A stretch of 64,000 bases of DNA from an uncultured Bacteroidales bacterium (GTDB lineage Bacteria > Bacteroidota > Bacteroidia > Bacteroidales > UBA932). Both the position numbers and the translations under genes were made by a program. Location: NCBI GenBank assembly GCA_900316955.1, contig ONEX01000006.1, forward strand, positions 62,001-126,000. The letters are read 5' to 3'. The notes beneath the pieces were generated by a model. The model was given only the letters and a program-made list of their open reading frames with translations. It made no database searches and was not told where the DNA came from. Shown in pieces: positions 1 through 64,000 of the stretch (position 1 is its first letter; each line of letters starts with the position of its first letter).

Positions 1-586
1 GGAAGTACCACGAGCCGGCAAGCGTCTCCTGCGAGGCGCCGAAGGCGACGAGGAGGACGTTCCGGCGCAGCAGGACGCGGTTCGTGGAAAGGCGCGAAGC
101 CAGTTCCAGCAGCATCGCGAGGCCGGAGGCGTTGCCGTTGGCCCCGTAGAAGATGCGGCGGACCGGTTCTCCGTCCTGCATGAACGTGTCCATGCCCAGG
201 TTGTCCAGCCGGGCGCCGATCACGATGTAGTGGTCGTTCAGGGACTTGTCCCATCCCGGGATGAAGGCGACCACGTTGCGGGAGGTCAGGGTGTCGGCCC
301 CCTCGCGGGCGATGCCGAATTCCTGGCCCGTAACCGGGGAAATCAGGTCGATGCCGTACTTCTCCAGGGTGCGGCCTACGTATTCGGCCGCGTCCCGCTC
401 GCCCTCGGACCCGGCCTTGCGGCCTTCCAGGGCGGCGGAGGAGAGATAGGAGACGTGCTCCTTGAAGGCATGGACCGTCTCGGAGTCGTACAGGTCGTCA
501 TAGGCCGACGAGCCGGTCCTGAACTGGGCCGGCAGCGCCGTCGAAAGCAGCAGGCAGGCTGCTGCGAGAAGGAAACGCTTCACCAT
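1..586 (-). CDS. M28-fold secreted protein lacking active-site residues (3' part cut by window edge)
   Basis: The first 195 residues are visible. A signal peptide (about residues 1-20, ending LPAQ) is followed by an M28-type metallopeptidase fold, recognisable from GARLDNLG (124-131), YGANGNASG (147-155) and AFGASQETLAGS (181-192). In active M28 enzymes these blocks read AHxDHxG, GADDNASG and FxxEExGLxGS and supply the two-zinc site and catalytic glutamate. Here the ligand His is Arg126, the bridging Asp is Asn150, and the Glu-Glu pair is Ser185-Gln186. The fold is therefore seen but peptidase activity is unlikely; a binding or scaffold role is inference. It starts 4 bp after the SPOR lipoprotein gene and is probably co-transcribed with it. 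The C-terminal half lies outside the window. Confidence 0.8.
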   Translation of the reverse strand, partial: MVKRFLLAAACLLLSTALPAQFRTGSSAYDDLYDSETVHAFKEHVSYLSSAALEGRKAGSEGERDAAEYVGRTLEKYGIDLISPVTGQEFGIAREGADTLTSRNVVAFIPGWDKSLNDHYIVIGARLDNLGMDTFMQDGEPVRRIFYGANGNASGLAMLLELASRLSTNRVLLRRNVLLVAFGASQETLAGSWYF

Positions 587-590
587 TTCG

Positions 591-1127
591 TCATTCGTTT
601 ACAAGAATCCACCCGTCCGGAGGGCAAATTCCGTTCCCGCGCAGTTCGCGTAGTTTCTTCAGCGTCTCGTTCAGGCTGTTCGAGGGGCAGACCGCAACGG
701 CCAGGAGGCCGTTCCGGAAACTGATGATGGTGGCGTCGCGGTAGCCGGCCTCGTTGCACTGGTTGAGCTTGCGCTCGGCATAGGAACGGGTCCGGAAGGC
801 GCCGACGACGATGTAGTAACGGGAGGCCAGCTTGGTCGTGTACAGGCCGCCCATCTTCGTGGGATTCAGGATGGTGCCCTTGGTCTGCGACAGGGAATCC
901 AGCAGGTGCGCGTCCAGCGCGGCGAGCGAATCGGCCAGGCGGACCCTCACCCGCTCCAGGGAGTCGATGCGGGCCTGGTACCGGGCGACGTTCTCCGCGC
1001 GCTCGATGTTGGAGCGCTTCACTTCCAGGTCATCCGACGTGGGCCTCCCGGCGAGGGTGCGCACGAAGTCGCAGCCACCCAGGAGAAGGGCCGCGCAGGC
1101 GAGGAGCAGGATCACAGACCGTTTCAT
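591..1127 (-). CDS. SPOR-domain lipoprotein
   Basis: 178 residues. A lipoprotein signal peptide with lipobox LGGC puts the lipidated cysteine at residue 19. Residues about 40-85 look helical or coiled-coil, rich in Arg/Leu/Asp (RIDSLERVRVRLADSL). The C-terminal 75 residues (YYIVVGAFRTRSYAERKL onward) match the SPOR fold, which in other bacteria binds denuded septal peptidoglycan. Likely location: periplasmic side of the outer membrane, bound to cell wall. A TACCTTTG element about 25 bp upstream, inside the end of phoH, suggests its own promoter; the M28-like gene follows after 4 bp. Function in cell-wall biology is inferred from the domain only. Confidence 0.85.
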   Translation of the reverse strand: MKRSVILLLACAALLLGGCDFVRTLAGRPTSDDLEVKRSNIERAENVARYQARIDSLERVRVRLADSLAALDAHLLDSLSQTKGTILNPTKMGGLYTTKLASRYYIVVGAFRTRSYAERKLNQCNEAGYRDATIISFRNGLLAVAVCPSNSLNETLKKLRELRGNGICPPDGWILVNE

Positions 1128-1151
1128 ACTATATCAGTTTACCTCAACTTA

Positions 1152-1159
1152 CAAAGGTA
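1152..1159 (-). promoter_or_regulatory. -7 promoter element for SPOR lipoprotein
   Basis: Reads TACCTTTG on the - strand, an exact match to the Bacteroidota TAnnTTTG element, 25 bp before the start codon. Confidence 0.6.
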
Positions 1160-1167
1160 ATGGTTTT

Positions 1168-2133
1168 TCACGCGTCTTCAAAGTTCCGGGCCCGGTTTTC
1201 TTCCTCGTCGAAGGCCCGGACGATCTTGGTCACGAGCGGATGGCGGACGATGTCCTCATTGCGGAAGGTGATGGCCGCGACCCCCTTGAGCCCCTTCAGC
1301 AGCTGGATGCCGGTCAGCAGGCCGGAATCCGACTTGCGGGGCAGGTCGATCTGCGTGGCGTCGCCGGTGACGATGAACTTCGCGCTCGTGCCCATGCGGG
1401 TGAGGAACATCTTGAGCTGCCCGAGGTTCGTGTTCTGCGCCTCGTCCAGGATGACGCAAGCGCGGTCCAGGGTGCGGCCGCGCATGTAGGCCAGCGGCGC
1501 GATCTGGATGGTCCCGTCGGCCATGAACTCGTTCAGCTTGCGGGACGGGATCATGTCCTCCAGCGCGTCGTACAGGGGCTGGAGATACGGATCCAGCTTA
1601 TCCTTGAGGTCACCGGGCAGGAAGCCCAGGCGCTCCCCCGCCTCCACGGCGGGCCGCGTGAGGATGATCCGCTTGATCTCGCGGTTCTTCAGTGCCCGGA
1701 CCGCCAGGGCGATGGCGATATAGGTCTTGCCCGTGCCGGCCGGGCCGACGGCGAACACGAGGTCGTTGTCGAAGTAGGCCTTGACCAGCTCCTCCTGCGT
1801 CTTGTTGCGGGCGCGGATGGGCTTTCCGTCCGTGCCGTGCACGATGACCGCGTCGCCCGTGAGGCGGAACTTGTCCGGCGAGGAGGTACCGTCGAAGATG
1901 TCCTCCACGTCATACACCGTCAGGTTCATCTTCCGATGCCGCAGCTCCACCAGTTCCCCGAAACGGACCTGGAACTCCTCGATGTCGCTCTCGCGGCCTT
2001 CCAGGATGAGTTCGTTCCCCCGCGCCACCACTTTCAGGTGCGGGAAATAGGAGCAGAATTCAGTGAGGATCTTGTTGCCGGCCCCGTACAGCTCAATAGG
2101 GTCGATCGCCTCCAGCGTAATGGTTTTCTTCAT
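1168..2133 (-). CDS. phoH: PhoH-like ATPase
   Basis: 321 residues. The N-terminal ~110 residues form the KH-like RNA-binding part typical of PhoH/PhoL (begins LEAIDPIELYG). The P-loop ATPase follows: Walker A GPAGTGKT at 130-137 and Walker B with the DEAQN signature at 230-234. Family members are cytosolic NTPases associated with RNA metabolism; the exact substrate is not settled. The start matches the conserved family N-terminus even though it overlaps the end of the upstream CapA-like gene by 41 bp, so translation may be coupled. It belongs to the gyrA-TPR-CapA-phoH run. Confidence 0.92.
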   Translation of the reverse strand: MKKTITLEAIDPIELYGAGNKILTEFCSYFPHLKVVARGNELILEGRESDIEEFQVRFGELVELRHRKMNLTVYDVEDIFDGTSSPDKFRLTGDAVIVHGTDGKPIRARNKTQEELVKAYFDNDLVFAVGPAGTGKTYIAIALAVRALKNREIKRIILTRPAVEAGERLGFLPGDLKDKLDPYLQPLYDALEDMIPSRKLNEFMADGTIQIAPLAYMRGRTLDRACVILDEAQNTNLGQLKMFLTRMGTSAKFIVTGDATQIDLPRKSDSGLLTGIQLLKGLKGVAAITFRNEDIVRHPLVTKIVRAFDEEENRARNFEDA

Positions 2134-3214
2134 AAATCTTCCGATAGGTGGCCATCATGTCCCGATGGTCGGCGGGGGTCCGCCAGAGCGAGTCCGGCAG
2201 GGTGACGGGGACGGCGGAATAGGAATCCTCCACCATCCCGGGTTTGGTGCACCAGATGTACTCGAACGCGGGTTCGAGCAGACGCGGCGCCTGTTCCTCC
2301 TCCAGCACTACGCGGAGCGTGAGGGCCAGTTCCAGCCGCGAGTTCAGGTCATTCTGGTTGGAGAGGGCGTTCCCGAGCGAATAGACGACGGGTGCCTCCC
2401 CGATGTATTCCACATCCTGGATGACGTGCGGATGGGCGCCTACGACCACGTCCGCCCCGTTTTCCACGAGCCAGCGGGCCATTTCCTCCTGCTGCGGGTC
2501 GTGGTGGAGCCGGTACTCGGTGCCCCAGTGCGGGAACACCAGCACCAGGTCCGCCTCCCGGGCCCGTTCGAGCATGGGCAGGATGTCTTTCTTCCGCATG
2601 TAGTTCACCTTGGGCCAGGGATCCCAGGGGCCGGTGTTGGTCCCGTAGGTGAAATTGACGATGGCGATGCGCAGCCCCCGGACGTGGAGCAGGAGCGGAT
2701 TCAGGAGCGTGTCGACCTGTGCGTCCCGGGCGACGCCCGTATACACCAGGCCTTTCTTCTCGAGCACGTCGATCGTGCGCCGCAGGCCTGCAGTCCCCTT
2801 GTCCAGGATGTGGTTGTTCGCCGTCAGGAAGACGTCGAATCCGATGTCGGAAAGGTACTGCGCATACTCGTCAGGTCCCGAAAAGGCCGGATAACCCGTA
2901 TAGGGCTTTCCGGCCAGGGGGAATTCCATGTTGCCGATGGCGAGGTCCGCCCCGGCGATCCGGTCCGCCAGATGCTTGAAGAAAGAGTCGTAGCCGTGCT
3001 CCTCGGCGCTCTTGGACACCGCCCGGTGGCTCATGATGTCCCCGACGATGAACAGGGACACCGTATCCGGCCGGGGCTTCAGGAAATCGAAGCGGAGGGG
3101 CCAGAGCGCCTCGAAATCAGGCGTCCGGGACCGGTCAGGCAAACGCTGCGCGGCCGCCGATCCGGCGACCACGCAGCAAATTGCAAGGCTTAGCAAGCGC
3201 TTCACGCTTGCCAT
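2093..3214 (-). CDS. CapA-like metallophosphatase-fold protein (PGA_cap family)
   Basis: 373 residues with an N-terminal signal peptide (VKRLLSLAICCVVAGSAAAQ). The CapA/PGA_cap signature is intact: GDIMSHR near residue 58, GNMEFPL, TANNHILDKG, FPHWGTEY and VVGAHPHVIQ, the motifs that form the calcineurin-like metal site. CapA proteins take part in poly-gamma-glutamate capsule export in Bacillus, but no capB/capC neighbours are present, so the role here is open; a periplasmic phosphoesterase is possible. It starts 3 bp after the TPR gene stop and overlaps phoH by 41 bp. Confidence 0.85.
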   Translation of the reverse strand: MASVKRLLSLAICCVVAGSAAAQRLPDRSRTPDFEALWPLRFDFLKPRPDTVSLFIVGDIMSHRAVSKSAEEHGYDSFFKHLADRIAGADLAIGNMEFPLAGKPYTGYPAFSGPDEYAQYLSDIGFDVFLTANNHILDKGTAGLRRTIDVLEKKGLVYTGVARDAQVDTLLNPLLLHVRGLRIAIVNFTYGTNTGPWDPWPKVNYMRKKDILPMLERAREADLVLVFPHWGTEYRLHHDPQQEEMARWLVENGADVVVGAHPHVIQDVEYIGEAPVVYSLGNALSNQNDLNSRLELALTLRVVLEEEQAPRLLEPAFEYIWCTKPGMVEDSYSAVPVTLPDSLWRTPADHRDMMATYRKIYEENHYAGGDRPY

Positions 3215-3217
3215 GGA

Positions 3218-4528
3218 TTACTCGTTCGTGCCAACGATGGCGTTGTACTTCTCGTAACCGGCCTTATACTCGTCACCCTCGTTACGCAGGGCGAAGTAGA
3301 CTCTCTTGAGGAAGTCGGCGGCAGCGCCCTTCAGCGCTTCGTCCTTGGCCTTGGCATAGCAGGTCTCGAAAGCGGGAACCGCGCTCTTGAGGGCCTGGGC
3401 GATCTCCTCCATCTTGGCGTCGTACTCCTTGTAGGCGTTCACGGGCAGGGCGTTGGCCTCTTCCACGAGGGCGGCCTGCTTCTGGAGCCACAGGGAACCT
3501 TCACCGTAGTAACCCCACTCGTAGTTCGGATCGATCTCGGAAGCCTTGCGATAGGCCTTGAGAGCGCCGTCGAAGTCCTTGATACCGGTCAGGATGTTGC
3601 CTTCCACATAGTAGAGGGAAGGGTTGTCGGGCATCTGGGCCTTGGCCTCGTCGAGCAGGCTGACGATCTTCTTGGGATCCTCCTTCAGCTGGATGTACAG
3701 GTTGATGAGGTTCGTCAGGATGCTGGGATTGTCCGGATACTTCTGGAGACCGTCGGCCAGGTACTGCTTCGCGGCGGTGGTGTCCTTGTCCGCGAGGGCG
3801 CAGTTGGACAGGGCGGCATAGACGGAACCTTCGGCGGTGTAGCCCAGGTCGAGGCACTTGTTGTAGTACTGCTTGGCGCGGTCGAAGTTGCCGGCGTTGG
3901 CAGCGGTGAAAGCGGTGTTATAGACCGCGTTGGTGTCGATCTTGGAGCTCGGAGGGGTCATCGAGGTCTCGGCGGCCTTGCCGAACAGGTCGGTCGCCTT
4001 GGCGAGGTTGCCCAGGCTGTAGGCCGTGATGGCGTCCTGATAGTAGTAGCCGACGATGTTCTGGAGGGCGGTGTCCACATCCTTCTCTTTGGCGCCCAGC
4101 TGGAAAGCCTTGGCGTAGGCCTTGACAGCCTTCTCAAGCGGGTCGCCGGAGACGGACGGCTTGGTCACCTCGAAGAAGGCGAGCTGGCCGGCCTGGGTGA
4201 AATAGACGTTCGCGCGGCTGAGGACCTGCTTCTCGTAGGTCTGGCCGTCGAGGGTGACGGTCTCGACGGAGGACGGCTTTTCACCGGCCATCAGGGCGAA
4301 GGTCTGCTTGTCGATACCCGTGGAGAGGTTCGCGGACGGGTTCGTGTAAGCCTTCACATAGGCCTCGCCGAGCTTCTGCCAGGGAGCGGGCTTGGCACCC
4401 TTCTTGGCGTCATTGGCGGTGGCTTCTGCCTTGTCGATCGCCTTCTGGATGTCGGCGTCGGACTTGATCTGAGCGTTGGCTACCTGCACGGAGGCAACGA
4501 GCGCAAGGGCAAGAAGAATTCTTTTCAT
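3218..4528 (-). CDS. Secreted/periplasmic tetratricopeptide-repeat protein
   Basis: 436 residues with a signal peptide ending VANAQ. The rest is helical TPR repeats, clearest at about 200-345 (for example FDRAKQYYNKCLDLGY and FDGALKAYRKASEIDPN). An acidic/alanine-rich helical tail follows. TPR arrays mediate protein-protein contacts; no enzymatic domain is seen. The gene lies 17 bp after gyrA and 3 bp before the CapA-like gene in the same direction, so it is probably in the gyrA transcript. The partner is unknown. Confidence 0.85.
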   Translation of the reverse strand: MKRILLALALVASVQVANAQIKSDADIQKAIDKAEATANDAKKGAKPAPWQKLGEAYVKAYTNPSANLSTGIDKQTFALMAGEKPSSVETVTLDGQTYEKQVLSRANVYFTQAGQLAFFEVTKPSVSGDPLEKAVKAYAKAFQLGAKEKDVDTALQNIVGYYYQDAITAYSLGNLAKATDLFGKAAETSMTPPSSKIDTNAVYNTAFTAANAGNFDRAKQYYNKCLDLGYTAEGSVYAALSNCALADKDTTAAKQYLADGLQKYPDNPSILTNLINLYIQLKEDPKKIVSLLDEAKAQMPDNPSLYYVEGNILTGIKDFDGALKAYRKASEIDPNYEWGYYGEGSLWLQKQAALVEEANALPVNAYKEYDAKMEEIAQALKSAVPAFETCYAKAKDEALKGAAADFLKRVYFALRNEGDEYKAGYEKYNAIVGTNE

Positions 4529-4545
4529 GATACTATAAGGTTAAT

Positions 4546-7113
4546 TTAGTTGTTGTTCTCTTCGGGTGCTTCCGGTGCCGGAGGCAGTTCCTGGTTCTCG
4601 GCGGCCTGGGTTTCCTCGTCGTCGCTGTGGGCCACCACGGACACGGCGGCGATGGCGTCTCCTTCGCGGATGCTCACCAGCTTCACCCCCTGGGTGGCGC
4701 GTCCCGCCACGCGGATGGTGGAGACCGGCATCCGGATCGTCAGTCCCGACCGGTTGATGATCATCAGGTCGTCCTCGTCGCAGACGTTCTTGATGGCCAC
4801 CAGGGCTCCGGTCTTCTCCGTGATGTTGAGGGTGCGGACACCCTTCGCGCCACGGGCGGTCTGACGGTACTCCATCGGGTCGGAGCGCTTGCCGTATCCG
4901 TTCTCCGAAACCACGAGGACCTGGCGGTTCTCCGCGCCTTCGGCCTCCGGATCCTGGCACACGACACCGATCACATAATCCCCTTCATCAAGATTGATGC
5001 CACGCACGCCGGTGGACGTGCGGCCGAGCGGCCGGGCCTCCCTTTCGTCGAAGCGGACGCAGCGTCCGCCGTGGGCCGCGATCATGATGAAGCAGCGGCC
5101 GTTGGTGAGGATGGCCTCCAGCAATTCGTCGTCCTCGCGGATGTTGATGGCGTTCACGCCGTTGGTCCTCGGACGGGAGTAGGCCTCCAGGGAAGTCTTC
5201 TTCACGATGCCCTGGCGGGTGACCATCATGATGTAGTTGTTGTTGATGAATTCCTCGTCCTTGAGGGTCTTCACGTTCACGTAGGCCTTGATCTTGTCGT
5301 CCGGCTCGATCATCAGGATGTTCTGGACGGCGCGGCCCTTGGAGGCGCGGTTGCCCTCGGGGATCTCATAGACCTTGAGCCAGTGGCAGCGGCCCTTCTG
5401 GGTGAACAGGAGGAGCGTAGAGTGGTTGTTCGCGATATAGATGTGCTCGATGAAGTCCGTGTCCCGGGTGGCGCTGGCCTTGATGCCGACGCCGCCGCGG
5501 TTCTGGGTGCGGAACTCGGTGAGCGGGGTGCGCTTGATGTAGCCCAGGTGGGAGATCGTGATGACCTGGTCCTCGTCGGAATAGAAGTCCTCGGGGTTGA
5601 ACTCGTCCGCGGAGAGGGTGATCTCCGTGCGGCGCGGGTCGCCGTACTTCTCCTTGAGCTCGCGGGTCTCGTCCTTGACGATGCCGAGCTGGAGCTCGAC
5701 GCTGGCGAGGACTGCCTCGCAGTGGGCGATGAACTTCATCAGCTCGTCGTACTCGTTCTGGAGCTTCTCGCGCTCCAAGCCGACCAGCTGGCGCAGGCGC
5801 ATGTTCACGATTTCGGTGGCCTGGATCTCGGAGAAGTCCCAGCGGTCCATCAGGATCTGGCGGGCTTCGTCGATGGAGGCGGCCTCGTAGCGGATCACGT
5901 GGACGATCTCGTCGATGATGTCCATCGCCTTGAGGAGGCCTTCCAGGATGTGCGCGCGCTTCTTCGCCTTGTCCAGCTCGAACTTCGTGCGGCGGACCAC
6001 CACCTCGTGGCGGAAGTCGACGAAGTTGCGGAGGATTTCCTTGAGGGAGAGGGTGCGCGGGCGGCCCTTCACGAGGGCCACGTTGTTGAACGAGAAGCTG
6101 GACTGGAGCGGGGTGTACTTGAACAGGGTGTTCAGCACGACGCCGGAGTTCACGCCCTGCTTGAGGCGGATCACCACGCGGATGCCCTCGCGGGAGCTTT
6201 CGTCATTGATGTAGGAGATGCCTTCGATCTTCTTCTCGTCGGCGAGCTGCGCGATCTTCTCGATCATCTCGCGCTTGTTCACCATGTAGGGGATCTCGGT
6301 GACGACGATGGTCTCGTGACCCTTGTCGTCCACCTCGATATCGGTCTTGGAGCGCACCACGACGCGGCCGCGGCCGGTCTCGTAGGCCTCCCGGATGCCG
6401 CTGCGGCCCATGACGATGCCGCCGGTCGGGAAGTCCGGACCCTTGATGTACTGCATCAGTTCGTCCGTGGTGATCTCGGGATTGTCGATGTAGGCGCAGA
6501 TGGCGTCGCAGCATTCGCCGAGGTTGTGGGGGGCCATGTTCGTGGCCATGCCCACGGCGATGCCGGAGGCGCCGTTCAGCAGCAGCAGGGGGGCCTTCGT
6601 GGGAAGGACCTTGGGTTCTTCGAGGGTGCCGTCGAAGTTCAGGTCCATGTCGACGGTATCCTTGTCCATGTCGGCGAGGACGTCCTCGGACATCTTCTCG
6701 AGCTTGGCCTCGGTGTAACGCATGGCGGCCGGGGAGTCGCCGTCCATGGAACCGAAGTTGCCCTGGCCCCAGACCATCGGGTAGCGCTGGTTCCACCACT
6801 GGCCCAGGCGGACCATCGCGTCGTACACGCTGGAGTCGCCGTGCGGGTGGTACTTACCCATCACGTCACCCACGATACGGGCGGATTTCTTGGTCTGACC
6901 AGTATATTTGACTCCCATCTCGTTCATTCCGTAGAGCACGCGGCGCTGCACCGGCTTGAGGCCGTCCCGGGCATCCGGGAGGGCGCGGGACACGATGACG
7001 GACATCGAATAGTCGATGTACGCGGTGCGCATCTCGTGGTCGATCTCCACAGGTTGGATCAGCCCCGTCGACTGGGGCTCCTCCACCGGATTCTTCTCTT
7101 CGTTGTTATCCAT
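4546..7113 (-). CDS. gyrA: DNA gyrase subunit A
   Basis: 855 residues. GyrA supplies the breakage-reunion activity of the A2B2 gyrase that introduces negative supercoils. The winged-helix/tower region carries AAMRYTEAK with catalytic Tyr133. The quinolone region reads HGDSSVYD, with Ser94 and Asp98 at the positions usually mutated in resistance, so it looks wild type. A six-blade C-terminal pinwheel and an acidic tail (EAPEENNN) follow; the GyrA box is the variant QNRGGVG. An ATG 24 bp further upstream lies at the expected transcription start of a TATATTTG promoter, so the start at 7113 (MDNNEEKN) is preferred. It heads a run with TPR, CapA-like and phoH. Confidence 0.97.
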
Positions 7114-7138
7114 GTTTTCAGTCCTATCTATAAACATG

Positions 7139-7146
7139 CAAATATA
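7139..7146 (-). promoter_or_regulatory. -7 promoter element for gyrA
   Basis: TATATTTG on the - strand, 26 bp before the chosen gyrA start; it argues against the upstream in-frame ATG at 7137. Confidence 0.65.
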
Positions 7147-7228
7147 GCATTTTTTCTTGATTCATCAAAGACTGACAAAATGTCCGGAAGCGGTTTTCCG
7201 CACGATTGTTGATACCGTGGATTTTGCT

Positions 7229-7236
7229 TAACTTTG
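7229..7236 (+). promoter_or_regulatory. -7 promoter element for the clpC-like gene
   Basis: TAACTTTG with a TTG about 20 bp upstream as a -33 element. The start codon lies only 6 bp after the element, so the mRNA is expected to have almost no leader. Confidence 0.6.
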
Positions 7237-7242
7237 TTCCCT

Positions 7243-9579
7243 ATGATACAGATATCCGACCAACTGAACGGCATCATCAAATACGCCCGCGAAGAGGCGA
7301 TGCGCACCGGCAGCTACGGCATCGGCCCGGACCACCTCTTCCTCGGGATCATCCGCCACGAGGAGAACACCGCTTTCCAGGTGCTGCAGGGGCTCGGCAT
7401 CGAGCCGGCCGAGCTGAAATCCTTCATCGACGGCAGGATCTTCACCAACGAGACCATCCCCTACTCCGAAATCGACCACATCAACTTCTCCCGCCAGGCG
7501 CAGAACGTCCTGAGCATCACGGTGATGGAAGCCACCCGGCTGAAGAGCCCGGAGGCGGCCCCGCACCACCTCCTGCTCGCCCTGTGCCGCACCACGGACA
7601 GCTACGGCCAGGCCTTCCTCCGCAGCCGCGGCGTGGACTACGGCCGGATGCTCTCGTTCATGGAGACCGAGGGCCTGCTGAAGATCCAGCAGCAGGAGCA
7701 GCAGCCCGCCGAGGGCGACAGCGAGGAGGAAGGGGAAGAGGGCGAGGCGCCCAAGAACAAGGGCATCGACCTCGAGGAGTTCGGCTACGACCTCACGAAA
7801 GCGGCCCGCGAAGGGAAGCTGGACCCGGTCGTAGGGCGTGACATGGAGATCGCCCGCGTGATCGAAATCCTGGGGCGGCGCAAGAAGAACAACCCGATGC
7901 TCATCGGCGAGCCCGGCGTGGGCAAGTCGGCCATCGTGGAGGGCATCGCCCTCCGGATCGCCTCCGGGGACATCTCCCCCGCCCTCGCGAAGAAACGCAT
8001 CCTGTCGCTGGACATCGCCTCGGTGGTGGCCGGCACCAAATACCGCGGCGACTTCGAGAAGCGCCTCAAGGCCATCATCAAGGAGGCCCAGACGAACCCC
8101 GACCTGATCCTGTTCATCGACGAGTTCCACACCATCGTGGGCGCCGGCGGCGCTTCGGGCAGCCTGGACGCGGCGAACATGCTCAAGCCGGCCCTCGCGC
8201 GCGGCGAGCTCCAGTGCGTGGGCGCGACCACGATGGACGAGTTCACGAAGATCGTGGAGAAGGACGGCGCCCTGGACCGCCGCTTCCAGAAGATCGTCGT
8301 GGAGCCCACGGACGTGCCGGAGTCCATCGAGATCCTCCGCCACCTGAAGCCCCATTACGAGGAGTTCCACCACATCACCTATACGGACGAGGCCGTGGAG
8401 GCCGCCGTCCGGCTCACCGACCGGTATCTCACCGACAAGTCCCTGCCGGACAAGGCCATCGACGCCTTCGACGAGGCCGGGTCCATGGTGCGGCTGAACC
8501 TCGCCCGCAAGAAGGGCGGGTCCGACACCGTGACCGCCGAGGACATCGCCTCCGTCGTGTCCAAGATGACCGGCATCCCGGTGAACAAGGTCGCCGAGTC
8601 CGAGGGCAACCGCATCCTGAAGATGAAGAAGCGCCTCCAGGCCCGGATCATCGGCCAGGACGAGGCCATCGACACGGTCGTGCGGGCCATCCAGCGCGGC
8701 CGGGCGGGGCTCAAGGACCCGCACCGCCCCATCGGCACCTTCCTGTTCTTCGGCCCCACCGGCGTAGGCAAGACCCAGCTGGCGCGGTCCCTGGCCGAAT
8801 ACCTGTTCGATTCGGAGGACAACATGGTCCGGATCGACATGAGCGAATACATGGAGAAGTTCTCCGTCTCCCGGCTCATCGGCGCGCCTCCGGGCTACGT
8901 GGGTTACGAGGAGGGCGGCCAGCTCTCGGAGCGGGTGCGGCGCAAGCCCTATTGCGTCGTGCTCCTGGACGAGATCGAGAAGGCCCATCCTGACATCTTC
9001 AACCTGCTCCTGCAGGTGATGGACGAGGGACGGCTCACGGACAGCAACGGACGCGTGGTGGACTTCAAGAACACCATCGTCATCATGACTTCCAACGTGG
9101 GCAGCCGCGAAGTGGAGGAATATGGGAACGGAATCGGGTTTGCGACGGCGGGAAGAAAGCTGGAGAGCGACCGGAAGAATGTGGTCGCCAAGGCCGTCAA
9201 GAAGGCGTTTCCGCCGGAGTTCATCAACCGGGTGGACGAGCAGGTCTATTTCAATTCCCTGTCCCGGGAGGATATCGAGCGCATCATCGACATCGAGCTG
9301 AAGGGGCTCAAGAAGCGTTCGCTGGAGGCGGGTTACCGGATCACGGTCACCCCGTCGGCGAAGCGTTTCGTGGCCGAGGCGGGCTACGACCCCGCCTACG
9401 GGGCCAGGCCGCTGAAGCGGGCCATCACGAAGTATATCGAGGATCCCGTCGCCGAGTTCATCATCTCCGACCGCATCCTGGTCTCCCGCTCCAAAGTGGA
9501 GCTGGCGGACGTGCGGGAGCTCAAGGTGGGACTTTCGGCAGACAAGGAGTCCATCGCCGTCTCCCTTAAAACTCCGTGA
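7243..9579 (+). CDS. clpC: ClpC-type AAA+ unfoldase lacking the middle domain
   Basis: 778 residues. Class I Clp/Hsp100 chaperone that unfolds substrates and feeds them to ClpP. Order: ClpC-like double N-domain (1-145), acidic linker (155-172), AAA-1 with Walker A GEPGVGKS (222-229), AAA-2 with Walker A GPTGVGKT (504-511) and Walker B LLDE (574-577), and a ClpP-docking loop IGF (631-633). ClpC normally carries a UVR-type M-domain after DEAGS; here only about 15 residues separate DEAGS (410-414) from TAEDIAS (431-437), an architecture closer to ClpA. The ATG at 7243 is preferred to the TTG at 7234, which lies inside the promoter. Divergent from gyrA. ClpP is not in the window. Confidence 0.93.
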   Translation: MIQISDQLNGIIKYAREEAMRTGSYGIGPDHLFLGIIRHEENTAFQVLQGLGIEPAELKSFIDGRIFTNETIPYSEIDHINFSRQAQNVLSITVMEATRLKSPEAAPHHLLLALCRTTDSYGQAFLRSRGVDYGRMLSFMETEGLLKIQQQEQQPAEGDSEEEGEEGEAPKNKGIDLEEFGYDLTKAAREGKLDPVVGRDMEIARVIEILGRRKKNNPMLIGEPGVGKSAIVEGIALRIASGDISPALAKKRILSLDIASVVAGTKYRGDFEKRLKAIIKEAQTNPDLILFIDEFHTIVGAGGASGSLDAANMLKPALARGELQCVGATTMDEFTKIVEKDGALDRRFQKIVVEPTDVPESIEILRHLKPHYEEFHHITYTDEAVEAAVRLTDRYLTDKSLPDKAIDAFDEAGSMVRLNLARKKGGSDTVTAEDIASVVSKMTGIPVNKVAESEGNRILKMKKRLQARIIGQDEAIDTVVRAIQRGRAGLKDPHRPIGTFLFFGPTGVGKTQLARSLAEYLFDSEDNMVRIDMSEYMEKFSVSRLIGAPPGYVGYEEGGQLSERVRRKPYCVVLLDEIEKAHPDIFNLLLQVMDEGRLTDSNGRVVDFKNTIVIMTSNVGSREVEEYGNGIGFATAGRKLESDRKNVVAKAVKKAFPPEFINRVDEQVYFNSLSREDIERIIDIELKGLKKRSLEAGYRITVTPSAKRFVAEAGYDPAYGARPLKRAITKYIEDPVAEFIISDRILVSRSKVELADVRELKVGLSADKESIAVSLKTP

Positions 9580-9691
9580 CGCCTTCCACCTCGAGGCCGA
9601 GGTCGTCGATGAGGTCCTTGAGGGCCTGGAAAGAAACGTCGGAGGAGAGGAAGGAACCGAGGGCGTCGATGTTGTAATCAGTGTTTCTCAT
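9566..9691 (-). CDS. Small 41-residue protein, unknown
   Basis: An ATG-initiated 41-codon frame that ends 14 bp inside the 3' end of the convergent clpC-like gene. The peptide begins MRNTDYNIDALGSFLSSD and ends VEGVTEF. It is acidic, probably helical and has no signal peptide. I do not recognise a family. Support for it being real is a TACCTTTG element on the same strand 26 bp upstream of the ATG, giving a leader of about 20 nt. No ribosome-profiling type evidence is available. Confidence 0.55.
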   Translation of the reverse strand: MRNTDYNIDALGSFLSSDVSFQALKDLIDDLGLEVEGVTEF

Positions 9692-9716
9692 GGCTGTACC
9701 GTTTTGTTTTCTGATG

Positions 9717-9724
9717 CAAAGGTA
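9717..9724 (-). promoter_or_regulatory. -7 promoter element for the 41-residue gene
   Basis: TACCTTTG on the - strand, 26 bp from the small gene's ATG. Confidence 0.5.
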
Positions 9725-9754
9725 CGGCCACCTTGTGCCAAAGCACGGTACAAT

Positions 9755-10408
9755 ATGAAAAAATTAGTGATTTTTGACCTGGACGGAACCCTGCTCGACA
9801 CGATCGAGGACCTGGGGAACGCCACGAACCATGCCCTGCGCGCCCTCGGCTTCCCCGAGCGGCGGCAGGACGAATACTACCAGCTCGTCGGCCGCGGCAT
9901 CACGAACCTGTTCAAGGGCGCAGTGCCCGCGGGCTGTGACACGCCGGAAACCATCGACAGGATGCGGGAACTGTTCCTGGCCCATTATGGGGTCCATCTC
10001 TGCGACCGCACGCACCCCTACCCCGGGATCCTGGACCTCCTTGAGTGCATCACCGCCCGGGGTGTCCGGATTGCCGTCGCGTCCAACAAGTACCAGGCGG
10101 GGGCGGAGAGCGTCATCGGCCATTTCTTCGGAAAGTTCGACTGGGTGACCGTCCTGGGCCAGCGGGAGGGCTTCCCCATCAAGCCCGACCCGGGCATCGT
10201 GGACCTGTGCATGCAGGCCGCCGGGGTCACGAAGGACGAGGTCCTGTACGTGGGCGATTCCAATGTCGACATGCAAACCGGGATCGGCGCCGGGGTCGAT
10301 ACCGTCGGCGTCACCTGGGGATTCCGTTCCCGGGAAGAGCTCGCCGCCTTCCGGCCCACCGCGCTGGTGGACACGCCGGCGGAACTGGAGGCGCTGGTCC
10401 TCCGATAG
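9755..10408 (+). CDS. HAD-superfamily phosphatase, phosphoglycolate phosphatase-like
   Basis: 217 residues. HAD motif I FDLDGTLLDT at the N-terminus carries the nucleophilic aspartate, motif II is VASNK, the motif III lysine lies in KPDPG, and motif IV is VGDSNVDMQTG. A helical cap (about 17-80) is inserted after motif I, as in Gph/PGP phosphatases. The substrate cannot be deduced; small phosphorylated metabolites such as 2-phosphoglycolate are usual. The start at MKKLVIF is the conserved family start; the frame is open further upstream. Convergent with the phosphorylase gene, with a 3-bp gap. Confidence 0.88.
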   Translation: MKKLVIFDLDGTLLDTIEDLGNATNHALRALGFPERRQDEYYQLVGRGITNLFKGAVPAGCDTPETIDRMRELFLAHYGVHLCDRTHPYPGILDLLECITARGVRIAVASNKYQAGAESVIGHFFGKFDWVTVLGQREGFPIKPDPGIVDLCMQAAGVTKDEVLYVGDSNVDMQTGIGAGVDTVGVTWGFRSREELAAFRPTALVDTPAELEALVLR

Positions 10409-10411
10409 GCG

Positions 10412-11296
10412 CTAGAGCGTGGACATCCGGTCCACCGCGATTTCCGCGAGCTTGCGGATCTGCGGCTTGTAGTCCGGATTGGAACTCTGGAGATAGCGGT
10501 TCGCGATGGCGCAGCACACGGTGCACGCGTTGTGGCCAAGCAGCTTGCACAAGCCCGCGAGCGGGGCGCTCTCCATCTCGAAGTTCGTGATGCGGCGCTC
10601 CATGCCGCCCGCCTCGAAGCGGAAGGTCTCGATGCGCTCCAGCATCTCGGGCATGGCGAGCGGGATGCGGACCACGCGGCCCTGCGGCCCGTAGAAGCCC
10701 GGCGCGGAAATCGTGACGCCCGGGACGGTCACGTCCTTCATCAGGTCCACGATCTTGTCAGACGCCTTCACGAAATAGGGCGACTGGAGGGTCTTTTCCC
10801 AGTCCATATGGGCCTTGAAGGCTTCCTCGACCTCGGGGATGGTGACCTGGTCGCGGTGCGCGTACCAGTTCATCACGCCGTCGAAACCGACGGAATAGTG
10901 CGAGAGGATGTAGGAGCCCAGGGGAATGTCCGCGTGCAGGGCGCCGGAGGTGCCGATGCGCAGGATGTTCAGGGCCTTGTGCACGGGCTTGACCTCGCGG
11001 GTGGCGAAATCGACGTTTGCGAGGGCGTCCAGCTCGGTCATCACGATGTCGATGTTGTCGGGGCCGATGCCATGGGAAAGGAGGGTGATGCGCTTGCCGT
11101 TCCGCCGGCCGGTGACGGAGACGAACTCGCGGGATGCGTGCCGGAATTCGATGTCTTCCAGCATTTCGGCGATCATGTCGACCCGGCCGGGGTCGCCCAC
11201 GAGGATGACGTTGTCGGCCAGTTCTTCGGGCTTGAGGTGGATGTGGAACACGGAGCCGTCGCCGTTGATGATGAGTTCGGATTCAGGGATTCTCAT
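10412..11296 (-). CDS. Nucleoside phosphorylase (uridine/purine phosphorylase superfamily)
   Basis: 294 residues. Cytosolic enzyme of nucleoside salvage that cleaves nucleosides with phosphate to base and ribose-1-phosphate. NP-1 family features: VGDPGRVD (phosphate-binding Gly/Arg), SHGIGPDNIDIVMTEL, RIGTSGAL and the FEMESAPLAGL motif whose MES segment contacts the ribose. Length suits the hexameric class. Whether uridine or purine nucleosides are preferred cannot be read. A TATATTTG element lies about 26 bp upstream, and a divergent promoter serves the DUF4293 gene. Confidence 0.88.
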   Translation of the reverse strand: MRIPESELIINGDGSVFHIHLKPEELADNVILVGDPGRVDMIAEMLEDIEFRHASREFVSVTGRRNGKRITLLSHGIGPDNIDIVMTELDALANVDFATREVKPVHKALNILRIGTSGALHADIPLGSYILSHYSVGFDGVMNWYAHRDQVTIPEVEEAFKAHMDWEKTLQSPYFVKASDKIVDLMKDVTVPGVTISAPGFYGPQGRVVRIPLAMPEMLERIETFRFEAGGMERRITNFEMESAPLAGLCKLLGHNACTVCCAIANRYLQSSNPDYKPQIRKLAEIAVDRMSTL

Positions 11297-11321
11297 GGCA
11301 AATCAATTATGTGATGGAAGA

Positions 11322-11329
11322 CAAATATA
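11322..11329 (-). promoter_or_regulatory. -7 promoter element for nucleoside phosphorylase
   Basis: TATATTTG on the - strand, 26 bp from the start codon. Confidence 0.6.
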
Positions 11330-11350
11330 GTTTTTTCCGCCGATTTATCC

Positions 11351-11358
11351 TATATTTG
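11351..11358 (+). promoter_or_regulatory. -7 promoter element for DUF4293 gene
   Basis: TATATTTG on the + strand, 17 bp before the ATG; divergent from the phosphorylase promoter. Confidence 0.6.
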
Positions 11359-11374
11359 TACAAATAATTGACCT

Positions 11375-11821
11375 ATGTGGCAGCGCATCCAAACCCTATA
11401 TCTGGCGGTCTCCACCGTCCTCCTGTTCATCCTTTTCTTCAGTGACGCCTACACCGTGACGGCGCCGGACGGCATGCAGTACGTAACCTACCTGCAGCTC
11501 CAGAAACCCTATTTCGGCATCCTGCTGGGCATCCTGTTCGCGATGACCGTCCTCGCGCTCATCACCTTCAAGGTCCGCATCCTGCAGATGCGCCTCGCCA
11601 CCCTCTCGGGCCTCGTCGCCCTGGGCATGACGGGCTGGCTCGCGTACTTCTATTTCTCGGCGCCGGAGAACGTCGCCTTCAAATGGACCGTCATCTTCCC
11701 GCTCGTCGCCGCCATCTGCGACTTCCTCGCCGCGCGCGGCTGCTTCCAGGACCAGCTGATGGTCGAGAGCGCCTACCGCATCCGCGAGTCGCGGAAACGG
11801 GACCGCAAAAAAAAGAAGTGA
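11375..11821 (+). CDS. DUF4293 family membrane protein
   Basis: 148 residues with four predicted membrane helices (about 7-24, 47-66, 75-95, 103-122) and a basic C-terminal tail ending RKKKK. The N-terminus MWQRIQTLYL is the hallmark of DUF4293, a Bacteroidota-restricted inner-membrane family of unknown function. Its stop codon lies inside the bidirectional terminator shared with fabZ. The gene stands alone with its own promoter. Confidence 0.85.
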   Translation: MWQRIQTLYLAVSTVLLFILFFSDAYTVTAPDGMQYVTYLQLQKPYFGILLGILFAMTVLALITFKVRILQMRLATLSGLVALGMTGWLAYFYFSAPENVAFKWTVIFPLVAAICDFLAARGCFQDQLMVESAYRIRESRKRDRKKKK

Positions 11822-11844
11822 GCCGCTCGCCCACTTCTTTTTTT
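11807..11844. terminator. Bidirectional intrinsic terminator
   Basis: An A-run plus AAGAAGTG (11807-11820) and CACTTCTT plus a T-run (11832-11844) form a hairpin with an 11-base loop. It sits between the convergent DUF4293 and fabZ genes and carries U-tracts in both directions. Confidence 0.85.
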
Positions 11845-11846
11845 AT

Positions 11847-12284
11847 CTACTTTTCCGAAGTTTTCCCCGGGTCGGGAATCACCGCGAACGTGAGTTTGCC
11901 GCGGCAGCAAAGCTTGCCGCGCACTTCCAGCTTGGCCGAGCAGTGGAAGATGCCCGCCTTGGTGTCGTCCAGGTGGCAGGTGACTTCGCACAGGTCGCCC
12001 GGGCGGACGGTGTTCTTGAACTTCACATCGTCGATGCCGCGATAGACGGCCAGGTTGCCCGGGAGCACCTCGAGCATCAGGCGGGTGCAGCTCTGCGCCA
12101 TGATCTCGCAGAGGATGACACCCGGAACCATCGGATTGCCCGGGAAATGGCCCCGGCAGAAGAATTCGTCGTCACGGATGCGGTACTGGCCGTGACCGGT
12201 CCCGTCCGGGTCCTGCCACACCTCGTCGATGAGGAGCATGGGTTCCCGGTGGGGAATATGCTGCATGATCTCTTCTCTGTTCAT
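11847..12284 (-). CDS. fabZ: FabZ-like 3-hydroxyacyl-ACP dehydratase
   Basis: 145 residues, hot-dog fold. It dehydrates 3-hydroxyacyl-ACP in type II fatty acid synthesis. The catalytic segment GHFPGNPMVPGVILCEIMAQ (about 48-67) contains the FabZ histidine and the downstream glutamate. The gene follows fabF by 1 bp, so the two are translated from one message. In Bacteroidota a second FabZ is usually fused to LpxC; this stand-alone paralogue paired with fabF could serve general fatty acid synthesis or a special acyl product. Ends at the shared terminator. Confidence 0.88.
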   Translation of the reverse strand: MNREEIMQHIPHREPMLLIDEVWQDPDGTGHGQYRIRDDEFFCRGHFPGNPMVPGVILCEIMAQSCTRLMLEVLPGNLAVYRGIDDVKFKNTVRPGDLCEVTCHLDDTKAGIFHCSAKLEVRGKLCCRGKLTFAVIPDPGKTSEK

Positions 12285-12285
12285 C

Positions 12286-13542
12286 TTATTCGGAGTACTT
12301 GCGGAAGGCGACGCAGGCGTCGTGTCCGCCGAAGCCGAGGGAATCGGAGATGCCGAGGGTGATGTCGCTCTTCACGGCGACGTTCGGCGTGTAGTCCAGG
12401 TCGCATTCCGGATCCGGACAGTCCAGGTTGATGGTGGGCGGGATGATGCCGTCCCGCAGGGCCATGATGGTGGCGATGGCCTCGGCCGCGCCGGCGGCGC
12501 CGAACATGTGGCCGGTCATCGACTTGATGGAACTGATATGGGCCTTGTAGGCGTAGTCCCCAAGGGCCACCTTGTAGGCTACGGTCTCGGCGACGTCGTT
12601 CAGGTGCGTGCCGGTGCCGTGGGCGTTGATGTAGAGGTTGTCCTTCTCCGGGTCGAAGCCGGCCTCTTCCAGGGCGATCTGGATGGCCCGGGCCTGGGTG
12701 CTTCCGTCCGGACGCGGAGCGGTGGCGTGGTAGGCGTCGCAGGTGTTGCCGTAGCCCACCATCTCGCCGTAGATCTTGGCGCCGCGCGCCAGGGCATGGT
12801 CCAGGGACTCGAGGATGAGGACGGCGGCGCCGTCGCCCATCACGAAGCCCTGCCGGTTCGCGTTGAACGGGAGGGAGGCGTATTTGGGATCCGTCGCGCG
12901 GGAAAGGGCCTTCGCGTTGGCGAAACCGGCCACGCCGATCGGAATGGAGGCGTGCTCGGAGCCGCCGGCGATGATGGCGTCGGCATAGCCGTGCCGGACG
13001 GCGCGGTACGCCTCGCCGAGGCAGTGCGAAGAAGTGGCGCAGGCCGTGACGATGTCCAGGCACGGGCCCTTCGCCTGGTGCTTGATGGCGATATGGCCGG
13101 CCGCGATGTTGGAGATCATCGTCGGGATGAACAGCGGGGAGACCCACTTGCCGGTGGGATCCTCGACCATCTTGGACGTCTCGCGGAACTGGACCTCGAA
13201 ACCGCCGATGCCGGAGCCCACATAGACGCCCAGGCGGAACGAGTCGATGTTCGCGTCGTCCCCTTCGGTCTTCAGGCCGGACGCTTCCATGGCCTGCCAG
13301 GCTGCCGCCATGGCGAACTGGGTGAACTTGTCCTGCTTGCGGACGAAAGCCTTGTCCATCCCGTAAAGTTCCGGATCGAAATCCTTCACCTTGCCGGCGA
13401 TCGTGACAGGCATGTCCTTGAAGTCCTCGACATAGTCGATGCCGCAGACACCGTCCACGAGGTTCTTCCAATAGGTATCGAGGTCATTTCCCACGGAGGA
13501 AATGATTCCCATACCGGTTATAACTACTCTTTTAGGTTCCAT
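12286..13542 (-). CDS. fabF: 3-oxoacyl-ACP synthase II
   Basis: 418 residues, thiolase fold, elongating condensing enzyme. The Cys-His-His triad is complete: Cys168 in TACATSSH, His308 in NAHGTGTH and His345 in KSMTGHMFGAAG, with Lys340. A glycine-rich C-terminal block (SLGFGGHDACVAF) closes the active site. A TATATTTG promoter lies in the short gap after fabH, so fabF-fabZ can be expressed independently of fabH. No acyl carrier protein gene is beside it. Confidence 0.94.
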   Translation of the reverse strand: MEPKRVVITGMGIISSVGNDLDTYWKNLVDGVCGIDYVEDFKDMPVTIAGKVKDFDPELYGMDKAFVRKQDKFTQFAMAAAWQAMEASGLKTEGDDANIDSFRLGVYVGSGIGGFEVQFRETSKMVEDPTGKWVSPLFIPTMISNIAAGHIAIKHQAKGPCLDIVTACATSSHCLGEAYRAVRHGYADAIIAGGSEHASIPIGVAGFANAKALSRATDPKYASLPFNANRQGFVMGDGAAVLILESLDHALARGAKIYGEMVGYGNTCDAYHATAPRPDGSTQARAIQIALEEAGFDPEKDNLYINAHGTGTHLNDVAETVAYKVALGDYAYKAHISSIKSMTGHMFGAAGAAEAIATIMALRDGIIPPTINLDCPDPECDLDYTPNVAVKSDITLGISDSLGFGGHDACVAFRKYSE

Positions 13543-13562
13543 AATTTCAGTACAACAGACTG

Positions 13563-13570
13563 CAAATATA
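13563..13570 (-). promoter_or_regulatory. -7 promoter element for fabF-fabZ
   Basis: TATATTTG on the - strand, 21 bp upstream of fabF and downstream of the fabH stop. Confidence 0.6.
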
Positions 13571-13585
13571 CGAATTATTCCGCAA

Positions 13586-14533
13586 TTACCACTCCACGAG
13601 GGCGGCCGCAGTCAGGAGTCCGGCGCCGAAGGCGCTGAATACCAGCTTGTCCCCGGGTTTGAAAAGTCCCTTCCGCTTGCACTCGTCCAGCAGGATCGGG
13701 CAGGAAGCGGACGAGGAATTCCCGTGGTCAGCAATGTTGGTCGGGAACTTGTCCTCCGGGACGCCCAGCCGGGTCCGGATTCCCTCCACGATGCGGAGAT
13801 TCGCCTGATGGATCATGTAATAATCCACGTCCTGCACGCCCAGGCCGGCCTCCGCGAGGACCGCCTTGATATCCTCCACGGATGCGGTGACTGCGAAGCG
13901 GAACACTTCCCGGCCCTGCATCTGCAGCGGAACGCCGGTTTCGGTCTTGGTGACGAAGGGGGTCGGTTCCAGCGGGCGGAACTGCCAGATCTTGTCCGGG
14001 TCGGGACGCGCGCCGATGCGGACGGACCGGACGCCCTCCCCTTCCGAAAGGACGACGGCGCCGGCGCCGTCTCCGAACAGGACGCAGGTGGCGCGGTCCT
14101 GCCACGAGGTCATCCGGGAAGGCTCCTCGGCGCAGACGACGAGCACGTTCTTCACCTTCCCCACCTTGAAGTAGGAATCCGCGATGTCCAGGGCGTAGAT
14201 GAAGCCCGGACAGGCGCAGTTGATGTCGATGCAGGGGCAATGCAGGCCGATGGCCGCGGCGATGATGCAGCCGAGGCCCGGGGTCATGTATTCGTTGACA
14301 ACATTGGAGCACAGCAGGAGGTCGATGTCCTCCGGCTTCTGGCCGGCGTCGGCAAGGGCCTTCAGGGCCGCGTCGCGGCCCAGGTCCTCCAGCCGCTCGT
14401 CGGAAATGACATGGCGGGAATGGATGCCCGTCCGGCTCACGATCCAGTCGTCGGTCGTGTCCAGGAAACTCTCCAGGTCACCGTTGGTGACCACCTTCTT
14501 CGGCAGGGCGCTTCCGGTACCGATGATCTTCAT
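13586..14533 (-). CDS. fabH: 3-oxoacyl-ACP synthase III
   Basis: 315 residues. It starts fatty acid synthesis by condensing an acyl-CoA primer with malonyl-ACP. The triad is Cys108 (NCACPGF), His242 (MIHQANLR) and Asn272 (HGNSSSAS). MKIIGTGSALP is the conserved start; an in-frame ATG ten codons upstream lies close to the expected transcription start and is rejected. A TACATTTG element at 14561-14568 supports this. Primer specificity (acetyl versus branched) cannot be read. Confidence 0.94.
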   Translation of the reverse strand: MKIIGTGSALPKKVVTNGDLESFLDTTDDWIVSRTGIHSRHVISDERLEDLGRDAALKALADAGQKPEDIDLLLCSNVVNEYMTPGLGCIIAAAIGLHCPCIDINCACPGFIYALDIADSYFKVGKVKNVLVVCAEEPSRMTSWQDRATCVLFGDGAGAVVLSEGEGVRSVRIGARPDPDKIWQFRPLEPTPFVTKTETGVPLQMQGREVFRFAVTASVEDIKAVLAEAGLGVQDVDYYMIHQANLRIVEGIRTRLGVPEDKFPTNIADHGNSSSASCPILLDECKRKGLFKPGDKLVFSAFGAGLLTAAALVEW

Positions 14534-14560
14534 ATGCAGTATAGGTTTTAGTACAGGATA

Positions 14561-14568
14561 CAAATGTA
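14561..14568 (-). promoter_or_regulatory. -7 promoter element for fabH
   Basis: TACATTTG on the - strand, 28 bp before the chosen fabH start. Confidence 0.55.
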
Positions 14569-14673
14569 GGCCGTCGAAACCGATTTATGAAATAAAAGTG
14601 GTGAAAACGGGCGCACGCGGGCGCTGCTGGGGCGAAATCGCGCAAAAAGGGGTGAAATCTCGGTTTTTTTGCG

Positions 14674-14681
14674 TATTTTTG
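14674..14681 (+). promoter_or_regulatory. -7 promoter element for LytTR gene
   Basis: TATTTTTG on the + strand, ending 11 bp before the ATG; predicts a very short leader. Confidence 0.5.
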
Positions 14682-14692
14682 TATTTCTTGCA

Positions 14693-15568
14693 ATGGAAGA
14701 AGGTAAGAAGAAATACATCCCCGGTTACCTCCGGGAACGCTATCAGTTGCTGGGCACGGTCACTTTCGCCGCCCTGTTCTCGGTGGTCTTCCTGCTCGTG
14801 AGCATCCCCTTCTCCAACAACGCCTGGTTCCGCCTCGGGAACAGCACTTTCTTCGGGTTCACCGCCATCTTCGCCTTCCTCTCGCTGGCCATCCTCATCC
14901 TCAGCCGCGTGGTCATGTACAAGACCCGGAACCGCCTGCCAATGACCTACTGGGGCTACACGGCCTGGTGCCTGGCGGAGATCCTCCTGATCACCACCCT
15001 CTACACCATCTTCACGGTCACCATCGCGCAGCCCGAGGACCAGAACGGGATCGTCATCTTCCTGCACGCCCTCGTGTATGCGTTCGTGTGCCTGGGCGTT
15101 CCTTTCCTCATCGCCGGGATGTTCTTCACCATCATCGACCAGAACCGGACCATCCGGCTGATGAACATGCACGACGTGGTGACGGAAGAGACGCCCGTGG
15201 ACGGCGCCACCGGCCAGAAGTTCACCCTGTTCGACAACAACGGCGTCCTTAAGCTCTCCGTCTCCAGCGCGAACCTCTATTATGTGGAAGCGGACGACAA
15301 CTACATCAAGGTCTGGTACGACGACAACAAGGGCGAGCTCCAGACATACATGCTCCGCTGCCGCCTGAAGACGGTCGAAGAGAGTTTCGCCGGCTCGGAC
15401 CTCATCCGCTGCCACCGGAAGTTCATCGTGAACATGGGCAAGGTCAAGGTGCTCCAGAAAGTGGGCGCCACTTACGAGATCACCCTCGACAACGAGGCCA
15501 TCGCCCCGATACCGGTCACGAAGACCTATATCGAGAATGTCCTGAAAGCCTTCCAGGAAAAACAGTAG
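14693..15568 (+). CDS. Membrane-anchored LytTR-domain transcription regulator
   Basis: 291 residues. Four hydrophobic segments (about 20-42, 50-72, 90-112, 122-145) are followed by a cytosolic linker and a C-terminal LytTR DNA-binding domain (about 185-285: YYVEADDNYIKVWY, LIRCHRKFIVN, PIPVTKTYIENV). There is no receiver domain or histidine kinase, so it is a one-component, membrane-tethered regulator. The signal and targets are unknown; no adjacent target gene is evident because queF is convergent. Start chosen at MEEGKKKY, which sits just after the promoter; the longer frame would begin inside it. Confidence 0.87.
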   Translation: MEEGKKKYIPGYLRERYQLLGTVTFAALFSVVFLLVSIPFSNNAWFRLGNSTFFGFTAIFAFLSLAILILSRVVMYKTRNRLPMTYWGYTAWCLAEILLITTLYTIFTVTIAQPEDQNGIVIFLHALVYAFVCLGVPFLIAGMFFTIIDQNRTIRLMNMHDVVTEETPVDGATGQKFTLFDNNGVLKLSVSSANLYYVEADDNYIKVWYDDNKGELQTYMLRCRLKTVEESFAGSDLIRCHRKFIVNMGKVKVLQKVGATYEITLDNEAIAPIPVTKTYIENVLKAFQEKQ

Positions 15569-15574
15569 GAAGAA

Positions 15575-16030
15575 TTACTCGTGCGTGGCGAAACGCTGCT
15601 CCGCGAGCCGCTCCCACTTCGTGCCGGGGCGGCCGTAGTTCGCGTACGGGTAGATGGAGATGCCGCCGCGCGGGGTGAAGAGGCCCGTGACCTCGATGTA
15701 TTTCGGGTCCATCAGCTTGATGAGGTCCTTCATGATGGTGTTCACGACGTCCTCGTGGAAATCGCCGTGGCTGCGGAAGCTGAACAGATAGAGCTTCAGG
15801 CTCTTGGACTCCACCATGCGGACGTCGGGCACGTAGCTGATGCGGATCTCCGCGAAGTCGGGCTGGCCGGTGATGGGGCACAGGGTGGTGAACTCCGGGC
15901 AGTTGAAACGCACCCAGTAGTCGTTGTCGGGATGCTGGTTCTCGAAGGTTTCCAGCACTTCGGGCGCGTAGTCCTGGCTGTAGGAAGTCTTGTGGCCCAG
16001 GCTCTTGAGGGCTTCGGGATTGCGTGCCAT
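15575..16030 (-). CDS. queF: NADPH-dependent 7-cyano-7-deazaguanine reductase
   Basis: 151 residues, short unimodular QueF. It reduces preQ0 nitrile to preQ1 amine in queuosine synthesis. The thioimide-forming Cys51 lies in [15 protein letters not shown] with the catalytic Asp58, and the QueF signature [20 protein letters not shown] follows at about 73-92. It starts 1 bp after prfA, so it is almost certainly co-transcribed with it, an apt pairing of translation-related genes. Other queuosine genes are not in the window. Confidence 0.95.
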
Positions 16031-16031
16031 C

Positions 16032-17132
16032 TTATGCTTCCTCCTCTCCGGCTTCCTTCAGGCGCTCGGCGTTCTCCGCGATCTGGAGCTGGTCGATGCA
16101 CTCCTGGATGTCACCGTCCATGAAGACGGGCAGGTTGTACATGCTCCAGCCGATGCGGTGGTCCGTCACGCGGCCCTGGGGATAGTTGTAGGTACGGATC
16201 TTCGCGGAACGGTCGCCGGTGGAGACCATGGTCTTGCGCTTCGCGGCGATGCCGTCCAGGTATTTCTGATGCTCGAGATTGTACAGGCGGGTGCGGAGCT
16301 CCTCCATCGCCCGGTCCAGGTTCTTGAGCTGGGAACGCTCCTCCTGGCACTGGACCACGAGGCCGGACGGGATGTGCGTCAGGCGCACGGCGGAGTAGGT
16401 GGTGTTCACGCCCTGTCCGCCCGGGCCGGAGGCGCAGAAGAGGTCCTTGCGGATGTCGGCCGGGTTCAGCTCCACGTCAAACTCGCCGGCTTCCGGGAAC
16501 ACGGCCACGGAGGCGGCCGACGTCTGGATGCGGCCCTGGGTTTCCGTCTGCGGGACGCGCTGGACGCGGTGCACGCCGGATTCGTACTTCATCACGCCGT
16601 ACACGCCGTCCTGGCTGGAGGAAAGCTTGAACACGATCTGCTTGAAGCCGCCGGCCGTGCCGGGAGCCTGGTCGGTGACCTCCAGCTTCCAACCCCTGCG
16701 CTCGGCGAAGTGCTGGTACATGCGGAACAGGTCGCCGGCGAAGATGGCCGCCTCGTCACCGCCGGTGCCGCCGCGGATTTCCACCATCGCGTTCTTGGAG
16801 TCGTCCGGATCGGCCGGGATGAGGAGCAGCTTGATGTTCTGCTCCATCTCGGGGAGCTTGGGTTCGATCTCCGCGACCTCGTCGCGGGCCATCTCGCGAA
16901 GGTCCTCGTCCTTCTCGTTCATGAGGATGTCCTTCGCCTGCGCGAGCTCGTCCAGCATGCGCTTGTACTCGAGGCCGGCCTGGATGATGGGCTGCAGTTC
17001 CTTGTAGTCCTTGTTCAACTGCACGAATTTCTTCATGTCGGCGATGACGGCCGGGTCGGCGAGCGACTCTTCCAGCTTCCTGTATTTGTCCTGAAGGCTC
17101 AGCACCTTCTCCAGCAATGTGTTCTCTGCCAT
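16032..17132 (-). CDS. prfA: Peptide chain release factor 1
   Basis: 366 residues. Reads UAA/UAG and triggers peptide release. The GGQ motif is at 238-240 ([11 protein letters not shown]) and the anticodon-like tripeptide is PQT at 194-196, in place of E. coli PAT, in the context [16 protein letters not shown]2 would have SPF, so the RF1 assignment is firm. The start at [10 protein letters not shown] is preferred to an in-frame codon nine residues upstream because a TATCTTTG promoter sits at 17157-17164. queF follows. Confidence 0.96.
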
Positions 17133-17156
17133 GGGGGCGGGTTTTGAATTAGTCTG

Positions 17157-17164
17157 CAAAGATA
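17157..17164 (-). promoter_or_regulatory. -7 promoter element for prfA-queF
   Basis: TATCTTTG on the - strand, 25 bp before prfA. Confidence 0.6.
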
Positions 17165-17188
17165 CGGAAAAAACTCCGAATTACCATA

Positions 17189-17989
17189 TCAGAGCCCTTT
17201 GGCCTTCCCTTCGTCCCAGATGGCGTCCATTTCGGCGAGGGTCATGTCCGCGAGTTTCAGGCCGCGGCGGAGGGTTTCCTCCTCCATATAGGAGAAGCGG
17301 CGGCGGAACTTGTCGCAGGCGCCGCTGAGGGCGGCTTCCGGGTCGATGCCGTACAGGCGGGAGGCGTTGATGACGGCGAACAGCAGGTCGCCGAACTCCT
17401 CCTGCATGTGCTTCGGGTCGTCTTCCTCGCAGGCGTCCTTCGCCTCCCCCATCTCCTCCTGCACCTTGGGCCAGACATCCTCCTTCTGCTCCCAGTCGAA
17501 GCCGCAGCCGCGGGCCTTCTCCTGCATGGACAGGGCCTTGAGGATGGCGGGCATGGCGTCGGGGATGCCGGCCATGACGCGCTTGTTGCCGTCCTTTTCC
17601 TTCGCTTTCACGAGTTCCCAGGTATCGGCGATCTCCTTGGCGGTGGTGGGCTTGCCGGCCTCGGGGCCGAACACGTGCGGATGGCGGAAGACCATCTTGT
17701 CGCACACTTTGTTCAAGGAGTCGGCGATGTCGAAGGAGCCCTCTTCCTGGGCGATGCGGGCGTAGAAGACCATGTGGTACAGCAGGTCGCCGATCTCCTT
17801 CGCCGTCCCCTTCCGGTCGCCCTTGAGGATGGTGTCGCTGAGCTCGTACACTTCCTCCTCCGTCATCGGACGGATGGTGTCGATGGTCTGCGCCGCATTC
17901 CACGGGCATTTTTCCCGCAGGAGGTCCATGATATCGAGCAATCGGCCGAAGGCGGCCACCTTTTCTTCCCTGGTATGCATTTTATTCAT
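17189..17989 (-). CDS. mazG: Nucleoside triphosphate pyrophosphohydrolase MazG
   Basis: 266 residues. It hydrolyses (d)NTPs to NMP and pyrophosphate. Two MazG modules are seen: the first near residues 10-110 (LLREKCPWN, the EEEVYELSD acidic helix, AKEIGDLLYHMVFY) and the second at about 150-235 (EEMGEAKDAC, EEFGDLLFAVIN). The EExxE/ExxD metal ligands are intact. Two starts are possible, 17989 (MNKMHTREE) and 17980 (MHTREE); the promoter at 18000-18007 leaves a very short leader for the first, so the second may be used. Confidence 0.93.
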   Translation of the reverse strand: MNKMHTREEKVAAFGRLLDIMDLLREKCPWNAAQTIDTIRPMTEEEVYELSDTILKGDRKGTAKEIGDLLYHMVFYARIAQEEGSFDIADSLNKVCDKMVFRHPHVFGPEAGKPTTAKEIADTWELVKAKEKDGNKRVMAGIPDAMPAILKALSMQEKARGCGFDWEQKEDVWPKVQEEMGEAKDACEEDDPKHMQEEFGDLLFAVINASRLYGIDPEAALSGACDKFRRRFSYMEEETLRRGLKLADMTLAEMDAIWDEGKAKGL

Positions 17990-17999
17990 AAAATTTTTA

Positions 18000-18007
18000 C
18001 AAATATA
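18000..18007 (-). promoter_or_regulatory. -7 promoter element for mazG
   Basis: TATATTTG on the - strand, immediately before the mazG start. Confidence 0.55.
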
Positions 18008-18020
18008 CAAAGAATCTGCT

Positions 18021-18028
18021 TATATTTG
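18021..18028 (+). promoter_or_regulatory. -7 promoter element for CoA-transferase gene
   Basis: TATATTTG on the + strand, 13 bp before the ATG; divergent from the mazG promoter. Confidence 0.6.
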
Positions 18029-18041
18029 CCCGGCTTAGCGT

Positions 18042-19325
18042 ATGAAACCCTTGACATTCATATCGGCGGACGAAGCCGTCCGCGGCGTCCGGAGCGGGGA
18101 TCACATCCACCTCTCTCCGATCGCCAGCGTCCCCCACGTCCTCATCGACGCCCTGTGCCGCAGGGCCGGGGAACTGCGTGACCTGCATTTCCATCATTTC
18201 CATACCGAAGGACCTGCGCCGTACGGTTCCAAGGAGTACGAAGGCATCTTTTTCGACCAGGGCTTCTTCGTGGGCCCGAACGTGCGGAAAAGCGTCCAGG
18301 AAGGCTATGCCGACTATATCCCCACGCACCTGTTCGAGTCGCAGGCGATGTACCGCAGCGGCGCGCTCCCGTGCGATGTCGCGATGGTGCAGGTGTCCGA
18401 GCCCGTGGACGGGGTTGTCTCCCTCGGCACTTCCGTGGACTGCTCGGTCGCAGCCCTCGAGGTGGCCCGCCTGAAGCTGGCGGTCGTCAACCCGAACGTC
18501 CCCTTCTCCTACGGCGAGCCCATCCCCGTGGACCGGTTCGACGCCTTCGTCTGGGATGAGACGCCGCTGATCACCAAGGACTACGTGCAGCCCACGGAGA
18601 TCGACCGGATGATCGGCCGGAACTGCTCGGAACTCGTTCCGGACGGCGCCTGCCTGCAGATGGGCATCGGCTCGCTGCCCAACGCCGTGTGCTCCGAACT
18701 CACGAACCATCAGCACCTCGGCCTCCACACGGAAATGTTCGCCGACGGCGCCCTGGACCTCATCCGGAAAGGCGTCATCGACGGAGCCGCGAAGAAGATC
18801 GACACCGGCAAGGTCGTCGCCTCCTTCCTGCTTGGCTCGCAGGACGTGTACGACTTCATCGACCGGAACCCGGCCGTCCAGATGCGGGAAATCGCCTACA
18901 CGAACGACCCCTGGATCATCGCGAAGAACCCGAACGTCGTGTCCATCAACTCCGCCACCGAAATCGACCTCACCGGCCAGGTGTGCGCCGATTCCATCGG
19001 CACCCGGATGTACTCCGGCACCGGCGGCCAGCTGGACTTCGTCCGCGGCGCGAAGATGTCGCCCGGCGGCAAGGCCATCATCGCCCTCGCCTCCCGCACC
19101 GCGAAACTCGCCCCGAAGATCGTCCCCACCCTGAAGCCCGGCGCCGGCGTCGTCACGCCCCGCGCCGACGTGCAGTGGGTCGTCACCGAATACGGCGCCG
19201 TGAACCTGTACGGCAAGTCCCTGCAGGAGCGCGCCCGCCTGCTGATCTCCATCGCCCATCCGGACGACAGAGAACAGTTGGACCGAGCCGCTTTCGAACG
19301 GTTCGGTCCCCACTGGATGTATTAA
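18042..19325 (+). CDS. Acetyl-CoA hydrolase/transferase family CoA-transferase (4-hydroxybutyrate/butyryl type)
   Basis: 427 residues, family I CoA-transferase of the AbfT/butyryl-CoA:acetate transferase type. Two Rossmann-like halves are seen. The catalytic glutamate is Glu231 in GLHTEMFADG, and the C-terminal half has SINSATEIDLTGQV and GTGGQLDFVRGA, which shape the CoA-binding site. Plausible reaction: exchange of CoA between acetate and butyrate, 4-hydroxybutyrate or a related acid; the sequence does not separate these. It is convergent with acd-etfAB, whose product (butyryl-CoA or similar) it could use. Well-formed and full length. Confidence 0.9.
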   Translation: MKPLTFISADEAVRGVRSGDHIHLSPIASVPHVLIDALCRRAGELRDLHFHHFHTEGPAPYGSKEYEGIFFDQGFFVGPNVRKSVQEGYADYIPTHLFESQAMYRSGALPCDVAMVQVSEPVDGVVSLGTSVDCSVAALEVARLKLAVVNPNVPFSYGEPIPVDRFDAFVWDETPLITKDYVQPTEIDRMIGRNCSELVPDGACLQMGIGSLPNAVCSELTNHQHLGLHTEMFADGALDLIRKGVIDGAAKKIDTGKVVASFLLGSQDVYDFIDRNPAVQMREIAYTNDPWIIAKNPNVVSINSATEIDLTGQVCADSIGTRMYSGTGGQLDFVRGAKMSPGGKAIIALASRTAKLAPKIVPTLKPGAGVVTPRADVQWVVTEYGAVNLYGKSLQERARLLISIAHPDDREQLDRAAFERFGPHWMY

Positions 19326-19334
19326 AAGTCGTCC

Positions 19335-21050
19335 TTACGCCTCCACGGCGCGGAATGCGGCGAGGTCGGAGGCCTTGAAAGCGCGGATGTACGCGCTCTT
19401 TCCATTCACCGTTTCCTCGGCCATCTGCGTCATCACGCGGGCGGACTTCGCGAAGAGTTCCGGCGCGAGGGTGGCGTCCCGCTGCAGCAGCAGGGCCATG
19501 ACGATCTCGCCGGTCATGTCGTACAGGCGACGGGCGAGGAAGTCCAGGACTTCCTGGTCCTCGAACGCCTTGACGGCCGCGATGCTCGCGTCATAGATGT
19601 CGGCGAGCGCCGCAACGCGGGCGCGGAGGGGTTCCATCTCCGCCGACACGGGCTCGGCGAGCAGGCCCCGGATGATCTCGGAGTAGGACCCGTTCGTGAT
19701 GTAGCGGATCGCCGCCACGACCTGGAGCTGGGTCGTTCCCTCATAGATATTGAAGATGCGCGCGTCGCGCATCAGGCGCTGGCACTTGTATTCCATGATG
19801 AAACCGGAACCGCCGTGGACGGACACGCAGTCGAAGGCGTTCTGGTTCGCGTATTCGGAGCTCATGCCCTTGCACAGGGGCGTGAAGGCGTCGGCGAGGC
19901 GGCTGTATTTCTTCATCTCGGCGCGCTCCTCCCCCGTCAGCGGACGGTCGCGCTGGATGTCCTCCAGGCACTTGTACACGTCCACGTGCGCGGCGGTGTG
20001 ATACAGCAGGGTGCGGCTGGCGTCCAGCTTCGCCTTCATCCGGCTAAGCATGTCGTACACGCCCGGGAAGTGCGCGATGGTCTGGCCGAACTGGGCGCGC
20101 TCGGAGGCGTACCGGGACGCCTCGTTGTAGGCTTCCTGGCTCAGGCCGGTGGACTGGGCGCCGATGCCGAGGCGGGCGCCGTTCATCAGGGCCATCACAT
20201 ACTTGATCAGGCCGAGGCGGGTGCTGCCGCAAAGCTCGGCGCGGGCATTCTTGTAGGTGAGCTCGCAGGTCGGCGAGCCGTGGATACCGAGCTTGTGCTC
20301 GATGTGGCGGACGTCCACGCCGCCCTGCCGCTTGTCGTAGATGAACATCGACAGGCCGCGGCCGTCGCGGGTCCCCTCCTCGCTGCGGGCGAGGACGAGG
20401 TGGATGTCGGAGTCGCCGTTGGTGATGAACCGTTTGACGCCGTTCAGGAGCCAGCAGCCCTGTTCCTCGCTCCACGTGGCCTTGAGCATCACGCGCTGGA
20501 GGTCGGAACCGGCATCGGGCTCGGTCAGGTCCATGGACATGGTCTCGCCGGCGCAGATGCGCGGGAGGAACTTCTGCCGCTGCTCTTCGGAGCCGAACTC
20601 GTACAGGGTGTCGGCGCAGCTCTGCAGGCTCCAGATGTTCTGGAACGAGGCGTCGGCGGCGCTCACGAGCTCGGAGCACATGCTGAACACGACGTTCGGG
20701 AGGTTCAGACCGCCGTAGCGGCGCGGCTGCGCGACGCCGGTGAGGCCGGCCTTGCGCATCGCCTCCATGTTCTCGACGGTCTTGGAGGCGTAGATCATCC
20801 GCCCGTTCTCGAGGTGCGGACCTTCCAGGTCCACGCTCTCGGAGTTCGGGGCGATGATGTTGGCGGTGATGTCACCGACAACCTCCAGGATGCGCTTGTA
20901 GTTCTCGATGCAGTCTTCATAGTCTACGGGCGCCTCCGGATACAGGTCCTTGTCGGCGAATCCCTTTTCCCGAAGCTCCACGATCCGGCGCATCAGGGGA
21001 TGCTGGAAGTAGAAGGCGATTTCGGGATGGTCGGTATAGTAGTTGGCCAT
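19335..21050 (-). CDS. Acyl-CoA dehydrogenase with C-terminal extension
   Basis: 571 residues. A flavoenzyme that interconverts acyl- and enoyl-CoA, with electrons carried by EtfAB. Family motifs: LTEPDAGSD, RFITNGD, KLGIHGSPT and HGGSGFIMEY, with the catalytic glutamate in IYEGTTQLQ (about 445-453). About 100 helical residues follow the usual ACAD core, the extended type often found in anaerobes. It is the last gene of etfB-etfA-acd, spaced 3 bp from etfA. Butyryl-CoA dehydrogenase in the reductive direction is likely, but chain-length preference is inferred only from context. Confidence 0.92.
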   Translation of the reverse strand: MANYYTDHPEIAFYFQHPLMRRIVELREKGFADKDLYPEAPVDYEDCIENYKRILEVVGDITANIIAPNSESVDLEGPHLENGRMIYASKTVENMEAMRKAGLTGVAQPRRYGGLNLPNVVFSMCSELVSAADASFQNIWSLQSCADTLYEFGSEEQRQKFLPRICAGETMSMDLTEPDAGSDLQRVMLKATWSEEQGCWLLNGVKRFITNGDSDIHLVLARSEEGTRDGRGLSMFIYDKRQGGVDVRHIEHKLGIHGSPTCELTYKNARAELCGSTRLGLIKYVMALMNGARLGIGAQSTGLSQEAYNEASRYASERAQFGQTIAHFPGVYDMLSRMKAKLDASRTLLYHTAAHVDVYKCLEDIQRDRPLTGEERAEMKKYSRLADAFTPLCKGMSSEYANQNAFDCVSVHGGSGFIMEYKCQRLMRDARIFNIYEGTTQLQVVAAIRYITNGSYSEIIRGLLAEPVSAEMEPLRARVAALADIYDASIAAVKAFEDQEVLDFLARRLYDMTGEIVMALLLQRDATLAPELFAKSARVMTQMAEETVNGKSAYIRAFKASDLAAFRAVEA

Positions 21051-21053
21051 GGC

Positions 21054-22076
21054 TTACTTGCTGTTTTTCTTGTAATACTTGATGAGCTTCGGGATCACTT
21101 CCTCCACGGTGCCCACGATCACGTAGTCCGCGATCTTGTTGATGGGGGCGTCCGGGTCGGAGTTCACGCTGATGATGATGCTGCTGTCCTGCATGCCGGC
21201 GATATGCTGGATCTGGCCGCTGATGCCGCAGGCGATGTACACCTTCGGATGGACGGTCACGCCGGTCTGGCCGATCTGGCGGTCGGCGTCGCAGAAGCCG
21301 GCGTCCACCGCGGCGCGGCTGGCGCCCACCTCCGCATGGAGGACCTTCGCCAGGTCGAACAGCATCTGGAATCCTTCCTTGGACCCCATGCCGTAACCGC
21401 CGGAAACGACGATGGAAGCGCCCTTGAGGTTATGCCTGGCCGCCTCCACGTGATGGTCCAGGACCTTCACGACATAGGCTTCCGGGCTTACGTAGCGGTC
21501 CACCTCGGGATAGACCACTTCCCCGCGGGCCTTGCCCGCGTACAGGGCCTTCTGCATGACGCCGGAACGGACCGTTGCCATCTGCGGACGGTGGTCCGGA
21601 TTCACGATGGTCGCCACGATGTTGCCGCCGAAGGCGGGACGGATCTGGTACAGGAGGTTCTTGTAGGACTTCCCGGTCTTGACGTCGTCGAAATCGCCGA
21701 TCTCGAGCTGCGTGCAGTCGGCGGTGAGGCCGCTGGTCAGGGAAGAGGACACGCGCGGGCCCAGGTCCCGGCCGATGACGGTCGCGCCCATCAGGCAGAT
21801 CTGCGGTTTCTCCTCCTGGAAGAGGTTCACGAGAATATCGGTATGGGGCGCGGACGTGTAAGGGAACAGGTCCTTCCCGTCGAATACGAACAGTTTGTCC
21901 ACCCCGTACGGGAGGATCTGGGACTCCACGGCCCCTTTGATGCCGGTGCCGGCCACCACGGCGTGCAGTTCCACGCCCAGCTCGTCCGCGAGCTTGCGGC
22001 CTTTGGTCAGGAGTTCCTGGGAGACCTCGGCCACGACCGTGCCCTCGATCTCGCAATATACGAATACGTTATCCAT
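21054..22076 (-). CDS. etfA: Electron transfer flavoprotein alpha subunit
   Basis: 340 residues. N-terminal ETF domain, then the C-terminal FAD-binding domain with VVSGGYGMGSKEGF (about 225-238), GQTGVTVHPKVYIACGISGQIQHIAGM and SDPDAPINKIADYVIVG. Start chosen at MDNVFVYCEIEG, 4 bp after the etfB stop; an upstream in-frame codon lies inside etfB. It forms a heterodimer with EtfB and passes electrons to or from the acyl-CoA dehydrogenase encoded next. Whether this pair bifurcates cannot be decided by eye. Confidence 0.94.
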   Translation of the reverse strand: MDNVFVYCEIEGTVVAEVSQELLTKGRKLADELGVELHAVVAGTGIKGAVESQILPYGVDKLFVFDGKDLFPYTSAPHTDILVNLFQEEKPQICLMGATVIGRDLGPRVSSSLTSGLTADCTQLEIGDFDDVKTGKSYKNLLYQIRPAFGGNIVATIVNPDHRPQMATVRSGVMQKALYAGKARGEVVYPEVDRYVSPEAYVVKVLDHHVEAARHNLKGASIVVSGGYGMGSKEGFQMLFDLAKVLHAEVGASRAAVDAGFCDADRQIGQTGVTVHPKVYIACGISGQIQHIAGMQDSSIIISVNSDPDAPINKIADYVIVGTVEEVIPKLIKYYKKNSK

Positions 22077-22080
22077 AGTC

Positions 22081-22950
22081 TTAGCCGATGATCTTGTCAC
22101 TGATGAGTTCCTGCACCAGGCTTTCGACATCCGCGTCGGAAGCGGTGAGGGTCTTGCTTTCCTTGGCCTGGAAGACGATGTTCTGCACCGTCTTCACGCG
22201 GGTCGGCGAGCCGGCGAAACCGCACTGGGACGGGTCCCCGTCCACATCGGCCACCGTCCACTGGGTGAGGGTCAGGTACGGACGCTCCGCGTACAGGGCG
22301 GCGTGGGGGTCGTTCTCGGAGCGCTCGGAAGGGCAGGTCGCCCATTTGTACTTCATCACGAGCCGCACGTTCTGCGGGCGGCAGGGAGCCGCGGTGCCGT
22401 TGACGGTAACCACGAGGGGAAGCGGCGCCTCGACCGTCTCGACGCCTCCGTCGATGGAGCGCCGGATGGTCGCCTTGCCGTCTTTCACGTCCAGGATCTC
22501 CTGGGCGTAGGTGACTTGCGTCATGCCCAGCTTCTCGGCCACCTGCGGGCCCACCTGGGCCGTGTCGCCGTCGATGGCCTGGCGGCCGCCGAGGACGAGG
22601 TCCACGCCGCCGATCTTGCGGATGGCGGTCGCGAGGGCGTAGGAAGTGGCGAGGGTGTCGGCGCCGGCGAAGAGCCGGTCGGTGAGGAGGTAGCCGGTAT
22701 CGGCCCCGCGGTAGAGGCCCTGGCGGATGATTTCTCCCGCCCGGGGCGGGCCCATGGTCAGGATGGCTACGGTCGAGCCCGGATTCTTCTCTTTCAGGCG
22801 GAGAGCCTGCTCCAGGGCGTTCAGGTCGTCGGGATTGAAGATCGCGGGCAGGGCGGCGCGGTTCACGGTTCCTTCGGCCGTCATGGCGTCTTTGCCCACG
22901 TTGCGGGTGTCCGGGACTTGTTTGGCCAGGACAACGATTTTCAAAGTCAT
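22081..22950 (-). CDS. etfB: Electron transfer flavoprotein beta subunit
   Basis: 289 residues. Conserved features: KQVPDT at the N-terminus, FNPDDLNALEQALRL, the nucleotide-binding segment VDLVLGGRQAIDGDTAQVGPQVAE (about 128-151) and LPLVVTVNG. First gene of etfB-etfA-acd. The 36-bp gap upstream contains no convincing TAnnTTTG element, and the HerA operon terminator lies just before it, so the promoter is not identified. It binds AMP/FAD at the subunit interface and works with EtfA. Confidence 0.94.
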   Translation of the reverse strand: MTLKIVVLAKQVPDTRNVGKDAMTAEGTVNRAALPAIFNPDDLNALEQALRLKEKNPGSTVAILTMGPPRAGEIIRQGLYRGADTGYLLTDRLFAGADTLATSYALATAIRKIGGVDLVLGGRQAIDGDTAQVGPQVAEKLGMTQVTYAQEILDVKDGKATIRRSIDGGVETVEAPLPLVVTVNGTAAPCRPQNVRLVMKYKWATCPSERSENDPHAALYAERPYLTLTQWTVADVDGDPSQCGFAGSPTRVKTVQNIVFQAKESKTLTASDADVESLVQELISDKIIG

Positions 22951-22986
22951 GTTAGGATTCAGGTTTCAGTATACGTTTTGGAAAAG

Positions 22987-23014
22987 GGGGAACCTCTATT
23001 TGATGAGGTTCCCC
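22987..23014 (-). terminator. Intrinsic terminator of the cstA-herA operon
   Basis: A perfect 10-bp stem GGGGAACCTC/GAGGTTCCCC with an 8-base loop spans the stop codon of the HerA-like gene and is followed on the - strand by CTTTTCC. Confidence 0.8.
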
Positions 23015-24600
23015 AGGATGCTCCGGGTGAGTTCCCGGGTAATGGTGTTCGTCGCGGATTTGGTGGCCTTCTGGACCGCTTTCTTGGTCGTGGAGGTGCC
23101 GCTCTTCTTCTTGGTGCCGGAGACGGAGTCGGCCACGGAGGCGGCGACGACGCCGGTGACGGCGGTGATCACGGACTTCAGGACCTTGGAGGCGATGCTG
23201 TTCTTCTTTTTCTTCGCCTGCTCCTTTTCGAGCTTGGCCTGTTCCTTGGCCTCGAGGGCGGCCTGCTTCTCGGCCTCCTTCTGCGCCTGGAGTTCGGCCT
23301 TCTGGCGCTCGGCCTCCGCCGTGGCGGCGACGAGGATCTCATAGGCGCTCTCGCGGTCATCGACCTTGTCGTAGCGGCCCCAGAGGCGGGACTGCTTGAT
23401 GATCGTCGCGCGCTGGTCCTCGGTGATGGCGCCGATCTGGCTCAGCGGGAAGAGGATCTTCGCGCGCTCGACCATGGACGGGGCGCCCTTTTCGTCCAGG
23501 AAGGAGACGAGGGCTTCGCCGGTCTCCAGCTGGAGGATGGCTTCGTAGGTGTCGAAGGCCGGGTTCGCGCGGAAGGTTTCCGCGGCCACCTTGACCGCCT
23601 TCTGGTCCTTGGGGGTATAGGCGCGCAGGGCGTGCTGGACCCGGTTGCCGAGCTGGCCGAGGATGTTCTCGGGGATGTCGGTCGGGCTCTGGGTGACGAA
23701 ATAGATGCCGACACCTTTGGAGCGGATGAGGCGGATGACCTGCTCGATCTTGGAGGTCAGGGCCTTGGAGGTGTCCTCGAAGAGCATATGGGCCTCGTCG
23801 AAGAAGAAGACGAGCTTCGGGAGGTCCATGTCGCCGACCTCCGGGAGGGTGCTGTACAGCTCGGACAGCAGCCAGAGGAGGAAGGTGGAATAGAGCTTCG
23901 GCTTGAGCATGAGCTTGTCCGCGGCCAGGACGTTCATCACGCCCTTCCCGCCCTCGCACTGGAGGAGGTCGAAGATGTCGAAGGAAGGACGGCCGAAGAA
24001 CAGGTCGGCGCCCTGGTTCTCGAGGCCCAGGAGGGCGCGCTGGATGGCGCCGATGGAGGCCGTGGACACATTGCCGTACTGGGTGGTGAATTCCGCCGCG
24101 TTCTGGCCCACGAAATTGAGCATGGCGCGGAGGTCCTTCAGGTCATCGAGGAGAAGGCCGTTGTCGTCGGCGATCTTGAAGACGATGTTCAGGACGCCGG
24201 TCTGCGTCTCGTTCAGCTCCATCAGGCGGCCCAGCAGGTCCGGGCCCATGTTGGAGATGGTCGAGCGCATGGGATGGCCCTGCTCGCCATAGACGTCGAA
24301 GAAGCGGACGGGGCAGCTCTGGAACTGCGGGTCTTCGATGCCGAACTCCGGCAGGCGCTTCTGGATGAAGCCGGAGAGCTTGCCCGCCTGGCTGATGCCG
24401 GAGAGGTCGCCCTTCATGTCGGCCATGAAGCAGGGCACGCCGGCCTGGCAGAAGGTTTCGGCCAGCACCTGCAGGGTGACGGTCTTGCCGGTACCGGTGG
24501 CGCCGGCGATGAGGCCGTGGCGGTTCGCCATCTTTCCGACGATGGAGATGGGGCCGTTTGCGGAGTGGGCTACGTACAGCCCGCGTTCTTTATCAAGCAT
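22996..24600 (-). CDS. HerA-like ATPase (DUF853 family)
   Basis: 534 residues. Walker A GATGTGKT at 33-40 and a Walker B in [13 protein letters not shown] place it in the FtsK/HerA helicase-like superfamily, DUF853 branch (YjgR type). About 415-470 is a charged Ala/Glu/Lys coiled coil ([20 protein letters not shown]), then a Gly/Ser/Lys-rich tail. Cytosolic; DNA translocation is plausible, but the biological role of this family is not established. Last gene of its operon: it begins 2 bp after cstA and ends in a terminator. Confidence 0.88.
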
Positions 24601-24602
24601 GT

Positions 24603-26057
24603 CTATCTGTTTTTACGATATTTCCAAAGATAGAAAAGAATTGCCGAAATGACAAATGTGCCGAGGGCAATCCAGGGGATCGTGGCGACGGGAAGGCCCA
24701 GTCCGATCTTGTCCACGAGGATGAAGGTCGTGCACACGGAGGTCATGAAAAGGGCCGGGAGCAGGGCGATCAGGTAGTACTGCCCCGGCTTGTTGATGAC
24801 CAGGTACACCGTCGCGGTCCAGAACATAAACACCGACAGCGTCTGGTTGCTCCAGCCGAAGTACCGCCAGATGACGTTGAATCCGTTCGCATCGGCGATG
24901 TTGTACCACAGCAGGAGGCCCGAGAGGACAAAGAGCGGAACCGCGATATACAGACGCTTGCGCATCGGTTTCTGGTCCAGGTGCAGGAAGTCGGCGATGA
25001 TGAGCCGGGCGCTGCGGAACGCCGTGTCACCGCTGGTGATGGGCGCCGCGACGACGCCGAGCACCGCCAGGATGCCGCCCAGCACGCCGAGCCAGCTCCG
25101 CGAGACCTTCGTCACCACGACCGGGGCCGCCGCCGTGAGGTCGGAGCCGACCTCGGCCGCGCCGCCGTCGAAGAAGAAGTACGAGGAGACCGTCGCCCAG
25201 ATCAGGGCGACGAGGCCTTCCGTGACCATCGCCCCGTAGAAAATGGGTCGCCCGAGCTTCTCGGACGTGATGCAGCGGGCCATCAGCGGGCTCTGGGTGG
25301 CGTGGAATCCGCTCACCGCGCCGCAGGCGATGGTGATGAACAGGCAGGGGAAGATAGGCTGTCCTTCCACGCCCACCGAGGGGCCGCGGTTCTGCAGGCC
25401 CTGCCAGAACTCCGGCAGGGAGGGCCACTTGACGAGGAGGCACACCATCAGCGCCACCGCCATGAACAGCAGGGCCGCCGCGAACACCGGATAGATCCGG
25501 CCGATGATCTTGTCGATGGGAAGCAGCGTCGCGACGATGTAGTAGGCGAAGACGACGAACACCCAGGTCATCACCGACCACTGGCCGCCGTCGCCCACCA
25601 TTCCGCCCAGGATGACCGCCGGGCTGTACACGAACACGGCGCCGACCATCATGAGAAGGAGGACGGAGAAGACGAGCATCACCTTCTTGGTGGTCTCGCC
25701 CAGGTACCGGCCCACGAGGACGGGATAGCCCGCCCCGCCGTGCCGGATGGAAAGCATGCCGGACAGGTAGTCGTGGACGGCACCCGCGAAGATGCAGCCG
25801 AAGACGATCCACAGGTAGGCCGACGGGCCGAACTTCGCGCCCATGATGGCGCCGAAGATGGGACCGGTGCCGGCGATGTTCAGGAACTGGATCATATACA
25901 CCTTCCAGGCGGGCATCGCGATGAAGTCCACGTTGTCGGCCTTGGAGACGGCCGGGGTCACCAGGTTCGGATTGGGGCCGAAGACCCGGTCCACGAAAGA
26001 TCCGTACAAAAGATAGCCGACGACGAGCGCGGCCACGCTGATCAGGAATGAGAACAT
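24603..26057 (-). CDS. cstA: Carbon starvation protein A family transporter
   Basis: 484 residues, about 13 membrane helices. CstA-family hallmarks: an early block [30 protein letters not shown] (about 48-77), [14 protein letters not shown], and [19 protein letters not shown] in mid protein. Relatives take up peptides or pyruvate under carbon limitation. It is the short form common in anaerobes, without the long E. coli C-terminal region. Lies between rsmD (6 bp) and the HerA-like gene (2 bp). Substrate here unknown. Confidence 0.93.
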
Positions 26058-26063
26058 ACTGTG

Positions 26064-26606
26064 CTAAGCTTCCGTTTGTTCGAAAAACGTGAAATGGACG
26101 CGGCCGTACACCTTCTCCTTCTTGAAGCGGGGGTGCTCCCGGAAGGAGTGCTTCCCGCCGTGCTCCAGGATGAAGTAGCAGCCGGGATGGAGGATGTCCT
26201 GCGCGAAGACCTGGTCCGGCAGGGTTTCCAGGTTCTCCAGGGCGTAGGGCGGATCGGCGAAGATGATGTCGAACTTCTCGCGGCAGATGGGGAGGAAGTC
26301 GAAGACGTTGTCCCGGACCATCGTCACGTTCGCGAGACCGAGGCGCTGCGCCTCGGTCTTGATGAACGAGGCGTTCTCGCGCGCCATTTCCACGCAGTAC
26401 ACGCGGGCGGCGCCGCGGGAGGCAAATTCAAAGGAAATGGCGCCGGTCCCTCCAAAGAGGTCCAGCACCTTGAGATCCTCGAATTCGTATTCGTTGTCCA
26501 GGACGTTGAACAGGCCCTCGCGGGCGAAGTCCGTGGTAGGGCGCGCCTTGTATCCCGCAGGGGGCAGGATGGTCTTCCCTTTCAGGCGTCCACCGATGAT
26601 CCTCAT
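26064..26606 (-). CDS. rsmD: 16S rRNA (guanine966-N2)-methyltransferase
   Basis: 180 residues. Methylates G966 of 16S rRNA in the 30S subunit. N-terminal signature IIGGRLKGKTI and RPTTDFAREGLFN, SAM-binding loop LDLFGGTGAISFE (48-60), catalytic motif ADPPY (117-121). Full length. Its ATG overlaps the DUF3822 stop (ATGA), a pairing of rsmD with DUF3822 that is familiar in Bacteroidota. Confidence 0.94.
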   Translation of the reverse strand: MRIIGGRLKGKTILPPAGYKARPTTDFAREGLFNVLDNEYEFEDLKVLDLFGGTGAISFEFASRGAARVYCVEMARENASFIKTEAQRLGLANVTMVRDNVFDFLPICREKFDIIFADPPYALENLETLPDQVFAQDILHPGCYFILEHGGKHSFREHPRFKKEKVYGRVHFTFFEQTEA

Positions 26607-27292
26607 AGTTCGACCACCGCCTTGAAATAGCGGTACAGGGAAAGTTCCGCCTCGGACGTCAGGGGCGTCCGGAAGCAGACGGTCGTGACTTCCGGATTGA
26701 GCTGGAGGCGCTTCAGGGCCAGGAACAGGAAGTATTCGGCCGTCGTGAAATCGGGGGCCGCGTACACGTTCGCGAGCTGCAGGCTCCGGCCCTGGGCGAC
26801 GGCCAGATGCAGCCAGCCGTCCCGGTAAGAGGCCACGACCTTGTTATAGTCCTCGCAGGCGGGCAGCGCCTTGAGGATGTAATACATCTCCGGAAGGACG
26901 GGCGCCGACGCGCCGGAGGCCGTCAGAACCGTCTGGGTGAGGACTTTGGACAGGGATTCGCCGATGGAGTTGGAGAACAGCAGGACGGCGCCGAGCTCGG
27001 GGATGCGGACATAGCCCGTCGCATCGGACGGCTCGAGGGCGACGACATCGGACAGCAGGGCCCGCACCGCCTCGGGCCGGAAGAAGGATTCCGGAACGAG
27101 GGTGCACTTGGGCGTGAGGAGAGAGATGTCCACCTCGTCATACCGGCGCTGGAACTCCGGCGTGGTGAAAAGACGGTCCGCGCTGAGCCAGGCGGAAGAG
27201 CGCACTTCGTCACCCTCCCGTACCTTAAAAGAATATCCACTCAAGGAGACTTGAATGGATATTCCTGAAGTCGTTGTGCGCGGATTTTCCAT
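26603..27292 (-). CDS. DUF3822 family protein
   Basis: 229 residues, no signal peptide. Resembles DUF3822, a Bacteroidota family with an actin/ASKHA-like fold prediction and no known role. Seen here: ISIQVSLSGYSFKV, LTPKCTLVPESFF and ANVYAAPDFTTAEYFLFLALKRL. Overlaps rsmD by 4 bp, so translational coupling is expected. Cytosolic; a nucleotide-binding role would be speculation. Confidence 0.8.
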   Translation of the reverse strand: MENPRTTTSGISIQVSLSGYSFKVREGDEVRSSAWLSADRLFTTPEFQRRYDEVDISLLTPKCTLVPESFFRPEAVRALLSDVVALEPSDATGYVRIPELGAVLLFSNSIGESLSKVLTQTVLTASGASAPVLPEMYYILKALPACEDYNKVVASYRDGWLHLAVAQGRSLQLANVYAAPDFTTAEYFLFLALKRLQLNPEVTTVCFRTPLTSEAELSLYRYFKAVVEL

Positions 27293-27301
27293 CGCGGAAG
27301 A

Positions 27302-28009
27302 TTACTCCCAGTTACCGGCGTTGTTGTTCGGCTGGTTGACGGAACCGACCTGCAGGCCCTGATACCTGTTCTGGTCCTCGCATTCGGCGTCGAGGTTGAT
27401 GCGGAGCTGGTTGTCCATGCCCTTGAGGAGGGCCTTCCAAGGCATACGGGCCTCGAACAGAGGCACCTGGACACCGGAGACGGTCTTCACGATCGCATCG
27501 GTCTCCACGGGCATCTTGCCGGAGAACGGGATGTACTTGAGGGAGTCGACGCAGAAGTCCGGACGGTTGTTGAACAGGGTGTCCTTCACCGCGATCGGGG
27601 TGCTGACGGAGAACACGAGCTTCTCACCCTTGCGGTAGAGCTCCATGAACTTCGCGTTCTGTTCCTCCTTGCTGAGCTTCTTGAAATTCCGGTCGTTCTT
27701 GTACTTGTTCGTGTTCTCGACGGCGACGGAGTCGTCGTTGGAACCGACCTGCATGATGATGTCCATCTTGCCGGTGTTGTAGAAGTTGATCAGGGAATCG
27801 ATGCTGGCCGTGTAGCGGTTGTTGACGCCCTTGAAAGCGACCTCCAGGGTACGGATGTCCTTGAGGCGCTGGACGGCGACTTCCTGCCTGCGGGCCTTTT
27901 CCTTGTTGAAGTTAACCGGCTTCATGATACTGCGGTAAATACCGTAAACACAGCCGACAGCAGCCAGGGCGAGGAGGATCTCGACGAGGATTTTGACAAT
28001 CTTGTTCAT
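27302..28009 (-). CDS. Membrane-anchored protein of unknown function
   Basis: 235 residues. One N-terminal membrane helix (about 5-26), then a basic patch (NKEKARRQEVAVQRLKDIRTLE), and a mostly polar, extracytoplasmic domain ending in an Asn-rich tail (NQPNNNAGN). I do not recognise a named domain. First gene of the operon with DUF3822, rsmD, cstA and the HerA-like ATPase; a TAACTTTG element lies about 36 bp upstream. The position is suggestive of an envelope housekeeping role, nothing more. Confidence 0.7.
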   Translation of the reverse strand: MNKIVKILVEILLALAAVGCVYGIYRSIMKPVNFNKEKARRQEVAVQRLKDIRTLEVAFKGVNNRYTASIDSLINFYNTGKMDIIMQVGSNDDSVAVENTNKYKNDRNFKKLSKEEQNAKFMELYRKGEKLVFSVSTPIAVKDTLFNNRPDFCVDSLKYIPFSGKMPVETDAIVKTVSGVQVPLFEARMPWKALLKGMDNQLRINLDAECEDQNRYQGLQVGSVNQPNNNAGNWE

Positions 28010-28044
28010 TATTTCAGTGTTTTATAATTTGTCCAAAGTTCCGA

Positions 28045-28052
28045 CAAAGTTA
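28045..28052 (-). promoter_or_regulatory. -7 promoter element for the 27.3-28.0 kb operon
   Basis: TAACTTTG on the - strand, 36 bp before the first start codon. Confidence 0.5.
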
Positions 28053-28084
28053 CAAAAATCATTTATGAAAAGCAATATATTTTG

Positions 28085-28092
28085 TATTTTTG
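28085..28092 (+). promoter_or_regulatory. -7 promoter element for nrnA operon
   Basis: TATTTTTG on the + strand; with the TTG start at 28115 it leaves a leader of roughly 18 nt. Confidence 0.5.
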
Positions 28093-28114
28093 CATCGCAA
28101 AAGAACAGTTTGCT

Positions 28115-29155
28115 TTGTACGGAATCGAAACGGAAGACATCCGGACGCTGGACGCCTTGCTGGAAAGCGGCAGGACGGTGACGGTCACGGCCCATACGCA
28201 CCCCGACGGGGATGCGCTGGGCAGCGTGTCCGCCCTCGTCGCGTACCTGCGGGAGCGCCGGGGCAAGGACGCCGTCGCCGTCCTGTCCGACTCCCCCGCC
28301 GCCACGGTCCGCTTCATCGTTCCGGACAGCGTCCCGCTGCTGTGCCACGACACGGAGCCCGAGGCCTGCCTCGCCCGCATCGCGGCGAGCGACCTGGTCA
28401 TCCTGCTGGACGCCAACGGCTTCTCCCGCACGGAGAGCCTGCAGGACGCCTTCGGGGCCTCCCCCGCCCCGAAAGTCCTCATCGACCACCACGTCGGCCC
28501 CGACCGGGACCGGTTCCGGGTGGTCTTCTCCACCCCGGACGTCTCTTCCGCGTCGGAACTGCTATACTACGTCCTCCTGGAACTCCCGGACATCGGCGGC
28601 GACCCCGCCCGGCTCCCCGCCGACACGGCCCGCGCCCTCCTCACCGGGATGACCACCGACACGAACAACTTCGCCAACTCCGTCTATCCCGGCACCTTCC
28701 GGATGGCCGCGGACCTCATCGCCGCCGGCGTGGACCGCGACGCCGTCCTGTCGGACCTGTACAACCGCTACCGCGAGAACCGGGTCCGGGTGATGGGCTA
28801 TCTCCAGCACGAGATTCTCCGCATCACCCCCGAAGGGCTCGCCTACATCATCGCCACGCGGGACATCCTGGACCGCTTCGACGTGGCGGAGGGCGAGACG
28901 GAAGGCCTCGTGAACATTCCCCTGTCCATCGACCGGGTGAAGATGAGCATCTTCCTCAAGCAGGAACAGGACCATTTCCGCGTGTCCATCCGCTCCAAGA
29001 AGGGCTGGTCGGCGCGGGAATGCGCCTTCGTCCATTTCCATGGGGGCGGCCACGAGAACGCCTCCGGCGGCAAGCTGTGGTGGCCCGCCGACATCCCCGG
29101 CCCCGAAGCGGCCGCCGCCTACCTCGAACAAGTATCCCGAGCCTGCCTGTCATGA
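28115..29155 (+). CDS. nrnA: DHH-family phosphoesterase, oligoribonuclease/pAp phosphatase NrnA-like
   Basis: 346 residues. Degrades nanoRNA/short oligonucleotides and dephosphorylates pAp. DHH core: HTHPDGDALGS (about 27-37), LLDANGF, VLIDHHVGPD, GMTTDTNNFANS. DHHA1 domain C-terminal with FVHFHGGGHENASGGKL. No ATG is available at the N-terminus; the TTG at 28115 (LYGIETEDIRTLDALL) fits the length of homologues and lies just downstream of a promoter, so I take it as start. Its stop overlaps the next ATG (ATGA). First gene of a six-gene + strand operon. Confidence 0.9.
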   Translation: MYGIETEDIRTLDALLESGRTVTVTAHTHPDGDALGSVSALVAYLRERRGKDAVAVLSDSPAATVRFIVPDSVPLLCHDTEPEACLARIAASDLVILLDANGFSRTESLQDAFGASPAPKVLIDHHVGPDRDRFRVVFSTPDVSSASELLYYVLLELPDIGGDPARLPADTARALLTGMTTDTNNFANSVYPGTFRMAADLIAAGVDRDAVLSDLYNRYRENRVRVMGYLQHEILRITPEGLAYIIATRDILDRFDVAEGETEGLVNIPLSIDRVKMSIFLKQEQDHFRVSIRSKKGWSARECAFVHFHGGGHENASGGKLWWPADIPGPEAAAAYLEQVSRACLS

Positions 29156-29730
29156 AAAAGAGCACCCGCATCCTGATACCGACCCTCCTGCTGGCCGTCG
29201 CCGCCAGTTTCCTCCCCGCCTGCAACAAAGAGGCGGAGCAGCAGGCCTACGACAAGCAGGAGACCAACATCGCCAAATTCGTGGAAGCCCAGCTCAAGGC
29301 CGACGAGACCGCGAAAGTCACCTACAAGGACGGCACGGTCCGCGTGGTCCTGCACGACACGCTCGATCGGGAAGGCCTCCTGGCCGACACTCTCCAGGCG
29401 GGCGGCACCGTGTCCTTCTACTACGCCGGCTACCTGCTCACGGGCGCCAGCGTCAGCGGCACCAACCTGTTCGCCACCAACCACAAGAAGACGGCCGACG
29501 CGGCCGGCTGGAAACTCTCCGACACGACGGCCTTCCACATCCAGACCCTCACCCTGGAAGACCGGCTGCTCCCGGGCCTGCAGCGAGGCCTGGAAGGCGT
29601 CCGGAACCAGGACGAATGCTATATCCTCTTTTCGGGGAAATATGCCTACGGTTCCCACGCCCAAGGCACGATTCCTGCAAGGTCAGCCCTGGTTTACCAC
29701 ATTTGGGTGGAAAGCATTTCCAATGATTAA
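29152..29730 (+). CDS. FKBP-type peptidyl-prolyl isomerase lipoprotein
   Basis: 192 residues. Lipoprotein signal with LPAC (Cys24). The C-terminal half has the FKBP pattern: VSFYYAGYLLTG, LLPGLQRGLEGVRNQDECYILFSGKYAYG and IPARSALVYHIWVESI. Several usual active-site aromatics are replaced, so catalysis is uncertain. Periplasmic, membrane-anchored; probably assists folding of envelope proteins. Translation is coupled to nrnA (4-bp overlap) and the next FKBP-like gene begins just past its stop. Confidence 0.85.
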   Translation: MKKSTRILIPTLLLAVAASFLPACNKEAEQQAYDKQETNIAKFVEAQLKADETAKVTYKDGTVRVVLHDTLDREGLLADTLQAGGTVSFYYAGYLLTGASVSGTNLFATNHKKTADAAGWKLSDTTAFHIQTLTLEDRLLPGLQRGLEGVRNQDECYILFSGKYAYGSHAQGTIPARSALVYHIWVESISND

Positions 29731-29731
29731 A

Positions 29732-30754
29732 ATGAACAAGATGAACCATATCCTCCCGAGACTCGCGCTCCTGCCCGTCGTCGCCGCCCTCCTGGCGGCC
29801 TCCTGCAACAAGAACACCGGCGAAGGGGCCAACGTCGCCCTCAAGCGCCAGTTCGACGCCTGGCGCGCCATCCACTACCCCGCCGCCGTGGAAAAGGACG
29901 GCATCTATATCATCGAAGACATCCCCGGCAACGGCCTGGAATGGGACGACGACCTGCCGGTCACGTTCCTGACCTATACCATGCGGTCCCTGGACGGAAC
30001 CGTCACCTTCAATACCGACGAGATGTGGGCCAGGCAGCTGGGCGAATGGAACCAGACCTACTATTACGGCCCCCAGGTCACCCCGACCGGCAAGGATGCG
30101 TCCTACGCCGGCGTGGACATCCTGCTGGAAGGCATGCGGGAAGGCGGGACCCGGACGGCCATCATCCCCTCCTGGATGTTGACCTACAGCCGCTACGACA
30201 CCCTAGAAGGGTATCTTGCGGTCTCGACCGACAACCCGGCCACGATCTACACCATCACGCTCCTGGGCCAGACCGAGAACGTCTCGGCGAGCGAGTTCCG
30301 GGAACTGAAAGACTATGCGAAGCAGGCCTGGAACGTCTCCGACACCCTGTCCACCGCCGCGGTCTTCTTCAAGTCGTTCTCCGAATTCGAGGACGAACCC
30401 GAGGAAATGCCCAATGACACCACCGTGTACATCAACTACACGGGACGGCGCGTCTATGACGGGCAGGTGTTCGACACCACCATCGCGGACACCGCCAAGT
30501 ACTACCACATCTACAACCCGAGCAAGAAGTACGCTCCCGTTCCGGTCACCTGGGCCGAGAAGCCCACGGAGATCAAACTCGACGGCAGCAGCGTGGTGGG
30601 CGGATTCGCCCACGGCTTGTACGCGATGCACCCCGGCGAGAAGGCTTCCTTCTGTTTCGGATTCGACCTCGGTTACGGCAGCTCCGGCTCCGGGAAGCTG
30701 ATTCCGGGCTATGCCGCGCTGCAGTTCGACGTCGAACTGGTCCCTGAACCGTAG
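29732..30754 (+). CDS. Lipoprotein with two divergent FKBP-like domains
   Basis: 340 residues. Lipobox LAASC puts the lipidated cysteine at residue 25; starts at 29723 and 29741 are also possible, and 29732 is chosen because it follows the upstream stop directly. Two FKBP-like modules: about 55-165 (VTFLTYTMRSLDGTVTF, DILLEGMREGGTRTAIIPSWM) and 240-340 (VYINYTGRRVYDGQVFDTT, GFAHGLYAMHPGEKASFCF, LIPGYAALQFDVEL). Both keep the hallmark beta pattern but lack most catalytic aromatics. Likely periplasmic chaperone or binding protein working with the adjacent FKBP. Confidence 0.75.
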   Translation: MNKMNHILPRLALLPVVAALLAASCNKNTGEGANVALKRQFDAWRAIHYPAAVEKDGIYIIEDIPGNGLEWDDDLPVTFLTYTMRSLDGTVTFNTDEMWARQLGEWNQTYYYGPQVTPTGKDASYAGVDILLEGMREGGTRTAIIPSWMLTYSRYDTLEGYLAVSTDNPATIYTITLLGQTENVSASEFRELKDYAKQAWNVSDTLSTAAVFFKSFSEFEDEPEEMPNDTTVYINYTGRRVYDGQVFDTTIADTAKYYHIYNPSKKYAPVPVTWAEKPTEIKLDGSSVVGGFAHGLYAMHPGEKASFCFGFDLGYGSSGSGKLIPGYAALQFDVELVPEP

Positions 30755-30757
30755 CCT

Positions 30758-32155
30758 ATGGCTGGAAGCGTCCCCACAGAACTGGGCGTCAAGCCCGTCA
30801 ACCAGCTGATCCGCCAGTACGCAGTCCCCGGCATCATCGCCATGACTGCGTCTTCGCTTTATAACATGGTGGACAGCATCTACATCGGTCATATCGCCGA
30901 CGTGGGTTCGCTGGCCATCTCCGGCCTCGCGGTCACCTTCCCCCTGATGAACATCTCCACGGCGTTCGGCACCCTGGTGGGCGTGGGCGCCGCCACGATG
31001 ATCTCCGTCCTGCTGGGCCAGAAGAACTACGCGGTCGCGAACAAGGTCCTCTCCAACGAGGTCACCCTGAACATCATCACCGGCCTCGTCTTCACCTTCG
31101 TCGCGCTGATGTGGATGGACCCGATCCTGCGCTTCTTCGGCGCCACCGAGGCCACCCTCCCCTTCGCGCGGCAGTACATGACGGTCATCGCCATCGGCAA
31201 CGCCGTCACGCACCTGTACTTCGGTCTGAACAGCGTCATCCGCTCGTCCGGGAACCCGAAGACGGCGATGGGCCTCACCCTGTTCACGGTCACGTCCAAC
31301 GCCATCCTGGACCCGTTGTTCATCTTCGTCTTCAAGCTGGGCGTCCAGGGCGCGGCGATTGCCACCGTCCTGTGCCAGTTCATGGCGCTCTGCTACACGA
31401 TGTGGTTCTTCCTGGACCAGAACAAGTTCCTCCACCTCCCCCGCAGCCGGAAGGTCTTCCGGATCGACTGGCGCATCGCCAAGGACTCCCTCGCCATCGG
31501 CATGGGCCCGTTCCTGATGAACCTCGCCAGTTGCATCGTCGTGCTGTTCATCAACCAGCAGCTCGTCAAGTGGGGCGGCGACCTCGCCCTCGGCGCCTAC
31601 GGCATCGTGAACCGGATCAGCTTCCTGTTCGTGATGATCATCATGGGCTTCAACCAGGGCATGCAGCCCATCGCAGGCTACAACTACGGCGCCCGGCAGT
31701 ACGCCCGCGTCCGGGAGGTGTACGTGAAGACGGCCGGCTGGGCCACCCTCGTGTGCCTGTTCGGCTTCTTCATCTCCGAGGTGCTTCCCGGGCCCACCGT
31801 GAGCATCTTCACCCCCGACCCCGTCCTGCACGAAATGTCGGCGCGGGGCCTGCGGATGATGAACCTCGCCTTCCCGATCATCGGATTCCAGATGGTCACC
31901 ACCAACCTGTTCCAGTGCCTCGGGATGGTGAACAAGTCCATCTTCCTGTCCCTTTCGCGGCAGCTCCTGTTCCTGCTGCCGTGCATCTACATCCTGCCGC
32001 CGCTGCTGGAGTCCGAGGCCGGCGTGTGGTACAGTTTCCCGATCTCGGACACCATCGCCGCCGTCGTCACGGCCTTCTTCGCCGTCGGCCTCCTGAGGAA
32101 TCTCGGACGGCTCAAGGACGGGGACGACCCGGCCATTCTCGGAAGCAAGATTTAG
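30758..32155 (+). CDS. MATE family efflux transporter
   Basis: 465 residues with about 12 membrane helices. Inner-membrane Na+ or H+ antiporter of the MOP superfamily exporting drugs or metabolites. Typical blocks: PGIIAMTASSLYNMVDSIYIGH, VGVGAATMISVLLGQ and GFNQGMQPIAGYNYGARQYAR (about 300-320), nearest to MepA-type members. Substrate not predictable. It is in the nrnA operon; its stop codon lies in a short dispersed repeat shared with the start of the next gene. Confidence 0.92.
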   Translation: MAGSVPTELGVKPVNQLIRQYAVPGIIAMTASSLYNMVDSIYIGHIADVGSLAISGLAVTFPLMNISTAFGTLVGVGAATMISVLLGQKNYAVANKVLSNEVTLNIITGLVFTFVALMWMDPILRFFGATEATLPFARQYMTVIAIGNAVTHLYFGLNSVIRSSGNPKTAMGLTLFTVTSNAILDPLFIFVFKLGVQGAAIATVLCQFMALCYTMWFFLDQNKFLHLPRSRKVFRIDWRIAKDSLAIGMGPFLMNLASCIVVLFINQQLVKWGGDLALGAYGIVNRISFLFVMIIMGFNQGMQPIAGYNYGARQYARVREVYVKTAGWATLVCLFGFFISEVLPGPTVSIFTPDPVLHEMSARGLRMMNLAFPIIGFQMVTTNLFQCLGMVNKSIFLSLSRQLLFLLPCIYILPPLLESEAGVWYSFPISDTIAAVVTAFFAVGLLRNLGRLKDGDDPAILGSKI

Positions 32156-32181
32156 ATTCTCACACTTCGTTCAGAATGACA
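32154..32181. repeat. Short dispersed inverted repeat, TCATTCTGA...AGAATCT type
   Basis: Reads AGATTCT, 11 bases, then TTCAGAATGACA; the ends are imperfect complements of each other. The same motif in the opposite orientation occurs at 46241-46278. It spans the MATE stop and supplies the ATG of the downstream kinase-like gene. Confidence 0.65.
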
Positions 32182-32787
32182 AATACGATCATCAACGTAG
32201 GAAGACAGTTCGGCAGCGGCGGCGGATACGTCGCCCAGGCCGTCGGCAAGAAGCTCGGCATCCCGGTGTATGACAACGAGCTCATCTCGAAGGCCGCCGA
32301 GGAAAGCGGCTATTCCAAGAGCATCTTCGAGGGCGGCGAGCAGCGCAAGAGCCTGTTCTCCATGTCCAGCTTCTTCTCCTCCGGCCGCCTCGGCTTCGGG
32401 GAGACGGGCTATGTCAATGACGACATGCTGTTCAAGATCCAGAGCGAGGTGATCCGGAACATCGCCGAGAAGGGCGACGCCATCATCGTGGGCCGCTGCG
32501 CCGACTACATCCTCCGCGACCTGGACTGCCTGGACGTGTTCGTGTGCGCGCCCATGGAGTACCGCATCCAGCGCCTCGTGCAGAACGAAGGCCTGGACCC
32601 GGACGAGGCCGAATCCCTGATGCGCCGCAAGGACCGCACCCGCGAGGCCTACTACAACTTCTACACGTTCGGCGCCTGGGGCAAGGCCGACAACTACGAC
32701 CTGTGCATCGACAGCTCCATCCTGGGCATCGACGGCACCGCCGACTGCATCATCGACTTCGGCCGCCGCGCCGGCAAGATCCGGTGA
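32176..32787 (+). CDS. Cytidylate kinase-like family protein
   Basis: 203 residues. P-loop GRQFGSGG near residue 9 and KKLGIPVYDNELI are characteristic of the AAA_26 cytidylate kinase-like group, distinct from classic Cmk. Further conserved parts are GDAIIVGRCADYIL, FVCAPMEYRI, RRKDRTREAYYNFYTFGAWG and YDLCIDSS. Cytosolic nucleotide kinase of unknown acceptor. The ATG comes from a dispersed repeat element; the codon after it begins a conserved N-terminus, so the start is convincing. Overlaps the next gene by 4 bp. Confidence 0.88.
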   Translation: MTNTIINVGRQFGSGGGYVAQAVGKKLGIPVYDNELISKAAEESGYSKSIFEGGEQRKSLFSMSSFFSSGRLGFGETGYVNDDMLFKIQSEVIRNIAEKGDAIIVGRCADYILRDLDCLDVFVCAPMEYRIQRLVQNEGLDPDEAESLMRRKDRTREAYYNFYTFGAWGKADNYDLCIDSSILGIDGTADCIIDFGRRAGKIR

Positions 32788-33992
32788 AACGCATAGCATC
32801 CATACTGCTCCTTTTCCTCCCCCTCCTCGCCGCCGCGCAGGGAAGGGGCCTCAACGACCGCCTCACCAACGACCTGTCCCGCCTGCCGGCGATGGACGCG
32901 GTGGTGGACAGCTTCATGACCCGGTGGTCGCTGCGGGGCGTCTCCCTGTCCATCATGCGGAACGACTCCCTCGTGTACGCCCGCGGGTACGGCCGGGCGG
33001 ACGCGTCCAGGCCGATGACCCCGGGCACCCTCCTCCGGATGGCGTCCGTATCGAAGCTCATCACGGCCGTGGGCATCATGAAACTGCAGGAGCGGGGCAA
33101 GCTCGTGCTGGACACCCCCGTCTTCGGGCCTTTCGGCATCCTGGACGACTATGACCAGTACATCACCGACGACAACTACTACCTCATCACGGTGGAACAC
33201 CTCCTGCGGCACCAGGCCGGCTTCACCCAGAAGGGCGGCGACCCGATGTTCTCCACGCCCTCGATGATGCGGGCCATCGGCACGTCCAAGGCCCCCACGC
33301 AGGAACAGCTCACCCGCTACCTCCTCCGCCGTCCCCTCGCCTACCTGCCGGGGACGGACCAGGAGTATTCCAACTTCGGCTACCTGCTCCTGTCGATGAT
33401 CATCGAGAAGGTCACCGGGGAGTCCTACGAGACCTGGACGCAGCGCGAAGTGCTGGAACCGGCCGGCTGCACGGACTTCCACATCGGCGGGAACTTCTAC
33501 GAGAACCGTTTCCCCGGGGAGACACGCTACTTCATGCACAAGGAGGCCAAGCCCATCAGTTCCTTCGACGGACGCGGCCAGGTGGAGCGCTGCTACGGCG
33601 GCAACGACATCCACGGGCTGTCCGGCGCGGGCGCCTGGATCGGCTCCACGCCGGAACTCGCCCGCTTCGTCGCCTCCATCGACGGGATCCCCGCCGGCGC
33701 CGACCAGATCAATCCTTTCTCCGTCTACCAGATGACCGCGCGCCTGTCCGACGAGATCTACTCGCTGGGCTGGGTGGACTGCACGGTGGACGGCGAATGG
33801 ACCCGGACCGGCTCGTTCTCCGGCACCTCCGCCCTCGTGAAGACCTTCCCCGACGGCGAGACCTGGGTCCTCATCTCCAACACCTCCACCTGGATGGGCT
33901 CCCGCTTCTCCCGCGAGACCGGCGCCCTGTGCAAGAACCTCCGGGGCCGTTTTTCGGCCCAGCTTCCCCGGCGGAACCTCTTCGAGGATTGA
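32784..33992 (+). CDS. Secreted serine hydrolase, class C beta-lactamase/DD-peptidase fold
   Basis: 402 residues, GTG start overlapping the upstream stop (GTGA). Signal peptide (KRIASILLLFLPLLAAAQ). Penicillin-binding fold with nucleophile Ser88 in SVSK (88-91) and Tyr195 in YSN (195-197); HQAGFT, GYLLLSMIIEKVTG and GAWIGSTPELARF follow. A canonical KTG is not obvious; GSFSGTSALV occupies its place. Family S12 enzymes include esterases, peptidases and peptidoglycan enzymes; true beta-lactamase activity is not implied. Last gene of the nrnA operon. Confidence 0.87.
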   Translation: MKRIASILLLFLPLLAAAQGRGLNDRLTNDLSRLPAMDAVVDSFMTRWSLRGVSLSIMRNDSLVYARGYGRADASRPMTPGTLLRMASVSKLITAVGIMKLQERGKLVLDTPVFGPFGILDDYDQYITDDNYYLITVEHLLRHQAGFTQKGGDPMFSTPSMMRAIGTSKAPTQEQLTRYLLRRPLAYLPGTDQEYSNFGYLLLSMIIEKVTGESYETWTQREVLEPAGCTDFHIGGNFYENRFPGETRYFMHKEAKPISSFDGRGQVERCYGGNDIHGLSGAGAWIGSTPELARFVASIDGIPAGADQINPFSVYQMTARLSDEIYSLGWVDCTVDGEWTRTGSFSGTSALVKTFPDGETWVLISNTSTWMGSRFSRETGALCKNLRGRFSAQLPRRNLFED

Positions 33993-34050
33993 TTTCTTCA
34001 CTTTTTTGGTTTGAAAATGATAGGATTATGGACGGAAAATCCGTAACTTG

Positions 34051-34071
34051 CACCTTGTCAATTACAAGGTG
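34051..34071. promoter_or_regulatory. Perfect palindrome directly before a GH3 gene
   Basis: CACCTTGT, 5-base spacer CAATT, ACAAGGTG: an 8-bp perfect inverted repeat ending 3 bp before the ATG. It could be an operator or an RNA hairpin at the translation start. Confidence 0.5.
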
Positions 34072-34074
34072 ATT

Positions 34075-36687
34075 ATGAAAAAAATTTTCCTGACCCTTTT
34101 CACCGCGGCCGTCTGCCTCTCGGCCTGCGGTCCCAAGACCACGTACAAGTATCCGTTCCAGGATCCGTCCCTGAAAATGGAGCAGCGGATCGAGAACCTC
34201 CTCTCCCTCCTGACCCCGGAGGAGAAGATCGGCCTGCTGATGAACAAGTCCATTTCCGTGGACAGCCTCGGCATCCCGGCCTACAACTGGTGGAGCGAGG
34301 CCTGCCACGGCATCCGCGCGGACGGTTACACCGTGTATCCGCAGCCCATCGGCATGGCCGCCGCCTTCGACCCGGAGCAGGTCTATAAGATCTATTCCAC
34401 CGTCTCCGACGAGGCGCGCGCCAACTGGAACCGTTCCCAGCGGGAATGGAACGTGGACGACCAGGCCCGGTACTATCCCGGCAACCCGGAACTGTCCTTC
34501 TGGTGCCCGAACATCAACATCTTCCGCGACCCGCGCTGGGGACGCGGCCAGGAGACCCCGGGCGAGGACCCGTACCTGACCTCGGTCATCGGCCTCCAGA
34601 CCGTCCTGGGCATGCAGCAGAAGACCGGCAAGTACTATAAGACCCACGCCTGCGCCAAGCATTACGCCGTGCACAGCGGTCCGGAATCGCTCCGCCACAG
34701 CATGGACGTGTCCGTGTCCATGCGGGACCTCTGGGAGACCTACCTCCCCGCCTTCAAGACCCTGGTGGTCGAGGGTGACGTCCGCGAGGTGATGGGCGCC
34801 TACCAGCGCTACGAGGGCGTTCCCTGCACGATGAGCGACCGTCTGCTCGTGGACATCCTCCGCGACAAGTGGGGCTATGACGGCCTGGTCGTCACCGACT
34901 GCGACGCCATCAACAACTACTTCACCCGCGGCCAGCACATGACCCATCCGGATCCCGTGCACGCCGCCGCCGACGCCCTCAAGCACGGCACCGACCTCGA
35001 GTGCGGCCGTACCTTCCGCAACCTCGGCGACGCCCTCGAGCAGGGCCTGATCACCGTCGAGGACCTCGACCACGCCCTTGTTCCGGTCCTCCGCGGCCGC
35101 TTCGAGCTGGGCATGTTCGACCCGGACGAGATGTCACCCTGGAAGGACCTCAAGCCCGAGGTGATCTCCAGCGAGGAGCACCACCAGCTGGCCGTCGAGG
35201 CCGCGCGTGAAAGCATGGTCCTCCTCAAGAACAACGGCATCCTGCCGCTCTCCAAGGACATCAAGCGCATCGCCGTCGTGGGCCCGAACGCCGACGACGT
35301 GGACCTGATGAACGGCAACTACGGCGGCACCCCGACCGACAACCACAAGTTCTCCATCCTCACCGGCATCCGCAACGCCTTCCCGAACACGGAAGTGGTG
35401 TATGACAAGGCCTGCGAGCTCGTGGACGAGTACAACACCATCAACCACATGGGCGAGTTCAACGAGGGCAAAGGAATGCTTGTCCAGTTCTACAACAACA
35501 GGGAGTTCAAGGGGGAACCGGCCGCTTCCAACTACTACGACGCGATGAATTTCAGCACCTTCGGCGGTTACGGCTTCGCCGACGGTGTGAACACGAACGA
35601 GTTCAGCGCCCGCGCCACGGGCAAGTGGACCGCCCCCTACACCGGCGTGCTCAAGTATGTCGTCGCCGGTGACAACGGCTACAAGCTCTTCGTGAACGGC
35701 AAGCTCGTGGAGGACCAGAAGGGAACTTCCGCCGGTGGCCGCCGCGGCTTCGGCTTCGGCCGCCGCAGGGCCGTCGAATACAAGGAAATCCCGGTCAAGG
35801 AAGGCCAGACCTATGACGTGAAGATCGAATACGTCAAGGGCGACTCCCCGTTCGCCATGTTCAGCGCCCAGTTCTGCGAGCGCACCCTGCCCGACGTCGA
35901 GGCGCTCGCGAAGCAGTTCGGCGACGTGGACGCCTGGATTATGGTCGGCGGCATCTCCCCGGCCCTCGAGGGTGAGGGTGGCGACAAGGCCGACATCGAA
36001 GTCCCGGCCGTCCAGCAGCGCCTGCTGAAGGGCCTCCGCGCCACTGGCAAGCCGGTCATCCTGGTGAACTGCTCCGGTTCCGCCCTGGCCTTCGCACCCA
36101 TCGTGGACGACTGCGACGCCATCCTGCAAGCCTGGTACGGCGGCGAAGGCGGCGCCCAGGCCGTCGGCGAAGTCCTGAACGGCGACTGCAACCCTTCCGG
36201 CAAGCTTCCCGTCACCTTCTACGCCTCCACCGACCAGCTGCCCGACTTCCTGGACTACAACATGGAAGGCCGCACCTACCGCTACTTCAAGGGCACGCCC
36301 CAGTATCCGTTCGGCTTCGGCCTCAGCTACACCACCTTCGCCTACGGCCAGGGCAAGCTCTCCACGTCTTCCGTCAAGGCCGGCAAGGGCGTGAAGGTCA
36401 CCGTTCCCGTCCAGAACACCGGCAACCGCGCCGGCACCGAGGTCGTCCAGGTCTATGTCAAGGCCCTCGACAACCCCGACGCCCCGATCAAGGCCCTGAA
36501 GGGCTTCCAGCGCGTGTCCATCGACCCGGGCAAGACCGCCAGCGTCACCATCGAGATCGCCCCGGACGCCTTCGCCTACTATGACGGCAACGACGGCGTC
36601 GCCATCAAGCCCGGCAAGTACCAGATCCTCTACGGCTCCTCCTCCGCCGACGCGGACCTGCAGGCGCTTGACTTCGAGGTAAAGTAA
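34075..36687 (+). CDS. Glycoside hydrolase family 3 lipoprotein with inserted PA14 domain
   Basis: 870 residues. Lipobox LSAC (Cys18) places it at the outer membrane. GH3 barrel with CAKHY (193-197) and nucleophile Asp275 in LVVTDCDA; the GH3 C-terminal sandwich is interrupted by a PA14 module (about 468-600); a fibronectin-III-like end domain (about 760-870) follows. This layout is that of beta-glucosidases or beta-xylosidases removing terminal sugars from oligosaccharides; linkage is not predictable. An Arg/Gly-rich loop (GGRRGFGFGRRR, 554-565) inside PA14 is unusual. The start lies just after a perfect palindrome; a near-consensus TAACTTG sits at 34044. No SusCD neighbours. Confidence 0.92.
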   Translation: MKKIFLTLFTAAVCLSACGPKTTYKYPFQDPSLKMEQRIENLLSLLTPEEKIGLLMNKSISVDSLGIPAYNWWSEACHGIRADGYTVYPQPIGMAAAFDPEQVYKIYSTVSDEARANWNRSQREWNVDDQARYYPGNPELSFWCPNINIFRDPRWGRGQETPGEDPYLTSVIGLQTVLGMQQKTGKYYKTHACAKHYAVHSGPESLRHSMDVSVSMRDLWETYLPAFKTLVVEGDVREVMGAYQRYEGVPCTMSDRLLVDILRDKWGYDGLVVTDCDAINNYFTRGQHMTHPDPVHAAADALKHGTDLECGRTFRNLGDALEQGLITVEDLDHALVPVLRGRFELGMFDPDEMSPWKDLKPEVISSEEHHQLAVEAARESMVLLKNNGILPLSKDIKRIAVVGPNADDVDLMNGNYGGTPTDNHKFSILTGIRNAFPNTEVVYDKACELVDEYNTINHMGEFNEGKGMLVQFYNNREFKGEPAASNYYDAMNFSTFGGYGFADGVNTNEFSARATGKWTAPYTGVLKYVVAGDNGYKLFVNGKLVEDQKGTSAGGRRGFGFGRRRAVEYKEIPVKEGQTYDVKIEYVKGDSPFAMFSAQFCERTLPDVEALAKQFGDVDAWIMVGGISPALEGEGGDKADIEVPAVQQRLLKGLRATGKPVILVNCSGSALAFAPIVDDCDAILQAWYGGEGGAQAVGEVLNGDCNPSGKLPVTFYASTDQLPDFLDYNMEGRTYRYFKGTPQYPFGFGLSYTTFAYGQGKLSTSSVKAGKGVKVTVPVQNTGNRAGTEVVQVYVKALDNPDAPIKALKGFQRVSIDPGKTASVTIEIAPDAFAYYDGNDGVAIKPGKYQILYGSSSADADLQALDFEVK

Positions 36688-36729
36688 GAGCTCATAGCTA
36701 TCTGCTTGATGCAGAGCGATATAACGTTT

Positions 36730-36757
36730 GAGAGGTGCACCTGTGGGTGCACCTCTC
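36730..36757. terminator. Hairpin between convergent GH3 and buk genes
   Basis: A perfect 12-bp stem GAGAGGTGCACC/GGTGCACCTCTC with a TGTG loop, between two converging genes; likely a bidirectional terminator although the T-tract is weak. Confidence 0.7.
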
Positions 36758-36798
36758 TGCTATTAAGTCGTTGACATTGAGTTGATTAGTTGCAGAGC

Positions 36799-37923
36799 CT
36801 AATCCTCCAGCAGGCGGTCCTTGTCGTAGCGGTGGACCTTCGTTTCACCGGCGAGGATGAGGTAGCCGTTTTCGGCGAGGGAGTCGAGCTCGTTCTCGCC
36901 GGGATAGACTTCGGTGGGGGCGATGAAGGCGGTGCGGCGGCGGATGTCGGCGACGATGCGGCTGTCCTTGGCGATGCCGCCGGTGAGGAGGATGACATCG
37001 ACCTTTCCGTCCACGGTGGTGGCGAGGGAGGCGATGTATTTGGCGACATTCAGGCCGAAGGCGTCGAGCCAGGTGTCCACCTTCGGGTCGTCGGCGGCGC
37101 GGCGCTCCAGCTCGCGCAGGTCGTTGGTGCCGAAGAAGGCGACGGCGCCGCCCCGGCCCAGGACGCGGTGCTTGACTTCCCGCTCGGACAGGCCGCTGCG
37201 GAAGCACATCTCGATCAGCGGGAAGGCTGGGCAGGAGCCGGCGCGCTCCGGGGTGAAGGGACCGTCGCCGCCCAGACCGTTGTTCGTGTCGATGACCTTC
37301 CCGTTCCGGTGCAGGGTGACGGTGATGCCGCCGCCCATGTGGGCCACGATCGCCGTCACGTCATTGGTGGTGTGCCCATGCTCGCGGAGGTAGCGGCGGA
37401 CGACGGCGCGGGAGTTCAGGGCGTGGAAGAAGGCGCGGCGCGGGAAATCGGGGAGACCGCCCACGTGGCACTCCGGGAGCATCTCGTCGGCCATAGGCGG
37501 GTCTGCGACGTAGGCGAAGCAGGCGGGGCCTCCGATGCCGCGTTCGCGGCGGTAGGCGGTCACCTCGGCGGCGATGTCGTCGGCGATCACGGCCGACAGG
37601 TTGCAGGCATGGACGCCGTCGCGGCCGGAAAGGAGCACCTCGCGCATATTGGCATTGACACTATACACGCCGGTCACGGCCGGGGCGAAAAGGCCGCCGC
37701 GCGCCATCACGATGTCGATGTCGCCGAGGCCCACGCCCGCATCCCGGAGGAAATCCATCACGATGCCCTTCCGGAGGTCGCCCTGCTCCAACACGCTGTC
37801 GAACCGCAGCACCTCCTGGGCGCTGAGTTCCAGATTCCGGACCAGGACGGTGTTCCCGTCCACATAATACCCCACCTTGGTCGATGTCGACCCCGTGATG
37901 ATGGCGAGTACCTTCCCTTTCAT
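36799..37923 (-). CDS. buk: Butyrate kinase
   Basis: 374 residues, ASKHA fold acid kinase. Converts butyryl phosphate plus ADP to butyrate plus ATP. Butyrate-kinase features: N-terminal phosphate loop ITGSTSTKVGYY, ARGGLFAPAVTGVYSVN, AYVADPPMADEM, ALNSRAVVRRYL, IVAHMGGGITVTLH, NGLGGDGPFTPERAG and LLTGGIAKDS. The start at MKGKVLAI is preferred over a much longer open frame because a TACATTTG element lies 28 bp upstream. It stands apart from ptb, 2.9 kb away across the transposase cassette. Confidence 0.93.
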   Translation of the reverse strand: MKGKVLAIITGSTSTKVGYYVDGNTVLVRNLELSAQEVLRFDSVLEQGDLRKGIVMDFLRDAGVGLGDIDIVMARGGLFAPAVTGVYSVNANMREVLLSGRDGVHACNLSAVIADDIAAEVTAYRRERGIGGPACFAYVADPPMADEMLPECHVGGLPDFPRRAFFHALNSRAVVRRYLREHGHTTNDVTAIVAHMGGGITVTLHRNGKVIDTNNGLGGDGPFTPERAGSCPAFPLIEMCFRSGLSEREVKHRVLGRGGAVAFFGTNDLRELERRAADDPKVDTWLDAFGLNVAKYIASLATTVDGKVDVILLTGGIAKDSRIVADIRRRTAFIAPTEVYPGENELDSLAENGYLILAGETKVHRYDKDRLLED

Positions 37924-37950
37924 GTCTTCCGCTTTCGGTTTAGGTTCACG

Positions 37951-37958
37951 CAAATGTA
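37951..37958 (-). promoter_or_regulatory. -7 promoter element for buk
   Basis: TACATTTG on the - strand, 28 bp before the buk start. Confidence 0.55.
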
Positions 37959-38043
37959 CCCACGCACGCGCGTTCCGCCATAAAAGAGTGGCGAGTCCCC
38001 GGTTTTTGTGGCGAAATCCGGATGATGGGGGCGAATAATTGGT

Positions 38044-38051
38044 TACCTTTG
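38044..38051 (+). promoter_or_regulatory. -7 promoter element for carbonic anhydrase gene
   Basis: TACCTTTG on the + strand, 16 bp before the ATG. Confidence 0.6.
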
Positions 38052-38067
38052 TAAAAACACGGAAACC

Positions 38068-38604
38068 ATGATCGACCAAATCCTCACCTACAACGCCAGG
38101 TTCGTGGCCAATAAGGAGTATGAACCCTATGTGACCGACAAGTTTCCCGCCAAGAAGCTGGCGGTGCTCACGTGCATGGACACGCGACTGACGGAGCTGC
38201 TGCCGAAGGCGCTGGGGCTCCGGAACGGCGATGCGAAGATCATCAAGAACGCTGGCGGGCTGGTGCTGTCGGAGACGGATTCAGCCATCCGGTCGCTGCT
38301 CGTGGGCATCTATGAGCTGGGGGTGCAGGAGGTGATGGTGGTCCATCACTCCACCTGCGGCGCCTGCCACATGAGCTACGACGAGTTCAAGCCGCACATG
38401 CTGGAGCGCGGCATCTCCCCCGAGACGCTCGCGGAATGGGAATCCAAAGGCGTCGCCACCTGGCTCGAAGGCTTCCACGACACCGAAGCCTCCGTCCGCC
38501 GGACTGTCGATGCCATCGTGAACCATCCCCTGGTCCCGCAGGACGTGGTTGTGCGCGGCTTCATCATCGACTCCGTAACCGGCGCCCTGACGGAAGTGCA
38601 GTAG
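38068..38604 (+). CDS. Beta-class carbonic anhydrase
   Basis: 178 residues, the short beta-CA type. Hydrates CO2 reversibly. Zinc ligands: Cys36 in CMDTR (36-40, the C-x-D-x-R dyad) and His94 plus Cys97 in HHSTCGAC. The rest (KNAGGLVLSETDSAIRSLL, VVVRGFIIDSVTG) fits the family. Cytosolic, no signal peptide. Has its own promoter and stands alone; supply of bicarbonate for carboxylations is the usual role in anaerobes. The left repeat of the transposase cassette starts 47 bp after its stop. Confidence 0.93.
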   Translation: MIDQILTYNARFVANKEYEPYVTDKFPAKKLAVLTCMDTRLTELLPKALGLRNGDAKIIKNAGGLVLSETDSAIRSLLVGIYELGVQEVMVVHHSTCGACHMSYDEFKPHMLERGISPETLAEWESKGVATWLEGFHDTEASVRRTVDAIVNHPLVPQDVVVRGFIIDSVTGALTEVQ

Positions 38605-38650
38605 GGACCCCGATCCGGGTCCCGCTGAAGGCCGATTCAAACCTTCAGTG

Positions 38651-38739
38651 CAGGTAACGTCCCGAAAAAATGGACGCCACCTTCAATTCTGCCGATATTT
38701 GCAGGAGACGTCCAAAAAACCGGGACGTCACCCGCACCC
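38651..38739. repeat. Left 89-bp repeat of the RAYT cassette (two palindromes)
   Basis: Direct copy of 40002-40090, ungapped, 80 of 89 positions identical; the last 47 bp (38693-38739) are identical. Contains an imperfect hairpin (GGTAACGTCC/GGACGCCACC), a spacer with GATATTTGCA, and a second hairpin GGAGACGTCC/GGGACGTCACC around GACGTC cores. Confidence 0.85.
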
Positions 38740-38746
38740 GGAGCGT

Positions 38747-38932
38747 CTAATCGAAATCAATCTTCTTCAACCGCTTGCGGTCGTACACCTTCTTGGAACG
38801 GTGTACGGCGGAGCGCAGGGACACGGGCTTCCCGTGCTCCGCAATCTCTTCCATGCGCGCCGCCCTCCGCTGCGCCAGCATGTAATCCGCCTGCGTGATC
38901 CGCAGCTTCTTGGGGCTCTTCTTGGGTTTCAT
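38747..38932 (-). CDS. Small basic protein inside the transposase cassette
   Basis: 61 residues starting MKPKKSPKKLRITQADYM, strongly basic and helical, with RRAARMEEIAEHGKPVSLRS and a conserved-looking end KKVYDRKRLKKID. Similar short basic proteins recur in Bacteroidota genomes, without a known function that I can cite. Start taken at 38932; a TACTTTTG element lies 22 bp upstream on the same strand. It lies between the two 89-bp repeats, downstream of the transposase; it may bind nucleic acid, by charge alone. Confidence 0.7.
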   Translation of the reverse strand: MKPKKSPKKLRITQADYMLAQRRAARMEEIAEHGKPVSLRSAVHRSKKVYDRKRLKKIDFD

Positions 38933-38953
38933 GGATGAAAGGGCTTTGTCTGG

Positions 38954-38961
38954 CAAAAGTA
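38954..38961 (-). promoter_or_regulatory. -7 promoter element for small basic protein
   Basis: TACTTTTG on the - strand, 22 bp before the ATG. Confidence 0.5.
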
Positions 38962-38987
38962 CGGTTAATTTGGGGTATTTCCTACGG

Positions 38988-39857
38988 TCAAACGGAATCC
39001 ATCAGCTGGGCGGCCTGCTCGTAGGTCAGGCCGCAGACGCGGGCGATCTGATTGACATGGGCACTGAACCTGAAGTGCAGCTGACGGACGAATTCCACCT
39101 GCTCCTCACGAGAGAGCCGGGAAAAGTCAGGCTTGCCGAACATACTGCGGCAGAGATCCGGAATGGCGGCCAGGATGACTTGGTCCCGGAAAGCCGGGAG
39201 ATTGTCATCGGCATCCAGCCGCTTCTTGGCCTTGGAGGAATTCGACAGGAACCAATTCATCCGCTGGGGGGTCTTGAAACACGCTTCGACGGCCGCGACA
39301 TCGACATAGCTCTGTGGCAGGATGTAGCCATCGGCACCGACCAGCCAGTTCTCCGGGAGCGATTCCACATCCGTGTGTAACAGGCGTTTACACGCCCGCT
39401 TGGAGAATGTCCCCAACGGACGCCCGGCGGGTTTCCGGGGATTGAAAAATACGCCTCCGGTCCCCCAGGGATATTGGCTCGGGTGGGAGCAGATGTTGGC
39501 TGCTACACAGTTCATTTCCACATACGCAATCGCCTTTTCCGGATCTTCGTCATACCAGGAAATGGGATCGATTTGCACACCGTTCCCCCGAAGAAACTCC
39601 TTGACCCCGTACTTACGCCGCAAATACAGGGAGTACCGATGCTTGAAGCCCTCGATGAACGCCTCGGCATCTTTCTTCGAATCCGCCTTCAGGACGAAAT
39701 GCACATGGTTGGACATCAGGGTGAACGAGAGCACGACAACCCGGCTGGCATGCGCCTGGATGGCGACGAAATTCATCCCCACCTTGTAATCTTCATCATC
39801 CCGAAACCAAAGCCCCGCTTTCAAATGTTCCGTCGTAATCAGCCACAACTTCCTCAT
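38988..39857 (-). CDS. REP-associated tyrosine transposase (RAYT, Y1 HUH family)
   Basis: 289 residues. IS200-like Y1 transposase fold: HUH motif in LMSNHVHFVLK with His51 and His53, candidate catalytic Tyr75 or Tyr78 in FKHRYSLYLRRKYG, and the fold end AYVEMNCVAANICSHPSQYPW (111-131). A ~150-residue C-terminal extension ends in a helix-turn-helix-like segment (NQIARVCGLTYEQAAQLM). RAYTs act on palindromic REP sequences by single-strand cleavage; the flanking 89-bp repeats with hairpins are the likely substrate. The frame stays open upstream through the right repeat, but ATG 39857 fits the family and lies after a TATCTTTG promoter. Base composition is more AT-rich than its neighbours, suggesting transfer. 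Confidence 0.9.
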   Translation of the reverse strand: MRKLWLITTEHLKAGLWFRDDEDYKVGMNFVAIQAHASRVVVLSFTLMSNHVHFVLKADSKKDAEAFIEGFKHRYSLYLRRKYGVKEFLRGNGVQIDPISWYDEDPEKAIAYVEMNCVAANICSHPSQYPWGTGGVFFNPRKPAGRPLGTFSKRACKRLLHTDVESLPENWLVGADGYILPQSYVDVAAVEACFKTPQRMNWFLSNSSKAKKRLDADDNLPAFRDQVILAAIPDLCRSMFGKPDFSRLSREEQVEFVRQLHFRFSAHVNQIARVCGLTYEQAAQLMDSV

Positions 39858-39906
39858 AATCCTTCTCAAACACCATCTCGTCCGGAGAACCCGGAATGGC
39901 TTTACA

Positions 39907-39914
39907 CAAAGATA
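39907..39914 (-). promoter_or_regulatory. -7 promoter element for RAYT gene
   Basis: TATCTTTG on the - strand, 50 bp before the transposase ATG and downstream of the right repeat. Confidence 0.5.
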
Positions 39915-40001
39915 GACATAAGTCGATGGATTCCAAGGGCCATCGACACATTTTGCGAAACTATTTTTCAGGGGCAAAGGGCCTGCCGAAAGGGGAAAAT
40001 G

Positions 40002-40090
40002 CGGGTGACGTCCCGAAAACAGGGACGTCACCGTCAATTTGGTCGATATTTGCAGGAGACGTCCAAAAAACCGGGACGTCACCCGCACCC
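40002..40090. repeat. Right 89-bp repeat of the RAYT cassette (two palindromes)
   Basis: First hairpin is perfect: 11-bp stem GGTGACGTCCC/GGGACGTCACC with a 7-base loop (40005-40032). The second hairpin, GGAGACGTCC/GGGACGTCACC, has one mismatch. Ends 5 bp from the stop of the next gene; same orientation as the left copy. Confidence 0.88.
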
Positions 40091-40095
40091 CGCAG

Positions 40096-40830
40096 CTATT
40101 TTTCCACCGTCCGGAGGCGGATTTCGTCGGAGTCGATGGAGAAGCCGACGATGTCCACGGACTTCAGCTGTTTCTTGAGCTGGGGGATGGCGGAGAGGTT
40201 GATGACGGCGCGGCCATTGGAGAAGGAGTCGACGAGGCCGGCGGGGAGGCGCTTCAGGACGTAGGGGGCAACGGCGTCGGCGGCAAGGTTCATCGCCGCG
40301 CCGGAGTCCAGCTGGAGGACCAGGCGGTCGCCGGTCACTTCCACGACCCTGAAATCGACGGAGAAGTTCATGTCCTGCTCCCCGACCATGGGGAGGTCCA
40401 CCTTCCCGTCATAGGCCATCGTGATCTTGTCCGGGGCCGATGTGGACAGGGTGACGTCGCGGCCGCTCTTGTCACGGACGAGCTCGTTGAGGACCTTCAC
40501 GGGGACGGCGACGACGGTTTCCACGGCGGCCGCAGGCGCGTCGGAGGCAGCGGGCGCGTCAGAGCCGGCAGATTCCCCCGCAGCGGGCACGTCCTTGCGT
40601 GACTTCCCGGCCTCGACCTTCCGTTCCCGAACAATCGGGACCGTCTCGCCATCGACTTTCACGTACACGGTATCCCGGACGACGGGGCCGGAGAACTCAG
40701 TCTCGGCGGAGACAGGCGCGGAAGACCCGGCCGGCGTGGCCGAGCGACGGTAAAGAAAAAGGCTGGCGGCCACAGCCACGGCGATCGCCGCAACCAGCCA
40801 CCAGCCCCATTTTCGGCGGTGTGAACCCAT
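40096..40830 (-). CDS. Single-pass membrane protein, unknown function
   Basis: 244 residues. N-terminal basic stretch and membrane helix (about 9-27, WWLVAAIAVAVAASLFLY), an Ala/Ser/Asp-rich linker (about 80-105), then a compact extracytoplasmic domain (about 105-244) rich in beta strands (VDLPMVGEQDMNFSVDFRVVEV, VINLSAIPQLKKQLKSVDIVGF). No family recognised with confidence; it recalls lipid-binding DUF2993/LmeA-type folds only vaguely. Starts 9 bp after ptb, so it is probably in the ackA-ptb transcript. The right repeat of the transposase cassette lies immediately past its stop. Confidence 0.7.
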   Translation of the reverse strand: MGSHRRKWGWWLVAAIAVAVAASLFLYRRSATPAGSSAPVSAETEFSGPVVRDTVYVKVDGETVPIVRERKVEAGKSRKDVPAAGESAGSDAPAASDAPAAAVETVVAVPVKVLNELVRDKSGRDVTLSTSAPDKITMAYDGKVDLPMVGEQDMNFSVDFRVVEVTGDRLVLQLDSGAAMNLAADAVAPYVLKRLPAGLVDSFSNGRAVINLSAIPQLKKQLKSVDIVGFSIDSDEIRLRTVEK

Positions 40831-40839
40831 GGGACGGGA

Positions 40840-41748
40840 TTACTTCACGCTCATCACCGCGGAGGCGATGGAGTTGAGCTTCACGTCCACGGAGTCGGCG
40901 CGGGAAGCGAGGATGCAAGGCACCTTCACGCCCACGAGGAAGCCGGCCTGGCGGACGCCCACAGCGAGCTTGGAGTTCGTCTTCCAGAAGACGTTGGCGG
41001 ACTCGATGTTCGGGAAGAGGAGGCAGTCGGCGTCGCCGGCCACCGGGCTGACGAGCTTCTTGATCTCCACGGATTCCTGGTCGATGGCGACATCCAGGGC
41101 GAGCGGGCCGTCCCCGATGCAGCCCTTGATCTGGCCACGGTCGCACATCTTGGCGAGCATGGCGCCCTCGATGCAGGCGGGCATGGAGTCGAGCATCTGC
41201 TCGGAAGCGGCGATGAAGGCGATCTTCGGCTTCGCGATGCCGAAGGACTTCGCGGTGCTGACGAGGTAGCCGGCGAGCTTGACCTTCTGGCGGAAGTCCG
41301 GGAGCGGAATCACAGCCATGTCGGAGATGAAGACGAGCTTGTGGTAGTTCGGGTTCTCGATCACGCCCACGTGGCTCAGGACGCCCTTCGGGGGCAGCAG
41401 GCCGGTCTCCTTGTTCAGGATGGCGCGGAGGAACTTGTCGGTGGAGCAGAGGCCCTTCATCAGGACTTCGCCCTCGCCGTCATGGACCATCTTCACGGCC
41501 TGGGCAACCGCCTTCAGCTCGTCCTTGACGTCCACGATCTCGAACTTGGCCACGTCGATGTTGTTGTCGGCGCAGACCTTCTTGATGATGTCCTCATCAC
41601 CCACGAGGACGCACTTCACAAAGCCCATGTCGGTGGCCAGGGAGGCCGCCTCGATGGTATGCTCGTCGACAGCCCACGCTGCCACCATCTTCTTGCAGAT
41701 GTTCTTCGCCTTGAGCTCGACGAAGAGGTCGTTGAAATTCTGGATCAT
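40840..41748 (-). CDS. ptb: Phosphate butyryltransferase (phosphotransbutyrylase)
   Basis: 302 residues, PTA_PTB family. Converts butyryl-CoA and phosphate to butyryl phosphate. Family features: VLVGDEDIIKKV, GEVLMKGLCSTDKFLRAIL, LSHVGVIENPNYHKLVFISDMAVIP and IGDGPLALDVAIDQES. The gene sits 14 bp after ackA, not buk, so in this operon it may act as phosphotransacetylase with AckA; a broad acyl range is known in the family. Buk encoded at 36.8-37.9 kb is the other potential partner. Confidence 0.9.
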   Translation of the reverse strand: MIQNFNDLFVELKAKNICKKMVAAWAVDEHTIEAASLATDMGFVKCVLVGDEDIIKKVCADNNIDVAKFEIVDVKDELKAVAQAVKMVHDGEGEVLMKGLCSTDKFLRAILNKETGLLPPKGVLSHVGVIENPNYHKLVFISDMAVIPLPDFRQKVKLAGYLVSTAKSFGIAKPKIAFIAASEQMLDSMPACIEGAMLAKMCDRGQIKGCIGDGPLALDVAIDQESVEIKKLVSPVAGDADCLLFPNIESANVFWKTNSKLAVGVRQAGFLVGVKVPCILASRADSVDVKLNSIASAVMSVK

Positions 41749-41762
41749 ATCAGTGTTATGGA

Positions 41763-42977
41763 TTAGTCTTGGTTCTGGAGGGCGATGTGCATGGTGTCAC
41801 GGGCGATCACCAGCTCTTCGTTCGTGCAGATGAGGGCGGCCTTCACCTTGGAGTCCTCGGTGGTGATGATGGCGTCCTCGCCGAAGGCGACGTTCGCCTC
41901 GTAGTCCACCTTGAGGCCCAGGTAGGAGAAGTTCTCCAGGACGCGGCGGCGGAGGCGGGAGTTGTGCTCGCCGATGCCGCCGGTGAAGACGATCAGGTCC
42001 ACGCCGTTCATCGCGGCGACGTAGGAGCCGACGTTCTTGATGATGTCGTAGGTGAACTTCTTGAGGGCGAGCTTGGCCTTGGGATCGCCGTTGTTCGCGC
42101 GCTCGTCCAGCTCGCGGCAGTCGGAGCTGTACTCGGACACGCCCAGGAAGCCGGACTTGCGGTTCAGGATGGTGGACATCTCGTCAGGAGTGACGCCGAG
42201 CTTGTTCTCCAGGTAGATGACGGCGTTCGCGTCGATGTTGCCCACGCGGGTGCCCATGATCATGCCCTCGAGCGGGGAGAAACCCATCGAGGTGTCCACG
42301 CACTTGCCGTTCTGGATGGCGCAGATGGAGCTGCCGGCGCCCAGGTGGCAGGTGATGATCTTCGAGTTGTTGATGTCCAGACCGGCAAGCTTCGCGCCCA
42401 CGCCGGCGACGAACTGGTGGCTCGTGCCGTGCGCGCCGTAGCGGCGGACGCGGTACTTCTCGTAGTACTGGTACGGGAGGCCGTACATGTACGCGTAAGC
42501 GGGCATCGTCTGGTGGAAGGCGGTGTCGAAGGTCACGACCTGCGGGACGGACGGGAGGACAGCCTGCATGGCGTGGATGCCCAGCAGGTGCGCCGGATTG
42601 TGGAGCGGGGCGAAATCGCTGCAGAAGGCGATCTTCTCCAGGACGTCGTCGTCCACGAGGACGGAACCGGAGAAGAAGTCGCCGCCCTGGACGATGCGGT
42701 GGCCCACCGCCTCGATGTCCTCGAGGGAGGAAAGGACGCCCGTCTCAGGATCGGTGAGGGCAGCGAGAATGAGCTCCATGCCCACTTTGTGGTCGGGAAT
42801 GGGAAGGTCCTTCACGATCTTGTCACGGCCGGTCGGGGCGTACTGGAGGATGCCCGCGGGGAGGCCGATCTTCTCGGCGATACCTTTGGCGATGATGGTG
42901 AACACATCGTCGTTTTTCATGTCGAGGAGCTGGTACTTGATGGAAGAACTTCCGCAATTGATGACAAGGATGATCAT
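41763..42977 (-). CDS. ackA: Acetate kinase
   Basis: 404 residues. Makes ATP from acetyl phosphate. ASKHA motifs: LVINCGSSSIKY (4-15), GHRIVQGGDFF, TFDTAFHQTMP with the catalytic Asp, GAHGTSHQFV, HLGAGSSICAI, MGTRVGNIDANAV, and FTGGIGEHNSRLR. The usual GDID(P) is GNIDA here, a modest variant. The start at MIILVINCGSSS is preferred over an upstream frame; a TAACTTTG element lies 39 bp upstream. First gene of ackA-ptb-membrane protein; divergent from comEC. Confidence 0.95.
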   Translation of the reverse strand: MIILVINCGSSSIKYQLLDMKNDDVFTIIAKGIAEKIGLPAGILQYAPTGRDKIVKDLPIPDHKVGMELILAALTDPETGVLSSLEDIEAVGHRIVQGGDFFSGSVLVDDDVLEKIAFCSDFAPLHNPAHLLGIHAMQAVLPSVPQVVTFDTAFHQTMPAYAYMYGLPYQYYEKYRVRRYGAHGTSHQFVAGVGAKLAGLDINNSKIITCHLGAGSSICAIQNGKCVDTSMGFSPLEGMIMGTRVGNIDANAVIYLENKLGVTPDEMSTILNRKSGFLGVSEYSSDCRELDERANNGDPKAKLALKKFTYDIIKNVGSYVAAMNGVDLIVFTGGIGEHNSRLRRRVLENFSYLGLKVDYEANVAFGEDAIITTEDSKVKAALICTNEELVIARDTMHIALQNQD

Positions 42978-43015
42978 AGGGTATGAATCTTTAATTAATA
43001 TTCGGTCAATCCTTG

Positions 43016-43023
43016 CAAAGTTA
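43016..43023 (-). promoter_or_regulatory. -7 promoter element for ackA-ptb
   Basis: TAACTTTG on the - strand, 39 bp before the ackA start. Confidence 0.55.
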
Positions 43024-43036
43024 ATAAAATAATCGC

Positions 43037-43044
43037 TATTTTCG
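43037..43044 (+). promoter_or_regulatory. -7 promoter element for comEC gene
   Basis: TATTTTCG, one base off the consensus, 12 bp before the ATG. Confidence 0.4.
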
Positions 43045-43055
43045 CAAAAGAAAAG

Positions 43056-44132
43056 ATGGAAATGGCGGAGCGGGCAGGCATAGAGGCGTTGGCAGTCCAT
43101 TTCACGGCCGGAGTCGCGGCCGGGGCCCTCTTATTGCGTCTTCCCGCGGCCCCTGTCTACCTCTCCAGCGGCCTCCTTCTCGTCCTTGCCTCCCTCGTCG
43201 TCATCATCCTGAAAACGGAGCGCGGCGGCCTGCTGTTCCCGGCCTTCGTGCTGCTCGGCGCCTTCTGCGCTCTTACCGACGCTTTCCCCGGCGCGGACAC
43301 GACAACCTTCCTGGAGCGGTGGACATCGGCCTGGGCGGAACGGCTGCGGGCGTTCATCGACGGAATCCCCTTCCCTTCCGCGGGCACGGCTCCTCTGCTG
43401 AAAGCGCTCCTGACCGGCGACCGGAGCGGGCTTTCGGCGGATACCGTGCGCGTGTTCCGGGAAAGCGGCGGCGCGCACCTGCTGGCCCTGTCGGGGCTGC
43501 ACATCGGCATCCTGTACCTCCTCCTGTCGCGGCTCCTATGGCCACTCGGGAACAGCCCGCGCGCCCGCCGCCTCCGCTACGCGCTCATCGTCCTCGCCGC
43601 CGGCCTGTTCACGCTGATGACCGGAGCCTCCCCTTCCATCGTCCGGGCCTTCCTGTTCATCTTCCTGAACGAGACCGCCCACATCGCCTGCCGGCCGCGG
43701 GACCCGCTCCGGATCCTGTCCACGGCCCTCCTGATCCAGCTCGTCATCACCCCGTCGGCCATCACTTCCACGGGCTTCCAGCTCTCTTACCTGGCGATGG
43801 CGGGCATCTTCCTGCTCTTCCCCATCTTGGAAGGCTGGTATCCGAAAGGCGCCCGCTTCGATCCCGTCCGGAAGATCTGGGAGGCGGCCGCCCTGTCCAT
43901 CTCCTGCCAGGTGTTCACCGGTCCCCTCGCCTGGTTCCGGTTCCACTCGTTCCCCACCTACTTTCTCCTCACGAACCTCATCGCCCTGCCCTTCACCACC
44001 CTCCTGATGGGCTCCGCCGTGACGACGCTCGTGCTCCGGAGCATCCACTGCTGCCCCGGGGTCCTCGTCCACGCCACGGACTGGCTGTGCCAGGCCCTGG
44101 TCTGGATCCTGCAGGTTATTTCGTCAATGTGA
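43056..44132 (+). CDS. ComEC/Rec2-type competence channel, core domain only
   Basis: 358 residues with about 9-10 membrane helices. Contains the ComEC competence core: LLKALLTGDRSGLSADTVRVFRESGGAHLLALSGLHIGIL (about 110-150), GASPSIVRAFLF and STGFQLSYLAMAGI. In long ComEC proteins an N-terminal OB-like DUF4131 part and a C-terminal metallo-beta-lactamase nuclease domain flank this channel; both are absent. It is thought to pass single-stranded DNA through the inner membrane during transformation. Short forms are common in Bacteroidota. Ends overlapping the convergent apbE by 17 bp. Confidence 0.88.
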   Translation: MEMAERAGIEALAVHFTAGVAAGALLLRLPAAPVYLSSGLLLVLASLVVIILKTERGGLLFPAFVLLGAFCALTDAFPGADTTTFLERWTSAWAERLRAFIDGIPFPSAGTAPLLKALLTGDRSGLSADTVRVFRESGGAHLLALSGLHIGILYLLLSRLLWPLGNSPRARRLRYALIVLAAGLFTLMTGASPSIVRAFLFIFLNETAHIACRPRDPLRILSTALLIQLVITPSAITSTGFQLSYLAMAGIFLLFPILEGWYPKGARFDPVRKIWEAAALSISCQVFTGPLAWFRFHSFPTYFLLTNLIALPFTTLLMGSAVTTLVLRSIHCCPGVLVHATDWLCQALVWILQVISSM

Positions 44133-45171
44133 AGCCCGGGGAGGCCCATTCGGTCATGGCGCCGTCCTCCGCGGTGTAGATCAGATAGCCCTCCACGCCG
44201 TCCAGCCCCAGGATCAGTTCGCGGGCGGCGTCCAGCCCCACGACCATGCACCAGGTAGCCAGCGCATCCGCGTCCGCCGCGCCGTCGGGGCTTACCACCG
44301 TGGCGCTCAGGAGGTTATGGTCCACGGGATAGCCGCTGCGCGGGTCGATGGAGTGCGCATACTTGCGGCCGTCGCGGACATAGTACTTGCGGTAATTGCC
44401 GGAGGTGACGATGCCGGCGGGCGTGAGGGAAGAAGACCAGACGCCGTCCAGTTCCGCGCCCACCGCGTCGGTCCCGTCATCGGGCCGGTCATAAGGCCGG
44501 TCCACGCCCACGTTCCACGGCCGCCCGGAGGGATTGTGCCCATCGCACCAGATTTCGCCGATGTCCACGAGCATGTCCTTCGCGCCGATAGAATAGAGAT
44601 AGGCCGCCACCAGGTCGCAGGTATAGCCCTGCGCGATGGCATTGTAGTTCAGCACGACCGGGGCGTCCGTCCCGTCCCGGCGGATGTCGCGCACCGACAG
44701 CGTGCCGTCCGCGCGCGGGGTGGCCGACGGCGTCAGAAGGCCCATCCCGCAGGAGGCCTTGATGGCCGCCACGGCCTCGTCCGAGGGCATTTCTCCCGAC
44801 TTGAAGCCGAATCCCCAGGCGTCGAAGAGCGGGCCGGCCGCGAAGTCCAGCACGCCGGCGGACCGCTCATACCAGCCGTACGCAATCCGGTACATGTCCA
44901 GGAACAGGCCGTTCGGGCGGATGGTCTCCCCGGCGTTGAACCGGGACAGTTGGGATCCCTTGTTGTAGCCCGAAAGGGTCGTGTCCACGCGGGTGAGGAT
45001 GGCATCGACCGAATCCCGGATCTCCTCCGGAGTCACGGAAACCCCTTTCATATTGACTTTCACGGTATAGACGCCGCCCTGGGCGTGGCCGGTGACCTGG
45101 ATGAAGCGGTCGCGCGGCCCGCAGGCGGAAAGCGCGAGCGCAGCCAGGAGGACGAGGACGGTTTTTTTCAT
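44116..45171 (-). CDS. apbE: FAD:protein FMN transferase (ApbE), lipoprotein
   Basis: 351 residues. Lipobox LSAC (Cys17). ApbE attaches FMN through phosphoester bonds to threonine in proteins such as NqrB/C and RnfG on the outer face of the inner membrane. Typical segments: RVDTTLSGYNKGSQLSRFNAG, FDAWGFGF, LNYNAIAQGYTCDLVAAYL, MLVDIGEIWCDG, TSGNYRKYY, HSIDPRSGYPV and ADALATWCMVVG. Start taken at MKKTVLVLL. TATTTTTG at 45202-45209 is its likely promoter. No Nqr/Rnf genes in the window. Confidence 0.93.
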   Translation of the reverse strand: MKKTVLVLLAALALSACGPRDRFIQVTGHAQGGVYTVKVNMKGVSVTPEEIRDSVDAILTRVDTTLSGYNKGSQLSRFNAGETIRPNGLFLDMYRIAYGWYERSAGVLDFAAGPLFDAWGFGFKSGEMPSDEAVAAIKASCGMGLLTPSATPRADGTLSVRDIRRDGTDAPVVLNYNAIAQGYTCDLVAAYLYSIGAKDMLVDIGEIWCDGHNPSGRPWNVGVDRPYDRPDDGTDAVGAELDGVWSSSLTPAGIVTSGNYRKYYVRDGRKYAHSIDPRSGYPVDHNLLSATVVSPDGAADADALATWCMVVGLDAARELILGLDGVEGYLIYTAEDGAMTEWASPGFTLTK

Positions 45172-45201
45172 TTCCAAGACGGTTGCGGCAAGATAGTTGT
45201 A

Positions 45202-45209
45202 CAAAAATA
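45202..45209 (-). promoter_or_regulatory. -7 promoter element for apbE
   Basis: TATTTTTG on the - strand, 31 bp before the apbE start. Confidence 0.5.
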
Positions 45210-45222
45210 CGATAAAAATTAC

Positions 45223-45230
45223 GATATTTG
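45223..45230 (+). promoter_or_regulatory. -7 promoter element for FISUMP lipoprotein
   Basis: GATATTTG, one base off TAnnTTTG, 25 bp before the ATG. Confidence 0.4.
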
Positions 45231-45254
45231 CAGATTGGATACGAAAAAACATTT

Positions 45255-46220
45255 ATGAAGAAACGCTTACTGCTCTATACCACCTTGCTTCTGGCCGTCT
45301 TCTCCGCCTTCTCCTGCAAGAAAGACACCGAGACGACCGAGATCAAGCCCTCCATCTACGGCCTGGAATTCGAACTGGCCACCTTCGGCCGCCCGGGCGA
45401 AACCTTCGTCTTGAAGCCTGTCGGCGCGTTCGTCGCCGAAGGTGAAGGCGTGAAGAAGTTCACTTACAAGTGGAAGGTCAATTCGGAGGAATACCAGGAG
45501 ATGGACACTTTCACCTTCAAGGCGGAAGAAGTGGGAAACTACACCATCTACTGCCAGGCTTCCGACCCGGATAACAATTACTACGCCTGCACGTACTCCC
45601 GGACGGTCATCATCATCGACCCCGCCCTGGGCAAGACCCTGACCGGCACCGGCATCGAACTCTGGGACGACCATATCGTCGATTCCCGCGGGAAAGACGG
45701 GGAAAACGAATACTACTACACCCACATCGGCGAACTGGACTGGTTCCGCAACAACCTCGCCTGGACCGGCGAAGGCCTCGCCTTCGAGAACGCCGACGTC
45801 ACTTCCTACCCGCTTGGCCGCTACTACACCTGGGACGAGGCTATGGAGGCCTGCCCGGAAGGCTGGCGCCTCCCGACCAACGAGGAATGGGATTTCCTGG
45901 GCACCGACGCGGCTCCCTTAATGTGCGACGCCTATCTGAACAGCAAGCGGATGTGGGAATACTGGCCCGGTGTGGAACGGACGAACACCTACGCCCTCGC
46001 CATCATCCCTTCCGGCTTCGCGCTGCCGGCCATCACGACGCCCCGCTACAAGCGGCTTTACGACTACGCCGCCTTCTGGACCGCCACCGTCTCCGAGGAG
46101 GACCCCGACATGGCCGCCTACCGCTACATCCACGTGACGGAGAGCGAAGTGCGCACCACATACGGAGAAAAGGGCTCGCTGGCCCTTTCCGTACGCTGCG
46201 TCCGCAATCACGTGGACTGA
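45255..46220 (+). CDS. FISUMP-domain lipoprotein with PKD-like domain
   Basis: 321 residues. Lipoprotein signal, Cys21 in FSCKK. Residues about 30-130 look like a PKD/Ig-type beta sandwich (FTYKWKVNSEEY, VGNYTIYCQASDPDNNYY). The C-terminal ~130 residues form a Fibrobacter succinogenes major paralogous (FISUMP) domain: YYTWDEAMEACPEGWRLPTNEEWDFLG, AAFWTATVSEEDP and LALSVRCVRN. Surface-exposed, probably a C-type-lectin-like binding protein; the ligand is unknown. Single gene with its own promoter, divergent from apbE. Confidence 0.85.
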   Translation: MKKRLLLYTTLLLAVFSAFSCKKDTETTEIKPSIYGLEFELATFGRPGETFVLKPVGAFVAEGEGVKKFTYKWKVNSEEYQEMDTFTFKAEEVGNYTIYCQASDPDNNYYACTYSRTVIIIDPALGKTLTGTGIELWDDHIVDSRGKDGENEYYYTHIGELDWFRNNLAWTGEGLAFENADVTSYPLGRYYTWDEAMEACPEGWRLPTNEEWDFLGTDAAPLMCDAYLNSKRMWEYWPGVERTNTYALAIIPSGFALPAITTPRYKRLYDYAAFWTATVSEEDPDMAAYRYIHVTESEVRTTYGEKGSLALSVRCVRNHVD

Positions 46221-46240
46221 TAGAGGTCTGTGACTTTCCC

Positions 46241-46278
46241 TGTCATTCTGAGGAGGTCTCCGACCGACGAAAGAATCT
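46241..46278. repeat. Short dispersed inverted repeat, TCATTCTGA...AGAATCT type
   Basis: TGTCATTCTGAGG...AAGAATCT, same family as 32154-32181 in the opposite orientation. It lies between two convergent genes and overlaps the stop of the LolA-like gene, so it may serve as a terminator. Confidence 0.65.
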
Positions 46279-46804
46279 ACCGCAGATCGGTGATCACATA
46301 CGAATCGGGAAGCGATTTCACGTTCAGCGTGAAATCGCTTTTTCCTTGCTTATCCTCGAAGACGATGTTCTTGAGGACGAAGCGAGCGGACGTGTCCTCG
46401 TCCAGGACGAGCGTGACGTCCAGGGAGTTGGAGGAAGACCCGTTCACCCGAATCTTGTCCATATAGCCCTTGTAGGAATTGATGAAGAGGGCCGGATTGG
46501 TGAAGAGGTCCTCCTTCTCCACGGTCTCGATGAGGACTTCCTCCGCCGCACGGTCCATGCTCCAGCGGGTGGTGCCGTCGCTGCGCACCTCCAGGCCGAG
46601 ACCCGAGAGCAGGTAGGCGTTGTCCTCCACGACGACGTCGCCGTCGGTGACCTGGGTCATCGGCCGGCCGCCCTGGGAGAGGCTGTAGGTGTAGTGGAAC
46701 AGGACCCGGTGGCCCGGGACACGGTCCAGGATGGGAATGCCGCCCTGCGCAAAGGCGCCGAGGGTCAGGAAGAGGGCCGCAAGGCCTGTGACGATTCTTT
46801 TCAT
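46277..46804 (-). CDS. LolA-like outer-membrane lipoprotein carrier protein
   Basis: 175 residues with a signal peptide ending AFAQ. The rest matches the LolA-like fold: a half-open beta barrel signalled by VLFHYTYSL, GDVVVEDNAYLL, RWSMDRAAEEVLIE, NSLDVTLVLDED and VLKNIVFEDKQGKSDFTLN. LolA carries lipoproteins across the periplasm; the protein is divergent, so carriage of another lipid is possible. Its ATG overlaps the ftsK stop (ATGA), and a LolA-like gene next to ftsK is a familiar order. Confidence 0.82.
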   Translation of the reverse strand: MKRIVTGLAALFLTLGAFAQGGIPILDRVPGHRVLFHYTYSLSQGGRPMTQVTDGDVVVEDNAYLLSGLGLEVRSDGTTRWSMDRAAEEVLIETVEKEDLFTNPALFINSYKGYMDKIRVNGSSSNSLDVTLVLDEDTSARFVLKNIVFEDKQGKSDFTLNVKSLPDSYVITDLR

Positions 46805-49221
46805 TGTTCTCCGTTCAAAAAGTGGCTCAGGATCTGGTCCAGTTCGTTGAAGTCCTTCACCAGGACTTCGCGCGGCTTGGAACCGTTCTGCGGTCCCACG
46901 ATGCCGGCGGCTTCGAGCTGGTCCATCACTCTGCCTGCTTTTGCATAACCCATGCCAAGCCGACGCTGGAGGTCGGAGGTGGAGCCGCGCTGGCTCGTGA
47001 CGATGAGGCGCGCGGCCTCCTCGAAACGCTCGTCCAGCTGCTTCATGTCCACCATGCCGCCACCGCCTTCGTCCCCTTCCTCGGGGGCGGGCTCGGGCAG
47101 GTAGTACGGAGTATTGTAGGATTTCTGATAGCCGATCTGTCTCCCGACGGCGTCGGTAAGGGCGGCAATCTCGTCATTGCCGATGAAGGCGCACTGGATG
47201 CGTTCCATCTCCACGCCGCTGTACAGCAGCATGTCGCCGCGGCCGATGAGCTTGTCGGCGCCGGGCTGGTCCAGGATGGTGGACGAGTCGATACGGGAGG
47301 TCACGCGGAAAGCGATGCGCATCGGGAAGTTCGCCTTGATGAGGCCCGTGATGACGTCCACGGTCGGGCGCTGGGTCGCGAGGATCACGTGCAGGCCCGC
47401 CGCGCGGCCCTTCTGGGCCAGGCGGATGACGGAGGTGGTGATGCTCCGCGCGACGGCCTTGGACTCGGGACCGGCGCCCACGGACATCGTCAGGTCCGCA
47501 TATTCGTCGATGACGACGACGATGTAGGGCAGGAAACGATGACCCTCGGTGGGGAGCAGGTGGCGGTCGCGGTACTTGTCGTTGTACAACTTGATGTTGT
47601 TCACGCCCGCCTTGTTCAGGAGGGCGTAGCGCTCATCCATCTCGATGCACAGGGACTGAAGGATGGCGGACGCGCTCTTGGCGTTCTTGACGATGGCCTG
47701 GTCCCGTTCGTCCTGCTCGTCGGCGGCGTTCGGCAGCACCGCGAGATAGTGGTTCAGGAGTTTCGCATAGGCGGAGAACTCGACCATCTTCGGGTCGATG
47801 AAGACGAACTTGAGCTCCGACGGGTGCTTCGCGTACAGGAGCGAGGACACGATCACGTTCAGGCCCACGGACTTGCCCTGCTTCGTGGCGCCGGCCACCA
47901 GCAGGTGCGGGGCGTCGGCCAGGTCGAACACCTTGACCTTCTGGGAGATGGTGTAGCCGATGGCGACGGGGAGTTCCGCCTTGCTGTTGCGGTACGCGTC
48001 GTCGTTCAGCAGCTGCTTGAGCGGGACGATGGACGGGGTGTCGTTCGCCACCTCGATGCCCACGGAATCAGACAGGGTGACGATACGCACGCCCTTGGCG
48101 TTCAGGGAGATGGCGATGTCGTCCTGCAGCATCTTGATCGAGGCGATCTTCACGCCCGGGGCCGGGTACACCTTGTACAGGGTGACGGTCGGGCCCACGA
48201 TGGCGGTGACGTCCTTGACCTGGATCTTGTAGCTGGCGAGGGTCGCGCGGATCTTGTTGTTGTTGCGGTTCAGCTCGTCCTGCGACGGCTCGTGCCGGGC
48301 GCTCAGGTAGTCGCCCAGGATATCCAGGGTCGGGAACTTGTACTTGGGAAGGTCCGCGCGGTTGTCGATGCGCGGGAGCGGCTCCCGGACCTTCTGGTCC
48401 AGGGTGTCGTCCGTCTCCACGGTGAAGGTCCCTTCCGCTTCCGGGGCCGGTTCCGTCCCTTCGGCAGGCTCGGAGACCGGTTGGTGAGCTTGTCGAACCA
48501 CCGGCTCCGGCTTGGGTTCGGATTTCGGCCCTTCGACAGGCTCAGGGACCGAAAACGGGACCGGATGGTGAGCTTGTCGAACCACCGGTTCCGGTACGGG
48601 CTCGGGTTCCGGTTCGTCATTCCCGGCCTGGTCGGGCTCCTCCCCGGCGAGCGACTGGAAGCCGCCCGTCAGGAAATAGGTCCACAGGCCCGCGAGGGCC
48701 AGGATGGCGATGGCCGTGACGACGAAGCCCACGAGGTTGATGCTTCCGTCCACGAGCGCGGCGGCTGCGCGGCCGCCGAGGCCGCCGCCGAACAGGGTCT
48801 CCCAGCCGGCCAGCCGGCTCACGAGGGCCAGGAGCCAGGAACCGATGAAGGTGCCCGTGAAGGAATAGACGAACCACTTGCCCAGCGGAATCCGGAGCTT
48901 GGGAAGGGCCCGGCTGAGGGTCCAGGCCACCAGGAAGGCGACGAGGCCGAGCGCGGCGAGGCCGAAGCTCCGCGTGACGAGGAAACGGCCCCAGCGGAAG
49001 CCCAGCTTGGAGCCGGCGTTGGAGACGGCGGCCTCGCTGTCCAGCAGGGAAGGCTCCGACAGGAGGCTGGCGTCCTGCTTCCAGGTGAAGAAATACGACC
49101 CCACCGCGATGGCGGTGAAAAGGGTGAAGATACCCAAAAGGACAGCGGCGACGATCCGGTATTCGGACCGCCGCTTCTCGTCGAGTTCCGCCCAGTATGC
49201 GGAGGGGCGTTTCAGTTTCAT
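46801..49221 (-). CDS. ftsK: FtsK/SpoIIIE DNA translocase
   Basis: 806 residues. Septal ATPase that pumps chromosome termini during division. Four membrane segments (about 23-45, 84-102, 118-137, 161-184), a Pro/Glu linker (195-265), then the alpha/beta motor with Walker A GATKQGKS (444-451), Walker B VVVIDEYADL, and a C-terminal winged-helix gamma domain (YAKAGRVMDQLEAAGIVG). The linker contains two in-frame palindromic repeat units that encode VVRQAHHP and VVRQAHQP plus PEPVEG/SEPAEG. The start at MKLKRPSAY overlaps the DUF4290 stop (ATGA). Confidence 0.96.
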   Translation of the reverse strand: MKLKRPSAYWAELDEKRRSEYRIVAAVLLGIFTLFTAIAVGSYFFTWKQDASLLSEPSLLDSEAAVSNAGSKLGFRWGRFLVTRSFGLAALGLVAFLVAWTLSRALPKLRIPLGKWFVYSFTGTFIGSWLLALVSRLAGWETLFGGGLGGRAAAALVDGSINLVGFVVTAIAILALAGLWTYFLTGGFQSLAGEEPDQAGNDEPEPEPVPEPVVRQAHHPVPFSVPEPVEGPKSEPKPEPVVRQAHQPVSEPAEGTEPAPEAEGTFTVETDDTLDQKVREPLPRIDNRADLPKYKFPTLDILGDYLSARHEPSQDELNRNNNKIRATLASYKIQVKDVTAIVGPTVTLYKVYPAPGVKIASIKMLQDDIAISLNAKGVRIVTLSDSVGIEVANDTPSIVPLKQLLNDDAYRNSKAELPVAIGYTISQKVKVFDLADAPHLLVAGATKQGKSVGLNVIVSSLLYAKHPSELKFVFIDPKMVEFSAYAKLLNHYLAVLPNAADEQDERDQAIVKNAKSASAILQSLCIEMDERYALLNKAGVNNIKLYNDKYRDRHLLPTEGHRFLPYIVVVIDEYADLTMSVGAGPESKAVARSITTSVIRLAQKGRAAGLHVILATQRPTVDVITGLIKANFPMRIAFRVTSRIDSSTILDQPGADKLIGRGDMLLYSGVEMERIQCAFIGNDEIAALTDAVGRQIGYQKSYNTPYYLPEPAPEEGDEGGGGMVDMKQLDERFEEAARLIVTSQRGSTSDLQRRLGMGYAKAGRVMDQLEAAGIVGPQNGSKPREVLVKDFNELDQILSHFLNGEQ
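48457..48504. repeat. Palindromic repeat unit 1 inside ftsK
   Basis: CCCTTCGGCAGGCTCGG half and TGGTGAGCTTGTCGAACCACC half are near-complementary; the second half is identical over 23 bp to unit 2. In frame with ftsK (residues about 240-255). Confidence 0.8.
48529..48588. repeat. Palindromic repeat unit 2 inside ftsK
   Basis: CCCTTCGACAGGCTCAGG at 48529 and TGGTGAGCTTGTCGAACCACC at 48566, an inverted pair. It encodes VVRQAHHP and PEPVEG in the FtsK linker (residues about 212-231). Confidence 0.8.
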
Positions 49222-49901
49222 TTCTTCTTGCCGTTCTTCTTGTAGTTGACCCACTGCTTCTTGCCGCCGCCGTTGTTGCCGCCGCCCCGGTTGAAGCCCA
49301 TGTTCATGCCCGGACGGGAGTAGTTGGCGTTCGCGTCGATCTTGGAAAGCTCCAGGCCCTCGGGGACCGTCACGCGGCCGCCGGAGAGGCGCTCGATGTC
49401 GGCGAAGATGGTTTCGTCCGCCACGGTGTCCTTGTTCCAGATCAGGTACTGCTGGCGCATGTAGATGGCGAGCGAGCGGATCATGGCGGTCTTCACCTCG
49501 CCATCCGGTTCGCTGGCGATCAGGTCGATGATGCTTTCGATGTTGCGGCCGTAGTGGCGCGCCTTGATGGGTTTCGTGTTCAGGGGGATCGGGTCCGGGC
49601 GGCTGTTGATCACCTCCGGATGCGGCGCGGGATAGGGCGCGTCGATGTCCAGGTCGTAGCCGGCGATCATGTACAGGTGGTCCCAGAGCTTCTGTTCGAA
49701 GTTCTCCTGCTGGTGCACCTGCGGGTTCAGCGTCTCCATCACCTTGACGATGGCGCGGGCCTGCTCGGACCGCTTGGCGCGGTCCTCGATGCCCTGCATG
49801 ATCTCGACCATTTTCAGCACGTTCCGCCCGTATTCGGGCATCGCGAGCTTCTCGACTTCGGTATTATAGTACAGCTTGATGGTGTTCTCGTTCGCTTCCA
49901 T
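49218..49901 (-). CDS. DUF4290 family protein
   Basis: 227 residues, no signal peptide. Matches DUF4290, a Bacteroidota family of unknown role: LYYNTEVEKLAMPEYGRNVLKMVE at the N-terminus, AIPxDL-like core YMIAGYDLDIDAPYPAP, HYGRNIESIIDLI. The C-terminal tail is Gly/Asn/Lys-rich (GFNRGGGNNGGGKKQ), which suggests nucleic-acid contact. Start chosen at MEANENTI, after a TATCTTTG promoter. It is coupled by ATGA overlap to ftsK, so a part in division or chromosome handling is conceivable. Confidence 0.85.
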   Translation of the reverse strand: MEANENTIKLYYNTEVEKLAMPEYGRNVLKMVEIMQGIEDRAKRSEQARAIVKVMETLNPQVHQQENFEQKLWDHLYMIAGYDLDIDAPYPAPHPEVINSRPDPIPLNTKPIKARHYGRNIESIIDLIASEPDGEVKTAMIRSLAIYMRQQYLIWNKDTVADETIFADIERLSGGRVTVPEGLELSKIDANANYSRPGMNMGFNRGGGNNGGGKKQWVNYKKNGKKK

Positions 49902-49927
49902 TCTTCTCAGACTTTTCGTATAACACG

Positions 49928-49935
49928 CAAAGATA
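49928..49935 (-). promoter_or_regulatory. -7 promoter element for DUF4290-ftsK-lolA operon
   Basis: TATCTTTG on the - strand, 27 bp before the DUF4290 start. Confidence 0.6.
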
Positions 49936-49960
49936 ATCAAAAAACCGCACACAAAGAAAA

Positions 49961-52900
49961 TTATACCTCCACGAATTCGTCCTCCCCGTCCTCGCGGATG
50001 TACCAGAGGGTGCCCGTGACGGGGCTGTGTCCCAGCGCCCGGTACAGGTCCATATAGCCGCGGACCTGGTCCAGGTACTTCTTCTCGGGCTGGCCGAACT
50101 TGTAGTCGACGACGGCGGCGGAGCCGTCGGGGCGGAGGACGACGCGGTCCGGACGGACCTCGGCGCCGTCCGCGCCCAGGAGCGGCGCCTCGTTCAGCAC
50201 CTCGATGCCACTGTCCGCGAACCAGCCGCGGGCGGCCACGGAGGCGATTTCCGCCTCCAGGAAGGCCCGCGTGCGCTCGCGGTCGGCCTGCGGCAGTTCG
50301 CCGGAGGCGACGGCGCGTTCCACGGCGCGGGGCAGGTCGGCGGGCACCGTGACGGAGGCGAGGATGTCGTGCAGGACGAGGCCGCGGAGGCGGTTGGAGG
50401 CGTCGGGGCCGACGAGGCCGTCCGGGCCGAAGTAGTCGGCCGCGTCGCGGCTGAACTTCAGGCGGCCGCGGTCCCCGGCCGCGAAGGACGGGTAGCCCGT
50501 CCGGAGCGGCGCGGCCGGCCCCGCCTTCCGCTCCATCGCGCCGAAGTCATACATCGTCCCGGCGTGGTAATCCAGCGTCCCGACAAAGCCGTAGAGAATC
50601 TGCGAGAGGTTCTTCCAGTCGGCGCTCTTCCCGTCCCGAACCGCGTCGAGCACCTTGCCGGAAGGCGTTTTCGCGATGACCTTCAGGCCGTACTTCGCCC
50701 GGGTCATGGCCACGTAGAAGACGTTGATGTTGTCGATGAACTGGAGCTTCCGCTCGCGGTGGTAATCCTCCGCGAACAGCGTGCTTTCGCTGGAGCCGCT
50801 CAGCTCCACGTGATAGACGCCATCGGCAAATTCCGCCAGCGGCGTCCCGTCCACGTCGGGACGGCACCAGTAGGACGAACCCTTGTACAGGGTGACCTTT
50901 TCCGCGAACGGGAAGATCACGTACGGGAACTCGAGGCCCTTGGACTTATGGACCGTCATCACGCGGACGGCGGAGCCGGTCTCGGGCGAGGCGATCTTGG
51001 GATCGGCGTCCGCCCACTCACGGAGGAAGGCGGAAAGGTCGTTCCCGTGGGCGGCGGACCAGTCCAGGAGATGGTCCATGAAGGACTGGATATAAGGGAC
51101 TTCCGCCTCGAAGGTGTCCGGATCGGCCTCCCGGAGGTCCCGCAGGAGCGATTCCGCGAGGTCCGTCAGGGAATGGTAGTGGTCCGGGATCCGGATGTCC
51201 ATGGACCGGGCCAGGAAGCCGGCCACGGAAGCGCGCTTGTCCGAGTCGGGCGAATCAACCAGCGAAAGCTGGGACACGAGTCGCCGCACGGTGACGGAAG
51301 ACTTCACGAACAGCGAATCGTCAGATACGACCGGAATGCCCTCGGACACGAGCCGGGCGGCGATTTCCGCCCCTTCCTGGTTCCCCCGGACGAGGATGGC
51401 GACGTCACCGTACTCCCCGCCCGCTTCAGTTACGCTCCGCACCGAGGCGACGATCTCGTCCATCTCCGCGTCATAGTCCTCCACGAAGCGTATATCGACG
51501 GACCCCTCGGCGGGGTCCTTGAAGCAGACCTGCTGCTCCACGTCGTGGTAGATGCGGCGGATGTCGTCCCCGCCCAGGAGGCCGTCCAGCTGCGCCGCCG
51601 CATACGGGAAGAAGGCGTTGTTGAACTGCACGATGGCCCCGCAGGTGCGGTAGTTGCCGTCCAGCACCTGCTCAGCCTCCGGGCCCAGGCGGAAATCCTT
51701 CCGCACGCCGGAATCCAGCAGGCGCCAGTCGGAACCGCGCCAGCGGTAGATGGACTGCTTGACATCCCCCACGACCAGGTTGTCGAACCCGCCGGCGTCG
51801 CTGTTCAGCAGCAGCGGGCGGAAATTCTCCCACTGGATCGTGGACGTGTCCTGGAACTCGTCCAGGAGGAAATCCTCGAACCGGACGCCCAGCTTCTCAT
51901 ACACGAAGGGGGCGTCGGACCCGTCGATGATGCCTTTCAGGATGGTGTTGGAGTCGTCGATGGAGAGGACGTTCTTTTCCTTCTGCACCTCGTCGAAGGC
52001 CTTCCGGAGCTCGGCGGCGATGCCCAGCGTATAGGCCTGGCCGCCGATGAGGCCGGCCGTCCGATACTGGCGGAAACGGTCTCCGAACAGAGCGCAGAAC
52101 GCGTTCAAAGGTTCTTCCAGGCTTCCTTCCAGCTCCACGCGGAACCGGTCCTTGGTCTTGGCGAACCACTTCGTAGAATCGGCCGCCTTGTCCAGGAACG
52201 AGTCCGTGGGGGTCCAGACCGCATCGCGCGGGCCCAGGTCCCGGAAGCCGTACAGGGCCTTCAGGAAGCCGCGGTTGCTGTCGGCCGGATCCACGCCGTG
52301 CCGCTCCAGCACGTCCAGGACGGCTTGCGCGGCGTCCCGGACATCCTTCACATACGCTTCGCAGAGGGCTGCGCAGCCCTTCTGGATCTCCTTCAGATGG
52401 TCCTTGGCATACGCGGCGTCCTCGTCGATGCCGTACCGGCGGACCGCCTCCGCATGGTCCGTGGACTTGAGGTTCACGGCCATCTCCTTGAGCGGAGGCT
52501 CCAGGTTGAAGCGGCTGCCGTTCTCCAGGCCGGTCTTCACGTTCTCGGTGAGCCAGCCGAGCAGGCCCCGGTCGTCCTCCGTGAGGCCGTCCAGGATGCG
52601 GTCCACGCTCTCCTCCACCAGGGCGGCCTTGTCCAGTTCCACCTGGTAGGAAGCGAACTGCCCGATCTCGCGGGAGAAGGCCCGCAGCGTCTGCTGGAAG
52701 AACTTGTCGATGGTGGACACCGCGAAGGAAGAATAGTCGTGCAGGATGCCGCCCAGCTGGCTGGAAGCCCGTTTCTGCAGGGCTTCCGCCGTCTTGAACT
52801 CCGGGAGGAAATCCTCGAAGTACGGCGACTTGGCCGGTTCCGTGGAGAGGGTGAACAGCTCGTCCAGGATGCGGCGCTTCATCTCGTCGGTGGCCTTGTT

Positions 52901-53029
52901 GGTGAAGGTCACGGCGAGGATGTGGCGGTAGGCCTGCGGATCCTTCTTCGTCAGGAGCAGGCGGATGTATTCGCGGGCCAGGTTGTAGGTCTTTCCCGAA
53001 CCGGCGGAAGCTTTCATGATCTTGATCAT
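49961..53029 (-). CDS. addA: UvrD-like helicase-nuclease, AddA/RecB type
   Basis: 1022 residues. SF1A helicase with Walker A KASAGSGKTYN at the N-terminus, motif II DEFQDTSTIQWENF, motif III VGDVKQSIYRWRG, motif V/VI VMTVHKSKGLEFPYVIFPF and VAMTRAKYGLKVI. A C-terminal PD-(D/E)XK nuclease domain is shown by RPDRVV and AVVDYKFGQ. With the preceding gene it forms an AddAB-like enzyme that resects double-strand breaks for RecA. Its ATG overlaps the stop of addB (ATGA). Single open frame, no lesions. Confidence 0.93.
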   Translation of the reverse strand: MIKIMKASAGSGKTYNLAREYIRLLLTKKDPQAYRHILAVTFTNKATDEMKRRILDELFTLSTEPAKSPYFEDFLPEFKTAEALQKRASSQLGGILHDYSSFAVSTIDKFFQQTLRAFSREIGQFASYQVELDKAALVEESVDRILDGLTEDDRGLLGWLTENVKTGLENGSRFNLEPPLKEMAVNLKSTDHAEAVRRYGIDEDAAYAKDHLKEIQKGCAALCEAYVKDVRDAAQAVLDVLERHGVDPADSNRGFLKALYGFRDLGPRDAVWTPTDSFLDKAADSTKWFAKTKDRFRVELEGSLEEPLNAFCALFGDRFRQYRTAGLIGGQAYTLGIAAELRKAFDEVQKEKNVLSIDDSNTILKGIIDGSDAPFVYEKLGVRFEDFLLDEFQDTSTIQWENFRPLLLNSDAGGFDNLVVGDVKQSIYRWRGSDWRLLDSGVRKDFRLGPEAEQVLDGNYRTCGAIVQFNNAFFPYAAAQLDGLLGGDDIRRIYHDVEQQVCFKDPAEGSVDIRFVEDYDAEMDEIVASVRSVTEAGGEYGDVAILVRGNQEGAEIAARLVSEGIPVVSDDSLFVKSSVTVRRLVSQLSLVDSPDSDKRASVAGFLARSMDIRIPDHYHSLTDLAESLLRDLREADPDTFEAEVPYIQSFMDHLLDWSAAHGNDLSAFLREWADADPKIASPETGSAVRVMTVHKSKGLEFPYVIFPFAEKVTLYKGSSYWCRPDVDGTPLAEFADGVYHVELSGSSESTLFAEDYHRERKLQFIDNINVFYVAMTRAKYGLKVIAKTPSGKVLDAVRDGKSADWKNLSQILYGFVGTLDYHAGTMYDFGAMERKAGPAAPLRTGYPSFAAGDRGRLKFSRDAADYFGPDGLVGPDASNRLRGLVLHDILASVTVPADLPRAVERAVASGELPQADRERTRAFLEAEIASVAARGWFADSGIEVLNEAPLLGADGAEVRPDRVVLRPDGSAAVVDYKFGQPEKKYLDQVRGYMDLYRALGHSPVTGTLWYIREDGEDEFVEV

Positions 53030-55890
53030 CGGCCGCAAATCATTTTGAAGTCACAGTATTCGCATGTCTTGCGTTCTTCCGTACGGCGGAACGGGACGGA
53101 AGGGTCCACGAGTTCCGCGAAGAGGTCCTTGAGGCGTTCCCGCGCCAGGCGGGCGAACTCGGCGTTCGCCGGACGGTCCTGGAGCGGCTCCGTGAACAGG
53201 CGGGAGACCGAGTAGATGGAATTGACCACGGGACGGCCCCGAAGGTCCGCCCGCTCCTGCGCCAGGAGGCCGTACATGTACAGCTGGAGGGCGATCTTCG
53301 GCCGGCCGTTGTTCGTGGGGCCGAAGAGTTTGTCCACCACCGAGGCGGCGTTGTCGTCATTGATGTCGATGTCGTCCTGCTCCACCTTGCCCGTCTTGTA
53401 GTCCACGATGCGGGCTTCCCCGCCGAGGTAGCTGTCGATACGGTCCGCATAGCCCTTGATCTTGAAGCCCTCGAACGTTCCATACATCCCCCCTTCCAGG
53501 CTCAGGATCTCGAAGCCCTTCGAGCCGGACTTCACCAGGAGGTCCCGGTCGTGCCGGAGCGTCCGGAGGACGTATTCGACGATGACCTCTTCCACGACGA
53601 GGTCGCGGCCGGAGACGTCGACCGTCTGCATCTCATGGATGATGATGTCGCGGACGAGGGCCTTGACGGCCTTCCGGTCCTTCATCATCCCCTCGAGGTC
53701 CGCCACCGTCAGGCACCCTTGCTTGAACGGCATGTACAGCGCCTCCATGGCGGCGTGGTACACGGTTCCCAGGGCGCCGGCGTCCATCGACTCCAGCACT
53801 TCCTCCTCCGTGCTCAGGCGCTTGATGAAGGAGTAGTAGAACTTGGCCGGGCAGTACAGGTAGCTCTGGAGGGACGAGGCGGAGTGCTCCCCTTGCCGGA
53901 TCAGGTCGATGTCCGCCTGCGTCTTGGGGATGGCGTCGGACTCGGGGGCCAGTTCCATGCGGGACGTGGCCACGAAGCGCTCCAGCGGCACCCGGTAATG
54001 GTACTGCAACTGCTTGACATACCGGCTCTCCTCCCCCGTCTTGAGGCCCTCGGTACGGCTGTCGGACACCAGCCACACGTGCTCCGCACGCTGGATCATC
54101 CGATAGAAGTAGTAGGCCCAGACGCTGTCCTGATATTCGAAGGTGGGAAGGCCGAAGCCTTTCCGGAGTTCCGGCGGGACAAAGGAAGCGCTGCTGCTCC
54201 GGCGCGGGAACGTGCCCTCGTTCGCGGAGAACAGGATGACGTTCCGGAAGTCCAAGGCGCGCGTTTCCAGCGGGCCCATCACCTGCAGGCCCTCCAGCGG
54301 CTCGCCCCGGAACGGGACGGACTCGCCGGACAGCAGTTCGTCCAGCAGGCGCAGCCAGGTGGCGGGCAGGATGTCCAGGTCGATGTCCCCGAGCAGGTTC
54401 AGCGACTGCAGGCACCGCTTCGCAAAGTCCAGCTCCAGCAGCATCGCCTCCACGCCGCGGAGCTTCCAGCCCACGTAGCTGACGATGTCGGAGAGGTACC
54501 GGACCAGCTGGCGGTTCTGCGCGGCGGAAGCCTCCTTGGGCTGGGTGACGACCGGCTTGAACACCAGGTCCAGCAGCGGTCCGCCCTGCAGGTCCGCCTG
54601 CGGGATATAGTACTTGGCGTTCTTCTTGACGAGCTGCACGACCTGCTCCTCTTCCGGGCTCAGGACGGCGCGGAACAGGCTGTTGGAGAAGATGGAGCGG
54701 ACCTCGCGATGGTAATAGTGCCAGACGCCGCCCTTCTCCCGCAGGCGCTGCTGCATCGCGGCCACGGAGGAGATGAGCGAGTAGACGGCGCCGCCCGTGA
54801 GGGGGCAGCCCATCGTCACGTTGATGCTGTCGTAGGCCGGCGGAATGGAGTTCAGCAGGGGCATCAGGAGGTTCTCGTCGGGCAGGATGAAGGCCGTCTC
54901 CACCGGATTCTCCGTCCGGCAGCGCGAGAGGATTTCCGGGGCGAGCTTCGCCTGCCCCACGGAGGACGGCACGCTCACGACATGGAAGGAGGGCTTCCCG
55001 AGGCCATCGGGATCCACCGGGAAGGCGTTCGGGAAATCCCGGACATTCTCCCGCATGAACACGGAGGATTTGTTCCGAGGGTCGCGTACGGCGTCGGAGA
55101 CATAGTCCCAGCAGAATTCCGCCAGGCCGGCGTCGCGGAGGCGGCGCAGGACCGTCTTCTCGCACTCGTTCAGGGCGTTCAGGCCCACGAACACGTACCG
55201 GCGCGCCTGCGGGAACACGGCCGCGAGGATGTCGGCCACGGCCTCGCCGCCTTTCAGGCGCTCGGCCAGGTCGCGGTACACCATCCCCTCGTAGGCCATT
55301 CCCTGCGCCCGGAGGCGCGCACAGAAATCCTGATAGAGGGGGAAGAGGATGTTCCAGACCTGGAGGAAGCGGGCCTTCACGGAAGCGTCGTCCGTGTCCA
55401 GGCGGACGGTCAGCCGGCCGTTCCGGTCGCGGAAATGGTCCACGAAATGCAGGATGGCCTCCCGCTGGGCCTCGGACAGGTGGCTGTAGTCGTCCTGGAT
55501 GTCCTTGAAGTCCGCCACGTCGGTGAACAGGTCCTCCGCGTCCACGAGGAACTTGTCCACGTCGCCGAAGTCCGCGAGGATCACCTCGCCCCAGAAGATG
55601 AATTCGTCCAAGGGCTCGGCCTTCGGATACACGGCCTTGTAGGATTCGTACAGCGCCAGCAGCAGGCGGATGCGGTCCGTCACCTCGCCGCCATGGACCT
55701 TGTAGAAGAAATCGTTGATGGTCAGGGACTGGGGCGCATGCATCGGCCGGTCCGCGCCGCCCTCCCGCAGGAGGTCGCCGAGGTACTTCCGGAAGAACAC
55801 GGCCGACCGCCGGTTCGGGAAGACGAAGCAGGTCCCTTCTATGTCCGTCGCGAGATAATGGGCCGCGACCTGTTTGAGAAATGGTGTCAT
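53026..55890 (-). CDS. addB: AddB-like PD-(D/E)XK helicase/nuclease subunit
   Basis: 954 residues. An N-terminal inactivated-helicase region ([13 protein letters not shown] near residue 22; [12 protein letters not shown] mid protein) precedes a C-terminal nuclease with ADRIDSY and [10 protein letters not shown]. Four cysteines arranged as in AddB hold a [4Fe-4S] cluster: one in [14 protein letters not shown] and three in [10 protein letters not shown] at the extreme C-terminus. Start at [13 protein letters not shown]. Partner of the downstream addA. Such pairs replace RecBCD in Bacteroidota. Confidence 0.9.
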
Positions 55891-55996
55891 ACTGCAAAGA
55901 AATACTCCCTTTCTGCCAAAACATTGCACAAGGAGGAAGAAATCTTTCCAAATTTACATCTTTTCAGACGCTGTTGCAAATGACACGGAATATTCC

Positions 55997-56004
55997 TATC
56001 TTTG
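55997..56004 (+). promoter_or_regulatory. -7 promoter element for rubrerythrin gene
   Basis: TATCTTTG with TTG 20 bp upstream as -33 element; leader of about 37 nt. Confidence 0.65.
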
Positions 56005-56045
56005 TAAATAGAATAATTCCAAACAACACTAAAAGGATACCCGAA

Positions 56046-56600
56046 ATGAAAAAGAAATTCAGATGCCTCGTGTGCGGATACGTCTACGAAGGCGAGAACC
56101 CGCCCGCAGAGTGCCCTATTTGCCACGCGAAGGCTGAAAAGTTCGTCGAAATCAAGGAAGAGGCTGGCAAGCCTATGTGGGCCTGCGAGCACGAACTCGG
56201 CGTTGCCAAGGGCTGCGACCCGGAAGTCTGGGCCGGTCTGCAGGACCACTTCAAGGGCGAATGCTCGGAGGTGGGAATGTATCTTGCGATGAGCCGCCAG
56301 GCGGAACGCGAGGGCTACCCGGAGATCGCCGACGCCTTCAAGCGCTACGCCTTCGAGGAAGCGGACCACGCCGCCCGCATCGCCGAACTCCTCGGTGAAG
56401 TCGTCTGGGACACCAAGACGAACCTCAAGAAGCGCTACGAAGCCGAGGCCGGCGCCTGCGAAGGCAAGCTCGCCATCGCCAAGAAGGCGAAGGCCCTCGG
56501 CTATGACGCCATCCACGACACGATCCACGAGATGGCCCGCGACGAAGCCCGTCACGGCGCCGGCTTCCTGGGCCTGTACAACCGCTTCTTCAAGAAGTAA
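56046..56600 (+). CDS. Reverse rubrerythrin (NADH peroxidase type)
   Basis: 184 residues. The domain order is reversed relative to classic rubrerythrin: N-terminal rubredoxin with [10 protein letters not shown] and CPICHAKAE (Cys pairs binding one Fe), then a ferritin-like diiron four-helix bundle with [30 protein letters not shown] and DEARHGAGF carrying the Glu/His ligands. Reduces hydrogen peroxide in anaerobes. Single gene with its own strong-looking promoter. Confidence 0.94.
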
Positions 56601-56619
56601 GCGCGATCACACCCTCTGA

Positions 56620-57417
56620 TTACCGCTCCTCGACGCGTTGGAACCCATCGCTGCCGAGGAGCAGGTTTTTTGTACCCCCCGAGATCCGGGCGAAGAGGGT
56701 GTCCACCGGGTAGCGGGCAAGGGCGTTGCAGTGGGAGCAGGACGGGAGGGCGAGCAAAGCGCCGCCCGCGCCTGCCAGGTAGTATCGGTCCTGAGGCGCA
56801 TCGTAGCTCAGGGAAAGGGGCTCGGCTGTGAACAGACAAGGCAGTCCCTGCTCCGTGTAGTCGAGCGGGCGCTCGGACCAGACCGTGCCGCGGGCGGAGG
56901 TGAACGCGGCGGGCGTGCCGTCGGGGCGGAGCCCCGCCACCATCACGCTGCCGCCGCCGGCCGCCACGGCCCGGAAATCCATCGACGGATAGAAACCGCC
57001 GTATTGGGCATTGAAATCGAAGACCGTCCAGCCGGACGCATCTTTCCGATGCGCGATCTCTCCGGCGTCGGTGACGGCCCACAGGGTATTCCCGTCGGCC
57101 GCCAAGGCGCGCAGGACGCCCTTCACGGGCAGTTTCTCCCGCGCCGCGACGCCCCCGTCGGGGGCCAGGCGGAGCAGGTCGCGTCCCTTCTCGTCCAGCG
57201 CATACACGCGCTCCCCTACGGCGGCCAAGGCCGTCAGGGGGCGCTCCAGCGGACGTTTGCGCAGGACAGTTCCGTCCGCGTCCAGCCAGGCGAGATAATC
57301 TCCGGCGGCGAGGAAACCGCCGTCAGCGGTCGCCACCCCCGTACGCAAATCCTGTCCGTGGGCCGTCAGGCAGCCTACGGACAGGAAAAGCGTCAGGAGG
57401 AGGAGCCGGAGCTTCAT
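56620..57417 (-). CDS. Secreted protein with beta-propeller-like repeats
   Basis: 265 residues with a signal peptide (LLLLTLFLSVGCLTAHGQ). The body has recurring ~40-residue units of the type LTALAAVGERVYALDEKGRDLLRLAPDGGV and LRALAADGNTLWAVTDAGEIAHR, suggesting a beta propeller, but I cannot assign a family. A Cys pair occurs in PSCSHCN. Its ATG overlaps the stop of the large GH3 gene (TAATG), so translation is coupled; a role alongside that enzyme is an inference. A longer in-frame extension lies wholly within GH3 and is discarded. Confidence 0.7.
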   Translation of the reverse strand: MKLRLLLLTLFLSVGCLTAHGQDLRTGVATADGGFLAAGDYLAWLDADGTVLRKRPLERPLTALAAVGERVYALDEKGRDLLRLAPDGGVAAREKLPVKGVLRALAADGNTLWAVTDAGEIAHRKDASGWTVFDFNAQYGGFYPSMDFRAVAAGGGSVMVAGLRPDGTPAAFTSARGTVWSERPLDYTEQGLPCLFTAEPLSLSYDAPQDRYYLAGAGGALLALPSCSHCNALARYPVDTLFARISGGTKNLLLGSDGFQRVEER

Positions 57418-60400
57418 TACTTGAGGCTGCGGCTGACCAGCTTGAAGTTGGAGAAGCAGGCCTTGAGCGGCTCGGCCTGCGGCATCGGCATGCCGCCCCG
57501 GCGGGCGCCGCCGCCACCGCGCATCATCATCGGCATCTCGCCCTCGCAGGCGATCACGCCCGCCTGGACGTCCTTCAGGACGGCCTGCGCGGAGCCCATC
57601 TTCTCGAATTTCCTGCCATCCACGGAGTAGAAGGCGGTGTAGGTGTCGCCCTGCTTGTCCAGGCGCAGCCAGAGGACGTTGTCCGCGCCCACGATGCCGT
57701 CCAGGGGCAGGGTCGCCACGCTCTTCTGCTGGCCGTTCTCTTCCACCAGGAGCTGCAGCTGGCCCGCGGAGGGACCGGCCTCGGCGGCCGGACGGCGGAA
57801 GTTGAAGGTGGCCGTGCGGACGAATTTCACGAAGTTGTCGTCGCACTGGTAGGCCACGAGGCCCGCGTTCTGGGCCGGCGGGGCCGGGGTGCAGACCATC
57901 TTCGTTTCCGCGGTCCAGTCGGAATTGGCGCTCTGGAGCAGGATGTTGGTCGCGGCGTTGCCGCCCAGGGCGATGTCACCCTTGCCGGCGGTGATCACGA
58001 GGCCGTTCGCGCCGGAGAGCATCCAGGCGGTGGGATCCTCGCGGACCCAGTGCCAGGCGTCGTTCAGCGTACCCTTGCGGAAGGTGTCGGAGGCGCCCTT
58101 CGTGCCGAAGTTCACCATGACCTGGCGGTTGTCGCCGGTCTGGCCGTCGTGGAGGGTCACCACGGCCGTGCCCGGAACGGCTTCCGCCTGCTTCACGGAC
58201 AACTCGATGGCCGGATTGGCCGCCACGGCCTCCACCATCGGGGCCTTGCCGGGCTTGAGCAGGTAGCTCACGGAGGCGGCGTCGCCGAGCTTCACGGCCT
58301 TGCCGCCGACCTTCAGGCTCGCGAGCGCGAGGTCCGGCATCACCTTCACGGCGAACGTGTCCTCCTTGGTGCATCCGTCGATGGTGACGGCGCAGGTCAC
58401 GGTGGCGACGCCCATCGACACGGCCTTCACCGTGCCGTCCGGAGCGACGGTGGCCACGGCCGGGTTGTTGCTCGTCCAGACGCACTTGGCGCCCTCATAG
58501 AAGCTGTCGTCGTTCATGCAGGCGGAGAAGGAGGCCTTCGCCGTGTCCCCGATGCGCAGCACGGAAGCGTCGCAGCTGGCCCAGACGGTCTTGAGGGCGC
58601 GCTTCAGGCTGCCGGACATCGTCGCGGTCACGCTGCCGCGGATGTCCTGCGAGGAGGAACCGAACTCGAACACGTAGCGGCCCGGGTCGTAGGTCATCCG
58701 GTCGGCCTTCATGTCCCAGAACCAGAGGTCCGCACAGTCAATGTCGATGCGGACGGTGCGGGTCTGTCCGCGCGGGATGGTCACCCGTTGGAAACCCTTG
58801 AGCCGCTTCGCCGGACGCTCCAGCGCGGCCGGGCTGTCCGGGGTGCGGACATAGATCTGCACCACCTCGTCCGCGCTGACGTCACCGGTGTTGGTCACGT
58901 CCACGCTCAGGGTCACCTTGTCGTTCGGGGTGATCGCGTTCTTGCTGATGCGGAAGTTGCTGTATGCGAAGGTCGTATAGCTCAGGCCGTAGCCGAAGGG
59001 ATAGGACACTTCCCGGTTGAAATACCACAGGGTGCGGCCCTGGTTACCGGAACTGCGGCGGAGGTTGTAGTCGGTGATGGCCGGCAGGTCCTTCACGGTC
59101 TTGAACCAGGTGGCGTTCAGCTTGCCGCCCGGGGAGACCTCGCCGAAGAGCAGGCGCGGGATGGCCTCGCCCTGGGCCTGGCCGTTGTAGCCCGTCCAGA
59201 GGATGCCGCCGATGCTCGGAAGGTGGCGGAATTCCTCCACCTCCACGCAGCCGAGCGTCTGCATCACCACGATCGTGCGCGGATTCACGGCCGCCACGGC
59301 CTGGATGAGCTTGAGCTGGTTGCCGGGCAGGAGGAGGGTCAGGCGGTCGGCCTCCTCGGTCGCCGTGTTCTCGTCGGTGCCGACGAACACGACGGCGACG
59401 TCAGCGTCCCGGGCCGTCTGGAGCGTCGCCTCGTCGATCGGCGCGTCCTGCGGGGCCTTGTACACGAGATATACCGTCTGCGGGCCGTTGTAGCCGAGCT
59501 TCAGGGCGTTCGTCTTCATGGGCATGCTGGCGCCATAGACGCCGCCCACCCGGGCGCCGGAAGCCTTCGTGGCCTCGATCCGGCCGATCAGGTTGCCGTC
59601 CGGGCCGCCCACGCGGATTTCCACGATGCCGCCCTCGGTGGGGATGTTCAGGCCGACGGTGATGTTCTCGATATTGGTGATGTCCACGTTCTCGTAGGCG
59701 GTCCAGGAGCCGTCGTCGATGGAACGGACCTGCTCCTCCTCGCCCATGCCGGAGCCGACGGTGATGCCGTCGGCGGAGGCGGTGTACTTGGTGGCGTCGT
59801 AGCGGGTGGTGGTGCCGTCGGTCTTCTCGATCTCGAAGTAGGCGATGTACAGGAGGTTGCTCTTGCTCTTGATATCGCCGCCCACGGCCAGGCGCACATC
59901 GACGTCATAGCCCTTGGCCTTGAGCCAGGCCTGGATGCCGGCATAGGGAGAGATCATCGCGGACGCCTCCGGGCGGCCGGAATACGGTCCCAGCTCCACG
60001 TCGTCGGCCTGCGGGCCGATGAGCGCGATGCTCTTCAGGGCCTTCGGGTCCAGCGGAAGGGCCTTGCCCTCGTTCTTCAGGAGGACCGGCGTCTTCACGG
60101 CCAGCTCGGCCGCCAGGGCGCGGTTCGCCGCCGAGCTCACGCGGGACGGCTCGAACTTGGAGTACGGCACCATCTGGTCGGGATCGAACTCGCCGGTGCG
60201 CATCCGGATGGTGAACATGTTGATGAGGGCGCGGTCGATCAGGGCCATCGGCAGGATGCCCTGCTCGTAGGCGCTGATGGCGAAGCGCTGGTAGATACTG
60301 CCGCAGTCGGAGTCCACGCCGGCGGCGAGGCCGTAGGCCGTCGCGAGCTCGCGGGTCTCGGCGTAGTAGTGTCCATCGTAGATGTCCTGGATGGCGGCGC

Positions 60401-61211
60401 AGTCACCGGTCACGTAACCCTTCATGCCGTAGGTCCGGCGGGCCAGCGTGTCCAGGTAGAAGGCGCTGGCGGAGGTCGGGACATGGTTGACGGCGTTGTA
60501 GGACGACATGATGGACGGGAGCTTCTCGTCCTCGATCAGGCGCTTGTAGGGATACAGGTAGAACTCGCGCATGTCCCGGCTGTCCATGTTGGAGCTGGAC
60601 ACGTGGCGGTCGAACTCGCTGTTGTTGGCGAAATAGTGCTTCGCCGTGGGGACGGCCTTCAGGTATTTGGGGTCGGAGCCCATGAGGCCGCGGACGAAGC
60701 CGCGGGCGATCTCGGCGGCCAGGAACGGATCCTCACCGTAGGACTCGCCGGTGCGGCCCCAGCGGGGGTCGCGGACCGGCTCCACGACGGGCGACCAAAA
60801 GGTCAGGCCCTTCGTGCCGGTGGCGTAGATGGCGCGCGCCTCGTCGGCGATGGCCGACGCCATGCGTTCCGCAACGGCCGGATCCCAGCTGGAGCCGATG
60901 GCCACGCTGTTGGGGAAGGACGACGGTCCGAGGATGCCCACGGAAGGGTTCGCGCCGGAGAGCACGCCATGCAGCGCCTCGCTCCAGACATTGTAGTTCT
61001 TCAGGCCCAGCCGCGGGACGGCGGCCATGTTGTTGCCCAGCAGGCTCTGCTTCTCCTCGAGCGTGAGGCGGGACACGAGGTCCGTCGCGCGCTCCTCGAA
61101 GGAATACGCCGTGTTGAGGTAAATCGGCACTTGGCCGTCCTGGGCCCGCGCCGAGACGGCGCCCAGCAAGGCGACCGCGCCGGCAAGAATGAGGTTGCGA
61201 ATCGTGTTCAT
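57417..61211 (-). CDS. Large multidomain glycoside hydrolase family 3 enzyme
   Basis: 1264 residues with a signal peptide ending ARAQ. GH3 barrel: ALHGVLSG, RDPRWGRTGESYGEDP, AKHYFANN, nucleophile Asp270 in YVTGDCAA. The C-terminal sandwich is split by a CBM6-like module (about 480-610, TKYTASADGITVG...VEIRVGGPDGNLIG). Fibronectin-III-like domain (about 770-850), Big2-type Ig domain (about 860-950, CVWTSNNPAVATVAPDGTV), and a concanavalin-like module at about 1060-1255 (TLNDAWHWVREDP...) follow. Predicted to release xylose or glucose from plant polymers. A TATATTTG promoter lies 29 bp upstream; divergent from the esterase-like gene. Confidence 0.92.
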   Translation of the reverse strand: MNTIRNLILAGAVALLGAVSARAQDGQVPIYLNTAYSFEERATDLVSRLTLEEKQSLLGNNMAAVPRLGLKNYNVWSEALHGVLSGANPSVGILGPSSFPNSVAIGSSWDPAVAERMASAIADEARAIYATGTKGLTFWSPVVEPVRDPRWGRTGESYGEDPFLAAEIARGFVRGLMGSDPKYLKAVPTAKHYFANNSEFDRHVSSSNMDSRDMREFYLYPYKRLIEDEKLPSIMSSYNAVNHVPTSASAFYLDTLARRTYGMKGYVTGDCAAIQDIYDGHYYAETRELATAYGLAAGVDSDCGSIYQRFAISAYEQGILPMALIDRALINMFTIRMRTGEFDPDQMVPYSKFEPSRVSSAANRALAAELAVKTPVLLKNEGKALPLDPKALKSIALIGPQADDVELGPYSGRPEASAMISPYAGIQAWLKAKGYDVDVRLAVGGDIKSKSNLLYIAYFEIEKTDGTTTRYDATKYTASADGITVGSGMGEEEQVRSIDDGSWTAYENVDITNIENITVGLNIPTEGGIVEIRVGGPDGNLIGRIEATKASGARVGGVYGASMPMKTNALKLGYNGPQTVYLVYKAPQDAPIDEATLQTARDADVAVVFVGTDENTATEEADRLTLLLPGNQLKLIQAVAAVNPRTIVVMQTLGCVEVEEFRHLPSIGGILWTGYNGQAQGEAIPRLLFGEVSPGGKLNATWFKTVKDLPAITDYNLRRSSGNQGRTLWYFNREVSYPFGYGLSYTTFAYSNFRISKNAITPNDKVTLSVDVTNTGDVSADEVVQIYVRTPDSPAALERPAKRLKGFQRVTIPRGQTRTVRIDIDCADLWFWDMKADRMTYDPGRYVFEFGSSSQDIRGSVTATMSGSLKRALKTVWASCDASVLRIGDTAKASFSACMNDDSFYEGAKCVWTSNNPAVATVAPDGTVKAVSMGVATVTCAVTIDGCTKEDTFAVKVMPDLALASLKVGGKAVKLGDAASVSYLLKPGKAPMVEAVAANPAIELSVKQAEAVPGTAVVTLHDGQTGDNRQVMVNFGTKGASDTFRKGTLNDAWHWVREDPTAWMLSGANGLVITAGKGDIALGGNAATNILLQSANSDWTAETKMVCTPAPPAQNAGLVAYQCDDNFVKFVRTATFNFRRPAAEAGPSAGQLQLLVEENGQQKSVATLPLDGIVGADNVLWLRLDKQGDTYTAFYSVDGRKFEKMGSAQAVLKDVQAGVIACEGEMPMMMRGGGGARRGGMPMPQAEPLKACFSNFKLVSRSLK

Positions 61212-61239
61212 ACTGATATCCAGGTATTTGTATCTTTTA

Positions 61240-61247
61240 CAAATATA
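61240..61247 (-). promoter_or_regulatory. -7 promoter element for large GH3 gene
   Basis: TATATTTG on the - strand, 29 bp before the GH3 start. Confidence 0.6.
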
Positions 61248-61289
61248 CGTTTTTTTCCGGAAGATGCACACCTTTTGGCCCGACTTGCG

Positions 61290-61297
61290 TATATTTG
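61290..61297 (+). promoter_or_regulatory. -7 promoter element for fimbrillin-hydrolase gene
   Basis: TATATTTG on the + strand, 20 bp before the ATG. Confidence 0.6.
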
Positions 61298-61316
61298 TTG
61301 TCCAAACACTGTCGTG

Positions 61317-63200
61317 ATGAAAAAGATCCTGTTATCCTTCCTCGCCGCCCTGGCGCTCGTCTCCTGCGTCCGGGAGAGGATCCCGGAGGCAACGCCGGCG
61401 GAAGAGGGCCTGGTCGAAAGGACCTGGACGGTCTCGATGACCGGCGAGGCCCGCGCGACCCTCGACCCCGGGCTGCGCCCCGTCTGGGAGGTCGGCGAAG
61501 AACTGTCCGTCTATGACCATGTCTCCCGGGTGGGACGCATCTTCAAGGTCTCGTCCGTCGAGGGGAACGTCGCCACGATTACCGGCCTGATCAGCGCCGG
61601 CGGAGACACCCCCTTCGACGCCGTTTACCCCGCCCAGTGCGCGGGAGACTGGTCTTCCGACGTCACCGCCGACTGGAAACTCCCCGAGGTCCAGTCCATC
61701 CCGGCGGGGCGCAATGTCTGCCCCGACGCGCTCGTCTCCACCGCCCACAGCGACGTCCCGGACGGGGTCATCCCCTTCCACAACCTCGCCTCGCTGCTGA
61801 AGGTGACCGTGGACCGGGAAGGCATCTCGGACCTCCGCATCGATCTTGCAGGGCCCTCGGAGGACGACAGTCCCCGCTACCGGGCGGAAGCCGCATCCGG
61901 CACCCTCGCGACGGGCACCTATTTCGTCGCGGTCGATCCCGGGACGTACGGCGGCCTCACGGTCACCTGCCTCGAGCCGTTCGGGCAGGGGTACCGCAAG
62001 TCCTCGTCCACGCCCCTGGAAGCCGGTGTCGGCGGCGTCCTGAACCTGGGAACGGTCTCGGACGGAAAGCCCTGGCGCTATTACGACGTCACCGGCGTGA
62101 AATCCTATGGTTCCCAGCAGGATCTGCTGGATGAGACGGGACTTTCCAGCCTGTTGTCGGGGTACGAGCTCATGCTGGCTATCATCTTCCCCGACCGCTA
62201 CAAGACCGCCAGCGCCATCAGCTATACCTACCTCTCCGCGGACCCGCAGGGGGAACCGGTGGAACTGTCGGCCCTCCTCTACATCCCCGACGCCGTCCTT
62301 AACGGCACCAAGGCCCTGACCGGCATCTCCCTGACCAACCACGGCACCATCGCCTCCAATGCCGAATGCCCCACGATGAAAGCCCAGTTCGAGGGCGCCC
62401 TGGCCTGGAAAAACTACGCCATGGTGATGCCCGACTACTACGGCTTCGGCGCCAGCGCGGACCGTCCCCAGGCCTACCTGGACCCGGAGACCACGGCGCG
62501 CGGCAACATCGACGCCTACCTGGCCGCCCGCCAGCTGCTGGAAGACCGGAAAGTCTCCCTCCCGTCCCGGCTGTACAGCTTCGGCTACTCGCAGGGCGGG
62601 TTCAATTCCATGGCCAATCTCAAGTATGTCTCCGAGCACCCCGAACTCTCCATCAGCTTCGAGAAAGTGATGTGCGGCGGCAGCCCCTTCGACGTGGAGC
62701 TGACCTGGAACGCCTACACCGGCGGTACCTTCCGAAACGCCATCGCGTTCGTCCCCTTGAGCGTGGTCAGCGTCAACGAGGCCCATCAGCTGGGCATCCC
62801 CTACGGCGACCTCTTCCAGGGAGCCCTGCTCAGCAACTGGAAGAACTGGATCCTGTCCAAGGAATTCACCCTCGCCGAAATCAACGAGAAGCTCGGCACC
62901 GACAACCTGGCGGACGTCCTGAACGAGGATTTCCTGGCGGGAAGGGGCGATGCCCACGACCGCGTCATGGCGGTCTGCCGGGGCTACTCGCTGACGTCCG
63001 GATGGACCCCGCCTTCCGGAACGAAGATCTTCCTGTATCACTCGAACCAGGACGACACCGTCCCCTACGAGAACCTCACGTCCATGAAAACCTTCCTGGA
63101 CGGGGTCGCCCCCGGCTGCTACACCGCCTATGACGGGAACAACGGCGGGCACATCAACGCGGTCGTCAGTTTTGTCTTGAACCTTGTTTTCGAATGGTAG
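61317..63200 (+). CDS. Lipoprotein: fimbrillin-like N-terminal domain fused to an alpha/beta hydrolase
   Basis: 627 residues. Lipobox LVSC (Cys17). Residues about 30-250 resemble fimbrillin/Mfa-like domains (EARATLDPGLRPVWEVGEELSVYD, DTPFDAVYPAQ, VIPFHNLASLLKVTV). From about 290 an alpha/beta hydrolase follows with nucleophile Ser425 in GYSQGG, likely Asp580 in HSNQDDTVPY and His612 in NNGGHINAV. A lipase, esterase or peptidase anchored on the surface is likely; the substrate is unknown. It faces away from the GH3 gene, so it could remove acyl groups from the same glycans, as inference. Confidence 0.83.
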   Translation: MKKILLSFLAALALVSCVRERIPEATPAEEGLVERTWTVSMTGEARATLDPGLRPVWEVGEELSVYDHVSRVGRIFKVSSVEGNVATITGLISAGGDTPFDAVYPAQCAGDWSSDVTADWKLPEVQSIPAGRNVCPDALVSTAHSDVPDGVIPFHNLASLLKVTVDREGISDLRIDLAGPSEDDSPRYRAEAASGTLATGTYFVAVDPGTYGGLTVTCLEPFGQGYRKSSSTPLEAGVGGVLNLGTVSDGKPWRYYDVTGVKSYGSQQDLLDETGLSSLLSGYELMLAIIFPDRYKTASAISYTYLSADPQGEPVELSALLYIPDAVLNGTKALTGISLTNHGTIASNAECPTMKAQFEGALAWKNYAMVMPDYYGFGASADRPQAYLDPETTARGNIDAYLAARQLLEDRKVSLPSRLYSFGYSQGGFNSMANLKYVSEHPELSISFEKVMCGGSPFDVELTWNAYTGGTFRNAIAFVPLSVVSVNEAHQLGIPYGDLFQGALLSNWKNWILSKEFTLAEINEKLGTDNLADVLNEDFLAGRGDAHDRVMAVCRGYSLTSGWTPPSGTKIFLYHSNQDDTVPYENLTSMKTFLDGVAPGCYTAYDGNNGGHINAVVSFVLNLVFEW

Positions 63201-63202
63201 CC

Positions 63203-63337
63203 ATGGAGCATCTCCCTTACATACCCCCGACGACGCGGATCATTCCCGTCCGCTACGAATCCCTCCTGTGCCAACTCAACGCAAGCACCGACCCCTACCA
63301 CGACAACGGAGACTACGACTGGAGCGACGAAGACTGA
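63203..63337 (+). CDS. Small 44-residue acidic protein
   Basis: Begins MEHLPYIPPTTRIIPVRYES, ends in an acidic tail (DYDWSDED), no signal peptide. It resembles the short MKxYxxPxxxxxxxExxxLL peptides often found next to surface lipoprotein genes in Bacteroidales, whose function is unknown. It begins 2 bp after the hydrolase stop and ends 17 bp before the next gene, so it is probably in the same transcript. Confidence 0.6.
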   Translation: MEHLPYIPPTTRIIPVRYESLLCQLNASTDPYHDNGDYDWSDED

Positions 63338-63354
63338 CCGGGCCCGAACTGCCG

Positions 63355-64000
63355 ATGCATACCGACAAAGACAAACAAGTGAAAAAACGGCTCGCCTCGC
63401 TGGACATCCTGCGCGGGGCGGACCTCTTCCTGCTGCTGTTCCTGGGGCCGGTCATCCACGCCTTGTGCGAGGCGTATCCGGAGGGGACGGCCTGGCTGGC
63501 GCACCAGAGCGAGCATGTCGCCTGGGAAGGATTCGTGCTGTGGGACCTCATCATGCCGCTCTTCCTGTTCATGTCCGGCATGACGATCCCGTTCTCGATG
63601 GCCCGCTACAAGGAGGGCGCAAAGCCGGACGCGCACTTTTACCTGAAGCTCCTCCGGCGCTTCTGCCTGCTGTTCTTCCTGGGCTGGATCGTGCAGGGGA
63701 ACCTGCTGGATTTCGACTGGAAACTGTTCCATCCCTTCGCCAACACGCTCCAGGCCATCGCCGTGGGCTATGTCATCGCCGCCCTGCTGTTCGTCCATCT
63801 GGACGGCAAATGGCAGGTCCTTGCGGCGGCCGTCTTTTTCGCCGGCTACTGGATCGCCTTCGCCTGTACGGGGATGAACCTGGACGGGCAGGAGAACATC
63901 GCGATGGTCATCGACAAGGCCGTCCTGGGGTCGCATCGCGACGGCGTCCTCTGGGCGGCGGACGGCAGCTGGCGCTTCAACCCGCGGTATGAATACACCT
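63355..64000 (+). CDS. HGSNAT/DUF5009-type membrane acetyltransferase (3' end beyond window)
   Basis: The first 215 residues are visible. N-terminal signature RLASLDILRGADLFLLL, then at least five membrane helices (about 18-38, 60-80, 98-115, 128-148, 152-170) with FMSGMTIPFSMARYKEG and ANTLQAIAVGYVIAALL. This matches the heparan-alpha-glucosaminide N-acetyltransferase-like group (DUF1624/DUF5009, NagX), proposed to acetylate sugars across the inner membrane. The start at MHTDKDK is the first ATG after the small gene; a GTG at residue 9 is possible. Cut by the window end. Confidence 0.85.
   Translation, partial: MHTDKDKQVKKRLASLDILRGADLFLLLFLGPVIHALCEAYPEGTAWLAHQSEHVAWEGFVLWDLIMPLFLFMSGMTIPFSMARYKEGAKPDAHFYLKLLRRFCLLFFLGWIVQGNLLDFDWKLFHPFANTLQAIAVGYVIAALLFVHLDGKWQVLAAAVFFAGYWIAFACTGMNLDGQENIAMVIDKAVLGSHRDGVLWAADGSWRFNPRYEYT

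Follow-up and report, generated by a model that had tools for sequence, protein, structure and literature searches.

A RAYT gene between same-direction REPIN-like repeats in an uncultured Bacteroidales genome

When a RAYT gene and a small basic-protein gene lie together between two hairpin repeats, do they form one cassette, or does the RAYT simply stay in place with repeats of its own on each side? The question is raised by a locus in a 64,000-nt stretch of DNA from an uncultured Bacteroidales bacterium (hereafter the window), for which the original prediction, made from the sequence alone, proposed a REPtron-like cassette. The locus and its neighbours consist of the following features:

38068..38604, plus strand: left neighbour, an ORF that is presumably carbonic-anhydrase-like, judging by its motifs
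38649..38739, plus strand: left REPIN, a double hairpin with the first hairpin partly decayed
38747..38932, minus strand: gene for a 61-aa basic protein, a resident bystander outside the element
38988..39857, minus strand: RAYT (Y1 HUH transposase-like), 289 aa, with H51, H53, Y112 and N116
40000..40090, plus strand: right REPIN, a double hairpin with the first hairpin perfect
40096..40830, minus strand: right neighbour, a 244-aa ORF

Anatomy of the locus

A repeat search of the window identified a single direct family, the pair at 38649-38739 and 40000-40090. The two copies are 91 nt each, are identical at 82/91 positions (90%) including all of the final 47 bases, and gave a direct BLAST match of 124 bits (E 1.1e-31). 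No inverted match between them was found at E 1e-4 or better (one of 16 nt had E 0.002), and because each copy is itself nearly palindromic, "direct" is a matter of degree here. Each copy is REPIN-like, in that a short spacer separates two inverted REP hairpins, as seen from the inverted pairs and from the predicted fold, in which the hairpins are strong. The outer arms of the right REPIN pair without a mismatch across 16 nt. The core ACGTCC-N5-9-GGACGT occurs three times in the window, always within the two REPINs, against 0.09 occurrences expected. The original prediction had described an 89-bp pair in the same direction, 80/89 identical with 47 bp perfect, and this corresponds to the inner part of the 91 nt. 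It was likewise correct that each repeat contains two hairpins (confirmed by the self-complementary arms and the fold), that the right copy has the perfect hairpin and the left copy a partly decayed one, and that the RAYT gene and the 61-aa gene are both enclosed.

The RAYT most likely starts at the ATG at 39857, giving 289 aa, since this start is common to nearly all aligned relatives. The protein passed the gathering cut-off of Pfam Y1_Tnp (29.5 bits, cut-off 23) and scored 30.5 bits against NCBIfam REP_Tyr_transpos, below a cut-off of 80 bits that is a naming threshold rather than a biological criterion. All 34 aligned RAYT proteins from the window and other loci match the latter model at E ≤ 0.01, and H51, H53, Y112 and N116 are invariant among them. 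Conservation of the reading frame and of the catalytic residues extends across a wide clade. A search of the PDB with the RAYT sequence retrieved no match at E ≤ 1. The structure predicted from the 34-protein alignment (mean pLDDT 91, pTM 0.72) had four solved-structure matches at E ≤ 0.001; the top match was 4er8_A (E 1.2e-5, TM 0.55 by target length), which is TnpA-REP of E. coli in complex with a REP hairpin, and the IS608 transposase came next. The Y1 domain, the modelled fold and the dispersed flanking palindromes support its placement among RAYTs in the broad TnpA-REP sense.

We estimate a probability of about three in four that the locus is REPtron-like, with a RAYT of a Bacteroidales clade that has its own REPIN on each side, nicks and spreads these REPINs, and is itself mostly static. 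We infer that REPIN DNA exposed as a single strand, such as at a replication fork, would fold into hairpins to which the RAYT would bind. The HUH histidines would hold a metal ion and Tyr112 would nick and rejoin the strand, so that the REPIN could be excised or copied into other intergenic gaps, with each RAYT acting chiefly on the REPIN family that belongs to it. The gene itself would mostly be inherited in place, its flanking REPINs would be resident copies and not transposon ends, and recombination at REPINs could turn the intervening DNA round.

RAYT loci and REPIN families in the genome and genus

The genome that contains the window has 17 protein matches to the RAYT at E ≤ 1 and 14 RAYT-like ORFs with an H-x-H motif (L005-L013, L016-L019 and L021), in which the middle residue is S in L011, G in L012 and H in L016. 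L014 and L015 are near-identical RAYT fragments at contig ends, and L020 is a doubtful match. Nine of the 14 ORFs have a matching repeat pair, direct in eight cases and inverted in one; at the other five no matching pair was found within 1 kb, and the pair of L007 lies just beyond this limit. RAYT matches were present in 53 of 61 genomes, this one included.

We gathered 71 RAYT loci (16 from the own genome and 55 from relatives), dropped three with short flanks, and scored the remaining 68 for one repeat on both sides of the RAYT, within 1 kb and at E ≤ 1e-4. Such a repeat flanked 44 loci (37 direct, six inverted and one both), counts that are not independent because some loci are orthologous (L005/L111 and L006/L025/L027/L134) and because 26 come from genomes picked for carrying the window REPIN. 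No flanking pair was found at the other 24 loci, nor at any of 25 carbonic-anhydrase loci and 54 window positions that served as controls. The direct arrangement had been considered unusual; with 37 of 44 flanked loci direct, it is the usual one here.

The window REPINs have relatives elsewhere. In the own genome (3.1 Mb) the family comprises the two flanking copies, one full dispersed copy at 75-78% and two partial ones. The L006 family has two flanking copies, three more near-full copies at 80-86% and partial sequence, and the L008 family has two flanking copies and four more at 76-86%; all of these counts are lower bounds, as 40 of 55 first-look candidates were scored. The window family consists of two inverted REPs and a spacer that are also present at other intergenic places, the pattern by which REPINs are recognised. 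The hairpin-core pattern was found at seven places in the genome (three within the window REPINs, one within the dispersed copy and three elsewhere) and its reversed control at two. Beside some REPINs lie hairpins of another kind: at L155 and L162, hairpins like those of the L016 RAYT (GTACAAGTC...) share intergenic spaces with REPINs of other families.

Of 12 dispersed stretches, a set that also includes L156, L157, L166 and four more, five (L155, L158, L160, L161 and L165) were compared with relatives. At two of the five, L160 and L161 of the L008 family, the flanks are joined without the REPIN in G003 and G064; the junction is not exact, because the sequence missing there exceeds the REPIN by some 20-30 nt. 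The flanks of L158 have diverged and gave no clear junction, L165 is common to the own genome and G064 with other filler in its place in G003, and L155 is present in G003, G064 and G240. REPINs here are few, and they are gained and lost between genes. The L008 REPIN was found only in G000 and G003 among eight genomes tested. No orthologue of the L008 RAYT was seen in G003, where the RAYT locus at C51 is an orthologue of L007. The RAYT protein of this locus (L213) is 67% identical to that of L007 and the flanking DNA 92% identical over 1369 nt; the G064 orthologue of the L007 RAYT is 98% identical. This suggests either very fast change of the RAYT or its replacement in place.

Across the genus, the window REPIN (right copy) was matched in 27 of 300 genomes, own included, so that the expectation of repeats away from the locus held both within this genome and beyond it. 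A close RAYT match (E ≤ 1e-100) was present in 13 of 26 REPIN-positive relatives versus 8 of 57 relatives not listed as REPIN-positive, and in six genomes (G064, G077, G167, G255, G097 and G019) a REPIN match lay within 1 kb of the best RAYT match. However, REPIN-positive G132 had no RAYT match and G119 had distant ones only.

By our assignment, the close clade accounts for 32 of the 44 flanked loci and other RAYTs for the remaining 12. GTCC facing GGAC near the hairpin tip was found at 19 of the 32 close-clade loci and at none of the other 12; the next commonest tip tetramers, GGTC and CGTC (nine each), overlap GTCC. Hardly any locus has a GT[AG]G foot (1/32 and 1/12, respectively), and basal stems diverge widely between REPIN families. 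REPIN similarity tracks RAYT similarity (Mantel rho 0.29, p 0.0005; with pairs of more than 75% identity left out, rho 0.25, p 0.0025) and approaches background once RAYT protein identity drops under approximately 65%. The GTCC tip is scattered on the RAYT tree with eight changes, at least five of them forced by well-supported branches. As a mark of one subclade the tip was rejected, since the shuffled mean was 10.3 changes and 51 of 500 shuffles were as low as eight.

It is conceivable, although we consider it doubtful, that these RAYTs use a second code, in which a constant GTCC/GGAC tip clamp is read instead of the GTAG foot, the divergent basal stem assigns a REPIN to its owner, and the RAYT segment can also be inverted by way of REPIN pairs. 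If true, a single genome would provide naturally orthogonal single-strand nickases together with their targets. A recognition code could be tested by comparison and by hairpin swaps in vitro, given that 14 RAYT-like ORFs are present in this genome, at least nine of them with pairs, and that relatives have orthologues with drifted hairpins. The locus bears on how RAYTs recognise REPs and on why hosts keep RAYTs.

The left REPIN sits between two convergent 3' gene ends. This position and the strength of the hairpins would suit intergenic terminators or RNA stabilisers that persist beside a RAYT that is a relic or unrelated in action. We regard this explanation as unlikely, because members of a wide clade retain the RAYT frame with its catalytic residues, REPIN similarity correlates with RAYT similarity, and pairs were found around RAYTs but at 0/79 control places. 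Several observations count against the REPtron-like reading as well: copies are far fewer than is usual in a REP family, the GTAG foot is missing, 24 of 68 loci lack a pair, and the NCBIfam score is below its cut-off. The L008 REPIN in G003, where its RAYT orthologue was not seen, and genomes G132 and G119 also count against it.

The orthologous site in relatives

Using the left neighbour as bait, we obtained matches in 95 of 300 same-genus genomes, own included. G064 has the complete window arrangement at 88.9% identity, and L149 (MAG RUG13040) is identical to the G064 locus. In G240 the left REPIN and small gene are followed, where the window has the RAYT, by a gene that is presumably ATPase-like, judging by its motif; the contig stops before the right side is reached. 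The small gene and this ATPase-like gene are also present in G003, with no RAYT and no window-family REPIN. G069 has none of these features between the outer neighbours, and in G247 the site is interrupted by a contig end. These varying states mark the small gene as resident, with REPINs and RAYT gained, lost or inverted independently of each other. The G003 site (L052) contains other palindromic repeats, GGTCTGCGGA and TCCGCAGACC, between the ATPase-like gene and the right neighbour, close to where the window has its right REPIN.

The 61-aa protein matched no family in Pfam or NCBIfam, and its gene was found in 27 of 101 genomes, own included. Ten of the 12 small-gene loci examined have neither a RAYT nor a window-family REPIN within approximately 1.5 kb; the exceptions are the window and G064. 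One further locus of the 12, in G003, adjoins the same left neighbour as in the window. Judged by these comparisons, the small gene is a bystander resident at the site and not part of a cassette. A cassette with a passenger gene was rejected on the G003 site (no RAYT or REPIN), the G240 site (no RAYT) and the scattered small-gene loci. The association of a RAYT with REPIN-like repeats stands from the original prediction, on the strength of fold, catalytic residues, co-location across the genus and dispersed copies; the repeats as ends of one unit and the second gene as a cassette member do not.

A Y1 element requires, at each of its ends, a hairpin in the same direction on the same strand, as established for IS608. 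The RAYT and small gene might accordingly move as one single-strand element of the IS200/IS605 kind, with the direct double hairpins as its ends, and both the predominance of direct pairs (37 of 44 flanked loci) and the near-identical RAYT ends of L014 and L015 on different contigs would suit this. We nevertheless find it highly improbable, because G240 has the left REPIN without the RAYT, G003 has the small gene without a REPIN, and RAYT neighbours are common to different species (L005/L111, L006/L025/L027/L134, L038/L040 and L033/L042). A unit transposon, in which gene and ends move together, failed on these orthologous sites and common neighbours. Contigs C38 and C5 of G000 start within the near-identical RAYT 3' ends (L014 and L015) and then differ, possibly reflecting a recent RAYT duplication that broke the assembly.

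In L150 (MAG SRR1222429_bin.49) and L151 (MAG RUG193), the segment with the RAYT and small gene is inverted between the same neighbours. The inverted segment matches 38704-40089, and its breakpoints are inside the REPINs. Relatives at 89-90% identity are uncultured Bacteroidales or Bacteroidia MAGs. The window orientation looks ancestral, because G003 and G240 have the small gene in the same orientation. These two loci raise the possibility that the role of the REPINs is to invert the RAYT together with its neighbour gene, via host recombination or the RAYT. We give this very little weight: the inversion is the only one among orthologous pairs compared on both flanks, it rests on MAG assemblies with one contig of just 3,085 nt, and the REPIN pair, direct in the window, is inverted in L151, two states that no single reciprocal exchange tried could produce. 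A single reciprocal inversion between REPINs, tried on paper, failed to yield the REPIN orientations of L151. The REPtron-like reading would accommodate an occasional turn of this kind, and the site documents a REPIN-bounded inversion together with low-copy REPIN gain or loss in uncultured Bacteroidales. One-sided flank matches of opposite orientation relative to the RAYT (L026/L029, L028/L120, L115/L120 and L122/L135) may be further rearrangements beside RAYTs.

Comparison with known systems

The RAYT-REPIN locus is genuine and its kind is known; the low-copy, mostly direct, GTAG-less variant with many RAYTs per genome is hardly described. As in the gammaproteobacterial REPtrons, to the extent covered by the available text of Nunvar et al. 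2010 (PMC2817692) and of PMC3116915, a Y1 HUH protein has cognate REPs on both sides, REPs form doublets, RAYT and REP co-evolve, and the gene stays put. In those accounts, however, canonical REPtrons have a GTAG/GTGG foot, REPs inverted around the gene and often hundreds of REP copies, whereas the window clade has no such foot, whole REPINs that are mostly direct, and a handful of copies (lower bounds). REPINs are defined in Bertels and Rainey 2011 (PMC3116915), in the portion available to us.

Closer in taxonomy is TnpA-REP subclass 2.6, which is equated with RAYT group 5 of Bertels et al. 2017 in the accessible part of Quentin et al. 2018 (PMC6006769). As described there, it resembles the window locus in its presence in Bacteroidetes, GT[AG]G-free flanking hairpins, copies elsewhere and a C-terminal extension. 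The HUH-Tyr distance is a median of 82 in that subclass and 59 residues in the window RAYT (H53 to Y112), so we do not file the RAYT under subclass 2.6. Direct REPIN pairs, the GTCC hairpin tip and so many RAYTs per genome lie outside the same description (PMC6006769). The sections of Di Nocera et al. 2013 (PMC3733652) available to us report repeats next to RAYTs in the form of monomers, dimers or terminal inverted repeats, and describe CGTC palindromes that, like the window REPIN, occur in Bacteroidetes, form dimers and contain CGTC. In that text no CGTC palindrome flanks a transposase gene, whereas in the window CGTC lies within the stem of a RAYT-flanking REPIN; it is missing from other REPIN families of the clade. 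IS200/IS605 elements share the Y1 HUH fold and same-direction hairpins on both sides with the window locus, but there gene and ends move as a unit, and here there was no evidence of unit movement. In a literature search that most subscription journals and preprints lay outside, we found no report of direct REPIN pairs flanking RAYTs in Bacteroidales.

In an Rfam search of 11 RAYT surroundings, the only RNAs were two tRNAs, both in L115. In L118 and L036, a divergent ORF of approximately 74 aa, distinct from the small gene of the window, lies between REPIN and RAYT, and the stretch upstream of these two RAYTs aligns in L115, L119, L120 and L121. A different gene recurs upstream of the RAYT in L022, L026, L113, L115 and L117; it presumably resembles AlkD-type DNA alkylation repair proteins.
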